Below, piece after piece: positions 1 through 64,000 of a stretch of 64,000 nt of DNA. This DNA is from Comamonadaceae bacterium (GTDB lineage: Bacteria > Pseudomonadota > Gammaproteobacteria > Burkholderiales > Burkholderiaceae_C). Location of the stretch: the NCBI GenBank assembly GCA_027488255.1, contig JAIYBZ010000029.1:62001-126000 (forward strand). The letters run 5' to 3'. The position numbers were made by a program, and so were the translations under genes. How positions within the stretch are numbered: the stretch's first letter is position 1; each line of letters opens with the position of its first letter. The notes beneath the pieces were generated by a model. That model saw only the letters and a list, made by a program, of their open reading frames with translations. It had not been told where the DNA came from and ran no database searches.

Positions 1-1
1 G

Positions 2-115
2 CGACCTGAAGTGAAGACCGTGCGCGTTTTGGGCAACCAACGCTTGGCGGCGGGAGGTCAGATCAAACGGGCCAAACCCAAACAAAAATCAGTGAAAAAA
101 GGCCGTCACGACTGA
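2..115 (+). CDS. C-terminal fragment, possibly YhbY-like RNA-binding protein
   Basis: The frame is open from the left edge and ends in TGA at 113-115. The 37 visible residues are very basic and end in KKGRHD. The stretch VLGNQRLAAGG followed by a lysine-rich tail resembles the C-terminal extension of betaproteobacterial YhbY/CRS1 RNA-binding proteins, which act in ribosome assembly. YhbY genes are often found near greA in this group. The gene converges on greA. The start and the globular domain lie outside the window, so the family call is tentative, but the reading frame is probably real. Confidence 0.4.
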   Translation, partial: RPEVKTVRVLGNQRLAAGGQIKRAKPKQKSVKKGRHD

Positions 116-121
116 GCCATT

Positions 122-193
122 CGGGCTTGAAATGAGTCGACATCAAGCCCGCCAAATGAACTTCAGAGTGCCGCAAAGCACGGCGCTCTGAAG
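122..193. terminator. Two hairpins between convergent genes
   Basis: Bases 122-130 (CGGGCTTGA) are perfectly inverted at 143-151. Bases 161-173 are inverted at 181-193 with one mismatch, giving a 13-bp stem with a 7-base loop. The second hairpin lies 8 bases past the greA stop and is followed on the minus strand by a short T-rich stretch, so it probably ends greA transcription. The first may serve the plus-strand gene on the left. Confidence 0.6.
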
Positions 194-200
194 GCGCGAC

Positions 201-677
201 TCAAATGTATGAAACGCCCACAATCTCGTAGCGGCGAACACCACCGGGGGCTTGCACTTCTGCCACATCGCCCTCTTCTTTGCCAATCAATGCGCGTGCA
301 ATCGGGCTGCTGATGTTGATCAAGCCCAGCTTCAGATCAGCCTCATCCTCACCCACGATTTGATAGGTCACTGCCTCACCGGTGCTCTCATCCTCGAGCT
401 CAACGGTGGTACCAAAAACCACTCGTCCCCCCGCATCCACTGAAGCGGGATCGATGATTTGAGCGGCCGACAGCTTGCCCTCAATCTCTTGAATCCGGCC
501 TTCGATGAAACCTTGACGGTCTTTGGCGGCATCGTATTCGGCGTTTTCACTCAAGTCACCCTGCGCGCGCGCTTCGGCAATGGCTTGAATCACGGCGGGA
601 CGGTCAATGGACTTGAGGCGATGCAACTCGTCTTTGAGCTTTTCTGCGCCTCGTTTGGTGATCGGGATGGTAGACAT
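201..677 (-). CDS. greA: Transcription elongation factor GreA
   Basis: GreA enters the secondary channel of stalled RNA polymerase and stimulates cleavage of the backtracked transcript. The 158-residue protein has the usual length. Residues 1-75 form the coiled-coil finger with the acidic tip D41 and E44 in GDLSENAEY, and the rest is the FKBP-like domain. The start is the ATG at 677, with TTTGGAG about 8 bases upstream; a TTG two codons earlier is less likely. It follows carB on the same strand, separated by a terminator-like hairpin, so it may be read partly by readthrough and partly from its own promoter. Confidence 0.95.
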
Positions 678-697
678 GTTCAATTCTCCAAAAGCAA

Positions 698-723
698 ACC
701 GCCGAGTGTTGAAACTCGGCGGT
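698..723 (-). terminator. Hairpin between carB and greA
   Basis: ACCGCCGAGT at 698-707 is perfectly inverted at 714-723, giving a 10-bp GC-rich stem with a 6-base loop. On the minus strand it is followed by TTTGCTTTT. It is well placed to end or attenuate carAB transcription before greA. The T run is interrupted, so termination may be partial. Confidence 0.65.
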
Positions 724-780
724 CATGGCTTGCATTATGCCTTGCGTCTCAGTTTCAGACACCCGGCATGGACAAAGGGC

Positions 781-3700
781 TTAGGCAACCAATTGGGCAT
801 GCATCTCCTGAACGGAAATGACATCCAACTGGTCCATGTACTTCATGCCCTCCACGGCCGCTTCGGCGCCGGCAATGGTGGTGAACGTGGTGACACGGTT
901 GAGCAAAGCGGAAGTGCGGATGTGACGAGAGTCGGCAATCGCATTGCGGCGCTCTTCCACCGTGTTGATGACCAAGGCCACTTCGTTGTTTTTGATCATG
1001 TCAACGATGTGAGGGCGACCTTCGGTCACTTTGTTCACCGTGGCACAAGCCACACCCGCGGCGTTGATGGCCAAGGCCGTGCCTTTGGTTGCCACCAACT
1101 CAAAGCCTTGCGCCACCAACTGACGCGCCACTTCAATGGCGCGAACTTTGTCGTTGTTCTTGACCGAAATGAAGACCTTGCCCGAAGAGCTGCCATCGGC
1201 CTTGGTGGGTCGGGGCAATTTGGTCCCTGCGCCCAATTGGCTCTTCACAAAAGCCTCACCAAAAGTCTTGCCCACGCCCATCACTTCGCCAGTGGATTTC
1301 ATCTCAGGGCCCAATATGGTGTCCACACCGGGGAACTTCACGAAGGGGAATACCGCCTCTTTCACGCTGAAGTAGGGCGGCGTCACTTCTTGGGTAATGC
1401 CTTGAGAGACCAGCGTTTGGCCCGCCATACAACGCGCTGCCACTTTGGCCAGTTGGATGCCTGTGGCTTTGGAAACATAAGGCACGGTGCGGGATGCGCG
1501 AGGGTTGACCTCCAACACATAAATCACATCCTGACCCGCCACATGCTGGATGGCGAACTGCACGTTCATCAAGCCCACCACATTCAAGGCGCCCGCCATC
1601 GCGGCCGATTGGCGCTTGAGCTCGGTCACCGTGGCCGCCGACAGGGAATAAGGAGGCAAAGAGCAAGCCGAATCGCCGCTGTGCACGCCCGCTTGTTCAA
1701 TGTGTTCCATGACCCCACCAATGAAGGTTTGGCCAGCAGGATCGCGCAAACAATCGACATCGCATTCGATCGCATCGTTCAAGAAGCGGTCCAACAACAC
1801 GGGTGAGTCGTGTGACACCTTGACGGCTTCGCGCATGTAGCGCTCAAGGTCGCGTTGTTCGTGCACGATTTCCATGGCACGGCCGCCCAGCACATAACTG
1901 GGACGCACAACCAGCGGATACCCCAAGGCTGCGGCTTTTTCCAAAGCCTCCGCTTCAGTGCGCGCTGTCGCGTTGGGGGGCTGGCGCAATCCCAAGTCTT
2001 GCAACAATTTCTGGAAGCGCTCACGGTCTTCGGCGGCATCAATCATGTCGGGGCTGGTGCCGATGATGGGCACGCCAGCCGCTTCCAGATCGAGGGCCAG
2101 CTTCAAAGGCGTTTGACCGCCGTATTGAACAATCACGCCAGTGGGCTTTTCTTTGTCAACGATTTCAAGCACGTCTTCTAAGGTGACGGGCTCGAAGTAC
2201 AAACGGTCCGAGGTGTCGTAATCGGTCGAAACGGTCTCAGGGTTGCAATTGACCATGATGGTTTCATAACCGTCTTCGCGCATCGCCAGTGCCGCGTGCA
2301 CGCAGCAATAGTCAAACTCAATGCCTTGTCCAATGCGGTTAGGACCACCGCCCAAGACCATGATCTTCTTGTTTTGGGAAGGCTCGGCTTCACACTCACC
2401 GTCCCCATTGCCCTCGTAACAGGAATACATGTAGGCGGTGTCGGTCGAGAACTCGGCGGCACAGGTGTCCACGCGCTTGTAAACCGGGCGGACATTCAGC
2501 GCATGGCGCCGTGCACGCACCACGTGCTCGGTGGTTTTCAGTAACTTGGCCAGACGGCGATCGGAGAAACCTTTTTTCTTGAGCGCCCGCAACTCTTCGG
2601 CGGTGATCGCTTCCAAAGTGGTGGTTTCAAGCTCGAGTTCGATCTTCACGATTTCTTCGATTTGAACCAAGAACCACGGATCGATCTTGGTCAAGGCAAA
2701 GACCTCGTCCACGCTCAAGCCCATGGCGAATGCATCCCCCACATACCAAATGCGCTCAGGGCCGGGCTCGCCCAACTCCTTTTCAAGAACCTCGCGGTCT
2801 TGGGTTTTTTCGTTCATGCCGTCGACGCCCACTTCCAAACCACGCAAGGCTTTTTGGAAGGATTCTTGGAACGTCCGGCCCATGGCCATGACCTCGCCCA
2901 CCGATTTCATTTGGGTCGTCAGGCGACTGTCGGCAGTGGGGAATTTTTCGAAAGCAAAGCGCGGGATCTTGGTGACCACATAGTCGATCGACGGCTCGAA
3001 AGATGCAGGCGTCGCGCCGCCCGTGATTTCGTTGCGCAATTCGTCGAGCGTGTAGCCGACCGCCAACTTAGCGGCCACTTTGGCAATGGGGAAGCCCGTG
3101 GCTTTGGATGCCAAAGCGGATGAACGAGACACGCGGGGGTTCATCTCGATGACCACCATGCGACCGTCTTTGGGGTTGATCGAGAACTGCACGTTCGAGC
3201 CGCCGGTGTCCACACCAATTTCGCGCAAGACTGCCAACGAGGCATTGCGCAAAATTTGGTATTCCTTGTCGGTCAGGGTCTGGGCCGGCGCCACCGTGAT
3301 CGAGTCACCGGTGTGCACCCCCATGGGGTCCAAGTTTTCGATCGAGCAGATGATGATGCAGTTGTCCGCTTTGTCGCGCACCACTTCCATCTCATATTCT
3401 TTCCAGCCCAACAGAGATTCTTCAATCAACAACTCAGTGGTCGGCGAAGCTTCCAAGCCGCGTTTGCAAATGACTTCAAACTCTTCAGGGTTGTAGGCAA
3501 TGCCACCGCCCGTGCCACCCAAAGTGAAACTGGGGCGAATGACGGTGGGAAATCCCACGGTCTTCTGCACGTCCCAGGCTTCTTCCATGCTGTGGGCAAT
3601 GCCGGATCGGGCCGAACCCAGACCAATTTTGGTCATCGCGTCTTTGAATTTCAGACGGTCTTCGGCTTTGTCGATGGCCTCGGGGGTGGCACCAATCAGT

Positions 3701-4041
3701 TCCACCTTGTATTTTTCAAGCACCCCATTGCGCCACAAATCCAAAGCGCAGTTCAACGCAGTCTGTCCGCCCATGGTCGGCAAGATCGCATCGGGACGCT
3801 CTTTGGCAATGATCTTCTCAACGGTTTGCCAGGTGATGGGCTCGATGTAGGTGACATCGGCTGTGGCCGGGTCGGTCATGATCGTTGCAGGATTGCTGTT
3901 GATCAAGATGACTTTGTAGCCCTCTTCGCGCAGGGCTTTACAAGCCTGCACGCCGGAGTAATCGAACTCACAGGCCTGACCAATGATGATCGGGCCTGCG
4001 CCAATGATGAGGATGCTTTTTAGGTCGGAGCGCTTGGGCAT
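781..4041 (-). CDS. carB: Carbamoyl-phosphate synthase large subunit
   Basis: CarB makes carbamoyl phosphate from bicarbonate, ammonia supplied by CarA, and two ATP, for arginine and pyrimidine synthesis. The 1086-residue protein matches the family (about 1073 in E. coli). It has two ATP-grasp halves, one starting at [17 protein letters not shown] near the N-terminus and one at [15 protein letters not shown] near residue 565. The last roughly 135 residues, from GKVFISV, form the MGS-like regulatory domain that binds nucleotide and ornithine effectors in E. coli. The start is ATG at 4041, two bases after the carA stop, so the two subunits are translationally coupled. Confidence 0.98.
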
Positions 4042-4042
4042 G

Positions 4043-5206
4043 TTATTTCGCCTCCATCAAGTTGATGAAGCGGTCAAAAAGATAGGCAATGTCGTGGGGG
4101 CCGGGCGATGCTTCAGGGTGCCCCTGGAAGCAAAACGCAGGCTTGTCCGTGCGGGCCAAACCTTGCAGGGTGCCATCAAAGAGAGACACATGGGTGGCGC
4201 GCAAATGGGCGGGGAGCGACTTTTCGTCCACCGCAAAGCCGTGGTTTTGGCTGGTGATGGAAACGCGACCCGAGTCGAGGTCTTTCACCGGGTGGTTGGC
4301 CCCGTGGTGACCAAACTTCATCTTGAAAGTTTTTGCCCCGCTGGCCAAGGCCATGATTTGGTGCCCCAAGCAAATACCAAAGGTTGGAATGCCGGTTTCA
4401 ATGAGCTCTGCCGCTGCGGCAATCGCGTAGTCACAAGGCTGAGGGTCCCCAGGGCCGTTGGACAAAAAGATGCCGTCAGGCTTGTACTTCAGCACATCGG
4501 CAGCAGCCGTTTTGGCCGGTACGACCGTGACTTTGCAGCCCCGCTCGGCCAGCATCCGCAAGATGTTTTTCTTGACGCCGAAGTCATAAGCGACCACGTG
4601 AAAACGGGGAGCCGTCTGTTCGCCATAATCCGAGCCCAACTTCCATTCACTTTGGGTCCAGTCATAGGGCTCTTTGACCGTGACTTGTTGGGCCAAATCA
4701 AGACCCGCCATATTGGGGGCGCCTTTGGCCAATGCCACCGCTTGGTCTTTCAAGGCTTGGGTCACGGCCTGACCGGGAGCCAAGCCGACAATAGCTCCGT
4801 TTTGAGCACCTTGGGTGCGCAGAATGCGGGTCAATTGGCGGGTATCGATGTTCGCAATGGCCACTGTACCGGCATGGGCCAAATAAGACGAAAGGGTTTG
4901 GCTCGATCGGAAATTACTGGCGATCAAGGGCAGGTCTTTGATGATCAAACCTGCGGCATGGACTTTGTCTGCCTCGACATCTTCCGCATTGACGCCATAG
5001 TTGCCGATATGCGGGTACGTCAAGGTGACGATTTGCTGGCAATAGCTGGGGTCAGTGAGGATTTCTTGGTAGCCGGTGAGAGAGGTGTTGAACACCACTT
5101 CGCCGACTGTGGAGCCTGTGGCTCCGATCGAGTTGCCGATAAAGACCGTGCCGTCTGCGAGCGCCAAAATGGCGGGCGGGAAAGTTCCCTGAAGAGACAA
5201 AAGCAC
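4043..5206 (-). CDS. carA: Carbamoyl-phosphate synthase small (glutaminase) subunit
   Basis: CarA hydrolyses glutamine and passes ammonia through a tunnel to CarB. The class I amidotransferase domain shows the nucleophile C279 in FGICLGHQ, and H363 and E365 in [10 protein letters not shown] placed the start at the GTG at 5206 because CGGAG lies 6 bases upstream and the N-terminus then reads [13 protein letters not shown], as in relatives, giving 387 residues (382 in E. coli). An upstream in-frame GTG at 5242 would add 12 unusual residues and has no good ribosome site. The gene has its own promoter and a leader of about 120 bases. Confidence 0.96.
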
Positions 5207-5339
5207 TGGGTTCTCCGGAATAGTTCGGGTACGCCTCAGCACTCACCAGAGAGGGGATCTCTTTTGGGCTGCTTGTTCGAGGATTGGGCCTAAGATGGAC
5301 TGTGGCGTACAGGTTGATGCGGGAAAGCCTCCCATTATA
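5207..5339 (-). promoter_or_regulatory. carA promoter and foldable leader
   Basis: A perfect -10 TATAAT lies on the minus strand at 5339-5334; the -35 is weak. Transcription would start near 5327 and leave a leader of about 120 bases. In the leader, GTACGCC (5310-5304) can pair with GGCGTAC (5235-5229), enclosing about 68 bases that hold a small AGAGA/TCTCT hairpin. The far arm ends about 22 bases before the GTG start. The pairing is seen in the sequence; a regulatory role, for example in pyrimidine or arginine control of carAB, is inference. Confidence 0.5.
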
Positions 5340-5406
5340 ACGGAGGACCACTCGAAAACCCTGACGGGGGCCACACAAAACGTTTCAAATTTGGGGATTC
5401 CAGGGC

Positions 5407-6180
5407 TCAGTCTGAAGCCGTGGCGCTGGCATGCAAACAAATGGCTGCGGCCGTGGCCACATTCAAGGATTCTTCCCCACCGGGTTGGGCAATTCTGACT
5501 TTTTGTTGCGCCAAAGCCATCAAGCTCTCGCTCACCCCTTGGCCTTCGTGGCCAAAAACCCAAGCGCACTGAGGGCTCAGTGCCCGTTGCTGCAGCAATT
5601 CGTGCAAATACGGACCGGCATGCGAGCTGGTGGACAGCAAGGGGACTCCCAGCGCAGCCACATCGGTTTCACCCACCGATTCGACCAAATGCAAGCCAAA
5701 ATGCGCGCCCATACCGGCCCGCAATACCTTGGGTGACCAAAGGGCGGCCGTGCCTTTGATGGCCAACACTTGGCGGTAACCAAACGCTGAAGCACAACGC
5801 AAAATGGCCCCCACATTGCCTGCATCCTGAAGTCGATCCAGCACCACGGTGGGAACTTGCGGCATGACTGCAGACGACCCGGCAAGGTCAACCACAAATG
5901 CCATTCGGGCCGGTGATTCCAAACCACTCAAACTGGCAAACAAGGCGTCAGGTAAAACCACCACGGCGTCGGCAAGGCCTTCCCACTGGGGCCCTTGCTC
6001 TTCATAAAAAGAGGCGCTCAACACCACATGCGCAGGTCGAATGCCTCGCTGCAGGGCGGCACGGCAAAGATGATCGCCCTCCACCCAAAATTGGCCCGCT
6101 TTGCGATAGGCCGTCGTGTCTTGCGCCAATCGCCGCCAGGCCTTGACTTGGGGGTTATCGCGCGAGGTGATCAGATTCAT
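5407..6180 (-). CDS. SpoU/TrmH-family RNA 2'-O-methyltransferase
   Basis: This is a 257-residue SPOUT-class methyltransferase that should methylate a ribose 2'-OH in rRNA or tRNA using S-adenosylmethionine. The three family motifs are present: [10 protein letters not shown] (about residue 115), FGHEGQGVS (about 212) and [13 protein letters not shown] near the C-terminus, which forms the trefoil knot. The N-terminal part, with [10 protein letters not shown], is the usual substrate-binding domain. ATG at 6180 overlaps the rnhB stop as ATGA, so it is the last gene of the lpx-rnhB run. The exact target nucleotide cannot be told from sequence. Confidence 0.88.
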
Positions 6181-6794
6181 CGCACGCTCCGGCGCACAGG
6201 GGCAAAGGTCAGACGGTGGCATTCAGCGGGTCCATGCTCACGCAAAGCATTCAAGTGCTGCGCCGTGCCGTACCCTTTGTGTTGATCAAATCCGTAAACG
6301 GGGTAACGCTCGTGCAGGTGTTGGCACAAGCGGTCGCGGTGCACCTTGGCCAAAATGGAGGCCGCAGAAATAGACGGCACCAAGGCGTCGCCCTGCACAA
6401 TGGCTTCCGCCAATATGTCCAGCGTGGGCAATCGGTTGCCATCGACCAACACACGTTGCGGCTTCAGACGCAAACCTTCGACAGCACGCTTCATGGCCAA
6501 CATCGTCGCTTGCAAAATATTCAGTCGGTCAATTTCTTGAACGCTGGCTTCAGCGATGGCGAAACACAAAGCTCGGGCTCGTATTTCGTCAAACAACTGC
6601 TCTCGGCGTTTCGCAGAAAGTTTTTTGGAATCATTCAGACCCGCAATGGGCTGCAAGTCGTCCAAAATCACGGCTGCAGCCACCACCGGCCCCGCCAACG
6701 GACCGCGCCCAGCTTCATCCACGCCGGCGGTGAGGCCCGCAGTGGCCCAATTCAATGAGGCTTGCTCAATGGGCAAGGACTTTTTGGATCGCAT
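6177..6794 (-). CDS. rnhB: Ribonuclease HII
   Basis: RNase HII cuts RNA in RNA-DNA hybrids and starts removal of misincorporated ribonucleotides. The 205-residue protein carries the first acidic pair in [14 protein letters not shown], the DSKKL loop, and later acidic residues in VLVDGN, as expected for the two-metal active site. I used the ATG at 6794, which overlaps the end of lpxB by 29 bases. A TTG at 6776 would give a smaller overlap; neither has a clear ribosome site, so the start is uncertain by a few residues. The lpxB-rnhB order is typical of proteobacteria. Confidence 0.95.
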
Positions 6795-7947
6795 GGGTCG
6801 CCAGCGTCGGCATGTCTTGCCGCAGTTGAAGGTGAAGCTCAGAAAAACGTTGTTGTAGGTGCGCGACCGCGTCGGGGTCGTCCAACCAACGCAACACCGC
6901 TGTGGCCAAAGCATCGGGCTGAACTTCCTCTTGCAAAAATTCAGGGACCAGACTTTCATTGCACAAAATATTGGGCAGACCGACCCAAGGAAGCAAACGC
7001 TGGCGATTGGCAATTTGCCAAGACAGCCATTGCATTTTGTAAGCGATGACCATGGGCCTTTTGTGCAAGGCCGTCTCGAGTGTGGCGGTGCCACTGGCCA
7101 CCAAAGCCACATCACAGGCCGCCTGCACGTCATGCGATTGCCCCATCACCACATGCACGTGACCTTGCATACCGGCCTGTGCAATAGCACTTTCAATCAT
7201 GGGCAAGAGAGCAGCATGCGTGGGCAAGACAAACTGCAAATGGGGTCGCCACTCGCGCATCCGCTTGGCCGCCTGCAGAAATGGCAATGCCAACAACTTG
7301 ATCTCTGAAAGTCGACTGCCGGGCAGCAGCGCCACAAGAGTGGCCTCGGGCGATAAAGCCAAATTCTGCCGCGCTCTTTGCCGATCGGGTACCGCATCAA
7401 TGACATCGGCAACAGGATGCCCGACGAAAGAGCCCGCGATACCGTGCTGCGCCAGCAAGTCGGGTTCGAAAGGGTAAATGCATAAAACGTGGTCCACGCT
7501 GTCACGGATTTTTTGTACCCGCTCTGGGCGCCATGCCCAAATGGAGGGACAGACCAATTGAACGGTGGGCACGTTTTTTTGCCGCAACTTGCGCTCGACA
7601 GGCAAATTGAAATCCGAGGCATCGACGCCCAGATACAAATCTGGTGGGTTGTCCCAAAGATCTTGCGTCAGTTTTTGACGAATGCCGTTGATGTGGCGAT
7701 AACGCCAAAGGGCTTCGACCAAGCCGCGCACTGACAATTCGTCGCAAGACCATTTGGAGTTAAATCCAGCCGCATCCATCTGCGGCCCGCCGATGCCAAA
7801 GGCATTCAGGCCAGCCCAGTGCGAGCGCATGCCCTTCAACAACAACGCTGCCAGCATGTCGCCGGATCGTTCAGCAGCGACCATGCACACGCGCAGGTTC
7901 TGTGCGGGCCTTGGTTCAGGTGTATTGGATGAACCTTGCGCGTTCAT
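6766..7947 (-). CDS. lpxB: Lipid A disaccharide synthase
   Basis: LpxB joins UDP-2,3-diacylglucosamine and lipid X to form the lipid A disaccharide at the inner face of the inner membrane. The 393-residue protein has the GT19 hallmarks: [14 protein letters not shown] near the N-terminus, [18 protein letters not shown], and [11 protein letters not shown] near residue 280. The start is ATG at 7947, sharing one base with the gnnB stop (TGATG). If GnnA and GnnB act as predicted, this LpxB must accept substrates bearing amide-linked acyl chains at position 3. Confidence 0.96.
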
Positions 7948-9047
7948 CACGCTTTCAAAGCCTGGCGAATGACCGCACACACTTCATCAATGGCTTCGTT
8001 GCTCAATTCAGGATAAATGGGCAAGGACAGGCATCGCTCGGCAACCGACTCGGTCACCGGGAAATGGGCGCCTGCTGAAATAGAAGCAAAGACTTTCTGT
8101 TGGTGCAAGGGCACGGGGTAGTAAATGGCGGAGGCAATTTTTTGATCGGTCAGGGCCTGTTGAATCACCGCACGGTCATCACTGAGCAAGGTGTACTGGT
8201 GGTACACATGCAAGCCCACACCATCTTCAAAGGGTGTCTGCAGATTCAAGCCCGCCAAGCCCGCGGTGTAGCGGTGCGCCACACGGCGCCGCTCTTGGTT
8301 GTAACGGTCAATGAACGGCATCTTGGCGCGCAACACCACGGCTTGGAGTTCGTCCAAGCGGCTGTTGTAACCCACGATGTCGTGGTAGTAACGGACTTTG
8401 CTGCCGTGATTTCGCAACATGCGCAATTTTTCAGCCATCTCGTCAGACTGGGTGGTCACCATGCCGCCATCGCCATAGCAACCCAAATTTTTACTGGGGA
8501 AAAAACTGAATGCAGCGACGTCGCCCATGGCCCCGGTCTTGATGCCTTTGATGTCCGCACCAAAGGACTGCGCGCAGTCCTCCACCAGTTGCAGGTGATG
8601 CTCTTTGGCCAAATCCATCAAGGGAGTCAAGTCGGCTGGTTGGCCAAACAGGTGGACAGGCAACAAGGCCTTGGTCTTGGGCGTGATGGCGCGGCGAGTC
8701 TGCTCCACATCGATGTTGAACGTGCGCGGATCAATGTCCACAAAAACCGCTTTTGCGCCGACATAGGCAATTGCCTCCGCGGTCGCGATGAACGTGAATG
8801 GGGACGTGATGACCTCATCACCCGGCCCAATGTCTGCGGCCAACAAAGCCAGGTGCAAGGCATCGGTGCCGTTGGCACAGGTGATGGCGTGCTGAACGCC
8901 CAAATAAGCTGCCGCCTCTTTTTCAAAGGCCTGGACGTTGGGGCCCAAGATGAATTGGGCAGCGTTCAATGCGCCTAAAAATGCCGGTTCGAGTTGCGGC
9001 TGCAAGTCGCGGTATTGCGCGACCAGATCGACCATAGGGATGCGCAT
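7947..9047 (-). CDS. gnnB: Probable GnnB: PLP aminotransferase making UDP-GlcNAc3N
   Basis: This is a DegT/DnrJ/EryC1 sugar aminotransferase of 366 residues. The PLP lysine is K186 in FFPSKNLGCYGDGG, and D157 in VEDCAQSFGA contacts the cofactor. In Acidithiobacillus and Leptospira, GnnB transfers an amino group from glutamate to the 3-keto sugar made by GnnA, giving UDP-2-acetamido-3-amino-2,3-dideoxyglucose, the substrate for a lipid A with N-linked acyl chains. The call rests on position between lpxA and lpxB and on pairing with an oxidoreductase. The start is ATG at 9047 with AAAGG upstream. Another 3-amino-sugar pathway is possible, but the lpx context argues against it. Confidence 0.78.
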   Translation of the reverse strand: MRIPMVDLVAQYRDLQPQLEPAFLGALNAAQFILGPNVQAFEKEAAAYLGVQHAITCANGTDALHLALLAADIGPGDEVITSPFTFIATAEAIAYVGAKAVFVDIDPRTFNIDVEQTRRAITPKTKALLPVHLFGQPADLTPLMDLAKEHHLQLVEDCAQSFGADIKGIKTGAMGDVAAFSFFPSKNLGCYGDGGMVTTQSDEMAEKLRMLRNHGSKVRYYHDIVGYNSRLDELQAVVLRAKMPFIDRYNQERRRVAHRYTAGLAGLNLQTPFEDGVGLHVYHQYTLLSDDRAVIQQALTDQKIASAIYYPVPLHQQKVFASISAGAHFPVTESVAERCLSLPIYPELSNEAIDEVCAVIRQALKA

Positions 9048-9071
9048 GGCGTACCTTTCAAGTATTCAATT

Positions 9072-10013
9072 TCAAGAAATCAGCCGGGTGGCTTCGGTGA
9101 TGCGCTGAACCGCTTCCAAAGCACGGCGCCCCGCTTCACCACTCACCTTGGGTGGCCGCTTGTGCAAGATGCTGTCAACAAAATCAACAATCTCCGCATA
9201 CAAAGGATCGGCCTCGCCAAACGTTTGCTCTTGCTTTTCAATGGCGTGTTCGGGATCGACCATGGGGTCTTTTGCGCCCCGATACGTGGTCAAGGTGCGA
9301 ACCTGAAAATCCAGCGAGTGGCAGGCCTGATGCTGGAAAACCCGCATTTTGCGTTCGCTCTTGGCGCTGACACGACTGGCCGTGACGTTGGCCACACAAC
9401 CATTGGCAAATCGAATGCGGGCATTGGCGATATCAATGTCAGATGTGAGCACTCTGGCACCTGAGCAATCCACACTTTCAAGCTCGCTGTCTACCAAGGA
9501 CAAGATCAGGTCCACGTCGTGGATCATCAAATCAAGCAAGACGCTCACATCGGTTGCGCGGGGCTTGAAGGGGGCCAGTCGCGAGCTGTCGATGAACCGA
9601 GGGTCAGACAACAAAGGCTCGAGAGCCAGGGCTGCAGGGTTGAAGCGCTCTAAGTGACCCACAGCCAATACGCAATGGTTTTCTTTGGCCAGACGAATCA
9701 ATTCGTCGGCTTGCTCGAGCGTGGTGGTCATCGGCTTTTCAACCAAGACATGCACGCCCGCGCGGAGGAATTCAGCACACACTTCGTAGTGCCCCTGCGT
9801 AGGCACCACGATGCTGACAGCGTCTACGCGACCGATGAGTGATTGGTAGTCCGTCAAGGCTTCGCATTGCAAAGGCGCAGCAACAGCCTCGGCTTGCTCT
9901 TGTCGGCTGTCCACCACTGCCACCAATTCGCACTGCGAAATCTTGGCGTATTTTTGAGCATGGAATTTGCCCAGATATCCCACGCCAATAACGGCGCAAC
10001 GCAACAGGGCCAT
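9072..10013 (-). CDS. gnnA: Probable GnnA: UDP-GlcNAc 3-dehydrogenase
   Basis: This is a 313-residue Gfo/Idh/MocA oxidoreductase with the NAD-binding GVGYLG at 10-15, the EKP motif with K93, GHLERFNP at 119-126, and D161/H165 in DLMIHD. In characterised GnnA proteins this fold oxidises the 3-hydroxyl of UDP-GlcNAc with NAD, and the ketone then goes to GnnB. The ATG at 10013 is preceded by AAAGGAGG, the best ribosome site in this cluster. The gene sits 24 bases before gnnB and 52 bases after lpxA. The substrate is inferred from context. Confidence 0.78.
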   Translation of the reverse strand: MALLRCAVIGVGYLGKFHAQKYAKISQCELVAVVDSRQEQAEAVAAPLQCEALTDYQSLIGRVDAVSIVVPTQGHYEVCAEFLRAGVHVLVEKPMTTTLEQADELIRLAKENHCVLAVGHLERFNPAALALEPLLSDPRFIDSSRLAPFKPRATDVSVLLDLMIHDVDLILSLVDSELESVDCSGARVLTSDIDIANARIRFANGCVANVTASRVSAKSERKMRVFQHQACHSLDFQVRTLTTYRGAKDPMVDPEHAIEKQEQTFGEADPLYAEIVDFVDSILHKRPPKVSGEAGRRALEAVQRITEATRLIS

Positions 10014-10065
10014 GACGCCCTCCTTTCATGCTCGGAACAGAAGGAACTTCTGCCCCTGACTTTGA

Positions 10066-10881
10066 TCAGTCGACCGACCGGCGGCGCGATCGCACAATGC
10101 CTACTTTGGGATTGACCCCTGCCAAAAAGCTCAACATCATTTGGACATCCGCTTGGACTTCAGGTTTGTCTTGGCCCAATTGAAGAATGCGTTCTTTGGC
10201 CACTTCGAATGTCAAATTTTCACGGTACAGCAGTTTGTGCATGGCACGCACGGCCGCAATGCGTTCAGGCGAATAACCGCGCCGGCGCAGTCCCTCTGCA
10301 TTGACCGTTCGAGCCGAGGCCGGTTGCCCCTGGCATGTCACATACGGTGGCAAATCGGCGAACAGCAGAGTGCACATGGCCGTGAAACTGTGGGCACCCA
10401 AACGCAAGAACTGCCTGACCACCGTGAAGCCGCCCAAGATGACCCAATCGCCCACCACCACGTGGCCGGCCAGTTGAGAGTTGTTGGCAAAAATGGTGTG
10501 GCTGCCGATCTGACAGTCGTGTGCCAAATGCACATAAGCCATGAACAAATTGTCATCGCCCACTTGGGTCACACCGCCGCCGTTCACGGTGCCTGCATTG
10601 AAGGTGCAAAACTCACGGATGGTGTTGCCATTGCCAATCACCAAGCGGGTGGGCTCACCGGCATATTTTTTGTCTTGCGGGGCAGCGCCCAAAGACGAGT
10701 AACTGTGCACATGGTTGTTTTGACCCAGGGTGGTGTGCCCCTCAATCGTGCAGTGCGAGCCCACAGTAGAGCCCGCACCAATGACCACATTTGGGCCGAT
10801 GATGGTGTAGGGGCCAACCGTAACGGATGTATCGAGCTGGGCTGCGGGATCGACCAATGCCGTGGAATGAATTGTTGCCAT
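10066..10881 (-). CDS. lpxA: UDP-N-acetylglucosamine (or GlcNAc3N) acyltransferase LpxA
   Basis: LpxA transfers a 3-hydroxyacyl chain from ACP to the 3 position of the UDP-sugar, the first step of lipid A synthesis. The 271-residue left-handed beta-helix keeps the catalytic histidine H121 (E. coli H125) in HLAHDC and H140 (E. coli H144). It differs from E. coli at substrate-facing sites: the TIHRGT motif reads TFNAGT (residues 93-98), and E. coli H160 is R156. M169 stands where E. coli has the chain-length residue G173, as in the C10-specific Pseudomonas enzyme. Together with gnnAB this suggests N-acylation with a shorter hydroxyacyl chain. The start is ATG at 10881 with GAGG just upstream. 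Confidence 0.95.
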   Translation of the reverse strand: MATIHSTALVDPAAQLDTSVTVGPYTIIGPNVVIGAGSTVGSHCTIEGHTTLGQNNHVHSYSSLGAAPQDKKYAGEPTRLVIGNGNTIREFCTFNAGTVNGGGVTQVGDDNLFMAYVHLAHDCQIGSHTIFANNSQLAGHVVVGDWVILGGFTVVRQFLRLGAHSFTAMCTLLFADLPPYVTCQGQPASARTVNAEGLRRRGYSPERIAAVRAMHKLLYRENLTFEVAKERILQLGQDKPEVQADVQMMLSFLAGVNPKVGIVRSRRRSVD

Positions 10882-10887
10882 AGGACC

Positions 10888-11328
10888 TCAAGCAATTTTC
10901 CGCATGGTGCACATCAAATCAGCTTCGCAAGCCAATTCATCACCCACCTTGGCCTGGGCCTTGAATTTAAAAATGCCCGCTTTCATGCGCTCGAGTTGAA
11001 CATCGAGAGTCAGTTGATCACCCGGCTCTACGGGGCGCTTGAATCGCGCCCCATCAATGCCGGCGAAATAATAGACCGTGTTTTCATCAGGAGCCGCATC
11101 CAAAGTATCAAACGACAACAGTGCGGCCGCCTGCGCCAACGCTTCGAGCATCAAGACGCCAGGCATCACCGGGCGATGCGGGAAATGCCCCAAAAAATAG
11201 GGTTCATTGATGGTCACGTTTTTCAAAGCTTTGATGCGCACGCCTTTCTCGATCTCTAAAACCCGATCCACCAACAAAATGGGGTAACGGTGCGGCAACT
11301 GCTTGAGAATTTGGTGAATGTCCATCAT
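10888..11328 (-). CDS. fabZ: 3-hydroxyacyl-ACP dehydratase FabZ
   Basis: FabZ dehydrates 3-hydroxyacyl-ACP during fatty acid elongation and competes with LpxA and LpxD for the same pool. The 146-residue hot-dog protein has the active-site H48 in [15 protein letters not shown] and E62 in LMLEALAQ. Two ATG codons stand side by side at 11328 and 11325; AAGGAAA upstream fits either. The gene lies 2 bases from the lpxD stop and 6 bases from lpxA, the usual order. Confidence 0.97.
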
Positions 11329-11330
11329 GG

Positions 11331-12323
11331 TCAGATTTCCTTGTTATTGTGCTTGTGATCCTGGGTCTCTAAAGCTTTGATGCGTTCGCGAAGCCGAGAC
11401 AATTGTTTGAGACTGGCCGCGTTTTTTTCCCAGTTGACATTGCTGTCCAGGGGAAACATGCCGGTGTAATGGCCGGGCTGCAAAACAGATCGCGTCACCA
11501 CCGAAGCTGCCGAAATATGCACATGGTCTGCCAAAGTCAAATGACCCAAGACCACAGCCCCGCCGCCTACGGTGCAATGCGCACCGATTCGCGCACTGCC
11601 CGCAATGCCCACACACCCGGCCATGGCGGTATGCCGCCCCACATGCACGTTGTGACCAATTTGAATGAGGTTGTCGAGCTTGACACCGTCTTCAATGACG
11701 GTGTCTTCTAAGGCACCGCGATCAATGCAGGTGTTGGCACCAATTTCTACATCGTTGCCAATGCGTACCGCGCCCAATTGTTCTATCTTTTCCCATTCGC
11801 CTTGATGCGGCGCAAAGCCGAAACCATCCGCGCCAATGACCGCCCCAGAATGGACGATACAACGCGCTCCGATGCTGCAATCTTCACCCAATGTGACGCG
11901 TGATTTGAGGACGCTTGCCGCCCCAACCGACGCGCCACGCTCAATCACGCACAAAGGGCCAATGACCGCGTCATCGGCAATCGTGGCTTGCGGGTCGATG
12001 ACCGCACTGGGGTGGATTTTGGGACCCGACGAACGCGCCTGGCGCTGTTTCCATAAACGGGTCAGACGGGCAAAATACAAATAGGGGTCATCGGTGATGA
12101 TCGCGGCCTGTCGTTGCGCCGCAAGCGCTTCAAAGGCCGGGGAAACAATGACACAGCCCGCAAGACTGGCAGACAAATCTTTTTGATAACGGGCTTGACT
12201 TAAAAAACTGATGTGGTGCGACTGAGCGGTTTGCAAAGGCGCCAATCCCGTGATGAGTTGGTCAGCGGCACCGAGCAGGCGACCGCCCAGAGCCTCTACG
12301 ATAGCGCCGAGTGTCAGTGACAC
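11331..12323 (-). CDS. lpxD: UDP-3-O-(3-hydroxyacyl)glucosamine N-acyltransferase
   Basis: LpxD adds the second hydroxyacyl chain, at the 2-amino group, in the third step of lipid A synthesis. The 330-residue protein has a short N-terminal uridine-binding domain to about residue 100, a hexapeptide-repeat beta-helix, and a C-terminal helix ending in charged residues. The catalytic histidine is H224 in QIGHNVHVG. The start is a GTG at 12323, giving [14 protein letters not shown] as in relatives, with a weak GAG ribosome site. It follows skp by 23 bases. Confidence 0.96.
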
Positions 12324-12346
12324 AATCTCAAACAGGCCAAAGCCTG

Positions 12347-12865
12347 TTACTTGCCCACCGAGGCGTTGAGGGCCCTGATGACTTTTTCAGTGATGTCGTG
12401 CTTGGGATTGAAGTAAGCGGCGTCTTGCAAAATCAAATCGTATTTTTCAGATTCAGCCACTTGCTTCACAGCGCGGCCAGCTCGCTCAAACAACATTTGG
12501 TTTTCTTCATTTTTGCGCGCACCCAAATCTTCTTGGAATTCACGCTGACGGCGCTTCAAATCGCGGTCTTGATCAATCAATTGCTTTTGTTTTGCGGCGC
12601 GGGACGTTTCGGACATGGTCGGCGCATCGCGCTCAAATTTTTCAGCCGAACTCTTGAATGACGAAATCGCTTCATTCAGGTCTTTTTCACGCTTTAAAAA
12701 CTCAGACTCCAGCTTCGCCTGAGCGGCTTTGGCCACGTTCGAGTCACGCAGAATGCGGTCGGTGTTGACTATGCCAATTTTGAAATCCTGAGCGTGTGCC
12801 CAACCGGCAAAGGTCGAAGCGCAAGCCAAGAGGGCCAACAGAAGGTTCTTGCGAAAGTTTGTCAT
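12347..12865 (-). CDS. skp: OmpH/Skp periplasmic chaperone
   Basis: Skp holds unfolded outer-membrane proteins in the periplasm and hands them to the BAM complex. The 172-residue precursor has a signal peptide cut after AGWAHA (about residue 25), a short beta core starting [12 protein letters not shown], and a long alpha-helical arm rich in K, E, R and Q from about 45 to 130. The ATG at 12865 shares one base with the bamA stop (TAATG), so chaperone and acceptor are co-translated. Confidence 0.93.
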
Positions 12866-15177
12866 TAGAAGGCTGTTCCGATTTGAAATTGAACACGTTG
12901 GATTTTATCGTTGGTCTGCTTCCGGATGGGCACGGCGTAAGAAAGGCGCAATGGACCCATAGGCGAAATCCAGCTCAAACCAAAACCGGTGGAGGCACTC
13001 AGCTTGTTGAATGAGAAATCGTCAGATTCCGCATAGGCACGGCCAACATCTGTGAAGCCATAGAAGCGCAGCGTCTTGTCGTTACCCGTGCCTGGGAAGG
13101 GCATCAAAAACTCTGCATTCAACACCAGTTTTTTAGGCCCGCCCAAGTAAATGGGAGGGGTGTCTGAACTGGTTGGACCGACAGAGGACTGCTCAAATCC
13201 CCGCACGGTGCCCAAACCACCGACATAGAAGTTTTTGAACAGTGGGAACTGTTTGTTGTTGAGACTCTGTCCCCATCCTATGTCTGCGTTGAGAGCCAAA
13301 GTGTATTTTTTGCTCAGCGGAATGTATTGCTGATATTGATAATTACTGCGGAAATATCGAACATCCCCCGCCATACTCAGATCAGCATTTAGGCGTTGGT
13401 AAGTGCCTTTGTTGGGAACCAAAGCACTGTCACGTCCATCGCGCGACCAACCCAATGTCAATGGGAAAGCGGTGCTGGTATAGCCATTTTCTTGGGCATA
13501 TGCCCTCCATGGTGTAGGCAAGGTTTGGCTGGTTCCTTCACGAATTTCAGTCTGCTCAGCATTCAACCCCATGAACACCGTATCCGTCTCCGTCACAGGC
13601 ACGCCAAAACGCACACCCAAGCCAGAGTTGATCAGGCTGTAAGAATTGATGTCACCCAAGTAGGGCCGTGTCGTTCGTTGGAAGACATCCAAAGTGCGTG
13701 AAATACCGGTTTGGGTGAAGTAAGGATCGGTGGTGCTCAGCACCAAATTGCGGTTGTATTTGCTGGTGTTGACTTCCACCGCCAAATAATTGCCCGAGCC
13801 AAATGCGTTCTCTTGACGAATGCCAAAGCTCAATGTCACTTTTTCAGCCGATGAAAAACCAGCACCCAAAGACACGCTGCCTGTGGGCTTTTCAGCCACG
13901 GTGAACATCAAATCCACTTGATCGGGCGTACCGGGAATTTCCACGGTTTCGACATTGACTTCGGTGAAAAAGCCCAATCGGTCCACACGGTCTCGCGACA
14001 AACGGATTTTGTCGCCGTCGTACCACGCGGCTTCAAACTGGCGGAATTCGCGCCGAATGACCTCGTCACGGGTTCGGTTGTTGCCGGTCACCAAAATGCG
14101 CCGAACATAGGCTCGGCGTGAGGGCTCGGCCTGCAAAACAAATTGAACACGGTTGTTCTGTCGGTCGATTTCGGGTTTGACATCCACCCTTGCGAAAGCA
14201 AAACCAAACTTACCAAAGTAATCGGTAAAAGCTTTGGTGGTCTCGGCCACAGTCTCGGCGTTGTAGGGCTTGCCCACGGCAATTTTGACCAGGGCTTTGA
14301 ACTCGTCGTCCTTTTCCAGGTAATTGCCTTCCAACTTGACGCCCGACACCACAAAGCGCTCACCTTCGGTCACGTTGATGGTGATCGCCATTTCTCGCTT
14401 GTCGGGAGAGATCGACACTTGGGTGGAGTCAATGCGGAATTCCAAAAAACCCCGCGACAGATAAAAAGACTTCAATGCCTCCAGATCGGCATTGAGCTTG
14501 GTCCTGGAGTAGCGATCTGATTTGGTGTACCAACTCATCCAACCGCCAGTGTCCAGGTTGAACTGGTCGCGCAATTCAGCCTCTTTGAAGACCTTGTTGC
14601 CCACGATTTGAATGGTTTTGATCTTGGCTGGGCCACCTTCCGCGATGGTGAAACTCAGGCTCACACGGTTGCGGTCAACGGGGGTGGCCGTGGTGACCAC
14701 TTCGGCGGCATACAAACTGCGGCTGATGTATTGGCGTTTGAGTTCTTGTTCGGCTTTGTCGGCCAGCGCTTTGTCAAATGGTCGACCTTCGGCCAATCCC
14801 ACCTCTTTCAAAGCTTTGATCAACACGTCCTTGTCAAACTCTTTGAGCCCCACAAACTCAACGGCTGCCACCGAGGGGCGTTCTTCCACCACCACCACCA
14901 GCACATCCCCTTGGGTTTCCAAGCGCACATCTTTGAACAAGCCCAAAGCAAACAGCGCCCGGATCGCAGCCGCCCCTTTTTCGTCAGAATATTGATCACC
15001 GACACGCAAAGGGATGGAGGCGAATACAGTGCCGGATTCAATCCGCTGCAAACCCTCCACACGAATGTCACGCACCGTGAACGGCTCAACTGCCCAGGCC
15101 GGCAAACAAGCCAACAAGGCCACTGCGGCAGCGGCAAGGCCAGGTCGAACGTGTGAATGAAAGTTTTTAAAAATCAT
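12865..15177 (-). CDS. bamA: Outer membrane protein assembly factor BamA
   Basis: BamA is the central pore of the machine that inserts beta-barrel proteins in the outer membrane. From ATG 15177 the precursor has 770 residues: a signal peptide ending in PAWA (near residue 29), five POTRA domains to about residue 430, and a 16-strand barrel. The barrel has the lid motif VRGFEQSS and ends in F, the usual C-terminal signal. The frame is open upstream to 15342, but the signal peptide fixes the start. Most relatives have rseP directly before bamA; here there is a 220-base gap with a possible promoter. Confidence 0.97.
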   Translation of the reverse strand: MIFKNFHSHVRPGLAAAAVALLACLPAWAVEPFTVRDIRVEGLQRIESGTVFASIPLRVGDQYSDEKGAAAIRALFALGLFKDVRLETQGDVLVVVVEERPSVAAVEFVGLKEFDKDVLIKALKEVGLAEGRPFDKALADKAEQELKRQYISRSLYAAEVVTTATPVDRNRVSLSFTIAEGGPAKIKTIQIVGNKVFKEAELRDQFNLDTGGWMSWYTKSDRYSRTKLNADLEALKSFYLSRGFLEFRIDSTQVSISPDKREMAITINVTEGERFVVSGVKLEGNYLEKDDEFKALVKIAVGKPYNAETVAETTKAFTDYFGKFGFAFARVDVKPEIDRQNNRVQFVLQAEPSRRAYVRRILVTGNNRTRDEVIRREFRQFEAAWYDGDKIRLSRDRVDRLGFFTEVNVETVEIPGTPDQVDLMFTVAEKPTGSVSLGAGFSSAEKVTLSFGIRQENAFGSGNYLAVEVNTSKYNRNLVLSTTDPYFTQTGISRTLDVFQRTTRPYLGDINSYSLINSGLGVRFGVPVTETDTVFMGLNAEQTEIREGTSQTLPTPWRAYAQENGYTSTAFPLTLGWSRDGRDSALVPNKGTYQRLNADLSMAGDVRYFRSNYQYQQYIPLSKKYTLALNADIGWGQSLNNKQFPLFKNFYVGGLGTVRGFEQSSVGPTSSDTPPIYLGGPKKLVLNAEFLMPFPGTGNDKTLRFYGFTDVGRAYAESDDFSFNKLSASTGFGLSWISPMGPLRLSYAVPIRKQTNDKIQRVQFQIGTAF

Positions 15178-15397
15178 GGGGCAACCGTTAATCGGGTCAC
15201 AGTCGGCCATGTGTGCGACATGTCGGCTGTCAACCTCATTGAAAAACCTTATTTTGTGTCGCCAATCAGGCATCGAAACAACATTTCCACCCACTGGGGC
15301 GAGGTCACGGCCCAGAGGCGCCGCGCACCCGAGATAATACACCTCCCGAGAGGGAAAATCACTGGAAATCCTGTGCCCGAGCCCGAGGAAAATGCAC
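15178..15397 (-). promoter_or_regulatory. dxr-bamA gap with candidate bamA promoter
   Basis: This gap of 220 bases holds no gene; the protease gene rseP is usually found here. A TATTAT hexamer on the minus strand at 15339-15334 is a candidate -10, giving a leader of about 150 bases before the bamA ATG. The -35 is poor. No clear sigma-E promoter (GGAACTT type) was found. A small CCTC/GAGG hairpin lies next to the hexamer. Confidence 0.35.
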
Positions 15398-16591
15398 TTA
15401 ATTCAAACCCGCAACCACTTCTCGGGCCTGCTCTCGACTTTGCCTGTCCAGCGCCAGCAAATCCTCCAAGTTTTGGGGGCGGGCGGAATGTATGCGGCCT
15501 AGAGTGGCATCGTTGACGTGGTGAATTTGGTCAAACCGGATGCGCCGATTTAAAAACGCATCCACGGCGACTTCGTTGGCCGCATTGAGCACAGCACAAC
15601 TGCCCGATGGCCCCTCCAGGGTTTGCCATGCCAATTTCAGACCCGGAAAGCGCTCGGGATGTCCGTGCTCCTCCATGGATTCAAAAGTCATTGGAGCCAA
15701 AGCTCTGAAGTCCAAGGCGGCGGCGCCCGACGACATGCGCTCGGGCCAACTCAGCCCATAAGCAATAGGCACCCGCATGTCGGGAGTTCCCAATTGCGCC
15801 ACCACAGAGTGATCGGTGAATTGAACCATAGAATGGATCACGCTTTGGGGGTGGATCACCACTTCCAACTGACGCGGCGCCAGACCAAAAAGATAGCGCG
15901 CCTCAATCACCTCCAAAGCCTTGTTCATCATGGTCGCGGAGTCGACTGAGATTTTTCGACCCATGACCCAATTGGGGTGAGCGCATGCCTGCTCAGGGGT
16001 CACCTCTTTCAAGCTGCCGAGTTCGAGGCCGCGAAAGGGCCCACCGGAAGCGGTCAAGATGATCTTGTCCACCCGTCTGGGCCAAGTGGCGGGGTCTTCG
16101 GGCAATGATTGAAAAATGGCGGAATGTTCGCTGTCAATGGGCAAGAGCACCGCCCCACCCTCTTTCACGGCAGACAAAAAGACTTCGCCACCCACCACCA
16201 GCGCCTCTTTGTTGGCGAGCAACAGGCGTTTACCGGCGCGAGCGGCAGCCAAGCAGGGCGACAAACCCGCCGCTCCCACAATGGCTGCCATGACCGCATC
16301 GACTTCGGGGTCACTGGCGACGGCATCCAAAGCTGCCACGCCCGATCGAACTTCGGTTTGAATGCCTTCTGCGCGCAAACGATCCGCTAACGCGCGGGCG
16401 GCCTGCGGGTCCACCATGACGGCCACTTGCGGCCTGAACTGGGCACATTGGGTCAGCATCAGATCCACTTGGGTCGATGCCGTCAGGGCATGAACGCGAA
16501 AGCGATCAGGATGGCGGGACAAAACATCCAATGTGCTTTTCCCGATAGAGCCGGTGGAGCCCAACACGGTGATGCGTTGTGGAGTGGACAT
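15398..16591 (-). CDS. dxr: 1-deoxy-D-xylulose 5-phosphate reductoisomerase
   Basis: Dxr (IspC) converts DXP to 2-C-methylerythritol 4-phosphate using NADPH, the first committed step of the MEP isoprenoid pathway. The 397-residue protein has the NADPH site GSTGSIGKST at residues 11-20, LLANKEALV, the metal- and substrate-binding stretch PIDSEHSAIFQ, SGGPFRG and SVDSATMMNK. The start is ATG at 16591 with only a weak ribosome site. It follows cdsA by 16 bases. Confidence 0.97.
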   Translation of the reverse strand: MSTPQRITVLGSTGSIGKSTLDVLSRHPDRFRVHALTASTQVDLMLTQCAQFRPQVAVMVDPQAARALADRLRAEGIQTEVRSGVAALDAVASDPEVDAVMAAIVGAAGLSPCLAAARAGKRLLLANKEALVVGGEVFLSAVKEGGAVLLPIDSEHSAIFQSLPEDPATWPRRVDKIILTASGGPFRGLELGSLKEVTPEQACAHPNWVMGRKISVDSATMMNKALEVIEARYLFGLAPRQLEVVIHPQSVIHSMVQFTDHSVVAQLGTPDMRVPIAYGLSWPERMSSGAAALDFRALAPMTFESMEEHGHPERFPGLKLAWQTLEGPSGSCAVLNAANEVAVDAFLNRRIRFDQIHHVNDATLGRIHSARPQNLEDLLALDRQSREQAREVVAGLN

Positions 16592-16607
16592 GAGAATCGC
16601 TTTTCAG

Positions 16608-17456
16608 TTAAATCCAGAAGACCAACATCATGGCCAAAGGCAATGTTGGGAGCAAGGCATCGATGCGGTCCAACACCCCACCATGTCCCGGCAACAAGCC
16701 GGAGCTGTCTTTGATGCCGGCGCTGCGTTTGACCAAGGACTCAACCAAGTCCCCGACCACACTCATGGCGGCCATGAACAGCAGTGCAGGCAGAGCCACC
16801 CACCACCCTTTTGCCCAGAGCAGCGAGAACAAGCTCAGATCGGCGGGGGCCAAGGCTTGGTCCACTTCAGCCCAGACCAAAGCGACCAGCAAAACACCCA
16901 ACATGCCGCCCAGCACCCCTTCCCAACTTTTGCCGGGGCTGATGGTGACTGCCAACTTGGTTTTGATCCAACGCCCGCCCAAAGCCTTGCCGAAAAAATA
17001 CGCAAAGACATCGGCCGCCCAAACCAATACCAACACCGACAGCAAAAAATTAACGCCGCGTTGATGGGCTTGCGCCATGGCAATCCAAGCCAAAACCAAT
17101 AAGACCAGTCCTGCGCCCCAACGGCTGCCTTTCGGCCAGAGAGACCAACCCGAAACACCGCGCTGCAGCATCCACGCCCCCAGCAAGACCCACATGGCGC
17201 CGGCAATCAACCAAATCAAGGCGGGGGCCATGCGAACCCAACCCGCATGTTCTGCCCAAGCGCAGGCCATCAAACACAGCACCGCCCCCGTCCACGCTTG
17301 CCATGAGGGAACCCCATTCAATCGCCCCCATTCCCAAGCAGCCGCTGCGATCAGGATGACTGTCAAAGCCATAAAGGGCCAAGCCGCGGAAGCAAACAAG
17401 GCGGGCAACAGCAAGGCCAACAAGACCAAGGCGGTGATGACTCTTTGCTTGAGCAT
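16608..17456 (-). CDS. cdsA: Phosphatidate cytidylyltransferase
   Basis: CdsA makes CDP-diacylglycerol from phosphatidic acid and CTP, the branch point for phospholipids, in the inner membrane. The 282-residue protein is mostly hydrophobic with about eight membrane segments. It carries the family signature near the C-terminus: SLVKRSAGIKDSSGLLPGHGG followed by LDRID. The start is ATG at 17456 with CTGGAG upstream. That ribosome site begins directly after the T run of an intrinsic terminator, so cdsA transcripts must read through it. The usual upstream neighbour uppS is missing. Confidence 0.96.
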   Translation of the reverse strand: MLKQRVITALVLLALLLPALFASAAWPFMALTVILIAAAAWEWGRLNGVPSWQAWTGAVLCLMACAWAEHAGWVRMAPALIWLIAGAMWVLLGAWMLQRGVSGWSLWPKGSRWGAGLVLLVLAWIAMAQAHQRGVNFLLSVLVLVWAADVFAYFFGKALGGRWIKTKLAVTISPGKSWEGVLGGMLGVLLVALVWAEVDQALAPADLSLFSLLWAKGWWVALPALLFMAAMSVVGDLVESLVKRSAGIKDSSGLLPGHGGVLDRIDALLPTLPLAMMLVFWI

Positions 17457-17467
17457 GAACTCTCCAG

Positions 17468-17491
17468 AAAAAAGGCCGCCTATGGGCGGCC
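17468..17491 (-). terminator. Intrinsic terminator/attenuator between frr and cdsA
   Basis: On the minus strand a perfect 7-bp stem GGCCGCC/GGCGGCC (17491-17485 and 17480-17474) with a 4-base loop is followed by six T residues (17473-17468). The cdsA start lies only 11 bases further on, leaving no room for a promoter. This is a classical Rho-independent terminator after frr, and cdsA must depend on readthrough. Confidence 0.85.
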
Positions 17492-17528
17492 TGTCAGGCC
17501 GTGAAAAGCCACGACGCAGGATTCAAAC

Positions 17529-18089
17529 TCAAACCGCCATGATCTCTTGTTCTTTGGCGGAAACCAACTGATCAATCTCGGTCATGCGTTTGTCAGTCAG
17601 TTTTTGGATCTCGGCTTCTGCACGCTTTTGATCGTCTTCAGAAGCCTCTTTGTCTTTCACCAATTTTTTCACCGATTCGTTTGCGTCACGGCGCAAATTG
17701 CGAATCGCGATCTTGCCGTTCTCACCTTCGGTGCGGGCCAATTTGGTCATTTCTTTGCGGCGCTCTTCACTCATCGGCGGCATCGGCACGCGAATCAATT
17801 CGCCCATGGACGCAGGGTTCAAACCCAATTCGCTTTCGCGAATGGCTTTTTCAATCTTGGCGCCCATGCCTTTTTCCCAAGGCTGAACGCTGATGGTGCG
17901 AGAGTCCATCAAGGACACATTGGCCACTTGGGACAGAGGCACCAGCGAGCCGTAATAGTCGACATGAATGGTGTCCAACAGCGCAGGATTGGCACGGCCC
18001 GTGCGAATGCGCGTCAGGTTATTTTTGAAAGCCGCAATGGACTGCTCCATCTTGGTTTCGGTTGTTTTTTTGATGTCTGCAATGGTCAT
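17529..18089 (-). CDS. frr: Ribosome recycling factor
   Basis: RRF, with EF-G, splits the post-termination ribosome. The 186-residue protein has the usual three-helix bundle, with [16 protein letters not shown] in the first helix and the [13 protein letters not shown] beta-domain segment. ATG at 18089 is preceded by GAGGAG. It lies 24 bases after pyrH and ends before an intrinsic terminator, so it closes the rpsB-tsf-pyrH-frr unit. Confidence 0.97.
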
Positions 18090-18113
18090 GGGGTTCTCCT
18101 CGTCAGAACGGGC

Positions 18114-18836
18114 TCAAGCATAAACCAGTGTGCCTTCATCCTCACCCAGAACCACGCGCTGCAAAGCACCGTTCTTGATGATCGAGAAGACCTTGATTGG
18201 CAACTTTTGGTCGCGGCACAAGGCAAAGGCGGTGGCATCCATGATGCCCAAGTTGCGAGAAATGGCTTCGTCGAAGCTGATCTCGCTGTAACGCGTGGCG
18301 GATGCGTCTTTTTTGGGATCAGCTGAGTAAACACCGTCGACCTTGGTCGCCTTCAAAACAATTTCGGCACCAATCTCTGCACCCCGCAGCGCTGCGGCCG
18401 TGTCGGTGGTGAAAAATGGATTGCCCGTTCCGGCCGCAAACACCACCACCTTGCCCTCTTCGAGGTACTGCAAGGCTTTAGGGCGAACATAGGGCTCGAC
18501 CACTTGGTCAATACCAATGGCCGACATCACCCGCGCGGTGAGACCGGCTTTGTCAAACGCATCTGCCAAAGCCAAAGAGTTCATCACGGTGGCCAACATG
18601 CCCATGTAGTCCGCGGTGGCACGGTCCATGCCGACCGAGCCCCCTGCCACACCCCTGAAGATGTTGCCGCCACCAATGACGACGGCCACTTGGACGCCCA
18701 ATCGGGTGACATCGGCAATTTCTTCGGCCATGCGCACAATCGTGGCGCGGTTGATGCCAAAAGAATCGTCCCCCATCAGGGCCTCGCCTGACAGCTTGAG
18801 CAAAATACGCTTATAGACTGGCTGGGCTGAAGACAT
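18114..18836 (-). CDS. pyrH: Uridylate kinase
   Basis: PyrH phosphorylates UMP to UDP for pyrimidine nucleotide supply. It is an amino-acid-kinase-fold enzyme of 240 residues with KLSGEALMG at the N-terminus, [10 protein letters not shown] for the phosphate loop, and the [12 protein letters not shown] stretch near residue 140. The start is ATG at 18836 with AAGGAG upstream; a TTG 7 codons earlier would extend the frame but has no ribosome site. The family is usually hexameric and feedback-inhibited by UTP. Confidence 0.97.
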
Positions 18837-18892
18837 GATGGGCTCCTTGTGTTTCAAAGTGGAAGACGAATAGGCAACTCAAACCAAGAGAA

Positions 18893-19786
18893 TCAAGCAG
18901 CTCCTTGCGCAGCAGCCACTTGAGCCGCCACTTCGGCCGCGAAGTCATCGACTTTCTTCTCAATGCCTTCACCCACCACGTACAGTGTGAATGCCTTCAC
19001 GGAAGTGCCTGAAGCCTTGAGCATTTGCTCAACCGTTTGCTTGTCGTTCTTGACGAAAGTCTGGTTGAACAAAGAAACCTCTTTCAGGTATTTTTGCACC
19101 GAACCTTCGACCATTTTGGTGACGATGTCGGCAGGCTTGCCCGATTCAGCGGCCTTGGCAGCAGCCACAGAGCGCTCTTTCTCGATCAACTCAGCAGGCA
19201 CTTCAGCGCTGGTCAAAGACACCGGCTTCATGGCGGCCACGTGCATGGCCACATCTTTGGCTGCCGTCTCGTCGCCTTCGTACTCGACCAACACGCCAAT
19301 GCGGGTGCCGTGCAGGTAGTTGGCCAATTTGGCGGCGCCTGCTGCGCGCTTGAAGCGGCGGAAGCTCATGTTTTCACCGATCTTGCCGATCAGACCCTTG
19401 CGCACTTCTTCCAATGTGGGGCCAAAGCCGTCTTGGCTGTAAGGCAAAGCACCCAAAGCCGCGATGTCGGCGGGGTTGTGCTCAGCCACCAATTTGGCAG
19501 CGGCGTTGGCCAAGGCCAAGAAACTGTCGTTTTTGGTCACGAAGTCGGTTTCGCAGTTGACTTCGATCATGGCGCCGGTGGTGCCGTTCACGAAACTGGT
19601 GACCACACCCTCAGCCGTCACGCGCGATGCGGCCTTGCCTGCTTTGGTACCCAATTTGACGCGCAACAACTCTTCGGCTTTGGCCATGTCGCCATCCGCC
19701 TCGGTCAATGCTTTTTTGCACTCCATCATGGGAGCGTCGGTTTTTGCGCGCAGTTCAGCGACCATGCTTGCGGTAATTGCAGCCAT
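18893..19786 (-). CDS. tsf: Translation elongation factor Ts
   Basis: EF-Ts exchanges GDP for GTP on EF-Tu. The 297-residue protein has an N-terminal UBA-like domain with [16 protein letters not shown], the EF-Tu contact TDFVTKND near residue 80, and the two core subdomains. The start is ATG at 19786 with ACGGAG upstream. It follows rpsB after a terminator-like hairpin, so its level is probably set partly by readthrough. Confidence 0.97.
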
Positions 19787-19821
19787 TTTGATTTCTCCGT
19801 ATTCAGTCAAAAAGTGAGATT

Positions 19822-19848
19822 AAAAAAAAGGGGCCACAAAGCCCCTTT
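19822..19848 (-). terminator. Intergenic attenuator between rpsB and tsf
   Basis: On the minus strand AAAGGGGC pairs with GCCCCTTT (8 bp, 6-base loop; arms 19848-19841 and 19834-19827) and is followed by a run of T residues. It lies just after the rpsB stop and 35 bases before tsf. It probably lets S2 and EF-Ts be made in different amounts. Confidence 0.8.
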
Positions 19849-19865
19849 CATCGAGTGTTTGAAAC

Positions 19866-20615
19866 TCAGGCAGAAGCGTTGGCTTCTTCAACGAATTCGT
19901 CGGCGCCTTCGGTGACCGCTTTGACCACGTCGTTGACCGCGTTCGCACGGCCTTCGATGATGGCGTCAGCAATACCGCGGGCGTACAACGCAACCGCTTT
20001 GGCCGAGTCGTCGTTACCGGGAATGATGTAGTCGATGCCCTCGGGGGAGTGGTTAGAGTCCACCACACCGATCAATGGGATGCCCAATTTCTTGGCTTCC
20101 GAGATGGCGATTTTGTGGTAGCCCACATCGATCACAAAGATGGCATCAGGCAAAGCCGCCATGTCTTGAATACCGCCGATGTCTTTTTCGAGTTTTTCCA
20201 TCTCGCGCTTGAACATCAGCTGTTCTTTTTTGCTTAAGGCTTCGAGACCCACTTCTTGCTGGGCCTTCATGTCTTTCAGGCGCTTGATAGAAGTCTTGAC
20301 GGTCTTGAAGTTGGTCAACATGCCACCCAACCAGCGTTGGTCGACGAAAGGCACGCCTGCACGTTGGGCTTCAGCAGCGACCAGCTCGCGCGCTTGGCGC
20401 TTGGTGCCCACCATCAAAATGGTGCCACGGTTTGCCGAGAGTTGCTTGGCAAACTTGATCGCGTCCTGAAACATCGGCAGCGATTTTTCCAGGTTGATGA
20501 TGTGAATTTTGTTGCGATGACCGAAGATGAAAGGGGCCATCTTGGGGTTCCAGAAGCGGGTTTGGTGACCGAAGTGGACACCGGCTTCCAGCATTTCGCG
20601 CATAGTGACGGACAT
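19866..20615 (-). CDS. rpsB: 30S ribosomal protein S2
   Basis: S2 binds late in 30S assembly and helps dock S1. The 249-residue protein is of normal length and shows [16 protein letters not shown] at the N-terminus, [12 protein letters not shown], and PDAIFVIDV followed by [14 protein letters not shown] at 20615 has TTTGGAG upstream. It is the first gene of the minus-strand translation cluster, with an extended -10 promoter about 170 bases upstream. Confidence 0.98.
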
Positions 20616-20786
20616 AGTAAATACTCCAAAGGTTGGGTCTTAAATCCAGTCCGCCGATCGATTTGCCGTGATGGCAAGCTCGACACCTTGTTGGGACTGG
20701 TTTGCGATTGCGCTTTGTGAGGCAAAAAGAATGCAATTCGAGTCAATAACTCAAAAAGCATTAGCCGTTCGCCGCAAAGCCTTAGG

Positions 20787-20795
20787 ATTATAGCA
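20787..20795 (-). promoter_or_regulatory. rpsB extended -10 promoter
   Basis: The minus strand reads TGCTATAAT, an extended -10 with a consensus hexamer; no good -35 is needed or seen. The start would be near 20780, leaving a leader of about 165 bases before rpsB. In E. coli the rpsB leader is the site of S2 autoregulation, and a similar role here is plausible. The divergent amidase gene starts 31 bases away. Confidence 0.6.
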
Positions 20796-20825
20796 TCCTG
20801 ACTTTGCTTGACCGAGCCGCTCACC

Positions 20826-22181
20826 ATGAAAGCCGATCTCATCGCCACCCGGCAAAACCTGCTGGAAGGCAAGGCCTCCCCCCTCGCCATTGCAGAAAAA
20901 TGTTTGTTTATCGCGCAAAGCGATGCCTGCGAACATGCTTTTTTGCAACTGACCCCCGAGAGCTTTACCCAAGACGCCACCCAGCCCCACAATCTCCAGC
21001 GCCCCCTTGCGGGCTTGTCTGTCTCGGTGAAAGATTTGTTCGATGTCGCGGGACAAGTCACGGCGGCGGGTTCGGTGGTCTTGCAAAACCAACCCCCAGC
21101 CCAGCAAGATGCCCCAGTGATTGCGCGGCTGCGCGCGGCAGGTGCCAGCTTCATTGGGCGCACCAATATGGTGGAGTTCGCATTTTCAGGCGTAGGGATC
21201 AACCCGCACCACGGCACACCTGCCGCATGGGACGCGCTCACCGACCGCAGAGTGGGCGATGCGCATGCCCCTCGTATCCCAGGCGGTTCCAGTTCAGGGG
21301 CTGCCACTTCGGTGGCCACGGGCGCAGCGTTCATTGGTTTAGGCTCTGACACCGGCGGCTCGATCCGCATCCCTGCGGCCTTGAATGGCATCGTCGGCTT
21401 TAAAAGCACCGCCCGACGTGTGCCCACTTCCGGGGCGATTCCTCTGTCAACCACGCTGGACACGGTTTGCGCCATGACACGCTCGGTGCGGGACGCCGTA
21501 TTGGCTCACGAAATTTTGTCTGGCCGAAACGTTCCCAAGGCCGTCAAGCCCTTGTCGCATTACCGCTTGGCAGTGGTCCAAAGTTTGATGCAAGACGCCA
21601 TAGACCCCGTGGTCGCCCATGCCTTCGAGCGCAGCTTGAAAAAACTGAGTGCCGCGGGGGCGCAAATTGTAGAAATACCGTTGCTGGAATTACTAGAGCT
21701 CGGCCCGATGATGGCCACGGGGGGCTTCAGTCCAGCAGAAAGCTATGCTTGGCATCGAGATCTGCTCGAAAAACAGGCTGCCCAATATGACCCTCGGGTG
21801 GCCCACCGCATCCTGCGTGGGGCGAGCATGACCGCACACGATTACCTCCATTTGCAAAAAGCCCGCGCCGATTGGATCGGCCGCATGGCGCGCACGCTGC
21901 AAGGTTTTGATGCTGTGCTGTCACCGACTTTGCCCATCACAGGCCCTTGCCTGAAAGATGTAGCGGCTGGCGCAGAAAGAGATGATGAGTTTTTCAAGAT
22001 CAACGCCCTGCTGCTGCGCAACCCCAGCACCATCAACACTCTAGACGGCTGCGCCATTTCATTGCCTTGCCATGTGCCTGGAGAGTTGCCCGTCGGCCTC
22101 ATGGCTTGGCACACCGCGATGCACGACGACACCCTGCTGCAATTGGCTTTGCTGCTCGAGCCTGTTTTGCAAGCCCACTGA
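20826..22181 (+). CDS. Amidase-signature family hydrolase
   Basis: This 451-residue enzyme belongs to the amidase-signature family, which hydrolyses C-N bonds through a Ser-cisSer-Lys triad. The lysine is in LSVSVKDLFDVAG (near residue 71), and the serines are in PGGSSSGAA and SDTGGSIRIPAA (near 155-180). The substrate is unknown; it is not obviously GatA, which would sit with gatB and gatC. I chose ATG 20826 over a TTG at 20808, although no strong ribosome site is present. It lies 5 bases before the nnrE/nnrD fusion gene and is probably co-transcribed with it. Confidence 0.88.
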   Translation: MKADLIATRQNLLEGKASPLAIAEKCLFIAQSDACEHAFLQLTPESFTQDATQPHNLQRPLAGLSVSVKDLFDVAGQVTAAGSVVLQNQPPAQQDAPVIARLRAAGASFIGRTNMVEFAFSGVGINPHHGTPAAWDALTDRRVGDAHAPRIPGGSSSGAATSVATGAAFIGLGSDTGGSIRIPAALNGIVGFKSTARRVPTSGAIPLSTTLDTVCAMTRSVRDAVLAHEILSGRNVPKAVKPLSHYRLAVVQSLMQDAIDPVVAHAFERSLKKLSAAGAQIVEIPLLELLELGPMMATGGFSPAESYAWHRDLLEKQAAQYDPRVAHRILRGASMTAHDYLHLQKARADWIGRMARTLQGFDAVLSPTLPITGPCLKDVAAGAERDDEFFKINALLLRNPSTINTLDGCAISLPCHVPGELPVGLMAWHTAMHDDTLLQLALLLEPVLQAH

Positions 22182-22186
22182 TCTCC

Positions 22187-23677
22187 ATGCAAAAACTCTC
22201 AAAGGAATCGGCTTGGCCTGTTTATCGACGGGAAGACATCCGCACCCTTGAAGCCCAACTGCAACAGATCACCCCCACACCCCTGCTGCAGCAAGCCGGA
22301 AAGGCCGCAGCGCAACTGGCATTGGCATTGGCGCCCCACGCACAGCGCATTTGGATCGCGGCGGGCCCCGGCAACAACGGCGGCGATGGCATAGAAGCCG
22401 CCCTGCACCTGCATCAATGGGGCAAAACCGTGATGGTGACCCTTTGGGCTGATCCGCAAGATCTGCCCACAGACGCGCATGCGGCTTGGCTGAGGGCTCG
22501 TGCGGCGGGCGTTCCGATTTCTCATGAATTGCCCTCAACATGGCTCGATGCCATGGGTTCAATGGACTTGTGTATAGATGCCTTGCTGGGCTTAGGTGCC
22601 CGCCACAAACCGCATTCGGCGCTCTTCGCGGGGGTGCAAGCGCTGAACCACTGCTCCGCCCTGATCTTGTCTTTGGATGTGCCCTCAGGACTGAACTCCG
22701 AATCTGGCCAAGCTCTGGACTCGGCTTCCGACCCCGCGCCAAGCGTGCGGGCCGATCACACCCTGACCTTCATTGCGGCCAAGCCCGGACTGTTCATGGG
22801 CCAAGGCCGAGATGCCTGTGGTGAGATCTGGCTTGAAGACTTAGGCTTGGCCAAACTCCCACGCCTGATGGAACCGCAAGCGCTGTTGAATGGCGCAAGC
22901 CCGCGGCCAAACAGGCGCCATGCCAGCCACAAAGGGCTTCATGGCGATGTGGCGATCATTGGTGGCGAGTGCATTGATGCGCGAGGATTCGGCATGACGG
23001 GTGCAGCCGTTTTGGCCGCCAGTGCGGCTGTGCACGCCGGTGCGGGTCGCGTCATTTTGAGTTTGCTGTCGGGCTCGGCCCAGTCATGTGCTCCCATCGA
23101 CGTGATGCAGCGCGAGTGGCAACAACTCGATCTGCCGCAACTGCATGTGGTGTGCGGTTGTGGTGGTGGGAAAGCGGTGCACAGCGTGTTGCCCCAGGTC
23201 TTGCAGCACAGCGCCCAACTGGTGCTCGATGCCGATGGCCTGAATGCTGTGGCACAAGACCCAATGCTACAAAACATGCTGGCCCACAGAGGGGCATGTC
23301 AGCCCACCGTGCTCACCCCACACCCGCTGGAAGCTGCGCGGCTTTTGAATTGCAGCACGGCGGTCGTACAAAGTGACCGCTTGCTGGCCGCACAAACGCT
23401 GGTAAAAAAGTTTCACTGCGTTGTGGTGCTGAAGGGTTCTGGGACCGTTATTGCTGCTCCCGGAGTCACGCCGCGCCTCAACACCACGGGCAACGGACGC
23501 CTGGCCATCGGCGGCACAGGAGATGTCTTGGCGGGTCTGATCGGCGCGCGTCTCGCGCAAGGGCAAAGTGCTTTTGTAGCCGCCGCTTCGGCGGTCGCAC
23601 AACACGGTCAAGTGGCCAACGATTGGCCCCAAGACCGTGCGCTGACAGCCAGCGATTTGGCCCAACACTTGAACTGA
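22187..23677 (+). CDS. nnr: Bifunctional NAD(P)HX epimerase and dehydratase
   Basis: This 496-residue fusion repairs NADHX and NADPHX, damaged hydrated cofactors. The N-terminal YjeF_N/NnrE domain (about 1-210) has AAGPGNNGGDGIEAA and SLDVPSGLNSESG. The C-terminal ribokinase-like NnrD domain has GALLNGAS-type sequence, VLDADGLNAVA, LTPHPLEAARLL and the ATP-site glycines NGRLAIGGTGDVLAG. ATG 22187 was chosen because the domain begins there; the frame is open upstream inside the amidase gene. The gene ends before a strong terminator. Confidence 0.93.
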   Translation: MQKLSKESAWPVYRREDIRTLEAQLQQITPTPLLQQAGKAAAQLALALAPHAQRIWIAAGPGNNGGDGIEAALHLHQWGKTVMVTLWADPQDLPTDAHAAWLRARAAGVPISHELPSTWLDAMGSMDLCIDALLGLGARHKPHSALFAGVQALNHCSALILSLDVPSGLNSESGQALDSASDPAPSVRADHTLTFIAAKPGLFMGQGRDACGEIWLEDLGLAKLPRLMEPQALLNGASPRPNRRHASHKGLHGDVAIIGGECIDARGFGMTGAAVLAASAAVHAGAGRVILSLLSGSAQSCAPIDVMQREWQQLDLPQLHVVCGCGGGKAVHSVLPQVLQHSAQLVLDADGLNAVAQDPMLQNMLAHRGACQPTVLTPHPLEAARLLNCSTAVVQSDRLLAAQTLVKKFHCVVVLKGSGTVIAAPGVTPRLNTTGNGRLAIGGTGDVLAGLIGARLAQGQSAFVAAASAVAQHGQVANDWPQDRALTASDLAQHLN

Positions 23678-23682
23678 AACGA

Positions 23683-23716
23683 AAACGCCAGACCTGAAAG
23701 TCTGGCGTTTCTTTTC
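23683..23716. terminator. Bidirectional terminator between nnr and rnr
   Basis: AAACGCCAGAC at 23683-23693 is perfectly inverted at 23700-23710, giving an 11-bp stem with a 6-base loop, followed by CTTTTCT on the plus strand. A-rich sequence on the left side supplies a T-rich tail on the minus strand. It separates two convergent genes. Confidence 0.88.
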
Positions 23717-23771
23717 TAGCTGTTAAGCGGCGACCGATCAATAAAAACAACGATCCGTCCAGCCCCTCGCC

Positions 23772-26048
23772 TCAACGGCGAGGCTTGCTGGTGCGCTTGC
23801 CTTTTTTCTTGGCCGCGGCTTTTTTGACCGACGCTTTGAGTGCTTGAATAGGCGATCGGTTGCGCTCGGCATCGGCCATGCGCCGGTCTTGTGAAGCGTG
23901 TTTTTTGGCACGGCCATTGTCAGATGGCGACGAAACCCCTTTGTCACGCATGGCTCGTGGCACCAAATCGTCGCCCGCGTGGACCAAACGGAAATCGATT
24001 TTCCGACCGTCCAAATCCACCCGACTGACTTGCACCTGAACTCGGCTGCCAATCGCATAGCGGATGCCGGTGCGCTCGCCCCGCAACTCTTGACGCAACT
24101 CGTCAAACCGGAAGTATTCGCCACCCAACTCGGTGATGTGAACCAAGCCCTCCACATACAAAGAGTCGAGGGTTACAAAAATTCCAAAGCTGGTGGCCGC
24201 GGACACCACACCGCCGTACTCTTCCCCCAGATGCTCGCGCATGTATTTGCATTTGAGCCAAGCCTCGACATCGCGACTAGCTTCGTCTGCTCGCCGCTCA
24301 TTGGCGCTGCAATGCAAGCCCGCCGCTTCCCACGCACGCTGATCGGCGGCCGACATCTTGACCCGTGGCGCTTGAGATTCGGGCGTATCGCCTTTGGCGG
24401 CTCGACTTTTTTCCAATCGCTTGCTGAGCTTGGCATGCGCTTCGCCGGGCAGTGGCAGGCTGGGCAAGGTGTATTTGCGCCCGAGCAAAATCGACTTGAT
24501 GACCCGATGCACCAGCAAATCGGGGTATCGCCGAATGGGGCTGGTGAAATGGGTATACGCCTCGTAGGCCAAGCCAAAGTGCCCACTGTTGATGGGGGTG
24601 TAAATGGCTTGCTGCATGGAACGCAGCAACATGGTGTGGATCTGTTGCGCGTCGGGTCGCTCCTTGGTGGCCTGCGCGATTTTTTGGAACTCGGAGGTAT
24701 GCGGGTCATCGCTGATGCTGATGCCCAAACCCAAGGCCTTGAGGTAGTTGCGCAGAATGTCTTTTTTCTCCGCCGTTGGACCTTCGTGCACCCGAAACAA
24801 ACCAGGATGTTTGCCCTGTTGGATAAAGTCGGCACTGCAGACATTGGCGGCCAACATGGCCTCTTCAATCAAACGATGGGCTTCGTTGCGGACGCGCGGC
24901 ACGATTTTCTCAATACGGCCACTCTCATCACACACAATCTGGGTTTCTGTGGTTTCGAAATCCACAGCACCGCGAACCGAACGCGAAGCCAGCAGGGCCC
25001 TGTAGACGTCCTGCAGATTCATCAGGTCGTTCACACGGTCTTTGCGCTTGGCCGCCTCCGGGCCTCGCGTGTTGGCCAATATGGCGGCAACCTCGGTGTA
25101 AGTAAATCGCGCATGGCTGTGCATCACAGCGGGGTAAAACTGGTAAGCGTGGACATCGCCTTTGGCAGTTACCAGCATGTCACAGACCATGCACAAGCGG
25201 TCCACATCCGGGTTCAGTGAGCACAGGCCATTGGACAATTTTTCCGGCAACATCGGAATCACCCGACGCGGAAAGTAAACGCTGGTGGCGCGGTCGTAGG
25301 CATCGACATCAATGGCGCTGCCGGTTTGAACGTAGTGGCTCACATCGGCAATGGCCACCAACAAACGCCAGCCTTTGCCGCGCCCGACTTTGGCGGGTTC
25401 GCAGTACACCGCATCGTCAAAGTCACGCGCGTCCTCACCGTCAATCGTGACCAAAGGAATGTCCCGCAAATCCACGCGATCTTTGCGATCTTTGGCCAAC
25501 ACTTTGTCGGGCAAGCCTTTGGCTTGATCCAAACACGCGGCCGAAAACTCATGCGGCACGCTGTATTTGCGCACCGCAATTTCAATCTCCATGCCGGGGT
25601 CATCAATTTCACCCAACACTTCTTTGACACGCCCCACAGGCTGACCAAACAAAGCCGGTGGTTCGGTCAACTCGACCACCACCACTTGACCCGGTTTGGC
25701 GGTGCCGGTGGCCCCTTTGGGGATCATCACATCTTGACCGTAGCGCTTGTCTTCGGGGGCCACCAACCACAAGCCGCCTTCATGGAGCAATCGCCCGATG
25801 ATGGGTTGCTCGGGCCGCTCGACGATCTCCACAATGCGTCCTTCTGGACGACCTTTGCGGTCTTGTCGGACGATGCGCACTTTGACCCGATCGCGGTGTA
25901 AAACCGCGCGCATTTCGTTCGGCGACAAGTAAATATCCGACTCGCCGTTGTCGCGAATCAAGAACCCATGACCATCCCGGTGACCCTGGACTGTGCCTTC
26001 GATTTCTTCCAGCAATCCGCTGGGTGGAGCTGCTTTTTTGATATACAA
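23772..26048 (-). CDS. rnr: Ribonuclease R without the N-terminal winged-helix domain
   Basis: RNase R is a processive 3'-5' exoribonuclease for structured RNA. From a TTG at 26048 the protein has 758 residues: cold-shock domains (EIEGTVQGHRDGHGF near residue 15), the RNB catalytic domain with TIDGEDARDFDDAV (near 205), FTSPIRRYPDLLVHR, an S1 domain near 650, and a basic tail rich in K and R. Compared with E. coli it lacks the first 80 or so residues, the winged-helix domain. A GTG at 26093 would extend the frame into the antisense of a tRNA gene and still not supply that domain. AGGA lies 8 bases before the TTG. Confidence 0.92.
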   Translation of the reverse strand: MYIKKAAPPSGLLEEIEGTVQGHRDGHGFLIRDNGESDIYLSPNEMRAVLHRDRVKVRIVRQDRKGRPEGRIVEIVERPEQPIIGRLLHEGGLWLVAPEDKRYGQDVMIPKGATGTAKPGQVVVVELTEPPALFGQPVGRVKEVLGEIDDPGMEIEIAVRKYSVPHEFSAACLDQAKGLPDKVLAKDRKDRVDLRDIPLVTIDGEDARDFDDAVYCEPAKVGRGKGWRLLVAIADVSHYVQTGSAIDVDAYDRATSVYFPRRVIPMLPEKLSNGLCSLNPDVDRLCMVCDMLVTAKGDVHAYQFYPAVMHSHARFTYTEVAAILANTRGPEAAKRKDRVNDLMNLQDVYRALLASRSVRGAVDFETTETQIVCDESGRIEKIVPRVRNEAHRLIEEAMLAANVCSADFIQQGKHPGLFRVHEGPTAEKKDILRNYLKALGLGISISDDPHTSEFQKIAQATKERPDAQQIHTMLLRSMQQAIYTPINSGHFGLAYEAYTHFTSPIRRYPDLLVHRVIKSILLGRKYTLPSLPLPGEAHAKLSKRLEKSRAAKGDTPESQAPRVKMSAADQRAWEAAGLHCSANERRADEASRDVEAWLKCKYMREHLGEEYGGVVSAATSFGIFVTLDSLYVEGLVHITELGGEYFRFDELRQELRGERTGIRYAIGSRVQVQVSRVDLDGRKIDFRLVHAGDDLVPRAMRDKGVSSPSDNGRAKKHASQDRRMADAERNRSPIQALKASVKKAAAKKKGKRTSKPRR
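26039..26047 (+). promoter_or_regulatory. tRNA-Leu extended -10 promoter inside the rnr 5' end
   Basis: TGATATACA fits the extended -10 pattern TGnTATAAT with one change. Transcription would start near 26053, about 12 bases before the tRNA. The motif overlaps the first codons of rnr on the other strand, so the two divergent genes share almost no spacer. Confidence 0.5.
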
Positions 26049-26065
26049 TCCTTTATTCCTGAGGC

Positions 26066-26149
<84 letters not shown>

Positions 26150-26150
<1 letters not shown>

Positions 26151-26176
26151 ATCTTATCGAACCCGATAAGATTTTC
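26150..26176 (+). terminator. tRNA-Leu terminator, first hairpin
   Basis: AATCTTATCG starting at the last base of the CCA is perfectly inverted at 26164-26173, giving a 10-bp stem with a 4-base loop, followed by TT and C. It begins at the tRNA 3' end and may also guide 3' processing. Confidence 0.65.
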
Positions 26177-26193
26177 ACTCCCAAAATGCATGC

Positions 26194-26223
26194 AGCCGTT
26201 GATACACCATCAGCGGCTTTTTT
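26194..26223 (+). terminator. tRNA-Leu terminator, second hairpin
   Basis: AGCCGTTGAT (26194-26203) pairs with ATCAGCGGCT (26209-26218) with one wobble pair and a 5-base loop; the T run extends from 26218 to 26223. This is a standard Rho-independent terminator and the stronger of the two. The remaining 110 bases up to rimO show nothing else. Confidence 0.8.
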
Positions 26224-26333
26224 ATTGCCCAAAACAGCTTGGCAACCAGGCCCAACAGCAAGCGGGAAAGTCAGGCTGGCATGTCGGCGCGCAAAGGCCC
26301 TCTGAAGGTCACGCGGAGCTGGCATGCAAGACT

Positions 26334-27731
26334 TCAAACAGGTACCCCGACCAAATCGTGTCCCTCCACGCGCACGATTCGGGCACGCGTGAACTCCCCC
26401 ACCTTGAGGGATTTGCTGAGCTTTTCTGGCGGCAACAAACGCACCACCCCGTCGATTTCCGGTGCATCGCCGAAACTCCGCCCGACACCACCGCGTCGGC
26501 CCAAAGCCGGCGCAGAGTCCACCAAGACTTGCAGGGTTGAGCCCACGCGTTGCTGAAGGCGAGCAATCGAAACCTCTTCAGCCACAGCCATGAACCTCGC
26601 ACGGCGCTCTTCACGCAGGGCTTCGGGCAGCATGCCGGGCAAATCGTTGGCTGTCGCGCCTTTCACAGGGCTGTAAGCAAAGCAACCGGCACGGTCGATT
26701 TGTGCTTCGCGTAAAAAATCCAGCAAATGCGAAAACTCTTCTTCTGTCTCGCCTGGGAAGCCGGCAATGAACGTGCTGCGGATGACCAACTCTGGGCAGA
26801 GCTCTCGCCAGCGCTGAATGCGCTCTAAATTTTTCTCACCGCTGGCCGGGCGCTTCATGCGCTTGAGCACATCCGGGTGGCTGTGCTGAAAAGGCACGTC
26901 CAGGTAGGGCAACACCAAGCCTTCGGCCATCAATGGAATGATCTCGTCCACACTGGGATAGGGATAAACATAGTGCAGGCGGACCCACGCGTCGTGTTCG
27001 CGGGCCATGGCCCCTAAGGTTTGCACCAGTTCCAACATGCGGGTTTTGACTGGCTTGCCATCCCAGAAACCCGTGCGGTACTTCACATCCACGCCATAGG
27101 CCGACGTGTCTTGGCTGATCACCAGCAACTCTTTGACCCCGCCCTCAAACAAAGCTTTGGCTTCTTTCAACACATCGCCAATGGGGCGCGAGACCAAATC
27201 ACCACGCATGGACGGGATGATGCAAAACGTACAGCGGTGGTTACAGCCTTCACTGATTTTCAAATAGGCATAGTGGCGTGGCGTGAGTTTGAGCCCGGCA
27301 TCGCCAAACCCGCCCGGCACCAAATCCAAAAATGGATCGTGCGGCTTGGGCAAATGCGTGTGCACCGCGTCCATTACCTCTTGGGTGGCATGAGGGCCAG
27401 TGACGGCCAGAACACTGGGGTGCATTTCCAACACCATATTGCCGCCGCCCTCGCCTGTTTTGGCGCCCAAACAGCCGGTCACAATGACTTTGCCGTTTTC
27501 ACTCAAGGCCTCTGCAATCGTATCCAAGCTTTCTTTGATGGCTTCGTCAATGAAGCCACAGGTGTTGACGATGACGAGATCGGCCCCGTCAAAGGTTTTG
27601 GAGGTTTGATAGCCCTCTGCGCTCAATTGCGTCAGGATCAGTTCGGAATCGGTCAGGGCTTTGGGGCATCCCAAGCTGACGAAACCCACTTTGGGGCTTG
27701 TAGGGTTGGCGGTCAGGGTCGTTTCACTCAT
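26334..27731 (-). CDS. rimO: Ribosomal protein uS12 methylthiotransferase RimO
   Basis: RimO adds a methylthio group to the conserved aspartate of ribosomal protein S12. The 465-residue radical-SAM protein has an N-terminal UPF0004 domain ([16 protein letters not shown] with its cluster cysteines), the radical-SAM CxxxCxxC in [10 protein letters not shown] near residue 150, and a C-terminal TRAM domain. The PKALTDSE stretch favours RimO over MiaB. The start is ATG at 27731; an upstream extension of 16 residues has no support. Confidence 0.95.
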
Positions 27732-27789
27732 GCCCGCATTGTCCCCGCAAAAATGACTTTCTTTTGACAAAAAGGGCATGCCAGGCCCA

Positions 27790-28368
27790 TCAAGTCCTTA
27801 AACCCATCGCGCCCAGCAGTTGCTCGGTGTTCTTGTGGATCTGTTTTTGCATTTGCTCTTGCATTTGAGCCATCACGTTTTGTGAGGGATCGGCCAAACC
27901 CGAAAACATGTTTTGCATCAAGGGAGTCTGCCACTTCATGAACTGATTCCACACCTCTTGGCTCAGCACCGGACTGGCTTCACCCAGCTTGCTCTGCCAA
28001 TCCATGAATGACTGCACGTGGTTTTCGAGGTAAGAGCCCATGTGCCCCTGCATGGCATGGCCGTAAAAACGAATGATGTTGGACAACACCGCCTCGCTGA
28101 ACATGGGGACGCCCGCGGACTCTTCTTCCAAAATGATTTGCAGCAAGATAGACCGCGTCAGGTCTTCGCCGGTTTTGGCGTCGACCACCTGCACCGGCGA
28201 AGCGGTCAAGACCATTTTCTTGATCTCGGACAAGGTCACATAAGTGGACGTTTGCGTGTCGTACAAACGGCGGTTAGGGTATTTTTTGATGGTGCGGACG
28301 TCTTCAGTCCCCGGCGCTGAAGCGCTTGGGGCGGGCTTGGCCGACTTGGCTGGGGGCTTGACCGGCAA
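27790..28368 (-). CDS. phaR: Polyhydroxyalkanoate synthesis repressor PhaR
   Basis: PhaR binds PHA granules and represses phasin and PHA genes until granules form. The 192-residue protein has the N-terminal DNA-binding domain with [20 protein letters not shown] (about residues 25-45), then the PHB-accumulation domain, and a methionine- and glutamine-rich helical tail. I chose the TTG at 28368 because CAGGAG stands 6 bases upstream; an earlier GTG at 28431 has no such site. The gene shows that the organism stores polyhydroxyalkanoates, although no PHA synthase is in the window. Confidence 0.9.
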
Positions 28369-28554
28369 TGAAAACTCCTGGTGACTGTCAGAAAATTGCA
28401 ATTCTGATGCAATGCAGCATTTTAGGCTCACGCTCTACAGCTCCAAGCCTTGGTTAACCCTGAGGGGTCGGGTGCCCGGCGCTTGCCTTGTTCAGGCCGT
28501 TTTTTTGTGTGCGCCTGCCCGATTCACCCTCATAACCTGCGAAAATAGACCACT

Positions 28555-29205
28555 ATGTTCACCGGAATCATCACCGGCGTGGGGCGAATCGTCGCCATCC
28601 ACGACCTGGGTCGCTCTTTACAACACGGCAAACGCCTCACCATCGAGGCCCCGGCCGGGTATCTCGACGATGTCGGCCTTGGCGACAGCATTGCGTTGAA
28701 CGGGGCCTGCATGACGGTCACCACCTTCAACCCTGAAAAGCGCGAATTCACCATCGACATTTCGGTCGAATCCCTCGACAAAACCAGCGGTCTGGACCAA
28801 CCCGGTCGCATCAACCTTGAAAAAGCTTTGCGTGCCCACGACCGGCTGGGAGGACACATTGTCTCTGGCCACGTGGATGGCGTGGGCCACATCAGCCACT
28901 TTGCCCCCTTGGGTGAAAGCTGGGAACTGCGCATCTTGGCACCGCACTCGCTGGCCAAATACCTGGCCTACAAGGGCTCGATCACCGTCAACGGGGTGAG
29001 TCTCACCGTCAATCAGGTGACCGATCTGAGCGCTGGCTGCGAAATCAGCATCAACCTGATTCCGCACACCGTCGAAAACACCGCACTCGGCAGTTTGCAA
29101 GCCGGCAGCCGGGTGAACCTCGAAATTGACACCGTGGCCCGCTATGTTGAGCGCATGCTCAGCGCAGGCCTTGCCCCCACTGCTTCACTCCCCCACATGC
29201 CATGA
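28555..29205 (+). CDS. ribE: Riboflavin synthase, alpha subunit
   Basis: RibE (RibC in E. coli) dismutates two 6,7-dimethyl-8-ribityllumazine molecules to riboflavin. The 216-residue protein has two lumazine-binding repeats, starting MFTGIITGVG and GGHIVSGHVDGVG (near residue 100). It starts at ATG 28555 and its stop overlaps the ribBX start as ATGA. ribD, often found upstream, is not here, and the 186 bases before the gene show no FMN riboswitch consensus. Confidence 0.96.
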   Translation: MFTGIITGVGRIVAIHDLGRSLQHGKRLTIEAPAGYLDDVGLGDSIALNGACMTVTTFNPEKREFTIDISVESLDKTSGLDQPGRINLEKALRAHDRLGGHIVSGHVDGVGHISHFAPLGESWELRILAPHSLAKYLAYKGSITVNGVSLTVNQVTDLSAGCEISINLIPHTVENTALGSLQAGSRVNLEIDTVARYVERMLSAGLAPTASLPHMP

Positions 29206-30329
29206 ACGCCCCTATGCAACTCCACCCCGTGGCGATTTCGCCTGTTGAAGACATCGTGGCCGACATGAAAGCAGGCCGCATCGTGATTTTGGTGGACGAA
29301 GAAGACCGCGAAAACGAAGGCGATTTGGTGCTGGCCTCCGACCATGTCACGCCCGAAGCCATCAACTTCATGGCCCGGTTTGGGCGTGGCTTGATCTGCC
29401 TGACCCTGACCCGCGAGCGCTGCGAATACCTCAAACTCCCCCCCATGGCCGCTCGCAATGGCACGGTGTACAGCACAGCGTTCACCGTTTCCATCGAAGC
29501 TGCCGAAGGGGTGACCACGGGCATTTCAGCGGCTGATCGCGCCAAAACCGTGCAGGTCGCGGTGGACAAAAATTCTCGCCCGACCGACTTGGTCCAACCT
29601 GGCCACATTTTCCCTTTGCAAGCCGTAGACGGTGGCGTGCTCATGCGTGCTGGCCACACCGAAGCCGGCTGTGATTTGGCGGCCATGGCGGGCTGCAGCC
29701 CCTCTTCGGTCATTTGCGAGATCATGAAAGACGACGGCACCATGGCCCGTTTGCCGGATCTGCAAATTTTCGCCGCCGAGCACGGTCTCAAAATCGGCAC
29801 CATTGCCGACCTGATTCAATACCGCAGCCGCAATGAAACCTTGGTCGAGCGCATCGGCAGCCGCCCCCTGCAAACCGCACATGGCGACTTCATCGCCCAC
29901 GCGTTTCGCGACCAACCCAGCCAAACCGTGCATTTGGCCTTGGTCAAGGGCGAATGGACAAAAGACACCCAAGTGCCCGTGCGCGTGCACGAGCCGCTGT
30001 CTGTGCTGGACGCCTTGGAGATCAACCGATCGATGCACTCTTGGAGCTTGGACAACAGCTTGCACTACATCAACAAGCAGGGCTGCGGTGTGGCCGTACT
30101 GCTCAATTGTGGTGAATCGGCGGACCAGTTGTTGGCCCAATTTGAGGGCCGAGCACGCTCTGCACAAGCACCCGAGCGCGGCAAGATGGACTTGCGCACC
30201 TACGGCGTTGGGGCGCAGATTTTGCGCGAATGCGGCGTGCACAAAATGAAACTCATGGGTCAACCCCGACGCATGCCCAGCATGACCGGTTACGGGCTCG
30301 AAATCACCGGTTACATCCCCAAGGAATAA
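29202..30329 (+). CDS. ribB: RibBX: DHBP synthase with degenerate RibA-like domain
   Basis: The N-terminal half (to about residue 205) is 3,4-dihydroxy-2-butanone 4-phosphate synthase, with [11 protein letters not shown] and [10 protein letters not shown]. The C-terminal half looks like GTP cyclohydrolase II, but the zinc and GTP site is gone. Where RibA has three cysteines in a GDVFGSxRCDCG-type motif, this protein has [19 protein letters not shown]. It should therefore supply only the butanone phosphate, and an intact RibA must be elsewhere. Such RibBX hybrids are known in proteobacteria, where the second domain is thought to affect RibB activity. The gene overlaps ribE by 4 bases. Confidence 0.92.
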
Positions 30330-30331
30330 AC

Positions 30332-30841
30332 ATGCTCGACGCCAACAAAGGCCAAGCCGAAGAACTTGACGGCCAATTTCTGCACATCGGCATCGTGCAA
30401 GCCCGCTTCAATGAAGACATCACCAACGCGTTGGCCAAAGCTTGTATCGCAGAACTGGAAGCCCTCGGGGTGACCAGCATTGACCACGTCATGGTGCCTG
30501 GCGCCTTGGAAGTGCCCGTCGCGCTGCAAGCCATGGCAGAGCGCGCCGAATACGACGCACTGATCGCCTTGGGCTGCATCATTCGCGGTGAAACCTACCA
30601 CTTTGAATTGGTTGCCAACGAGTCGGGCGCCGGCGTCAGCCGCGTGTCTTTGGACTACAACTTGCCCATTGCCAACGCCATTCTGACCACCGAAAACCTG
30701 GAACAAGCCCTCGCTCGACAAACTGAAAAAGGCCGTGACGCGGCCCGCGTGGCGGTCGAAATGGCCTGCATCATGGACGATCTTTCGGCCGACATGGCCG
30801 AATTGGCCGAAGAGCTTGACGACGAAGAGACCCCGCGATGA
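30332..30841 (+). CDS. ribH: 6,7-dimethyl-8-ribityllumazine synthase
   Basis: RibH condenses the RibB product with the pyrimidine intermediate to form lumazine. The 169-residue protein has [13 protein letters not shown] near residue 20, [11 protein letters not shown], and the catalytic-histidine segment [14 protein letters not shown] (near residue 85). The start is ATG at 30332, after AAGGA and 2 bases past the ribBX stop. It overlaps nusB as ATGA. Confidence 0.97.
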
Positions 30842-31368
30842 ACGACGACTTTCGCAGTACCGGCACCGCAAGCGCGAACGCCAGCACAAAAGCAGCCGCG
30901 GGTGGCACACGCAAATCGTCGGCCAAACCCGCACGCAGCCGCTCGCGTGAATTTGCCCTGCAAGCGTTGTACCAATTCATTGTGGGCCGCAACGAAGCGA
31001 CCGACATCGATGTCTTCACGCGCGATTTATCGGGCTTCCACAAGGCCGATGCCGCCCATTACGACGCCTTGTTTTTCGGCTGTACCGAACAAGCGGCTAC
31101 CTTGGACAGCATGATTGCGCCCAAGCTAGACCGCAGCTTTGCCGAGATTTCTCCCGTCGAGCACGCCATCATGTGGATCGGTGCTTATGAGATGCAGCAC
31201 TGCCTTGATGTGCCTTGGCGCGTGGTACTGAACGAGTGCATCGAGTTGGCCAAAGACTTTGGTGGGACCGATGGCCACAAATATGTCAACGCGGTACTGA
31301 ATGGCTTGGCACCTGAACTTCGCCGCGCCGAGGTGAGCGCCGACCGGCAGTCCGGCCGCGCCAAATAA
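30838..31368 (+). CDS. nusB: Transcription antitermination factor NusB
   Basis: NusB, with S10, binds boxA RNA and supports rRNA antitermination. The 176-residue protein has a disordered N-terminal extension of about 33 residues rich in A, S, T and K, then the helical core with [28 protein letters not shown] and [24 protein letters not shown]. The ATGA overlap with ribH is the common rib-nus arrangement. Confidence 0.97.
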
Positions 31369-31374
31369 GTGGCC

Positions 31375-32562
31375 ATGCGCATCTCAGAGCGAGCCACGCG
31401 CATCGAACCTTTCTGGGTCATGGAGGTGGCCAAGGCGGCCACCCTCAAAGCCCGCGAAGTGGCGCATACCGACCGCCCTGTGGTGTTCCTCAACATTGGC
31501 GAACCCGATTTCACCGCGCCTCCAAGGGTGCAGCAAGCAGCCCAACACAGCATCACGACGGGTGCCACCCAATACTCTCCGGCCTTGGGCCTGGATGCTT
31601 TGCGCCAAAGCATCAGCACTTGGTACGGCAATCGTTTTGGGCTGGCAGTGCCAGCCAGCCGCATCGTCGTCACGGCCGGTGCTTCAGCCGCCTTGCAATT
31701 GGCTTGCTTGGCTTTGATTGAGCGAGGGGATGAAATCCTCATGCCCGACCCGAGCTACCCCTGCAACCGTCATTTTGTGAGTGCCGCTGACGGCACGGCT
31801 GTGCTGTTGCCCACAAGTGCCGAAGAGCGCTTTCAGTTGACTGCCAGCAAAGTGGCCGAAGCTTGGGGGCCCCAGACCCGTGGCGTGTTGTTGGCTTCGC
31901 CCTCCAACCCGACCGGTACCTCGATCCACCCCGAAGAGCTGCAGCGCATTGTGCAAGTGGTCCGCTCGCACCAAGGCATCACCCTGATCGATGAAATTTA
32001 CCTTGGCCTGAGCCACGAAGCCGCGTTTGGACAAAGCGCTTTGGCCTTGGGTGATGACGTCATCAGCATCAACAGTTTCAGCAAATACTTCAACATGACC
32101 GGCTGGCGCCTGGGCTGGCTGGTGGTGCCCGAAACCTTGGTTCCCGTGTTGGAACGGTTGGCGCAAAACCTCTTCATTTGTGCCAGCAGCGTGGCCCAAC
32201 AAGCGGCACTCGCCTGTTTTGAAGCCGAGAGCTTGGCCGAATACGAGCGGCGCCGCGCCGAATTCAAAGCCCGGCGCGACTATTTCATTCCAGCCCTGAA
32301 CGACTTGGGCTTGCATGTGCCCGTGGTGCCTGATGGCGCTTTTTATGCATGGGCCGATTGCTCGGCAGCCTGTCAAAAATTGGGGCTGAAAAGCAGTTGG
32401 GAATTTGCCTTTGCCGCTTTAGAGCACGCCCATGTGGCCATCACCCCTGGGCGTGACTTTGGTACCGCGCAAACCGACCGCTTTGTGCGTTTTTCCACGG
32501 CCAACTCCATGGCCGAATTGCAAACCGCCATTGCCCGCCTGAAAGCTTGGTTGCAGCCATGA
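31375..32562 (+). CDS. Class I/II PLP-dependent aminotransferase
   Basis: The 395-residue protein is an aspartate-aminotransferase-fold enzyme with NIGEPDFTAPP, PSNPTGTSI and the PLP lysine in NSFSKYFNMTGWRLGW (near residue 233), plus the substrate arginine in RFSTANSM near the C-terminus. The sequence fits the group that uses aspartate, alanine or aromatic amino acids; the true substrate cannot be told. GTG at 31369 and ATG at 31375 are both possible starts; I used the ATG. The gene overlaps ybgC as ATGA and sits between nusB and the tol genes. Confidence 0.9.
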   Translation: MRISERATRIEPFWVMEVAKAATLKAREVAHTDRPVVFLNIGEPDFTAPPRVQQAAQHSITTGATQYSPALGLDALRQSISTWYGNRFGLAVPASRIVVTAGASAALQLACLALIERGDEILMPDPSYPCNRHFVSAADGTAVLLPTSAEERFQLTASKVAEAWGPQTRGVLLASPSNPTGTSIHPEELQRIVQVVRSHQGITLIDEIYLGLSHEAAFGQSALALGDDVISINSFSKYFNMTGWRLGWLVVPETLVPVLERLAQNLFICASSVAQQAALACFEAESLAEYERRRAEFKARRDYFIPALNDLGLHVPVVPDGAFYAWADCSAACQKLGLKSSWEFAFAALEHAHVAITPGRDFGTAQTDRFVRFSTANSMAELQTAIARLKAWLQP

Positions 32563-32999
32563 CCCTCACCCACGATTCTCACCAACCCGCGCGGCCGTTC
32601 ACCCACCCTGTCCGCGTTTATTGGGAAGACACCGATGCCGGCGGCATTGTGTTTTACGCCAATTACCTGAAGTTTTTTGAGCGTGCCCGTACCGAATGGT
32701 TGCGCGCCCTGGGCTTTGGGCAACAGGTGTTGCGCGAGCAGTCTGGGGGGATGTTTGTGGTGAGCGAAACCACCGTCAAGTACCATGCACCCGCCCGACT
32801 GGACGACACCCTGCTGGTCACTGCCGAATTGCAATCCGGCGGCAAAGCCAGTTTGACCATTGTCCAAAGAGCCTATCAACAACTCGCCGGACAAGCCGAT
32901 GCCCTGCTGGCCGAAGGCACCATTCGCCTCGGCTGGGTTGACAGCACCACTTTGAAACCGGGCCGCATACCGGCCCCTGTTCTGGAAGCCCTCAAATGA
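32559..32999 (+). CDS. ybgC: Tol-Pal-associated acyl-CoA thioesterase YbgC
   Basis: YbgC is a hot-dog thioesterase that opens tol-pal operons and is linked to phospholipid metabolism. The 146-residue protein has the 4-hydroxybenzoyl-CoA-thioesterase motif with the catalytic aspartate in WEDTDAGGIVFYANYLKFFE (near residue 27). The ATG at 32559 overlaps the aminotransferase stop, and its own stop overlaps tolQ as ATGA. Confidence 0.94.
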   Translation: MTLTHDSHQPARPFTHPVRVYWEDTDAGGIVFYANYLKFFERARTEWLRALGFGQQVLREQSGGMFVVSETTVKYHAPARLDDTLLVTAELQSGGKASLTIVQRAYQQLAGQADALLAEGTIRLGWVDSTTLKPGRIPAPVLEALK

Positions 33000-33694
33000 A
33001 CCAAGACATGTCCATCGTCACCCTCTTGCTGCACGCCAGCTTTGTCGTGCAACTCGTGGTTTTGTTGTTGATCGCGATATCGGTTTCCAGTTGGGCCGCC
33101 ATTGTGCGCAAGCTGAGTGCCATCAAACGCATCAAAAATTTAAACGAAGAGTTTGAGCGCGTCTTTTGGTCAGGCACCAGCTTGAACGAGTTGTTCAACT
33201 CGGCCAGCCAAAACGCCAAGTTGGCTGGGCCCATGGAACGCATTTTTGCCAGCGGCATGCGCGAATATCAAAAACTGCGCGAGCGACACATCAGCGACCC
33301 CGGCACTCTGCTGGATGGCGCCCGCCGCGCCATGCGCGCCAGCTTCCAGCGTGAAATGGATGTGGCCGAGTCTCAATTGGCGTTTTTGGCCTCGGTCGGC
33401 TCCATCTCGCCCTATGTGGGTTTGTTCGGCACGGTGTGGGGCATCATGCACGCCTTCACGGGCCTGGCCAGCCTGCAACAAGTGACGCTGGCCACCGTGG
33501 CGCCCGGCATCGCCGAGGCCTTGGTGGCCACCGCCATTGGCCTGTTCGCGGCCATTCCTGCCGTGTTGGCCTACAACCGCTTTTCACACGATGTGGACCG
33601 CATCGCCATCAAGCTGGAAACCTTCATTGAAGAGTTTTCCAACATCTTGCAGCGCAGCTTGGGCGGCGCCAGCCAATCGGCATCGGGCCACTGA
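32996..33694 (+). CDS. tolQ: Tol-Pal motor protein TolQ
   Basis: TolQ is the five-fold stator of the proton-driven Tol machine that pulls the outer membrane inward at division. The 232-residue protein has three membrane segments (about 10-33, 135-155 and 165-190). The conserved helix VGLFGTVWGIMHAF and the proton-path helix with APGIAEALVATAIGL are both present. It overlaps ybgC by 4 bases, and an AGGAGG ribosome site for tolR follows it. Confidence 0.97.
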   Translation: MNQDMSIVTLLLHASFVVQLVVLLLIAISVSSWAAIVRKLSAIKRIKNLNEEFERVFWSGTSLNELFNSASQNAKLAGPMERIFASGMREYQKLRERHISDPGTLLDGARRAMRASFQREMDVAESQLAFLASVGSISPYVGLFGTVWGIMHAFTGLASLQQVTLATVAPGIAEALVATAIGLFAAIPAVLAYNRFSHDVDRIAIKLETFIEEFSNILQRSLGGASQSASGH

Positions 33695-33705
33695 AGGAGG
33701 CCAAG

Positions 33706-34125
33706 ATGCCAGCTGTTTCTTCGCGAGGCCGTGGCCGACGCACCATCGCCGAAATCAACATGGTGCCCTTCATCGACGTGATGCTGGTCTTGCTGATCAT
33801 CTTCATGGTGACGGCCCCCATGATCACGCCCAGCATGGTGGATTTGCCCAGTGTGGGCAAAGCGGCCAAGCAACCCGACAAAGTCATTCAGGTGGTGATT
33901 CAAAAAGACGAGCGCCTTGAGTTGGTGAGCGATGGCAAAACCGACAGCGCCACTTTGAGCACGGTAGCCAACATCGTCAAGCGCTTGGTGGGCAACGAAG
34001 CCAACACGGCCGTCGTCATCAGTGCCGACCGAAATGTGAAATACGAAACGGTGGTGCAAGTCATGGACAGCTTGCAACGCGCCGGTATTGCGCGCGTGGG
34101 CCTGTCGGTTCAATTGGCCCCTTAA
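33706..34125 (+). CDS. tolR: Tol-Pal motor protein TolR
   Basis: TolR is the ExbD-like rotor partner of TolQ. The 139-residue protein has one membrane helix (about residues 20-40) with the proton-carrying aspartate D24 in NMVPFIDVMLVLLIIFMV and a periplasmic domain. AGGAGG lies 5 bases before the ATG. Confidence 0.97.
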   Translation: MPAVSSRGRGRRTIAEINMVPFIDVMLVLLIIFMVTAPMITPSMVDLPSVGKAAKQPDKVIQVVIQKDERLELVSDGKTDSATLSTVANIVKRLVGNEANTAVVISADRNVKYETVVQVMDSLQRAGIARVGLSVQLAP

Positions 34126-34138
34126 CAGGACCTCGGTT

Positions 34139-35077
34139 TTGAACGCCAAGGCGACTCCTCACCTCGAATTTGCCCCGCCTAAACCGCCGGGCGCGGGGCG
34201 AGCTTGGGCGGTCGCGGGCATCGCGCATGCCATTCTCTTCGTCGCTTTGGGTTTGGCCACGGCGTGGAAAACCCAACCTCAAACCGCACAAGCTGAAGCC
34301 GAACTCTGGTCGGCCATGCCTCAAGCGGCGGCGCCCAAACTGCAAGAGCCCCCACCCGAGCCCGAGCCCGAGCCCGAGCCCGAACCCACGCCAACGCCCA
34401 AACCGGTAAAGCCCACACCGCCGCCCCCACCGGCCCCCGACCCGGCGCAAGAACGCTTGGATGCCCAAATTGCGCTTGAAAAGAAAAAGCAAGAAGAGAA
34501 GAAGAAAAATGACAAGCTGAAGGCGGACAAAGAAAAAGCCGAGAAAGCAAAAGCCGAGAAAGCAAAAGCTGAAAAAGAAAAAGCCAACAAAGACAAACTG
34601 GCCAAAGAAAAAGCGGCGAAAGACGCGAAAGAAAAAGAAGCCAAAGAGCGCGACAAAAAGAAAGCCGCTGAAAAAGCCGCGGCGGAAAGCAAAGCCGACG
34701 CGGCCCGCGCTGAAGCCATGCGCCAAGAAAACCTGAAACGCATGCAAGGCATGGCAGGCGCCACAGGCGGTGAAAACGCCACGGGCTCGGCCCAAAAATC
34801 ATCTGGGCCATCGGCCAGTTATGCGGGCCGCTTGGTGGGCCGCATCAAGCCCAACATCACCTACCCGGGCGATGTGGTGGGCAACCCGCGCGCCGAAGTC
34901 GAAGTCAAGGTGGGCATGGACGGCACCATCCAGAGTCGCCGAATTGTGCAATCGAGTGGCAACAAAGCCTGGGACGATGCGGTGCTGCGCGCCATTGACA
35001 AGACGGAAGTCTTTCCGAAAGACCCCGATGGGCGTATTCCACCGGTGATCGTGCTGGGGTTCAGACCGCTGGACTGA
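34139..35077 (+). CDS. tolA: Tol-Pal protein TolA
   Basis: TolA links the TolQR motor to the outer membrane. From TTG 34139 (AGGA 8 bases upstream) it has 312 residues. These are an N-terminal membrane helix at about 23-42, an EP-repeat proline-rich stretch at 65-95, and a long K/E/A-rich helix at about 105-215. A TonB/TolA C-terminal domain ends in VIVLGFRPLD. The low-complexity middle explains several spurious long frames here. tolB and pal, which normally follow, are absent. Confidence 0.94.
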   Translation: MNAKATPHLEFAPPKPPGAGRAWAVAGIAHAILFVALGLATAWKTQPQTAQAEAELWSAMPQAAAPKLQEPPPEPEPEPEPEPTPTPKPVKPTPPPPPAPDPAQERLDAQIALEKKKQEEKKKNDKLKADKEKAEKAKAEKAKAEKEKANKDKLAKEKAAKDAKEKEAKERDKKKAAEKAAAESKADAARAEAMRQENLKRMQGMAGATGGENATGSAQKSSGPSASYAGRLVGRIKPNITYPGDVVGNPRAEVEVKVGMDGTIQSRRIVQSSGNKAWDDAVLRAIDKTEVFPKDPDGRIPPVIVLGFRPLD

Positions 35078-35111
35078 GCGGCACAAAGAGACTTTGCTGA
35101 ATATTTGAATT

Positions 35112-35117
35112 TATAAT
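35112..35117 (+). promoter_or_regulatory. Candidate promoter of island genes A and B
   Basis: A consensus TATAAT stands 25 bases before the ATG of gene A, in an AT-rich stretch right after tolA. No good -35 is seen at 16-18 bases; AGACTT is the best match. The hexamer suggests that genes A and B are not just the tail of the tol operon. Confidence 0.45.
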
Positions 35118-35142
35118 CACATCAACATTAAAAGTGACAGGT

Positions 35143-35883
35143 ATGACAAACATTCTCAAATCAAGCCACACTGCCACATCCTGGGTTAAAGGCCTTCTTT
35201 TTGGCCTGACACTGCTGACGCAAGTGTCTGCCCAAGCCCAAGTGTTGAACTCCGCTTCGCTCAGCAAAAGCCCGGTGCCGATCAACGAAGATTTTGTGAT
35301 CATTGTTCAACTCACACCGAACAACAACCCCGTCTTGTGCGGTCTGAGCATCGAATTCGGCGACGGTCGCGCGCAAAGCATTCGCGTCGGCTCAGAGGGC
35401 TATCAGAGTCTTCCCTTGCGATTGACTCACCGCTACACAGTCACCGGTGAATACACTGTTCGCCTGTCAGGTCGATACATGTCGCGCGGCTTGAGATCTG
35501 CCGTCCCTTGCGAAGGTGCTCCGATTGCATTGACTGTGAAAGTCATTGACCCTGCCGAGGGTGAAGCCGCCAGAAGACTCCAAGAGCAAGCACAGCGCGA
35601 ACAAAATGAACGCATCAGGATGCGTCAGGATGAAGAACGGCTTGCGCGTGAGCGTCAAGCCATCGAAGCTCAGCGCAAAGCCCTGGAAGAACGGGAACAA
35701 CAAGCCAAAGAACGAGAGCTTGCTGAACGCGAACGTGCCCTGCGCGAACGCGAAGCCGCCCTGAACCGCAAAGCCCAGGAAGTTGCACCAGCCAAACCCG
35801 CTGCTCCACCGGCACCAACACCGGCGGCACCCGCTGCCGCCAAGCCGGCCCCCGCACCCAAACCCGCCGCCACTGGCTTTTGA
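35143..35883 (+). CDS. Island gene A: secreted PKD-like protein with coiled-coil tail
   Basis: I do not recognise this gene. The 246-residue precursor has a signal peptide with the hydrophobic stretch VKGLLFGLTLLTQ, cut after SAQA (near residue 32). Residues 40-135 look like a PKD/Ig-type beta domain: IEFGDG, then LTHRYTVTGEYTVRLSG. Two cysteines (in PVLCGL and VPCEGA) could form a disulfide in the periplasm. Residues 140-210 are a dense R/E/Q coiled coil, followed by a P/A-rich tail. The start is ATG 35143; a GTG at 35134 is possible. Gene B starts 25 bases downstream. Confidence 0.75.
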   Translation: MTNILKSSHTATSWVKGLLFGLTLLTQVSAQAQVLNSASLSKSPVPINEDFVIIVQLTPNNNPVLCGLSIEFGDGRAQSIRVGSEGYQSLPLRLTHRYTVTGEYTVRLSGRYMSRGLRSAVPCEGAPIALTVKVIDPAEGEAARRLQEQAQREQNERIRMRQDEERLARERQAIEAQRKALEEREQQAKERELAERERALREREAALNRKAQEVAPAKPAAPPAPTPAAPAAAKPAPAPKPAATGF

Positions 35884-35908
35884 TTCAGCCGACTGAAGGA
35901 CATTGCCC

Positions 35909-36913
35909 ATGAAGTGCAACCACTGTGGTGCATCGTTGCGCCCAACAGCCAAACTCTGCATCCAGTGCGGCAATGCAGTCGGGGCCACCCCCGCGCCTGC
36001 AGCCTCCCCCTCACCCGCTGCACCTGCTGCAAGCGAATTGCCCGCATCCTCTAGGGCATCCTCTTCGGCTTCCGAAGCCAGCCTGACCACGCCAGCTGTC
36101 ACGCAAACGCCAGATCATGTCGAAGCGCCTACACCAGAGCAGGCCCCGACACAACAAGCAGTTGCCACAGCGGAAAATGCGGCGCCCAAAGCGACGCAAG
36201 CCACGGCCAAATACGAAGTCGCCCCAGAATTTGCGTCACCCCCAGTGAACGCAATGCCAACCGCTGCGAGCGTCAGCCAGTCCGCGCAGGGACCCCATGC
36301 ATCCAAGAGCGGCATCAAAATAGCGGCGGGGGCCATCGGCTTGCTGACCGCGGGCGTTGTGGCTTATCTTGCAATGGCAGGGGGCAACAAATCTCAAGTG
36401 CCTGATTCGGCGCCAACACCCATTCAGGCGGCTCCTGCTGCACCTGCTGCCCCGGCCGCACCTGCCCCCGCTGCCGCTGTGTCCCGCACAGTAGACAAGG
36501 CTTTCATCAACGAAATGATGCAATGGGTTGCCCAAGACCAATGGAGCGCATTAGCAGATCAGGTGCGCAGCGCGCAGGTTCAAGCCAATGCAGACACCGC
36601 CACTTTGCGTGAGCAAGCCCAAGCCGCTTTGAGCGGTGGCAATGCTGCACAAGCCCAGAAGCTGACTTTGGAGTTGCTGCTGACAGATCCTCAATCGGGT
36701 TTTGCTTGGTTGTTAGCCTCGCAGGTGTTTGCCGTACAAGACATCACCCAACCGGCCCAGTCGGCGCTGAAACTGGCTTACTACTTTGCCAAAGACCGGA
36801 CACAAGCCGCCGGCAGTTTGGTTGAAATTGCACGCACTGCCGAGCCCAAATTCAAGGCCGTCGTTAACCAAACGTCACCCCAGTTTCAGTCGATCCCGGC
36901 TTACAAGCCCTGA
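35909..36913 (+). CDS. Island gene B: zinc-ribbon membrane protein with helical repeat tail
   Basis: No named family is recognised. The 334-residue protein starts with a zinc ribbon, CNHCGASL then CIQCGNAVG (four cysteines within residues 3-22). A P/A/S/T-rich linker runs to about 130, followed by one membrane segment (IAAGAIGLLTAGVVAYLAM, about 138-156). Another P/A linker leads to a C-terminal helical domain of about 140 residues that resembles TPR-type repeats. The ribbon should be cytoplasmic and the tail periplasmic. AAGGA lies 9 bases before ATG 35909. The layout recalls Bacillus YdjG-like zinc-ribbon partners of PspA, an inference from architecture only. Confidence 0.75.
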   Translation: MKCNHCGASLRPTAKLCIQCGNAVGATPAPAASPSPAAPAASELPASSRASSSASEASLTTPAVTQTPDHVEAPTPEQAPTQQAVATAENAAPKATQATAKYEVAPEFASPPVNAMPTAASVSQSAQGPHASKSGIKIAAGAIGLLTAGVVAYLAMAGGNKSQVPDSAPTPIQAAPAAPAAPAAPAPAAAVSRTVDKAFINEMMQWVAQDQWSALADQVRSAQVQANADTATLREQAQAALSGGNAAQAQKLTLELLLTDPQSGFAWLLASQVFAVQDITQPAQSALKLAYYFAKDRTQAAGSLVEIARTAEPKFKAVVNQTSPQFQSIPAYKP

Positions 36914-36934
36914 TCGGCCACATCAAAAAGCCAA

Positions 36935-36961
36935 ACCAGGCATGGGCAATCGCTCATGCCT
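36935..36961. terminator. Bidirectional terminator between the two island operons
   Basis: AGGCATGGGC at 36938-36947 pairs with GCTCATGCCT at 36952-36961 (10 bp with one G-T pair, loop AATC). It is followed by TTTG on the plus strand and by GGTTTGGCTTTTT on the minus strand. It lies between the convergent genes B and C. Confidence 0.7.
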
Positions 36962-36975
36962 TTGCAAGCATCAAA

Positions 36976-38166
36976 TCAAGACGCCACAGGGGGTGATCGG
37001 CGCTTGAACTCTTGAACGATTTGTGGCTCCAAGTCGGCAGAAAAATACATGTCTTCGGGGTCCTGTGTCCCCCGGATTTGTACCTCTCCCAAGCTCTGGC
37101 CCTTCGAGATCGCCATCAAGGCCACTTGTCGGGCCGAATAAGGACCGGCAGGGCCCCGATCGGTTTGCACAATAAATGCAGACTGACCAGAGATCACAGC
37201 ACCGGCGGAAGCATGGCGCACCGAACCGCTCGGGATGGAACCCGACTGCAGCGTGGGCCCACGGCGCGTCAAGTCACCAAAAGAACCCAACACGGGTACA
37301 CCATGCGACTCCATGCCTTTGCCCAAGCCCTCAAGCGCTGCCCGCTGACCTTGCACCAAATTGAATTCGGTATAGCCATTTTGTGAAGCGATGCGGTTTT
37401 GTGACTCTTGGATACCGAAGTCACGCAGCAACTGCAAACTGGTGTCATCGAGTTGCATGGTCAAATCGTAGATTCGACCCATCGTCAGACCCAAGGGCGT
37501 AAATTCATCGTCCGTCAGACGGACGATTTCTTGACTGATCGACTCAACATCGACATTCGAGACAATCTGCATGATCGGTTGGCGCATCGATCGCATGCCC
37601 ACCGTTTTGCGCAACTGGTTGAAAATGCGGCCGTCCAACACCTCTTGCGCAGCCGCTCCCGACCCCGCGGACAAGCCTGTCAATGACGTCATCAAGGTCA
37701 CGGGGTCCTTGACACGAACGGTGTATGACAAGCGCGCATTGATTCCCACCACATTGGCGGAATTCAGATCCTTGTACTGACCCAACTCGGCCACACCACT
37801 GTCCAGTCGGCATTCGTAGGTGGCCACAAAAAAGAGCTCGCACAAGAAGTGGTTCGCTCCGGTGAATTGGTCCACCAGAAAATGGCCCAAAAATGGCAAG
37901 TTCGCCGTGTCCAGCAATTCCGTGCCGGGGTTCAAGCGGGCGATGAACTTGCCCTCGCGGAAAAACAAAGCGCATTCGTCGCTGCGCACGGTGATTTTTG
38001 CGCCTCTCGGGATGCTCTTGTCAGGATGCATGTAAACCAAATCGCCCATCGCGCTTTCGGGGCGAGCAATGTACAAAGACTTCGTTTCATCCCGGATGAA
38101 TGACAAAGTGACCGTGTCTTTGACGGCCTCCACAGACTTTCCAATCAAATTACCAAGCAAGCTCAT
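36976..38166 (-). CDS. Island gene C: SPFH-like (YdjI/virion-core type) protein with GYF_2-like tail
   Basis: The 396-residue protein resembles the SPFH-related family annotated as virion core protein/YdjI. The relevant part is about residues 15-240, with SESAMGDLVYMHP-like and GKFIARLNPGTELLDT segments, LGQYKDLNSANVVGINARLSYTVRV, then helices with DVESISQEIVRLTDDEFTPLGL. A linker leads to a C-terminal stretch GPAGPYSARQVALMAISKG that resembles a GYF_2 module. No membrane helix is seen; SPFH proteins form rings on membranes. The ATG at 38166 and a GTG at 38172 are both possible; the latter overlaps gene D. It is the last gene of the five-gene minus operon. Confidence 0.75.
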   Translation of the reverse strand: MSLLGNLIGKSVEAVKDTVTLSFIRDETKSLYIARPESAMGDLVYMHPDKSIPRGAKITVRSDECALFFREGKFIARLNPGTELLDTANLPFLGHFLVDQFTGANHFLCELFFVATYECRLDSGVAELGQYKDLNSANVVGINARLSYTVRVKDPVTLMTSLTGLSAGSGAAAQEVLDGRIFNQLRKTVGMRSMRQPIMQIVSNVDVESISQEIVRLTDDEFTPLGLTMGRIYDLTMQLDDTSLQLLRDFGIQESQNRIASQNGYTEFNLVQGQRAALEGLGKGMESHGVPVLGSFGDLTRRGPTLQSGSIPSGSVRHASAGAVISGQSAFIVQTDRGPAGPYSARQVALMAISKGQSLGEVQIRGTQDPEDMYFSADLEPQIVQEFKRRSPPVAS

Positions 38167-38168
38167 CG

Positions 38169-38633
38169 TCACTGCCCTTCCTGTGTCCGGTTTTCACCGG
38201 GCGTTTCAAACGTTCTGCGTTCCGAAGCTTTGGGCAAAGGACTGACATGTCGCGAAGTCATGAGAGGTATGGCCAAGTTCAACAACATCCACACCGACAA
38301 ATACCCCACCAACCAAGTGGGCACCTCACTCAAATGTTGCCAGCGCTGGCTGCCCAACATCATGGGGGAAATTGTGAAATAGAAAAGCCCCCAGACCAAG
38401 GCCTGGGCAAAAGCATAAATATTCAACCCCAAAGCCAAACCACCGTAAGTGAACCGATCGCCGCCAAACATGGCAAACAAAACGCGGCCCCAAATCAACC
38501 AATAAAACTTGAGAACAATAATGCCGAAGAAAAACAAATTGGCAGATGCCTTCAAGTTAGGCCCGTTGAACAACAGCCAAATGACCGTAGGCAAAGCCAA
38601 GCCCAAGACAAAAATGCGAAAAACGGAAGTCAT
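38169..38633 (-). CDS. Island gene D: four-helix membrane protein
   Basis: No family is recognised. The 154-residue protein is very hydrophobic, with four likely membrane segments: RIFVLGLALPTVIWLLF, LFFFGIIVLKFYWLIWG, LNIYAFAQALVWGLFYFTI and WLVGYLSVWMLLNLAIPL. A charged cytoplasmic tail follows. ATG 38633 overlaps the gene E stop as ATGA, so translation is coupled; an ATG 9 codons upstream is less likely. It is probably the membrane anchor of the set. Confidence 0.75.
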   Translation of the reverse strand: MTSVFRIFVLGLALPTVIWLLFNGPNLKASANLFFFGIIVLKFYWLIWGRVLFAMFGGDRFTYGGLALGLNIYAFAQALVWGLFYFTISPMMLGSQRWQHLSEVPTWLVGYLSVWMLLNLAIPLMTSRHVSPLPKASERRTFETPGENRTQEGQ

Positions 38634-39613
38634 GCTGGGCACACCGATTCCAAAATCCATTGCTCGCTGCTGGTCAATTGGCCCCGCAGACGCTCCAGAT
38701 ACTGTTGGCGTCGTTGGGGGTGGTAGTGCTCGTACTCAAAGCCCACTTTCAGCATCGCCGTCATCGCATCAATCGACGATGAAATCACCGTGACATCCCC
38801 GATACGTCCGCCGATAGAAAGCACCCACTTGTCCAACGACTGAGCATGCAATTCATCCAATGCTGCATTCGGTGTGACTGGCGACTCCAGCCAATCGGTG
38901 TGCGGTGAAAGCAATGAGTAACCGGGGTAGTCGGCCTGCCCCTGATCCACCAGATTCATCAGTTGATCCAGCTTTCGGACCGCCGGGTAATAACGCACAT
39001 CGCAGGCGTGAATGGTGCCGTTGGCGGCCTCATAAGGTGCCATCACGGGCTGAGTCAAGCTCTCGCCCAAGGCGTGAATCATCATGCAAGCGCCTTCAAA
39101 GGACACATCTCGACTGGCGTAACCGCCCAGCGAGGACATGCGCACAGACAAACGCTCTTCCACAATGCAAGTGCCCAACACCACACAGTTTTCAAGGGTG
39201 CAATTGACGGCTCGGACACTGCCAAAAATCACCGCATTTTTCAGCGCAATGTTTTGGTTCGCAACCAGATCGCCTTTGATAATCAAAGAGGCTTTTTGCA
39301 CCTGACGCATAGGCTGAGTGTCAGGTTGCAAATGGCAATTCAAAGACCCGTTGATCGTCAAGCCCGAGTGAAGCTGCACCCGACCCTGCCGTGGATCAAT
39401 GCGCAAATCCCCCCTTGCCACGACGGGCCCTTCCACCAGCACATCGCCACGCAACTCCAGCGCTCGACCATACAAAGCACCCTCAATGCGAGCGGCTTTT
39501 TCACTGCCATCCACCAAGACCGGAAAAACCGTGTCTTTTTCGTTGGTCGGAAACACACTGCCCGCAATGTGGCCCGTGACCACCACGTTGCTGCCTTCTT
39601 GCTTAATGGGCAT
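38630..39613 (-). CDS. Island gene E: bactofilin-like beta-helix protein
   Basis: The 327-residue protein has in its first 170 residues the short G-V-I-x repeats of a polymer-forming bactofilin/beta-helix: GDVLVEGPVVARGDLRI, GLTINGSLN, KASLIIKGDLVANQNIALK, AVIFGSVRAVNCTLEN, CVVLGTCIVEERL. The C-terminal half is less repetitive and of unknown fold. Bactofilins polymerise without nucleotide and organise membrane-bound complexes; this role is inferred. ATG 39613 has GGAGG 7 bases upstream and overlaps gene F by 11 bases. Similarity to a carbonic-anhydrase or hexapeptide beta-helix is an alternative. Confidence 0.72.
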   Translation of the reverse strand: MPIKQEGSNVVVTGHIAGSVFPTNEKDTVFPVLVDGSEKAARIEGALYGRALELRGDVLVEGPVVARGDLRIDPRQGRVQLHSGLTINGSLNCHLQPDTQPMRQVQKASLIIKGDLVANQNIALKNAVIFGSVRAVNCTLENCVVLGTCIVEERLSVRMSSLGGYASRDVSFEGACMMIHALGESLTQPVMAPYEAANGTIHACDVRYYPAVRKLDQLMNLVDQGQADYPGYSLLSPHTDWLESPVTPNAALDELHAQSLDKWVLSIGGRIGDVTVISSSIDAMTAMLKVGFEYEHYHPQRRQQYLERLRGQLTSSEQWILESVCPA

Positions 39614-40688
39614 GACGCGCCTCCACAATCTTCAATTGACCTGAACCGATGAAATCTTCAAACATGGTGGCTGCATCCTGCGATATCAGGCCCTTGTTGC
39701 GCAACATCTGCGCCGCCTTGGCCATCGCCATGATTTCGCTGCCGTCGGCATCACGAGCCGAGCCCGCGCTGACACCTTGCTTTGCCGAAACCAAAGCCTG
39801 TTCGTTGTTCAAACAGGCCATTTCCTCGGTCAAACTCTGCAGCCTCAACGGATCAGCACCACAACTTTGCGCCGACTGGCCCGCCAGCAATTTGCTGTGC
39901 AGGGTGGATTGAGTCAACACCCCTTCAACCACCATTCGGTCAGCGGGGCGCGTTGCCAGTTGAGCTGCAAATGGAGCCAATTGGGCATCGTTTCTCTGGC
40001 GCGAATACAGCACATCATCAAGCCGGCTGGACTTGAGCATGGACAAGGACTGGTCCAAATTCTGCGAACGAATATCCAGGCGGTGCAAATCCATCTCGAT
40101 AGGCAAGGTGTGCGCCATTTCATAAGGAATTTGTGCGGCGCGTTCAGCAGGCGCAATGTCTTCGTTGCGGATCTGAAAAATGTGGCTGCCAATCGTCTTG
40201 GTTTTGTTGTCAAACTCGTCCAAGATTTTTTGGAAATTCAAATCGTATAAATCCCGATTGATCGCAGCCCCTTCCAAGGCCTTTTCAAAACGGGTCTTGA
40301 TGTCTTGTGAGAATGCACCCAACTTCGTCTTGCTCGACTGGGCTTCGGCTACTTTCTTGCCGATTTCAATCTGCATCGCCGACTCGGTTTGCAAATCCAG
40401 TTTCAGCCGTGTTTCGCTGAAATCGGCTTGCATTTGTTGCTTGGTGCGCTCGAGCATCACCGTGGTGGCCGCGACGCCACCCACCACTGCCACGGTCTGA
40501 CGCTCCAAAGCCTGAACAATCATCTCGCCAATTTCTCTCATTTCTCTCTCCAACCTTGCGACTTCACTGTCGATATAGTCGCGCAAAGAGCGAATCTCTG
40601 ACCGGAATTCGCCGCGCAATTCATTGCGAAGGGAGTTAATCGCGGAGCTTAATTCTCCGTGACTCACGCCCGATGGGGTGTTTGACAT
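39603..40688 (-). CDS. Island gene F: coiled-coil protein with a short hydrophobic segment
   Basis: No family is recognised. The 361-residue protein starts with a heptad-rich coiled coil (about 10-62, R/E/L rich). It has a short hydrophobic stretch at 66-79 (VAVVGGVAATTVML), more coiled coil to about 140, and a mixed helical region to the end. The hydrophobic stretch is too short for a sure membrane span and could be a membrane-dipping segment. AAGGGAA precedes ATG 40688. It lies 16 bases after gene G and overlaps gene E. Confidence 0.75.
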   Translation of the reverse strand: MSNTPSGVSHGELSSAINSLRNELRGEFRSEIRSLRDYIDSEVARLEREMREIGEMIVQALERQTVAVVGGVAATTVMLERTKQQMQADFSETRLKLDLQTESAMQIEIGKKVAEAQSSKTKLGAFSQDIKTRFEKALEGAAINRDLYDLNFQKILDEFDNKTKTIGSHIFQIRNEDIAPAERAAQIPYEMAHTLPIEMDLHRLDIRSQNLDQSLSMLKSSRLDDVLYSRQRNDAQLAPFAAQLATRPADRMVVEGVLTQSTLHSKLLAGQSAQSCGADPLRLQSLTEEMACLNNEQALVSAKQGVSAGSARDADGSEIMAMAKAAQMLRNKGLISQDAATMFEDFIGSGQLKIVEARHAH

Positions 40689-40704
40689 CTTCTGTTCCCT
40701 TCAC

Positions 40705-42789
40705 TCAAGGAGAAATCAAACGCGGACCACCGACTCGGGGTGTAGACAACATGATCCCGGGCTCTCGAACCACCTCGATCGGATCGTGCACCGATCCGCG
40801 CGTGAGGCCTTGCGCTTTAGGCAAACTGGCCAAGGTATTTTCATAGGTATTGGCCGCTGACAATGGCGACTCACCGATCAACAAACGTTGCAAACGCTCA
40901 TCGGTAATTTGTTCCATCACGCGCGGCGAAAGCAGACCCAGCGCACTCATGCCATCTCGGAAACTCAAGATCTCGTCGTACTTGGCATTCAGATCTGACT
41001 CCAACAGATACAAGTTCTCTCGGTTGGTGCGCAAATCGTCGCGGAACTGATTGGCCACGCTGATCAGTTTTTCGCCCTCTTTCTCGCTCATCGAAATCAT
41101 CATTTCGTTGGTTCGGAACAGCTCTGACTTGCGGAAATCGGCTTTCTCCGTCCACAGGTGATCCCAGAGCGGGATCATCAAATCGCAATGCGTCTTGACG
41201 ACACTTCCGTACTTGATGGCATCTGGGGTGCGGTAGACATACGCGGCCAGATCAGTCGACCATTCGTCCAAGTCTGGGTCATAGCGCAACTGAGCTTCTT
41301 GCGAGAAATGGATGATCGGATTGCTCGCACCTGTCAGGATTTTGTTCAGGACCAAACGGAAGACCTTCAGTGCATCGTCTATTTGCATCTGGACATGTCG
41401 AGGCTTGATGGCTTGATCGTGCAAGGTGTTACCGTTCTCATCGACAGCCATCATTTGCAAGAACAAACCGACCGTTTGATGCGCTGCCGATAAATCTTCC
41501 AGCAAATCTGGCTTCTTGCTGATGCGTGCACGCACCACTTCGTCCGATTGCAAGCGGTCCAGCAAGATGTGAATGTCCAGCATGTGTGCACTTTCAATCT
41601 GCACACCAATCAAATCCTGAATGTAATGAGGCGAAACGATGGTGCGCGGACAGAAAAACTTGCGGCTACACCAACTCGCCCGCTCAAGCACTTGCGTCAA
41701 ACCCCCATGAATCTGGTTGACCGACGCAATGCGGGCATTGGCAAAGCGGTTACAAGTGCCCTCAAGGCCCTCATAAACCGTATTGAGGGTGTCCAACAAG
41801 TGCTGGCCGCTGGTGCTTGAAAGCACATTGATCGTCTTTGTGAACGTCTCGATTTCAGGCGCATCACTGCCCGATGCGGCCGCTTCACATGCGGTCGGAG
41901 ACATCACATCCTGAAACTCACCGTTCGACAGACGCTGCTGCAACAAACTCGAGGCAGGAACCAAATGCATGTCGATGCCCACATCGTGCAGCTTGGCCAA
42001 ATTGTTGGTGAAGTCCCCCACCAAAGACTGCAGCTGATTTTCTTCGCCATACAAGCTGTTCATGGGGTCCGATGAATCTGTCACATCTTCAGCAGACAGC
42101 ATGGGGGGAATGTCCAGCAAAGACTGTAACTGCCCCGTAATGGCTGACACCTCATCGGTTAAAGCGGTCATGTCGATGGTGGACAAATGAACCGGCGCAT
42201 GGCTTCCAGAACGGTCATTGAGCACCTGGTGTCCGGCCAAATCCAAGGACTCCAATGGCAAATGCACATCGGCCAGAGTGATCTCGGGAAAGCCACCCAC
42301 GCGCAACTCAAGTTCTTTTTCGATCACCTCTAAGCGCGCCAGGGCCTGACGCAAACCCGCATCGGCTTGTGCCAATGCCTGCTGATTTTGCGTCAATTCA
42401 TCGGCCAAAGCAGCCGCTTGCTTCTTCAGCTGTAGCCATTTCCAAAAGGGATACCCAGCGACAACAGCCAGCACAATCCCTGCGGAAGTCGCAAAGAATA
42501 AGCCGACACCTCCCACCAACAATGCGGCAGCCACAAACAAAAAGGTGGAGACCTTCTTTTGCACGGAAGCAAGATCGGCACTCAGTTGCACCCCGACGGG
42601 TTTCAACTTGAGGATTTCGCCCTCAAGTGCATCGCACTGGGTTTCCAACGTGTCTTTTTCGTGGCGTAAATCTTCACCCTGTCGCCACGAAGCGAGCACA
42701 GGTGCCAGGTGATCAATGATGGCCACCACCCTCGTTTCATGGACATCCAGGACATTGTCTATGGGCCTGGCCAACGATTTCGTGCTCAT
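40705..42789 (-). CDS. Island gene G: large coiled-coil protein with membrane hairpin
   Basis: No family is recognised. The 694-residue protein opens the minus operon. Residues 36-80 are coiled coil, 81-117 form two closely spaced membrane segments (FLFVAAALLVGGVGLFF, then GIVLAVVAGYPFWKWL), and 121-165 are coiled coil again, giving a hairpin with both arms in the cytoplasm. The remaining 500 or so residues look helical and soluble, ending in PRVGGPRLISP. CTGGAG lies 6 bases before ATG 42789. The promoter is in a very AT-rich gap. Confidence 0.78.
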   Translation of the reverse strand: MSTKSLARPIDNVLDVHETRVVAIIDHLAPVLASWRQGEDLRHEKDTLETQCDALEGEILKLKPVGVQLSADLASVQKKVSTFLFVAAALLVGGVGLFFATSAGIVLAVVAGYPFWKWLQLKKQAAALADELTQNQQALAQADAGLRQALARLEVIEKELELRVGGFPEITLADVHLPLESLDLAGHQVLNDRSGSHAPVHLSTIDMTALTDEVSAITGQLQSLLDIPPMLSAEDVTDSSDPMNSLYGEENQLQSLVGDFTNNLAKLHDVGIDMHLVPASSLLQQRLSNGEFQDVMSPTACEAAASGSDAPEIETFTKTINVLSSTSGQHLLDTLNTVYEGLEGTCNRFANARIASVNQIHGGLTQVLERASWCSRKFFCPRTIVSPHYIQDLIGVQIESAHMLDIHILLDRLQSDEVVRARISKKPDLLEDLSAAHQTVGLFLQMMAVDENGNTLHDQAIKPRHVQMQIDDALKVFRLVLNKILTGASNPIIHFSQEAQLRYDPDLDEWSTDLAAYVYRTPDAIKYGSVVKTHCDLMIPLWDHLWTEKADFRKSELFRTNEMMISMSEKEGEKLISVANQFRDDLRTNRENLYLLESDLNAKYDEILSFRDGMSALGLLSPRVMEQITDERLQRLLIGESPLSAANTYENTLASLPKAQGLTRGSVHDPIEVVREPGIMLSTPRVGGPRLISP

Positions 42790-43123
42790 ACCACTCCAGT
42801 CTTAGCGAATGCGTTAAGTTTTCATGTTACTTTAAATTTATATATACAACACCAAAAAATGGTCAAAATTTTAAATTTAGTAATTTAATTAATTAATTTT
42901 AATAAATAGTTAAAATAACTATAAATACAATTAATTTATAAGAAGTGACTTTCGCCCAGTCAACCTGCCGCTGGCATGAAGTGGCTCTAAGCTCGAATGG
43001 ATTTCATGGGTGCAACTGCCATGAAAGAGAACAGAGCAGTCTTGTTTTGACTCAGCAGTCAGCGCTCAGTTACGCACCACGCTACAACTCGAGCGAAGAC
43101 AGCATGTGCAATGCGCAGCAAGA
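42790..43123. other. Gene-free, very AT-rich gap between gene G and dnaE
   Basis: This 334-base stretch has no convincing gene. From about 42823 to 42945 it is almost all A and T, with repeated TTAATTAATT and TTTAAATT, unlike the rest of the window. From 42945 to 43123 it has normal composition and holds one perfect hairpin, TTTCATGG (43002-43009) and CCATGAAA (43019-43026) with a 9-base loop, about 100 bases past the dnaE stop. A 62-codon frame on the plus strand shows no family signal. Confidence 0.7.
42839..42866 (-). promoter_or_regulatory. Promoter of the island minus operon (G-F-E-D-C)
   Basis: On the minus strand TTGACC (42866-42861) and TATATA (42844-42839) are spaced by 16 bases; shifting by 2 gives TATAAA with 18. 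The start would be near 42832, leaving a leader of about 43 bases. Both hexamers are embedded in the AT-rich tract, where silencing by an H-NS/MvaT-type protein could act. Confidence 0.65.
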
Positions 43124-46100
43124 TCAGTCGTAAACGATCCGCGCTTGCCCTTGATCCGCTTGCGCCATCCAACTTGCCAGCGCGGCATCGGTGGGAAAAA
43201 ATCGCGTCGACTCTCCCAGCGCCAGCTCGGCACGCGCGGCCAACTGGTCGTTGCGGCGCTCTAGGACCAAGCGCACCGGCAAGCCGCGCACCAGATCGCC
43301 TTGCTCGGTTTGCTCGCGTTGTGCCGGGAATTCCCGGACCAATCTGGCGATGTCTGGCGCACGCCCATTCACCGCCACGCGCAGGTACTTGCCATAACGG
43401 CAGCGGGCGGTTCCCAAGTCCATGATTTGCTCAATTTTTAGCCGGAAGCCCCCAGAAAAGCGGTCCGCTTGCATCTTCGCGTTCACGATGATCAGCTCAT
43501 CGTCCTTCAGCAAATGCTTGGCGGCGTTGAGCAACGCTTCGTCTGCCGTGGCTTCCATCACACCGGACTTGTCATCGAGCTTGAAAATGGCCACTTTGCC
43601 GCGCTGCCCATTGATGACCCGCAAGTCGCTGACGATACCGGCCAACACCATGGACTCGCGGCTGTCGATCAGGTCGTCGATTTTGCGGCGTGCAAATTGC
43701 CGCACCTCGCGCTCGACCGCATCAAACAAATGGCCTGACAAGAAGAAACCCACCGCCGATTTTTCAAGGAGCAAACGCTCTTTGATGCCCCAAGGCATGA
43801 CCTCCACCAACTCGGGCTCTTGGGTGCTCGAGCCATGCGAGTCGTCGCCCAACATGTCGAACAAACCACCTTGGTTGGCATTGGCCGTGGTGGCATTTGA
43901 AAACTCAAACGCGCGGTCAATGCTGGCCGACAAGGCGGCCCGGTTCATGTGCAGGGAATCAAAAGCACCGGCTTTGATGAGTGCATCCACGGTGCGTTTG
44001 TTGATGCGGGTGCGGTCCACGCGCACCGCAAAATCAAACAAACTGGTGAACGGTCCACCTGCTTCGCGTGCCGCCACAATGGCTTCGATGGCTTGCTGTC
44101 CTGTGCCCTTGATTGCCCCCAAACCGTATCGGATGACTTTGTCGGTGACGGGCTCAAAGCGGTGGGAGCCGCGGTTCACATCGGGCGGATCAAAGGTGAT
44201 GCCAAACTTCAGGGCGTCTTCGTAGAGCACTTTCAACTTGTCGGTGTCGTCCATCTCCACCGTCATGTTGGCGCAGAAAAACTCGGCGGTGTAATGCACC
44301 TTGAGCCAACCGGTGTGGTACGCCAACAAAGAGTACGCCGCGGCGTGTGACTTGTTGAAACCATAGCCCGCAAAGCGCTCCATCAAGTCGAACACCTCGT
44401 CGGCTTTTTCTGCGGAGATGTTGTTCTTGGCGGCGCCCTCGCGGAAGATGGCGCGGTGCTCGGCCATCTCTTCGGCCTTCTTCTTGCCCATGGCCCGGCG
44501 CAACATGTCGGCGCCACCCAAGCTGTAACCGCCCAAAATCTGCGCCGTCTGCATCACCTGCTCTTGGTAAACCATGATGCCGTAGGTTTCACTCAGCATG
44601 TCGGCCACCAAGGGGTGCGGATATTCAATCACCTCGCGCCCGTGTTTGCGCGCGACAAAGCTCGGGATCAAGTCCATGGGCCCGGGTCGGTACAAAGCGT
44701 TCAGCGCAATCAAGTCTTCCAAGCGACTGGGCCGGGCATCGCGCAACATGCCTTGCATGCCACGGCTTTCAAACTGGAAAACGGCTTCGGTTTTGCCTTC
44801 TGAAAACAGCTTGTAGGTCGCCACATCGTCCAGCGGAATGTCTTCAAACGCAAAGTTCTCTTGGCCTTTGTGCCGTTGGATGATGAACTCTCGGGCGATT
44901 TCTAAAATCGTCAGCGTGGCCAGACCCAAAAAGTCAAACTTCACCAAGCCCGCCGACTCCACATCGTCCTTGTCGTATTGACTGACGGCCGATTCACTGC
45001 CGGGTTGTTGGTACAGCGGACAAAAATCAGTCAGCTTGCCCGGCGCAATCAAAACGCCCCCCGCGTGCATGCCGATGTTGCGGGTCATGCCCTCCAATTT
45101 TTGCGCCAACTCGATCAGGGTCTTGACGTCTTCTTCACGCTCAATGCGCTCGGCCAGTATCGGCTCCATGGCGATGGCGTAGTTGTTTTTGTCGCCTTCT
45201 TTCGGGGTCGCTGGCGGGTATTGCAAAGTGACCGACATGCCCGGCTTGTTCGGGATGAGTTTGCTGATGCCGTCGCAAAAGGTGTAGCTCATGTCCAGCA
45301 CACGCCCCACATCGCGAATGGCAGCACGCGCGGCCATGGTGCCAAAGGTGGCGATTTGGCTGACCGCATCGCGGCCATATTTGTCTTTCACGTAATCGAT
45401 CACCCGATCGCGGTTGCTTTGGCAAAAGTCAATGTCAAAGTCGGGCATCGAGACCCGTTCTGGGTTCAAGAAACGCTCAAACAGCAAGTTGTATTGCAAG
45501 GGATCCAAGTCGGTGATCTTGAGGGCATACGCCACCAACGAGCCGGCACCCGATCCCCGGCCAGGACCCACAGGGCAGCCATTGGATTTGGCCCACTGAA
45601 TGAAATCACCCACGATCAAAAAGTAACCGGGGAAGCCCATCTTCAAGATGGTGTTGAGCTCAAACTCAAGCCGCTCCACATAACGCGGCTTCTCTGTCTG
45701 GCGTTTCGCCTCATCCGGGTAAAGATGGCGCAAGCGGGCTTCTAGCCCCTCGAAAGACACATGCCGGAAATACTCTTCCACCGACATCACCACGCCGTTC
45801 ACGGGGGGAATCGGGAAATGGGGCAACTGAGGCTTGCCCAACACCAAAGTCAAGTTGCAGCGTTTGGCAATTTCTAGGGTGTTCGCAATGGCACTGGGCA
45901 CATCGGCAAACAGCGCGCACATTTGCGCCGCCGATTTGAAATATTGCTCACGGGTGAAGCGCCGAACACGGCGCTGATTGGCCAGAATTTCGCCTTCAGA
46001 AATACACACACGTGCCTCGTGTGCTTCGTAATCATCGGCCGTGTGAAATTGCACCGGATGGGTGGCAACCACGGGCAAATGCAAGCGAGCCGCCAGCGCC

Positions 46101-46648
46101 ACGGCCCCGGCAACTTGGGGCTCATCTTCGGGGCGTCCCGCGCGTTGCAATTCCAAATAAAAACGGTGCGGAAAAATCGACGCCAACTGCAACGCCACAT
46201 CGGCGGCTTTGTCAGCATCTCCCTGCACCAAGGCCTGCCCCACTGGGCCGGCTTGCGCACCCGAAAGCAATATCAATCCGTCTGACAGTTCTTTTAGCCA
46301 TGCCAACTTGACGACCGCCACTCCACGGGCCGCGTTTTGTGTCCAGGCCCGCGCCAAGAGTTCACAAATATTCAAATACCCGGCATGGCTTTGCACCAAC
46401 ACCATCAAGCGGCTGAGGGCCGCTGGGTCTCCCCCCAAACCTTCCAGATTGATCTCTGCACCCAGGATCGGCTTGACCCCTTTTCCACGTGCTTCTTTGT
46501 AAAACTTGACCCCACCAAAAAGGTTGTTCAGGTCGGTGATGGCCAGTGCCGGTTGAGCGTCTTTGGCCGCCATTTTGACCACATCGTCAATGCGACAAGT
46601 GGAGTCAACGACTGAAAATTCGGTGTGGAGACGCAGGTGAACAAACAT
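43124..46648 (-). CDS. dnaE: DNA polymerase III alpha subunit
   Basis: DnaE is the replicative polymerase. The 1174-residue protein has the PHP domain at the N-terminus (FVHLRLHTEFSVVDS). The C-family catalytic core has GPGRGSGAGSLVAY near 362 and PDFDIDF with D405 and D407, and a helix-hairpin-helix and OB-fold region follow to the C-terminus. Length and motifs fit the E. coli-type DnaE1, not the mutagenic DnaE2 or the Gram-positive PolC. The start is ATG at 46648 with a weak GAG site. Confidence 0.98.
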   Translation of the reverse strand: MFVHLRLHTEFSVVDSTCRIDDVVKMAAKDAQPALAITDLNNLFGGVKFYKEARGKGVKPILGAEINLEGLGGDPAALSRLMVLVQSHAGYLNICELLARAWTQNAARGVAVVKLAWLKELSDGLILLSGAQAGPVGQALVQGDADKAADVALQLASIFPHRFYLELQRAGRPEDEPQVAGAVALAARLHLPVVATHPVQFHTADDYEAHEARVCISEGEILANQRRVRRFTREQYFKSAAQMCALFADVPSAIANTLEIAKRCNLTLVLGKPQLPHFPIPPVNGVVMSVEEYFRHVSFEGLEARLRHLYPDEAKRQTEKPRYVERLEFELNTILKMGFPGYFLIVGDFIQWAKSNGCPVGPGRGSGAGSLVAYALKITDLDPLQYNLLFERFLNPERVSMPDFDIDFCQSNRDRVIDYVKDKYGRDAVSQIATFGTMAARAAIRDVGRVLDMSYTFCDGISKLIPNKPGMSVTLQYPPATPKEGDKNNYAIAMEPILAERIEREEDVKTLIELAQKLEGMTRNIGMHAGGVLIAPGKLTDFCPLYQQPGSESAVSQYDKDDVESAGLVKFDFLGLATLTILEIAREFIIQRHKGQENFAFEDIPLDDVATYKLFSEGKTEAVFQFESRGMQGMLRDARPSRLEDLIALNALYRPGPMDLIPSFVARKHGREVIEYPHPLVADMLSETYGIMVYQEQVMQTAQILGGYSLGGADMLRRAMGKKKAEEMAEHRAIFREGAAKNNISAEKADEVFDLMERFAGYGFNKSHAAAYSLLAYHTGWLKVHYTAEFFCANMTVEMDDTDKLKVLYEDALKFGITFDPPDVNRGSHRFEPVTDKVIRYGLGAIKGTGQQAIEAIVAAREAGGPFTSLFDFAVRVDRTRINKRTVDALIKAGAFDSLHMNRAALSASIDRAFEFSNATTANANQGGLFDMLGDDSHGSSTQEPELVEVMPWGIKERLLLEKSAVGFFLSGHLFDAVEREVRQFARRKIDDLIDSRESMVLAGIVSDLRVINGQRGKVAIFKLDDKSGVMEATADEALLNAAKHLLKDDELIIVNAKMQADRFSGGFRLKIEQIMDLGTARCRYGKYLRVAVNGRAPDIARLVREFPAQREQTEQGDLVRGLPVRLVLERRNDQLAARAELALGESTRFFPTDAALASWMAQADQGQARIVYD

Positions 46649-46695
46649 AGGCTCTTATTGTAGAAGGTCGCCCCTGCTGAAAGCGGGTTGCGCGC

Positions 46696-47391
46696 TCAAT
46701 CTCGCAGTACTTGCAGCACTTCCGAGCGAAACTCACGGCCATACAAAATCACCACCACCAACGCCGTGCCCATGACCAAGGCCAAGGGTGAAAAAAACCA
46801 CGCCATGGCCGCAAATGAAAAGTAATACGCGCGCAAGCCATCGTTGAAGGTTTCGGCAGCAGCACTGACCAAGTTGCCCGCCCGCTCGGCAAACTGTTGG
46901 CGGTCATGCAAGTGGTTGCTGAAATCTTCTGGCGGCGGCATGGCGCCGATCACCAGTGCCACAAAGGTGTACTGCCGCATGGACCATGAAAAGCGGAAAA
47001 ATGCGTAAACAAAAATCCCCACCAACACCAAAATCTTGAACTCAAACACCAAGATGGGGGTGGGTTGGGCAAACGGAATTTCGCGCACCAATTCGGCCGC
47101 CTTGTCGGTGGTGCCCAACAAGGCAAAAAGTCCACCGATGATGATGATGCTGGTCGATGAAAAGAAGGCCGGGGTTTGCGAAAGATTTTGCGTGATCAAC
47201 CCGTCCAACATCCGGGGATCGCGAGCCGTGGTCTGCAACATCCACTTTTGGCGGTACATGTTGGTGGTGGCAATCAGGCTTTGGTCACGCAAGCCCCGCA
47301 CCTTGGCGACCCACGCGTAGCCCATCCACATGGCGAAAAAAGAAAACAGGGCCAACCAATCGGCCCAAGGCAGCATCGAGATGATTTTCAT
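46696..47391 (-). CDS. DUF599 family membrane protein
   Basis: The 231-residue protein has about four membrane segments: WLALFSFFAMWMGYAW at the N-terminus, STSIIIIGGLFALLG, FKILVLVGIFVYAFFRFSW, and FSPLALVMGTALVVVIL near the end. NMYRQKWMLQTTARDPRMLDG and the later NDGLRAYYFSFAAMAWF are typical of DUF599, a family of unknown function. It is preceded by a flavodoxin-like gene on the same strand, with a hairpin between them. The start is ATG at 47391. Confidence 0.85.
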   Translation of the reverse strand: MKIISMLPWADWLALFSFFAMWMGYAWVAKVRGLRDQSLIATTNMYRQKWMLQTTARDPRMLDGLITQNLSQTPAFFSSTSIIIIGGLFALLGTTDKAAELVREIPFAQPTPILVFEFKILVLVGIFVYAFFRFSWSMRQYTFVALVIGAMPPPEDFSNHLHDRQQFAERAGNLVSAAAETFNDGLRAYYFSFAAMAWFFSPLALVMGTALVVVILYGREFRSEVLQVLRD

Positions 47392-47412
47392 GCCGACATG
47401 CTACCCGAGACA

Positions 47413-47442
47413 AGGACACTCTTCCTGTCGGAAAAGTGTCCT
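47413..47442 (-). terminator. Hairpin after the WrbA-like gene
   Basis: AGGACACT (47413-47420) is inverted as AGTGTCCT (47435-47442), and inner TTCC/GGAA pairs extend the stem past one mismatch. The T tail is poor, so this is only a candidate terminator between the flavodoxin-like gene and the DUF599 gene. Confidence 0.4.
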
Positions 47443-47452
47443 CGCTGAGCGG

Positions 47453-47986
47453 TTAACCGCGCAATTTGGTGGCGACCGCGGTGACGCGTTCGCCATAGGC
47501 CTTGGCGGTGTCCAAGTCGCCTTGCGGAATGTCTTCCGCTGGGCTGGTCGGGCCGACTTGGGCCATCAAACCGGAGTTGGAGCCAATGCGGTTGATGGTG
47601 CCATCGTTCATGGCAGGCTGGCCGACCCAAACCATGCCTTGCTGCATGGCCAAAGTGATGAAGTACTGGATGGTCGAGAGTTTGTCGCCGCTGGGGCTGG
47701 CCGAGATGGTGAAGCCGCCCGCCACTTTGTCTTTCCATGCAGAGGTGAACCAACGCTTGGAGGTTGCATCCGCAAATTTTTTGAATTGCCAAGAAGCCAT
47801 GCCCATGTAGGTGGGCGAGCCAAAGATGATGGCGTCTGCTGCATCCAAAGCCGCCCAGTCGGCATCGGTGATGTTGCCATCGGCATCAATGGCGATGAGT
47901 TGGGCATTGGCGCCTTGCGCGACAAATTGCGCCACGCGCTGTGTGTGGCCGTAGCCAGAGTGGTAAACAACAACTGTTTTTGCCAT
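47453..47986 (-). CDS. WrbA-like flavodoxin-family protein
   Basis: The 177-residue protein is a flavodoxin-fold FMN protein with VVVYHSGYGHTQRVAQFV as the phosphate loop, GSPTYMGMASWQFK near residue 57, and a WrbA-like core. Members reduce quinones in two-electron steps or other FMN-linked substrates. It is shorter than canonical WrbA (about 198), so I give no symbol. AAGGAG precedes ATG 47986. It lies after the pirin gene on the same strand, and both diverge from a LysR gene. Confidence 0.85.
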   Translation of the reverse strand: MAKTVVVYHSGYGHTQRVAQFVAQGANAQLIAIDADGNITDADWAALDAADAIIFGSPTYMGMASWQFKKFADATSKRWFTSAWKDKVAGGFTISASPSGDKLSTIQYFITLAMQQGMVWVGQPAMNDGTINRIGSNSGLMAQVGPTSPAEDIPQGDLDTAKAYGERVTAVATKLRG

Positions 47987-48038
47987 GAGAGAAACTCCTT
48001 AAAAATGACAGTGAAAAAATCGACAGAAAAATAATCCG

Positions 48039-48740
48039 TCAGGCGGCCAAATCGAACACCAACACCTCGGCGTTTTGGCCTTGCCCAATGGCCAAATTCT
48101 TTTCCGCTGAAAGCAAGACGGCATCGCCAGCCTCCAACCCTTGCCCGTTGACCTGCAAGCGGCCACGGACCAAAAAAACATAGGCTTTGCGCGTTGGGTC
48201 AAGCGCCAACTGGGCCGACTCCGCGCCATCAAACAAGCCCGCGTAAAGCCGTGCATCGGCATGAATCTTGACGGTGTACTCTGCCGCCTCTGGGGCCGCC
48301 ACCAAGGCCAGTTGCCCGCGCTTGGCACTTTCAGGCACCGTTTTTTGCTCGTAGCCGGGATCGATGCCCGTCACATTGGGCTCAATCCAGATTTGTAAAA
48401 AATGCGTTTGCTCGCCCTCGGCATGGTTGAACTCGCTGTGTCGCACCCCACTGCCAGCACTCATGCGCTGCACATCGCCGGGAGGGATGCCCTTGACATT
48501 GCCCATGCTGTCTTGGTGCGCCAAATTGCCAGAGAGCACGTAACTGATGATTTCCATGTCGCGGTGGCCGTGGGTGCCAAAACCCGTTCCCGGCGCAATG
48601 CGGTCTTCGTTGATCACCCGCAAGTTGCCCCATCCCATGTGGGCAGGATCAAAATAATTGGCAAAAGAAAAGCTGTGAAACGACTTCAGCCAGCCATGGT
48701 CGGCATAGCCACGTTCCGAAGATTTACGCACAGTCAGCAT
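48039..48740 (-). CDS. Pirin family protein (YhhW-like)
   Basis: The 233-residue bicupin has the pirin metal site in GTGFGTHGHRDMEIISYVLSG, the HSEFNHAEGEQTHFLQIW segment in the first cupin, and a short second cupin. E. coli YhhW cleaves quercetin and other pirins act as redox sensors; the substrate here is unknown. The frame is open upstream, but ATG 48740 with AGGAAA upstream gives the usual MLTVRKSSERG start. Next to WrbA-like and LysR genes it suggests a quinone or flavonoid response unit. Confidence 0.9.
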   Translation of the reverse strand: MLTVRKSSERGYADHGWLKSFHSFSFANYFDPAHMGWGNLRVINEDRIAPGTGFGTHGHRDMEIISYVLSGNLAHQDSMGNVKGIPPGDVQRMSAGSGVRHSEFNHAEGEQTHFLQIWIEPNVTGIDPGYEQKTVPESAKRGQLALVAAPEAAEYTVKIHADARLYAGLFDGAESAQLALDPTRKAYVFLVRGRLQVNGQGLEAGDAVLLSAEKNLAIGQGQNAEVLVFDLAA

Positions 48741-48849
48741 GGTGGGTTTCCTATCAAGTAATGACGCAACTTTAAAGATCTGCCCCCTGAAAATGGTGCA
48801 AATGCTTTGCCGCCATCGTTCAATATTTTTCAATTAACATGGGGCCACT
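48741..48849. promoter_or_regulatory. Divergent control region, pirin and lysR
   Basis: This 109-base gap separates the divergent pirin and LysR genes. Near the lysR start it contains TTCAATATTTTTCAATTAA, an AT-rich dyad of the T-N11-A kind bound by LysR proteins. The assignment as operator is inferred from position. Confidence 0.4.
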
Positions 48850-49803
48850 ATGCAAAGTCCCAAAGATTGGCTCACACCCGATGCCCTGTTCATGCTGCAG
48901 ACCATCCAAGCGGAAGGCAGTTTTGCAGCCGCCGCCCGCAAGCTCAATTTGGTGCCCAGCGCCCTCACCTACCGTGTGCGCCAACTCGAGGACGCCCTGG
49001 ACGTCCTGTTGTTTGACCGCAGCGCCCGACAAGCGCGCCCCACGGCAGCGGGTCAAGAACTGCTGCGCGAGGCCGGGCGTTTGTTGCACGACATCGATGT
49101 GGTGGCCAACCGGGTCAAGCGCGTGGCCACGGGCTGGGAGGCCTTGCTGACGGTCGCGGTCGACAGCATTGTTTCGCATGCCGTGGTGATGGATTTGAGC
49201 GAAGCGTTTCTGGCGCTCAAAAGCCCGACGCGTTTACGCATCCGCCACGAAACCCTGTCCGGCACCTTGGCCACCCTGACATCAGGCCAAGCCGACTTGG
49301 CCTTGGGCGTGGTCATGGGGCAGCAGGTGGCCGCCGACATCCAGCACATGACACTGGGTGAGGTGGCCTTTGTGTTTGCGGTGGCCCCGCAACACCCGCT
49401 GGCCCAAATGCCCGAGCCCTTGAGCAACGCACTCTTGGCCAAGCACCGCATGGTGGCCGTGGCCGACTCGGTACAGCGCGGCAGCGGCATGACCGTGGGG
49501 CTTCAAGGCGGACAAGACGTTTTCACGGTGCCCGACATGCACAGCAAACTGCAAGCCCAACTGCGGGGTTTGGGCGTGGGGTTTTTGCCCGAAAGTCTGG
49601 CCCTGCCGCATGTGCAGCAAGGTCGATTGGTGTTGAAAAAAACCGACCAAAATCGCATCAGTCCCGTGCATGCCGCTTGGCGGGACAGCCGCCTCAACCC
49701 CGCCGGGCATGGGCTGCAATGGTGGACCACACAGCTGCAAAACCCGACCACCCGATCGGCCTTGCTGCATGACAAGGCAAGCGCCAAGTCGTATTGGGAC
49801 TAA
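48850..49803 (+). CDS. LysR-family transcriptional regulator
   Basis: The 317-residue protein has an N-terminal winged helix with ALFMLQTIQAEGSFAAAARKL and PSALTYRVRQLED (residues 12-50), then a periplasmic-binding-protein-like effector domain. The pattern ALTYRVRQLEDALDVLLFDRSAR is close to YhaJ/AaeR-type regulators, some of which sense aromatic compounds. It is transcribed away from the pirin and WrbA-like genes, which it probably controls. The start is ATG 48850. Confidence 0.92.
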   Translation: MQSPKDWLTPDALFMLQTIQAEGSFAAAARKLNLVPSALTYRVRQLEDALDVLLFDRSARQARPTAAGQELLREAGRLLHDIDVVANRVKRVATGWEALLTVAVDSIVSHAVVMDLSEAFLALKSPTRLRIRHETLSGTLATLTSGQADLALGVVMGQQVAADIQHMTLGEVAFVFAVAPQHPLAQMPEPLSNALLAKHRMVAVADSVQRGSGMTVGLQGGQDVFTVPDMHSKLQAQLRGLGVGFLPESLALPHVQQGRLVLKKTDQNRISPVHAAWRDSRLNPAGHGLQWWTTQLQNPTTRSALLHDKASAKSYWD

Positions 49804-49849
49804 CCCACCCGACCTTCATGGCGCGGCATTTCTCGGCTAAAGTAAATGC

Positions 49850-50896
49850 ATGACCACACAACACATCGCCATCATCGGAGTCGGCTTGGCCGGCGTGACC
49901 TGTGCACGCACCTTGCGCCAAGCAGGACACAACGTCACGTTGTTTGAGAAAAGCCGCGGCGTCGGCGGGCGCATGTCCACCCGCAGCAGCGCCTTTGGCA
50001 GTTTTGACCATGGTGCGCAGTACTTCACGGTGCGAGACCCGCGCTTTGAATTGGCCATCAGCACCGTGCCTGGCGTGTGCAAACCCTGGAGCGCCAACGC
50101 GGTGCGCGTACTGGACCCGAATGGCCGCGTGATCGAGGCCGGCTTGCCCGGCGGTGAGCGCCACTGGGTGGCCACACCCGGCATGAATGGCTTGGTCAAG
50201 GCTTGGGCTGCGCCCTTGCTCGAAGATGGCAATGTGCAGCTGCAAACTCGGGTCACCCAAATCTTGAAGGACCCGCTGAAGAAAAAAGGCTGGCAACTGC
50301 ACACCGAAACCGATGACGGCGGACAACAGGTCTTTGCTGGTTTTGACAAAGTCATTTTGGCAATTCCGTCAGCACAAGCCACGGCCTTGCTGAAGGCATC
50401 GGGTCTGAGTGCCTTGGCCAAACCCTTGGAAAATGTGCGGCAAGACCCTTGCTGGACCTTGATGTTGGCCTACCCCCAAGCGGTGCAGCCCAACTTGATC
50501 ACGCTGGGCCCCCAATGGAACGCCGCGCGCAGCACGCACCACCGCATTGCCTGGATGGCACGTGAATCGTCCAAGCCCGGGCGCGAGCGCATCGAACGCT
50601 GGACAGTGCAGGCCAGCGCCCCTTGGTCGGCTGAGCACGTCAACGACACACCCGAGCGCATCACCGGAAAACTGATCAAAGCGTTTGCCGAAATCACCGG
50701 CATTCGCGCCACACCGGCCCATGCCGACGTGCACCGCTGGCTCTATGCCAAAACCGCTCAGCCACTGGGAAAGAGCCATCTCTGGACCTCTGACCAAGGG
50801 ATCGGGCTGTGCGGTGACTGGTGTTTGGGCCACCGAGCCGAAGACGCTTTTGTCTCAGGCCTCGAACTGGCCTTGGCGGTGCTGCAAAAACGCTGA
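49850..50896 (+). CDS. FAD-dependent amine-oxidase-like (renalase-like) protein
   Basis: The 348-residue protein has an N-terminal dinucleotide fold IAIIGVGLAGVTCARTL (residues 6-22) and KSRGVGGRMSTR. The segment SFDHGAQYFTVRDPRF and the C-terminal FAD contact GLCGDWCLGHRAEDAFVSG are also present. This pattern is that of bacterial renalase-like proteins, which oxidise mis-reduced nicotinamide isomers. Function is inferred from family. It starts at ATG 49850 and is followed by gluQ after 12 bases. Confidence 0.85.
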   Translation: MTTQHIAIIGVGLAGVTCARTLRQAGHNVTLFEKSRGVGGRMSTRSSAFGSFDHGAQYFTVRDPRFELAISTVPGVCKPWSANAVRVLDPNGRVIEAGLPGGERHWVATPGMNGLVKAWAAPLLEDGNVQLQTRVTQILKDPLKKKGWQLHTETDDGGQQVFAGFDKVILAIPSAQATALLKASGLSALAKPLENVRQDPCWTLMLAYPQAVQPNLITLGPQWNAARSTHHRIAWMARESSKPGRERIERWTVQASAPWSAEHVNDTPERITGKLIKAFAEITGIRATPAHADVHRWLYAKTAQPLGKSHLWTSDQGIGLCGDWCLGHRAEDAFVSGLELALAVLQKR

Positions 50897-50908
50897 GCCG
50901 CCTTGACC

Positions 50909-51814
50909 ATGGTGTACACAGGCCGGTTTGCGCCTTCGCCAACCGGCCTTTTGCATGCGGGATCGCTGGTGGCTGCGCTGGCCAGTTGGCTGGATGCCCG
51001 AGCACATGGTGGCCAATGGGTCGTTCGAATCGAAGATGTGGACACCCCGCGCTGTATCGAAGGGGCCGACCAAGCGCTTTTGCGCCAATTGGCAATTTGT
51101 GGCCTGCTGCCAGATGGCCCGGTGATTTGGCAAAGCCAGCGCCAACTCGCCTATGGCTTGGCCTTGCAAAAATTGATCGATCAGGGCTGGGTCTACCCTT
51201 GTGGCTGCTCGCGCAAAGACATCGAAAACGCCCAGCCCCAGACCCCATTACTGGCGCGTCATGCCTTGGCCGTCTACCCAGGCACTTGCCGTGCAGGGCT
51301 GAACGGCAAACCCGCCAGGGCCTGGCGATTGAATGTGCAAGCCGTTCAAGCGGCCTTGCAATTGCCTGAGCTCACCACTTGGCACGACCGACGTTTGGGG
51401 CCCCAACAGCAAAAAGTGGCGGTCGACGTGGGTGATTTTGTGCTGCGCCGCGCCGATGGCCTGTGGGCCTACCAATTGGCGGTGGTGGTGGATGATGCCG
51501 CGCAAAACATCAGCCATGTGGTGCGCGGCGAGGACTTGGCTGACAACACGCCACGGCAAATCATTTTGCAAAAAGCCTTGGGTTTGAGTACCCCCACTTA
51601 TTTGCATACCCCCTTGGTCTTGGGCTCGAACGGCGAAAAACTCAGCAAGCAAAACGGGGCCACGCCCTTGGACCTCAGCGACCCGCTGGCCGCGTTAAAC
51701 GCTGCCGCCCAAGCCTTGGGCTTGCCCGCCCAATCGGGTGACATTGCCACCGCCCTCGCCGTCTGGACGCGTGCTTGGCCTCAGGCTCTGGCCCTGCCCG
51801 CCTACAATCCCTGA
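50909..51814 (+). CDS. gluQ: Glutamyl-Q tRNA(Asp) synthetase
   Basis: GluQ-RS activates glutamate and attaches it to queuosine in tRNA-Asp. The 301-residue protein is a GluRS catalytic domain without the anticodon-binding part. It shows [17 protein letters not shown] (the HIGH-type motif), RIEDVDTPR, the zinc-binding CGCSRKDIE and YPGTCR segment, and the KLSKQ loop. ATG 50909 was chosen over a TTG two codons upstream. It is followed by trmB after 2 bases. Confidence 0.95.
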
Positions 51815-51816
51815 CC

Positions 51817-52554
51817 ATGATTGAGAACACCCCGAGCGAGGGCAAAAAGCCCTCTGGCATTCCCGCCGATGTGCCCTTTTTACGCACCGTCAAAAGCTAT
51901 GTCTTGCGCGCAGGACGCACCACCCTGGGCCAAGCCAAAGCCTATGAACTTTATGGCCCTGCCCATTTATTGAACTACCAACCGCAAGCGCTGGATGCGG
52001 CTGCTGCTTTTGGCCGCCCAGCGCCTTTGATTCTTGAAATCGGATTTGGCATGGGCGAAGCCACCGCCCACATTGCCAAGGTGCGACCCGAAGACAACTT
52101 TTTGTGCTGCGAAGTCCACGAAGCGGGTGTGGGGGCATTGCTCAAGCGCATTGGTGAGCAAGACATTCACAACATCCGCATCCTGCGCCACGATGCGGTG
52201 GAAGTCATCGACCACATGCTGCCTGAAGGTTCTTTGGACGGCGTGCATATTTTCTTTCCTGACCCTTGGCACAAAACCAAGCACCACAAACGCCGCTTGA
52301 TTCAAACCGAGCTGGTGAACAAGCTGGCACGCCGACTCAAGCCCGGGGGCTATTTGCACTGCGCCACCGATTGGCAACCTTATGCCGAACAAATGATGGA
52401 AGTCATCAGTGCCGAGCCCTTGCTGCGCAACACCGCTGATGCCAGCCAGGGCGGCTACGAGCTGAAGCCCGACTATCGACCCCTGACCAAATTTGAAAAT
52501 CGGGGCTTGAAGCTGGGACATGGCGTGTGGGATCTGGTGTTTCAGCGCGCCTGA
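51817..52554 (+). CDS. trmB: tRNA (guanine-N7)-methyltransferase
   Basis: TrmB methylates G46 in the variable loop of tRNA. The 245-residue protein has the SAM site [14 protein letters not shown] (near residue 75), the catalytic [16 protein letters not shown] (near 145) and a C-terminal [12 protein letters not shown] motif. The start is ATG 51817, two bases after the gluQ stop; the longer frame overlaps gluQ and was not used. Confidence 0.97.
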
Positions 52555-52569
52555 CCTGATGCGCTTGCC

Positions 52570-53481
52570 ATGACCCGCCAGACCCCTGCGGTTCAGCTGC
52601 CCATGCGCTTGGGCGTGAGCGCCAGTGTGGTCGCGGTGCCCGCAGGGGCCAGCCCCCCCGTGCTTGATTTTTTGTGTGCGCGCATGCCCGGTATCTCGCG
52701 CGATGAATGGGCAGAACGCTTGCAGCAAGGTCTTGTTTTGCAAGAAAACGGGCAAGCCGTGCGGCCCGAGCACACCTGCCAGCCGGGCCAGCGCCTTTAC
52801 TACTACCGCCACTTGGCGCAAGAGCCCACCTTGCCCGAGCAGGCCCGTGTGGTGTTTGAAGATGAACACCTGCTGGTGGCCGACAAGCCGCACTTCATGC
52901 CCGTGACACCCTCGGGTCGGTACGTGCAGCAAAGTTTGCTGGTGCAACTCAAGCGCCTGACGAGTTGTGCCGAGTTGGTGCCCTTGCACCGCATTGACCG
53001 CGAAACCGCGGGCTTGGTGATGTTTGGCAAACGCTTGTCAGAGCGCGATGCGTACCACGCCTTGTTCAGGGACAAAACCATCCACAAGCGCTACCATGCG
53101 GTTGCCGCTTGGCGAGCCGATTTGCAGCTGCCTTGCGTCCACGCCAGCCGCATGGTGCCGGGCGAACCGTTTTTCAAAAGCCAAGAAGTGGCTGGCCCGC
53201 CCAACAGCGAAACCCGCATTCAACTGCTCGCGCAAAAGGGCTCACGGGCCTTGTACCAACTGGAGCCCGTCACCGGCAAGCGTCACCAGTTGCGGGTGCA
53301 CATGATGTCGCTGGGCTTGCCCATCGAAGGCGACCAGTTTTATCCCGAGGTGTTGCGCAGGCCGGACGAACCCGAAGATTTCAGTCAGCCCTTGCAGTTG
53401 TTGGCGCACTCGGTGCAGTTCACCGACCCGCACACGGGCCAAGCACGTGAGTTTCAAAGTCAGCTTGAATTGCGGCTGTGA
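52570..53481 (+). CDS. RluA-family RNA pseudouridine synthase
   Basis: The 303-residue enzyme isomerises uridine to pseudouridine in rRNA or tRNA. The catalytic aspartate is in LVPLHRIDRETAGLV (near residue 143), KTIHKRYHAV follows, and TGKRHQLRVHM is near the end of the domain. It is like the RluA/TruC group; the target site is not clear, so no symbol is given. ATG 52570 follows trmB by 15 bases. Confidence 0.92.
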   Translation: MTRQTPAVQLPMRLGVSASVVAVPAGASPPVLDFLCARMPGISRDEWAERLQQGLVLQENGQAVRPEHTCQPGQRLYYYRHLAQEPTLPEQARVVFEDEHLLVADKPHFMPVTPSGRYVQQSLLVQLKRLTSCAELVPLHRIDRETAGLVMFGKRLSERDAYHALFRDKTIHKRYHAVAAWRADLQLPCVHASRMVPGEPFFKSQEVAGPPNSETRIQLLAQKGSRALYQLEPVTGKRHQLRVHMMSLGLPIEGDQFYPEVLRRPDEPEDFSQPLQLLAHSVQFTDPHTGQAREFQSQLELRL

Positions 53482-53512
53482 TCAGACCTTGCCTCAGCTT
53501 GGCCTGATCACA
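53477..53512. terminator. Hairpin between convergent genes RluA-like and alaS
   Basis: TGTGATCAG at 53477-53485 is perfectly inverted at 53504-53512, with an 18-base loop that can pair partly. It overlaps the stop of the pseudouridine synthase gene. There is no T tail, so it may block readthrough or protect mRNA ends. Confidence 0.4.
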
Positions 53513-53541
53513 CCCCACTCCATCCAAAGCATGTGCGGCTT

Positions 53542-56196
53542 TCAGAGCTTCTCAGTCACCCAAGCCTGAACGCTGGCCATGGCCGCGGGCAAGGCCGCCG
53601 CATCGGTGCCGCCAGCCATGGCCATGTCGGGCTTGCCGCCGCCTTTGCCACCCACTTGGCCGGCCACAAAGTTGGCCAACTCACCCGCCTTGACTTTGCC
53701 CGTGCTGTCTGCTGTGACACCCGCGGCAATTTGCACTTTGCCCCCGTCCACGGCGGTGAGCACAATCACGGCGGCCGTTTTCAGTTTGTCTTTGAGTTTG
53801 TCCATGGTGTCGCGCAAGGTCTTGGCGTCGGCCCCTTCAAGCTGCGCCACCAACAACTTGATGCCTTTGATGTCCACCGCTTGAGTCAACAACTCGTCGC
53901 CCTGGGCTGAAGCCAACTTGCCTTTGGCAGTGGCCAGCTCTTTTTCAAGCGCTTTGACTTGCTCCAACACTTGGGCAATGCGCTGGTTCAGTTCAGCGGG
54001 TTGCGCCTTCAAGGTCCCAGCGGCTTGGGTCACGGTGTCTTCCAGCGACTGCAAGTAGGCCAAGGCATTGGCACCGGTCACGGCCTCGATGCGGCGCACG
54101 CCTGCAGCCACACCGCCTTCGGCCACGATTTTGAACAAACCAATGTCCCCCGTGGCTTTGACGTGGGTACCACCGCACAGTTCACGGCTCGAGCCGATGT
54201 CCAGCACGCGCACGGTCTCGCCGTATTTTTCGCCAAACAACATCATGGCGCCGGTTTTCTGGGCGCTTTCAATGTCCATGACACGCGCCTGTGCGGCGGC
54301 ATTGGCCAAAATTTCAGCGTTGACTTGGGCTTCAATTTGTCGAATCTCGGCATCGGTCACAGGGGCGTTGTGCGCAAAGTCAAAACGGGTGCGATCGGCA
54401 TTCACCAAGCTGCCTTTTTGCTGCACATGTGCGCCCAAGACTTCGCGCAGGGCTTTGTGCATCAAGTGGGTGGCGCTGTGGTTGCGCACGGTGGCGGCGC
54501 GTGCAGCGGTGTCCACTTGGGCTTGAACGGCATCGCCCACTTTCAGGCTGCCGGAAGTCAATTCACCGTGGTGACCAAACACATCGGACTTGATCTTGAG
54601 TGTGTCGGCCACCGCAAACTGAGCGGTGGCGCTTTGCAGCAGGCCTTGGTCGCCGACCTGTCCGCCCGCCTCGGCATAAAACGGCGTGGTGTCCAACACC
54701 ACCACCCCCGATTGACCGGCCTTCAGTGCGTTGACTGAAACGCCCTCGGCGTACAAGGCCAGCACTTTGGCGCTGGCCGCCAGATCGGTGTAGCCCACAA
54801 ACGCGTTGCCAGCGCCGGCGTAGTCGAGCGCCTTGTCCGACTTGAACTTGCCGGCCGCACGGGCTTGGGCTTTTTGCTTTTCCATGGCAACTGCAAAGCC
54901 GGCTTCGTCCACGCTCAAACCGCGCTCGCGGCAGACATCGGCCGACAAATCCAGCGGAAAGCCATAGGTGTCGTGCAGCTTGAAAGCCACTTCACCGGGC
55001 AACACTTTGACGCCACCCTCCAGAGCGGCATCCAAGATTTGCATGCCGCTTTGCAGCGTCTCAAAAAAGCGCTCTTCTTCGACGCGCAACACATCGGCAA
55101 TGCGCTCGGCCTGATCGGCCATGTTGGGGTAAGCCGCGCCCATGAGCTTCACCAAATCGGGCACCAGCTTGTGGAAAAACGGCGTCTTTTGGCCCAGCAA
55201 ATAACCATGGCGAATGGCACGGCGAATGATGCGGCGCTGCACATAGCCGCGGCCTTCGTTGCTGGGCACCACGCCGTCGCTCACCAAAAAGGCGGTGGCG
55301 CGGATGTGGTCGGCGATCACGCGCAGAGACTTGTTGTTCAAGTCGGCACAACCGGTTTCGCGGGCGGCGGCTTTGATCAGCGCGTCAAAAATATCGATCT
55401 CATAGTTGCTGTGCACGTGCTGCAAGATCGCAGCCAAGCGCTCCAGGCCCATACCCGTGTCCACGCAAGGTGCGGGCAGCGGCGTGACGGCACCGGTCTC
55501 GTCCATGTTGAACTGCATGAACACGTTGTTCCAGATTTCGATGAAGCGATCGCCGTCTTCATCGGGGCTGCCGGGTGGGCCGCCAGGAATGTGCGCGCCG
55601 TGGTCATAAAAGATTTCGGAGCAAGGGCCGCATGGGCCGGTGTCGGCCATCATCCAAAAGTTGTCACTCTTGTAACGGCCACCCTTGTTGTCGCCGATGC
55701 GGATGATGCGGTTTTCTGCCTTGATGCGCTCAGGCGTCCAGCCGGCTTTGACGAAAATGTTTTCCCAAATGGCATGGGCTTCGTCGTCTTCCATGTACAC
55801 CGTGGCGTACAGCTTGTCGGCAGGCAGTTTGTAGACCTGGGTCAGCAGCTCCCATGCCCACTCCAGCGACTCGCGCTTGAAGTAGTCGCCAAAAGACCAA
55901 TTGCCCAGCATCTCGAAAAACGTGTGGTGGCGAGCGGTGTAACCCACGTTTTCCAAGTCGTTGTGCTTGCCGCCCGCGCGCAAACAGGCTTGCACCGAAG
56001 CGGCACGCACATAAGAACGCTTGTCTGTGCCCAGAAAAACATCTTTGAACTGCACCATGCCCGAGTTGGTGAACATCAAGGTGGGGTCATTGCCCGGCAC
56101 CAAGGGGCTGGAGGCCACCACGGTATGGCCCTTGGACTCAAAAAAGTCCAAGAAGGATTTGCGGATGTCGGCAACGGAAAAAACGGGTTGGCTCAT
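53542..56196 (-). CDS. alaS: Alanyl-tRNA synthetase
   Basis: AlaRS charges tRNA-Ala. The 884-residue protein (876 in E. coli) has the class II catalytic domain (residues 1-460) with [15 protein letters not shown] and [22 protein letters not shown]. An editing domain follows with the zinc ligands in NHSATHLMH and [11 protein letters not shown], and the C-Ala domain has [10 protein letters not shown] near the end. ATG 56196 is preceded by a -10 TATAAT at 56231-56226. Confidence 0.98.
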
Positions 56197-56225
56197 GGTG
56201 TTCTTAGCTGGAGATGCAACCGGCC

Positions 56226-56231
56226 ATTATA
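56226..56231 (-). promoter_or_regulatory. alaS -10 box
   Basis: The minus strand reads TATAAT at 56231-56226, about 30 bases before the alaS ATG. The -35 is weak. The divergent dehydrogenase gene starts at 56342, so the 145-base gap must hold both promoters. Confidence 0.5.
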
Positions 56232-56341
56232 AGTTTGCCCCCAGCGTCAGTTGTCTGGGTGACAGTGCGCCCAAGTCATCTGCGTTATGGTGCTGAAGAT
56301 GGCACAATTTATTTAACAGCTTAAATAATTTCGGAGACCCC

Positions 56342-57820
56342 ATGGACATGAAAACTTCCCCCCTCGCCTTGCTGAAAGACCCCTCGCTTTTCAAAACCGA
56401 TGCCTTGATCAACGGCCAATGGGTCGCTGGCAGCCAACGCTTTGAAGTCAGTGACCCTGCAACAGGATTGGCCTTGGCGCAGGTGGCCAATTTGGGCGCC
56501 GCCGAAGCCGAAGCCGCCATTGCCGCTGCCAACGCCGCATGGCCCGCTTGGAAAGCCAAAACCGCCAAAGAGCGCAGCATCATCTTGCGCAAATGGTTTG
56601 ACCTGCTGATCGCCAACAGCGAAGACTTGGCCCGCTTGATGACTGCAGAAAACGGCAAGCCGATCGCCGAATCGCGTGGCGAAGTGGCCTATGGCGCCAG
56701 TTTTGTGGAGTGGTTTGCCGAAGAAGCCAAACGCGTGAATGGCGAAACGCTGCCCCAGTTCGACAACAACCGCCGCCTGCTGGTGCTCAAGCAGCCCATT
56801 GGCGTGTGCGCGGCCATCACGCCTTGGAACTTTCCGCTGGCCATGATCACCCGCAAAGTGGCGCCCGCCTTGGCCGCCGGCTGCCCCGTGGTCATCAAGC
56901 CCGCCGAGCAAACCCCGCTCACCGCCTTGGCCGCCGCCGAGTTGGCACTGCGCGCGGGCATTCCGGCTGGCGTGCTCAACATCATCACTGCCGATGGACC
57001 GCAAAGCATCGCCATTGGCAAGGTGCTCTGCGCCAGCGATGTGGTGCGCCACATCAGCTTCACCGGCTCAACCGAAGTGGGCCGCATCTTGATGGCCCAG
57101 TCGGCGCCCACGGTGAAAAAAATGTCACTCGAGTTGGGCGGCAACGCGCCATTCATCGTGTTTGAAGACGCAGATATCGACAGCGCGGTGGAAGGTGCGT
57201 TTGCCAGCAAATACCGCAACGCCGGCCAAACCTGCGTGTGCTCCAACCGGTTTTATGTGCAGGAATCGGTGTACGAAGAATTCGCCACCAAATTTGCGGC
57301 CAAGGTCAAAACAGCCAAAGTGGGCAACGGCTTTGCCGATGGCGTGAACCAAGGCCCGCTGATCGAGCCCTCGGCCGTCGAAAAAGTCGAGCGCCATGTG
57401 AGCGATGCCATCGCCAAAGGCGGTCGGGTGCTGACGGGCGGTCACCGCTTGGACGGCCAGTTCTTTGAGCCCACCGTCATCGCCGACGCCACCGCCGACA
57501 TGGTGTGCGCACGCGAAGAAACCTTTGGCCCATTTGCGCCCATCTTCAAATTCAAGACCGAACAAGAAGCCATTGCGGCGGCCAACAACACCGAGTTTGG
57601 TCTGGCCAGCTACTTCTACAGCCGCGATGTGGGCCGCATTTTCCGTGTCAGCGAAGCGCTGGAGTACGGCATGGTGGGCATCAACGTGGGCATTTTGGCC
57701 ACCGAACACGTGCCGTTTGGCGGCGTCAAACAATCGGGCCTGGGCCGCGAAGGCTCGCACCACGGCATGGACGACTATGTAGAAATCAAATACCTCTGCG
57801 TGGGCGACATCCTCAAGTAA
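56342..57820 (+). CDS. gabD: NAD(P)-dependent succinate-semialdehyde dehydrogenase (GabD-like)
   Basis: The 492-residue aldehyde dehydrogenase has ITPWNFPLAMITRKVAPALAAG, the general-base glutamate in LELGGNAPFIV (near residue 262), and the catalytic cysteine in AGQTCVCSNRF (near 296). The CVC pair and GTPQ-like layout are those of the GabD group, which oxidises succinate semialdehyde to succinate in GABA catabolism. Other short semialdehydes are possible. CGGAG precedes ATG 56342. It is followed by a tRNA-Gly gene after 13 bases. Confidence 0.88.
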   Translation: MDMKTSPLALLKDPSLFKTDALINGQWVAGSQRFEVSDPATGLALAQVANLGAAEAEAAIAAANAAWPAWKAKTAKERSIILRKWFDLLIANSEDLARLMTAENGKPIAESRGEVAYGASFVEWFAEEAKRVNGETLPQFDNNRRLLVLKQPIGVCAAITPWNFPLAMITRKVAPALAAGCPVVIKPAEQTPLTALAAAELALRAGIPAGVLNIITADGPQSIAIGKVLCASDVVRHISFTGSTEVGRILMAQSAPTVKKMSLELGGNAPFIVFEDADIDSAVEGAFASKYRNAGQTCVCSNRFYVQESVYEEFATKFAAKVKTAKVGNGFADGVNQGPLIEPSAVEKVERHVSDAIAKGGRVLTGGHRLDGQFFEPTVIADATADMVCAREETFGPFAPIFKFKTEQEAIAAANNTEFGLASYFYSRDVGRIFRVSEALEYGMVGINVGILATEHVPFGGVKQSGLGREGSHHGMDDYVEIKYLCVGDILK

Positions 57821-57833
57821 ACTACCCAGCTTC

Positions 57834-57907
57834 GCGGGTGTCGTTCAATGGTAGGACTCTTGCTTCCCAAGCAAATAACGTGGGTTCGATTCCCATCACC
57901 CGCTCCA
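57834..57907 (+). tRNA. tRNA-Gly (CCC), CCA encoded
   Basis: The acceptor arms GCGGGTG and CACCCGC pair fully, followed by T and CCA (57905-57907). The anticodon loop TTCCCAA gives anticodon CCC. The T arm is GTGGGTTCGATTCCCATC. The anticodon stem CTTGC/GCAAA has a C-A mismatch at its outer pair, which is unusual but limited to one position. Confidence 0.95.
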
Positions 57908-57917
57908 CATGCGCCCA

Positions 57918-57936
57918 CAGCCCCGCTCAGGGGCTG
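57918..57936. terminator. Terminator after tRNA-Gly
   Basis: CAGCCCC (57918-57924) pairs with GGGGCTG (57930-57936) around a 5-base loop, followed by ACTTGTTTCTC. It lies between the tRNA gene and the 3' end of glpK. Confidence 0.65.
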
Positions 57937-57945
57937 ACTTGTTTC

Positions 57946-59466
57946 TCAACGGCTGCGCTCTACCGCCGCATGCCATGCCGCCAATTGCGCTTCGGCTTGG
58001 TCGCGGCTGCACTGGGGCTCAAACACCCGATCAACCGCCAATCGCTCTTTGAGTTGTGTGGACGCGCTGAACACGCCCACCTGCAAGCCCGCCAACAAAG
58101 CGGCACCCAAGGCCGTGGTTTCGGTGGTTTTGGGGCGCACCACCGGCAGCCCCATCAAATCGGCTTGCATTTGCATGAGGAGGTTGTTGGCGCAGGCCCC
58201 ACCATCCACCCTGAGCGCACTCACTTTCAAGCCCTCGTGCTGCGCGGCATCGCGTTGCATGGCTTGCAACAACACGGTGCTTTGCAAGGCGATGCTCTCC
58301 AGCGCCGCACGCGCAATGTGGGCCACGGTGCTGCCCCGCGTCAGCCCCTGGATGCTGCCCCGCACATGCGGTAACCAATAGGGCGCGCCCAAACCGGCAA
58401 AGGCCGGCACCAGCACCACGCCATCGCTGTGAGGTACGCTGGCCGCCAGGGCTTCGACTTCGTGGCTGTGGGCAATGGCCTTGAGCCCATCGCGCAACCA
58501 TTGCACCACCGCGCCCCCGATGAACACACTGCCCTCCAGCGCATACACCGGCGCGGCTTGGGGGTAGGGTTGTGCGGCACAAGTGGTGATCAAACCATTG
58601 GCACTGGTCGGGGCCATGTGGCCGGTGTGCATGAGCATGAAGCATCCGGTGCCGTAGGTGTTTTTGACATCACCGGGCTGCAAACACGCTTGCCCCAACA
58701 AGGCCGACTGTTGGTCGCCGGCCACCCCGCCAATCTGCAGCGCCGCCTCACCTCGGCCCAACAAACCGGGCGTGACTTGACCAAAATCGGCCACCGAGGG
58801 CAACACCTCAGGCAAAACGCTGCGCGGTATGTCCAAGAGGCTGAGCAACGCATCGTCCCATTGCCCGGTGTGAATGTTCAGCATCAAGGTGCGGCTGGCG
58901 TTGCTGACATCGGTCACGTGCCGTTGCCCGCCTGTGAGTTGCCAAATCAGCCACGTGTCGATGGTGCCAAAGGCCAACTCACCCGCTTCGGCCAAGGCCC
59001 TTGCGCCGGGCACGTTGTCAAGCAACCAGCGCAGCTTGGTGCCCGAAAAATAGGGGTCCAAACGCAAACCGGTTTTGGCCTGCACCCCCTCTTCCGCGCC
59101 TTGCTCTTTGAGTTGCACACAAAGAGGCTCGGTGCGGCGGTCTTGCCAGACGATGGCGTTGTGCAGCGGCTGGCCTGTCCGGCGGTGCCACAAGACGGTG
59201 GTTTCACGTTGGTTGGTGATGCCCACGGCGCGGATGTCGCTGGGACTCAGGCCGCCCTCGGTGAGTGCACGCCGTGCAGTGTCTAACTGGCTCTGCCAGA
59301 TGGCCATGGGATCGTGTTCGACCCAACCCGGCTGGGGATAGATCTGCGGAAACTCTTGCTGCGCCATGCTGTGCACCGAGCCGTCTTCGCGAAAGACGAT
59401 GGCCCTTGAACTGGTGGTGCCTTGGTCCAATGCCAAAAGATAAGCGCGTGAATCGGCTGGGCTCAT
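57946..59466 (-). CDS. glpK: Glycerol kinase
   Basis: GlpK phosphorylates glycerol to sn-glycerol 3-phosphate. The 506-residue FGGY-family kinase has [16 protein letters not shown] (near residue 10), [26 protein letters not shown] (near 165), TYGTGCFML and [11 protein letters not shown] near the end. The start is ATG 59466; the longer frame runs back into the glpR end and was not used. It follows glpR by 52 bases on the same strand. No glycerol facilitator gene (glpF) is in the window. Confidence 0.96.
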
Positions 59467-59518
59467 GTCAACACTTCTTTCAATCAAATTGCGGTCGAAA
59501 TTAAAGGCAGGATGGCGA

Positions 59519-60295
59519 TCAAGCCGAAGATGCCACCACGCTGTGCACATCCCAGTCTCTGAGCAAACGCTCAAAGGCCGCATCGGGTGGGGTGTCGGTG
59601 AACACGGTGTGCACCGCTTTGATGGGCGCCATCTCAATCATGGCGGGACGGCCCCATTTGCTGGCATCGGCGACCAACCAAACTTGCCGCGACTGCTCGA
59701 CGATGGCCCGTGCCACCATCACCTCGCGCATGTCAAAGTCGCGCAGCGCGCCGTCGCTGTCGATGCCACTGATGCCGATCAAGCCAATGTCCACTTTGAA
59801 CTGCCGAATGAAGGACAGCGCCGACTCGCCCACCACGCCCAAGTCTTCGTGGCGCACCGTTCCGCCGGCCACGACCACCTCACACTGGGGGTTGGCGCTC
59901 AAGATGCGGGCCACGTGCAAATTGTTGGTGATCACACGAAGGTCTTGGTGGTGCAAAAGCTCGTGCGCCACCGCTTCGACAGTGGTGCCAATGTTCATAA
60001 ACAGGCTGGTGCCCGGCGCAATGGCCGCAGCCACGGTGCGGGCGATGCGTTGCTTGGCTTCGGCATGGGTGCGCTGCCGCTCGGCGTAAGCCGTGTTGCG
60101 GCTGCTGCTGTCGATGACCCGCACACCGCCATGAAAACGCTCAATGACCCCGGCCTCGCTCAGGCGGGAAATATCCCGGCGTATGGTCTGCAAGGTGGTC
60201 TGAAACTGTTCGGCCAGCGCCTCTGTTTTTAAGCTGCCCTGCTCGCGCACGGTCTTCAGCATCGCCAGTTGTCGGGGATTCAATGCCATGGTCAT
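59519..60295 (-). CDS. glpR: DeoR-family repressor, GlpR-like
   Basis: The 258-residue protein has an N-terminal DeoR winged helix ([20 protein letters not shown], near residues 26-45) and a sugar-phosphate-binding C-terminal domain with [15 protein letters not shown] and the [14 protein letters not shown] loop. GlpR represses glycerol genes until glycerol 3-phosphate binds. The position between glpK and glpD and the operator-like repeats upstream support the call. Two ATGs, at 60295 and 60289, are possible; AAGG precedes the first. Confidence 0.93.
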
Positions 60296-60380
60296 GGTGC
60301 CTTTGTACAGGGTCTACCCCGCCCTATCATTAGGGATTGCGAGCATACGCGATTGTGTTCTTTACAAGGTATAAATACAT

Positions 60381-60411
60381 AAACGAACAATAACGAACAT
60401 TATTCGAAATT
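60381..60411. promoter_or_regulatory. GlpR operator repeats, glpR/glpD divergent region
   Basis: The gap of 130 bases holds AACGAACA at 60382-60389, AACGAACATT at 60392-60401, and ATTCGAAAT at 60402-60410. The last two form an imperfect palindrome, CGAACATTATTCG. These match the GlpR half-site WATKYTCGWW and its complement. The repeats lie 15-45 bases before the glpD ATG, where a repressor would block both divergent promoters. Confidence 0.75.
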
Positions 60412-60425
60412 ATATTTTCACTTAA

Positions 60426-62045
60426 ATGACGCGAAAAAGTCTTCTTTTGTGGGCCAGCAGCCTGCCACAACCCATCGCCGATGTGCTGGTGATCGGGGGT
60501 GGCGCGACGGGTTTGGGCGTCGCAGTGCAAGCCGCATTAGAAGGTCGTCAGGTGGTCTTGTTGGAGGGCCGAGACTTTGCCTCTGGCACTTCCTCACGCT
60601 CAACCAAACTCTTGCACGGCGGCGTTCGCTATTTGGCGCAAGGGCGTCTGGCTTTGGTCCGCGAGGCCTTGCGCGAGCGTGGCACCTTGCTGCGTTTGGC
60701 GCCGCACTTGGCGCAACCCCTGCCCTTTGTCGTGGCGCAAAAACACTGGGGGTCTTGGTTGATCACCAGCATTGGACTGAAGCTGTATGGCGCCCTGGCT
60801 GGGCGCTTGGGCTTGGGCAGCACCGACCTTTTGGGCGCCCAGACCCTGCGCGCCCTGATGCCCAAGCTGCCCGATGCCGTTGCCGGTGTGCGCTATTGGG
60901 ATGGCCAATTTGAAGATGCGCGATTGGCATTGGCGCTGGCCAGAACCGCTGAAACAGCCGGCGCTGCCGTGCGCAACCACAGCCGTGTGACCGGCCTCGA
61001 AAAACATGGCGACATTTGGCATGTCAGCGTGCAAGACGCCTTGAGTGGCGAGCGCGTGACACTGCTCAGCCGCTGCGTCGTCAACGCCGCCGGGGTGTGG
61101 ATTGACACCTTGCGACAACAAGCGTTGGCCACTTCAGACCGAAGTGCTGCGCCAGGGGCAAATCCAAGTGCGGGCCCCGCACAGCGTCACATCCCCCCCT
61201 TGGTTCGACCCAGCCAAGGTGTGCATTGGGTGGTGGACCGTGAAACCTTTCCACTGAAAGAAGCGGTGCTGGTGCCCAAAACCAGCGATGGACGCGTCTT
61301 GTTTGCGCTGCCTTGGTTGGGCGCCACCTTGATTGGCACCACCGACACGCCCCGCAACGATGCCCCCATCGAGCCCCAAGCCACTGCCGAGGAATTGCAC
61401 TTTTTGTTTGAGCAAACACGCATCAGTCTGGGCGTGACCTTGCGCCCAGAAGATGTGCGCAGCGTGTGGGTGGGCTTGCGCCCCTTGGTGAACTCACACC
61501 CCGAACACACCAGTGCCGAAGTGTCGCGTGAGCATGTGATCCAGCGCGATGCGCCGGGCTTTGTCACCATCACCGGGGGCAAATGGACCACCTACCGCGC
61601 CATGGCCGAAGACTTGATGCAGACCTTGGTCAGCGCCGGGGATTTGCCCAACGCCCCCAACACCGTGCGCACCGATCAACACCGACTGCACGGCTACACC
61701 CCCAACGCCCCCATCACCGGGCTACAACAAGCGCCCGGCCTGCACCTCTTGGGCAGCGATGCGGCGGAAGTCGCACGGCTTCCCGGCCATGATTGCCCCC
61801 TCGGACTGGGCTTGACCGAGTCGCTGGTGCGATACAGCGCACGACACGAATGGGCCATCACAGTGGAAGATATGCTGGCGCGTCGTTGGCGTGTGCTGTT
61901 TTTAGATGCGCGGTTGGCACAAAAAATGGCCCCGCGCGTGGCCGATATCCTGCGTGAAGAAACCGGTATCGACCCCCAGCTCAACGCTTTCCTTTCGCTC
62001 AGCGAACAATACATTCTGAAAAGTACGGAGACACCTTGTGACTAA
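60426..62045 (+). CDS. glpD: Aerobic glycerol-3-phosphate dehydrogenase
   Basis: GlpD oxidises glycerol 3-phosphate to dihydroxyacetone phosphate at the inner membrane and feeds electrons to quinone. The 539-residue protein has the FAD motif DVLVIGGGATGLGVAVQAAL (about residues 19-38) and GTSSRSTKLLHGGVRYL. Near 375 it has TITGGKWTTYRAMAEDL, and a C-terminal helical domain follows. Compared with E. coli (501) it has extra residues near 245-260 (an A/P/S-rich loop). No clear ribosome site precedes ATG 60426. It overlaps the next gene by 8 bases. Confidence 0.95.
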   Translation: MTRKSLLLWASSLPQPIADVLVIGGGATGLGVAVQAALEGRQVVLLEGRDFASGTSSRSTKLLHGGVRYLAQGRLALVREALRERGTLLRLAPHLAQPLPFVVAQKHWGSWLITSIGLKLYGALAGRLGLGSTDLLGAQTLRALMPKLPDAVAGVRYWDGQFEDARLALALARTAETAGAAVRNHSRVTGLEKHGDIWHVSVQDALSGERVTLLSRCVVNAAGVWIDTLRQQALATSDRSAAPGANPSAGPAQRHIPPLVRPSQGVHWVVDRETFPLKEAVLVPKTSDGRVLFALPWLGATLIGTTDTPRNDAPIEPQATAEELHFLFEQTRISLGVTLRPEDVRSVWVGLRPLVNSHPEHTSAEVSREHVIQRDAPGFVTITGGKWTTYRAMAEDLMQTLVSAGDLPNAPNTVRTDQHRLHGYTPNAPITGLQQAPGLHLLGSDAAEVARLPGHDCPLGLGLTESLVRYSARHEWAITVEDMLARRWRVLFLDARLAQKMAPRVADILREETGIDPQLNAFLSLSEQYILKSTETPCD

Positions 62046-63177
62046 ATCGAACGCTGTTCGTTACGGCATCATTGGCTGCGGCATGATGGGACAAGAACAC
62101 TTGCGCAACATCGCCTTGTTGCCCGGTGCCAGCGTGACTTGCATTTTTGAACCCGACGACGGCATGGCCGCCAGCAGCTTGGCCTTGGCACCCGGTGCCC
62201 GGCGGGTCGGCAGCTTGGCCGCGGTGGTGACCGCCGCCGATGTGGATTGCCTCTTGATCGCCAGCCCCAATTTCCGACACGCCGACCAGCTGCGTGAAAT
62301 TGCCGCCCTGCGTCCGCTGCCGGTTTTGCTCGAAAAACCCGCCTGCACCCACTTGCAAGATGTGCGAGAACTCGCCGCCTTGGGCCAAGCCTACCCTGCA
62401 CCCATTTGGGTCGCCATGGAGTACCGCTACATGCCGCCCGTGGCCCGCTTGAGCGAAGAGGTGCACCACGCGCAACACATCGGCCCGATGAAAATGTTGT
62501 CCATTCGAGAACACCGCTTTCCGTTTTTGGTCAAGGTCGGCGATTGGAACCGTTTCAACCGCTACACCGGGGGCACCTTGGTCGAAAAATGCTGCCACTT
62601 TTTTGACCTGATGCGCCACATGACCCGCAGTGAACCGGTCCGGGTGTTTGCCTCGGCCTCGGCCGACCACAACCACTTGGACGAGCGCTATCCCGATGGC
62701 ACCCCCGATATTTTGGACAACGCCTATGTGATCGTCGACTTTGCCAGCGGACAACGGGCCATGCTGGAGTTGTGCATGTTTGCCGAAGGCGCTCGCTACC
62801 AAGAAGAAATTTCGGTGGTGGGCCCACGCGGCAAAGCCGAATGCTTCGTGCCCGGCCCCGGTCGTTTCTGGCCTGCCCACTTGGGTGCAGCGCCGGTGCC
62901 CAAAGTGGTCATCAGCCCGCGCGAGCCGAAGGGGCCCTGGGAGTTGGATGTGCCGGTGGAACCGGTGGCGTTGGCCGCTGGCGACCACAACGGCTCCACG
63001 CTGTACCAGCACCAACGCTTCAACGCGGTGGTGCGCGGAGAAGGCCAAGTTGAAGTCAGTCTGAACGACGGCTTGGCGGCGGTGATGATGGGCTTGGCAG
63101 CCCAAGAATCGGCGCGCACCGGGCAAGCCATCAGTTTGCGGGAAGGCGACTACGCGCTCACCCCTCTCCGCGCCTGA
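62038..63177 (+). CDS. Gfo/Idh/MocA family oxidoreductase
   Basis: The 379-residue protein has the NAD-binding GCGMMG (residues 13-18), the EKP motif at 99-101, WVAMEYRYMPP near 135, and the substrate residues in CCHFFDLMRHM near 195. Members oxidise sugars, cyclitols or sugar acids, or demethylate and deglycosylate. The substrate is unknown. GTG 62038 has GGAG 8 bases upstream and overlaps the glpD stop, so the gene is in the glpD operon and under GlpR-type control. Confidence 0.87.
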   Translation: MTKSNAVRYGIIGCGMMGQEHLRNIALLPGASVTCIFEPDDGMAASSLALAPGARRVGSLAAVVTAADVDCLLIASPNFRHADQLREIAALRPLPVLLEKPACTHLQDVRELAALGQAYPAPIWVAMEYRYMPPVARLSEEVHHAQHIGPMKMLSIREHRFPFLVKVGDWNRFNRYTGGTLVEKCCHFFDLMRHMTRSEPVRVFASASADHNHLDERYPDGTPDILDNAYVIVDFASGQRAMLELCMFAEGARYQEEISVVGPRGKAECFVPGPGRFWPAHLGAAPVPKVVISPREPKGPWELDVPVEPVALAAGDHNGSTLYQHQRFNAVVRGEGQVEVSLNDGLAAVMMGLAAQESARTGQAISLREGDYALTPLRA

Positions 63178-63188
63178 CCCCCATGACC

Positions 63189-64000
63189 TTACAGCACTTG
63201 TCTCAAAAACTCTGCGGCGCGTTGCCAGTCCAACGCCGTCATGGCATGCCCGCCGCTGCGGCTTTGCCATCGCAAACGCTCGGGCATGGCTTGCCAAGCG
63301 GGTTGCAAGTGCTCAAACATGGCCCGCGTGCCTTGGGGATTGGCCCACAGGTCGTCCTCGGCCTGCAAAAGACACAAGCCGCGCAGAGCCAAAGCACGCA
63401 AGCTTTCAGCAGGCCAATCGGTTTGCGCCAAGTGGGCTTGGTGTCGGGCCTCTTGCGCTTGGGGCGACAACCAATGCGGAAAGCGCAAGGCCAATTCGGC
63501 CAAACTTTCGGCGCCAGGTGGCGCGGGATGCAAACGACTCACACCGCCCGTTCCCGAATTGTGCGACACCAAGGCTTGAATTCGGGCGTCGCCAACAGCT
63601 GCGGCCATGGCCGCTTTGCCACCACGGGAGTGGCCGATCACCGCGATCTTGGGCGACGGCAACACCTTCTCCAAAGCCGAGACGCTGTAGCGAATGCCCC
63701 AAGCCCAAACGGCGATTGCCGACCACGGCACTTCGGGCCAATGGCGATGCACCGGACCGCCACGCAAGGCATCAGGCCCGTCCCAGGCCAAGCCCACGCG
63801 ATCAAACCAACTGAGCGCCACACCATTCCCCAACACACTGTCTATGGCGGCATCGTTGATAACTTGGGGCCAACAACCATCTGGGCTCAACAGGGTGATA
63901 CCTGTCGATGGCTGCAGGGGCTCGGCTCGGTACAACAACCAAGAAACCCAGGCGGGATGCCCCACGCTCACCTGCCAGACCTGCACACGGTGGTTGGCAC
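63189..64000 (-). CDS. CE15-like alpha/beta hydrolase, 5' end cut by the window
   Basis: The visible 270 residues are the C-terminal part of a serine hydrolase; the frame stays open past 63986 to the window edge. The nucleophile is in VIGHSRGGKAAMAAA, followed by VSHNSGTGGVSR, an aspartate in AEDDLWANPQGT, and the catalytic histidine in SGGHAMTALDW. These match acetyl-xylan/glucuronoyl-esterase (CE15-like) proteins, which cleave ester links in plant material. The gene converges on the oxidoreductase gene with an 11-base gap. The N-terminus cannot be judged. Confidence 0.8.
   Translation of the reverse strand, partial: ANHRVQVWQVSVGHPAWVSWLLYRAEPLQPSTGITLLSPDGCWPQVINDAAIDSVLGNGVALSWFDRVGLAWDGPDALRGGPVHRHWPEVPWSAIAVWAWGIRYSVSALEKVLPSPKIAVIGHSRGGKAAMAAAVGDARIQALVSHNSGTGGVSRLHPAPPGAESLAELALRFPHWLSPQAQEARHQAHLAQTDWPAESLRALALRGLCLLQAEDDLWANPQGTRAMFEHLQPAWQAMPERLRWQSRSGGHAMTALDWQRAAEFLRQVL

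What the first reader, a model, noticed from the sequence alone, without database searches (positions are those of the whole stretch)
35078..42960. Seven-gene membrane/cytoskeleton island in place of tolB-pal
Seven genes of no recognised family sit after tolA in two converging operons. The minus operon encodes a coiled-coil membrane-hairpin protein (G), a coiled-coil protein (F), a bactofilin-like beta-helix protein (E), a four-helix membrane protein (D) and an SPFH/YdjI-like protein (C), with tight spacing and overlaps between F, E and D. The plus pair encodes a secreted PKD-like protein (A) and a zinc-ribbon membrane protein (B). SPFH, zinc-ribbon and small membrane proteins are the known partners of PspA in Bacillus (YdjG, YdjH, YdjI), but no PspA is present and a polymer-forming protein is added. 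This could be an undescribed envelope-stress or membrane-domain system with periplasmic and cytoplasmic arms.
Basis: partly seen in the sequence, partly recalled or inferred. Interest (0 to 1): 0.8.

Follow-up and report, generated by a model that had tools for sequence, protein, structure and literature searches.

The report
Rare SPFH membrane-scaffold gene island
A few freshwater bacteria carry an unstudied seven-gene island that probably builds a scaffold on the inner cell membrane, with arms reaching toward the cell wall, and that has been passed between species; what it protects against is not yet known.

Summary
The seven genes are real. G-F-E-D-C is a tight, overlapping five-gene operon; A-B is a converging pair. 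It did not replace tolB-pal: tolB lies 58 kb away with pal- and cpoB-like genes beside it, and in nine other Limnohabitans genomes with both genes on one contig tolB is 58-578 kb from tolA. In nine non-carriers tolA runs into dnaE with 0.1-1.1 kb between, so the island is an insertion. It is rare: 3 of 90 Limnohabitans genomes. G-F-E-D-C also sits as a block in an unrelated place in another Comamonadaceae genome. Between two carriers the island is nearly identical while dnaE differs, so it was exchanged recently. C is an SPFH protein well above the Pfam cut-off; E resembles bactofilin only weakly; D, F and G match no family above threshold; PspA was not found. Relatives of A and B stand beside a Zorya-like motor and dynamin GTPases in another genome. 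Best reading: a horizontally acquired inner-membrane SPFH scaffold with periplasmic arms, guarding the envelope (stress or phage). Structure prediction was never available (26 tries, machine busy), so E's fold and the mechanism stay inferred.

The parts
35143..35883 (+). A: secreted protein (signal peptide by eye), PKD-like domain with two conserved Cys, charged coiled coil, Pro/Ala tail ending in GF
   Evidence: Pfam PKD only weak (14.2 bits, cut-off 23.5)
35909..36913 (+). B: N-terminal zinc ribbon, Pro/Ala linker, one TM (residues 134-159), C-terminal TPR-like domain
   Evidence: Zn_Ribbon_1 24.8 bits, cut-off 25; four Cys invariant in 4 of 4; in B itself TPR is only E 0.73, TPR inferred from homologues in L086 and L113
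36976..38172 (-). C: SPFH domain protein (Band_7_1), no TM, C-terminal part of unknown type
38169..38633 (-). D: small polytopic membrane protein, about four TM
   Evidence: no family in Pfam, NCBIfam, PADLOC or PHROGs
38630..39613 (-). E: putative beta-helix (bactofilin-like) N-terminal part plus conserved C-terminal part
   Evidence: suggestive only
39603..40688 (-). F: soluble, helical/coiled-coil protein (by eye) without family
40705..42789 (-). G: coiled coil (by eye), hydrophobic stretch read as a hairpin (residues 79-115), long conserved C-terminal part without family
   Evidence: NCBIfam PspM 13.3 bits, E 0.059, cut-off 80, over residues 81-161
42790..43126 (.). AT-rich stretch between G and dnaE; its first 88 bases are 88.6% identical in L073, candidate promoter region of the operon
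   Evidence: pattern scan not clearly above chance

Best explanation
A horizontally acquired inner-membrane scaffold system. C (SPFH) oligomerises on the cytoplasmic face of the inner membrane and is held there by D (four TM) and G (membrane hairpin with cytoplasmic coiled coils), as YdjI needs YdjG and YdjH. E, probably a beta-helix polymer former, and F add a cytoskeletal layer to this patch. B (cytoplasmic zinc ribbon, one TM, periplasmic TPR) and secreted A (PKD domain, coiled coil) form the periplasmic arm that reads the envelope or peptidoglycan. The complex assembles where the inner membrane is damaged or being crossed and stabilises it. Shown: gene set, operon layout, SPFH family of C, hydrophobic segments, conservation, purifying selection, transfer. 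Inferred: all interactions, the fold of E, topology, trigger and effect.
For: C is Band_7_1 without its own TM; in B. subtilis YdjI is a soluble SPFH protein whose membrane foci need two membrane partners from its operon (PMC8581546, passages). Overlapping stops and starts. G-F-E-D-C stays together in another Comamonadaceae genome at 39-65% identity. dN/dS 0.03-0.095 for C-G. B has strong hits only in the three G carriers among 90 genus genomes. Exchange: L031/L032 synonymous difference 0.008-0.047 for A-G against 0.294 for dnaE. G's hydrophobic/coiled region has a far sub-threshold match to the phage-shock protein PspM.
Against: No structure could be predicted. E's beta-helix is only suggestive. 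No PspA found, so the best-studied partner is missing. C is 21-23% identical to three common Comamonadaceae SPFH proteins aligned with it. The L033 contig ends 38 bases after C, so A-B linkage there cannot be judged. No regulator in the island ties it to stress.
Confidence: 0.42

Rival explanations
1. An undescribed anti-phage defence system acting at the inner membrane: A-B sense the entering phage or an envelope disturbance and the C-G scaffold blocks entry or damages the membrane.
For: Patchy island, 3 of 90 genus genomes, recent exchange between species, variable slot between tolA and dnaE. In G038 a relative of A follows a ZorB-like protein fused to a B-type TPR domain and a ZorA-like gene, with three dynamin-family GTPases nearby, two of them with LeoA matches. 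The pspA-ydjGHI operon responds to phage SPP1 and a CBASS cyclase is conjugated to PspA (PMC11153139, passages).
Against: No PADLOC hit better than E 0.034 for any of the seven proteins. No recognisable effector domain. The G038 link concerns A and B only, and a relative of its ZorA/ZorB on a Paraburkholderia plasmid has no TPR, A or dynamin match in 24.6 kb, so that grouping is not fixed.
Confidence: 0.27
2. A cell-shape or surface-organising system: a bactofilin-like polymer on an SPFH platform places wall synthesis or a surface structure, perhaps against protist grazing.
For: Bactofilin-like hint in E; loss of YdjG or YdjH disturbs wall synthesis under alkali stress in B. subtilis (PMC8581546, passages).
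Against: No recognised peptidoglycan enzyme or surface-structure gene in the island; E may not be a bactofilin.
Confidence: 0.15
3. Two independent modules, A-B and C-G, that share a slot and were inserted together. (Overlaps with the other readings; the four odds do not sum to one.)
For: A- and B-type genes occur together in G981, where no G match was found, and in G038, with no match to C-G in L113 and none to D-G in the rest of that contig. dN/dS differs (0.16-0.19 against 0.03-0.095); A and B do not share the lower G+C of C-G.
Against: Together in the three Limnohabitans carriers.
Confidence: 0.3

Closest known systems
PspA-YdjGHI membrane-stress system of Bacillus subtilis
   Same: Soluble SPFH protein (C / YdjI) with membrane partners in one operon; a zinc-ribbon TM protein nearby (B / YdjG).
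   Different: No PspA found in the genome; no CxxC pair in C; E, F, G have no counterpart; B's outer domain looks TPR-like, that of YdjG is described as NTF2-like (PMC11237479, passages).
Bactofilins (PF04519)
   Same: E gives a weak match in its N-terminal half.
   Different: Below cut-off; E is 327 aa with a large extra C-terminal part; its L033 relative gives no Pfam hit.
Zorya (ZorA/ZorB) and Leo dynamin defence genes
   Same: A-type protein and B-type TPR domain occur beside ZorA/ZorB-like and LeoA-like genes in G038.
   Different: No motor or GTPase gene in the window's island; no D-G match in the G038 contig.
Common Comamonadaceae SPFH protein with a C-terminal helical tail (SHOCT-like, name recalled)
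   Same: Same SPFH family, 21-31% identity; 90 of 150 family genomes match, the window's own included.
   Different: Other C-terminus in the three aligned; no D-G match in the short stretches L002-L030.

Membership tests
SPFH / Band_7_1 (PF13421) | Match above the curated cut-off over the SPFH domain | tested here: met
   53.2 bits, cut-off 24, residues 51-235; L033 relative 50.3 bits
PspA-YdjGHI system | PspA present | tested here: not met
   PF04012: 0 of 6 Limnohabitans genomes including the window's own (97% complete); 9 of 14 controls positive
PspA-YdjGHI system | SPFH protein with C-terminal zinc finger (as reported for YdjI) | tested here: not met
   Residues 315-389 give no zinc-ribbon match; no CxxC pair in the sequence printed
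PspA-YdjGHI system | Zinc-ribbon plus TM partner | tested here: met
   B: Zn_Ribbon_1 24.8 bits, just under cut-off 25, four Cys invariant in 4 of 4; one TM; but on the other strand, not in C's operon
Bactofilin | PF04519 above cut-off / beta-helix fold | tested here: inconclusive
   17.8 of 27.9 bits, none for the L033 relative; hhalign to 6 bactofilin-like stretches P 0.0033, probability 9.7%, 31 columns, against 0.72 and 0.57 for G and SPFH controls; no periodicity; fold prediction never ran
Known anti-phage defence system | Match to PADLOC-DB models | tested here: not met
   Best E-value 0.034, in the coiled coil of A; F to LeoBC E 0.07
Tol-Pal replacement | tolB and pal missing or displaced by the island | tested here: not met
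   tolB and pal-like gene 58 kb from tolA in the window's genome; tolB apart from tolA in non-carriers too

The most novel reading that the evidence does not exclude
A new kind of mobile envelope-guarding machine: an SPFH ring and a beta-helix polymer joined on the inner membrane by two unknown membrane proteins, coupled to interchangeable periplasmic TPR/PKD arms that other genomes plug into Zorya-like motors and dynamin GTPases; that is, a shared periplasmic sensor cassette used by several membrane-based defence systems.
Probability: 0.2. Interest if true: 0.85.

Novelty: new variant of a known kind. Interest (0 to 1): 0.52.

Why it matters
What SPFH proteins do in bacteria is still largely open (own knowledge). 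A compact five-gene unit that moves between species and keeps an SPFH protein with the same four partners, three of them (D, F, G) in no known family, names the parts to reconstitute. If the A-B arms are a sensor cassette shared with Zorya- and dynamin-type islands, it links envelope-stress proteins and phage defence in a testable way.

Tried and rejected
Replacement of tolB-pal: rejected. Second hit of the G profile in the phylum sample, G613: an HlyD-type coiled coil by eye, dropped. B hit in G194: residues 143-194, a Pro/Ala-rich stretch, dropped as chance; its region L087 was fetched but not examined by eye. Plasmid or phage carriage: no match for G, E, F or A in plasmids or for G in phages; IMG/VR scans with G and E found no relative. 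C in plasmids: distant SPFH proteins in 8 records; two contexts opened, no D-G match in them by sequence. F to LeoBC (E 0.07): taken as coiled-coil similarity. G to PspM (E 0.059): far below cut-off, kept only as a hint. A as a marker of the system: its domain profile matches 25 of 379 family genomes; 11 of 20 fetched neighbourhoods hold a transketolase gene (motif test), so the fold says little alone. GYF-like reading of C's C-terminus, considered by eye: no Pfam support. Beta-helix periodicity of E: 75 of 300 shuffles as good. Promoter and terminator scans: not clearly above shuffles.
Full report
What is there. The window lies in an unnamed 2.6 Mb genome. Its genus is Limnohabitans: the search tool places it in one genus with G182, whose 373,353-base contig has the length of the L. 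parvus II-B4 contig of L032. Between tolA and dnaE lie A and B on the plus strand and C, D, E, F, G on the minus strand. The junctions suggest translational coupling: F and E overlap by 11 bases, E and D by ATGA, D and C by GTGA (if C starts at its GTG), and G and F are 16 bases apart. A starts 56-65 bases after tolA and B 25 bases after A, so A-B could be read with tolQRA; no promoter or terminator stands out.

Families. C is a Band_7_1 SPFH protein (53.2 bits, cut-off 24). B has a borderline zinc ribbon, E a sub-threshold bactofilin match, A a very weak PKD match; D, F and G have no match above a cut-off in Pfam, NCBIfam, PADLOC or PHROGs. The best sub-threshold hint for G is NCBIfam PspM, a phage-shock protein (13.3 bits, cut-off 80, E 0.059); for the L033 relative of F it is DUF6074 (17.5 bits, cut-off 27.2). 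Hydropathy gives D about four TM, G one long hydrophobic stretch (79-115), B one TM (134-159) and none for C, E or F. Sequence searches of the PDB with E, C, G and F gave nothing below E 0.01 (best 0.016 for F, 0.018 for G); A, B and D were not searched there.

Distribution. A scan of the GTDB representative genomes with C found three loci (26 pattern matches): two Limnohabitans (L031, a MAG; L032, L. parvus II-B4) at 91% and one Comamonadaceae MAG of unnamed genus (L033) at 63%. This scan uses patterns from one protein and finds close relatives only. All seven genes are at the tolA-dnaE place in L031 and L032. In L033 G-F-E-D-C are in the same order and sense beside unrelated genes; that contig ends 38 bases after C, so A-B cannot be judged. 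Profile searches, each count including the window's own genome: E, 3 of 60 genus genomes; G, 3 of 90 genus genomes; G, 1 of 399 order genomes; G, 2 of 398 phylum genomes, the second a coiled-coil false hit; E, 2 of 399 family genomes. Many genus genomes are incomplete (2 of 56 among those at least 90% complete with at most 5% contamination), so rarity is approximate.

Insertion, not replacement. In nine non-carrier Limnohabitans genomes whose tolA region was fetched, tolA is followed by dnaE in convergent orientation with no island gene, 9 of 9. The gaps are 116-1074 bases and vary in content: four hold a gene that reads by eye as a quinone oxidoreductase, two a small secreted protein, three little. 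L. parvus keeps a broken remnant of the oxidoreductase gene between G and dnaE, while no remnant was seen in the window; so in L. parvus the island entered beside that gene, which then decayed. tolB was found in 13 of 13 genomes searched, 12 of them distinct (the one reached through L031 has the same coordinates as G185), carriers and non-carriers alike. tolA and tolB share a contig in 10 of the 12: about 58 kb apart in six (G000, G182, G184, G180, G200, G173) and about 90, 101, 417 and 578 kb in G166, G162, G087 and G155; in G150 and G185 they are on different contigs. In the window's genome pal- and cpoB-like genes follow tolB (by eye).

Transfer and selection. Between L031 and L032 the island is 97-100% identical in 500-base steps, whereas the steps within dnaE are 86-96%. 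The tolA side is intermediate (85-99%) and the first step before dnaE is 99%, so the exchanged tract may not be just the island. Synonymous difference is 0.008-0.047 in A-G and 0.294 in dnaE, the one flanking gene computed. C-G have G+C 0.49-0.55 per gene against 0.572 for the window; A (0.576) and B (0.600) do not. Window against L032: dN/dS C 0.030, D 0.095, E 0.035, F 0.095, G 0.062, A 0.158, B 0.185, with dnaE 0.034; synonymous sites are near saturation, so these are rough.

The A-B pair. B gave strong hits in the same three of 90 genomes and weak ones in G981 and G194, the latter dropped. In G981, on a 3.9 kb contig, a zinc-ribbon/TM/TPR protein (TPR_19 34.2 bits) is followed by an A-like secreted protein, a zinc-ribbon DUF805 protein (DUF805 78.6 bits), a small protein and a zinc-ribbon protein with His-Gly and Cys motifs like a caspase-like peptidase (last reading by eye). 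G981 has no G match. The A-domain profile matches 25 of 379 family genomes in 16 of 141 genera. I fetched neighbourhoods of 20 of the 23 outside Limnohabitans: 11 of 20 hold a transketolase gene, most often with the A relative between it and a GAPDH gene (by eye), a core location. In one of 20, G038, the A relative follows a 410-residue protein whose first half is ZorB/OmpA-like (PADLOC 65.7 bits; OmpA 38.2 bits) and whose second half matches the TPR part of B, after a ZorA-like gene (28.7 bits; its end runs into unread bases), with three dynamin-family GTPases (Dynamin_N 67-81 bits; two with LeoA matches of 35.8 and 19 bits), a TerB/Lcl_C protein (Lcl_C 60.8 bits, TerB below cut-off) and, by eye, a patatin-like and a WYL-type gene nearby. 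A ZorA/ZorB relative on a Paraburkholderia plasmid has no TPR, A or dynamin match in 24.6 kb. So a TPR/PKD periplasmic arm recurs with different membrane machines in two genomes besides the carriers; that is not a statistical association.

PspA and YdjI. PspA was not found in 6 Limnohabitans genomes, the window's among them. YdjI is reported as soluble, with a zinc finger near its C-terminus, and needs YdjG and YdjH for its membrane foci (PMC8581546, passages). The PSP survey describes band-7 proteins as recurring PspA partners that may aid assembly of membrane complexes (PMC11237479, passages). pspA-ydjGHI responds to phage SPP1, and a CBASS cyclase is conjugated to PspA (PMC11153139, passages). 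C has no such zinc finger and PspA was not found, so the system is not filed in that family, but it could work like it.

E as bactofilin. Pfam 17.8 bits (cut-off 27.9) for the window protein, none for the L033 relative. Profile comparison with six bactofilin-like stretches (four annotated as such): P 0.0033, probability 9.7%, 31 columns; G and the SPFH set as controls gave 0.72 and 0.57. No periodicity above shuffles.

Literature. Searches for bactofilin with SPFH and PspA, Band 7 with bactofilin and operon, polymer-forming cytoskeletal with SPFH, and bactofilin with anti-phage found no paper in the held open-access library. For Zorya, dynamin and LeoA, 23 papers held two of the terms; none of the 20 listed held all three. 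For SPFH, flotillin and anti-phage defence, 227 papers held at least two terms; I saw ten in the listing, one of which (PMC13239085, on phages of oak-decline bacteria) holds all three and was not opened. The L. parvus search listed 13 papers, none opened. So no description of this island was seen, within those searches only.

Verdict. A real, selected, mobile multi-gene membrane system with an SPFH core and three unclassified partners; the tolB-pal story is wrong; function is inferred. Without structures or experiments I hold the envelope-guarding scaffold at 0.42, with the defence reading and the two-module reading as serious rivals (they are not mutually exclusive).

Noticed in passing
L113 and L133 (G038 contig C66): Island with ZorA-like, ZorB-OmpA fused to a TPR domain, an A-like PKD protein, three dynamin-family GTPases, a TerB/Lcl_C protein, and by eye a patatin-like and a WYL-type gene: a possible composite Zorya/Leo-type membrane defence island.
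   Followed up: partly
L086 1-3930 (G981 contig C93): Row of zinc-ribbon proteins: ZnR-TM-TPR, A-like, ZnR-DUF805, small protein, and a ZnR protein with caspase-like His-Gly and Cys motifs (by eye).
   Followed up: partly
L064-L073, gap between tolA and dnaE: Small variable slot between convergent tolA and dnaE: oxidoreductase-like gene in four genomes, a small secreted protein gene in two, short inverted-repeat sequence in two (L070, L071), 164 bases of little in L069, the island in the carriers.
   Followed up: partly
L114-L116, L118-L120, L123, L124, L126, L127, L130: A short secreted A-like (PKD-type) protein of unknown role near transketolase, usually with the GAPDH gene on its other side.
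   Followed up: no
window 35077-35143: A-B follow tolQRA in the same sense with a gap of 56-65 bases, so they could be co-transcribed with the Tol motor genes.
   Followed up: no
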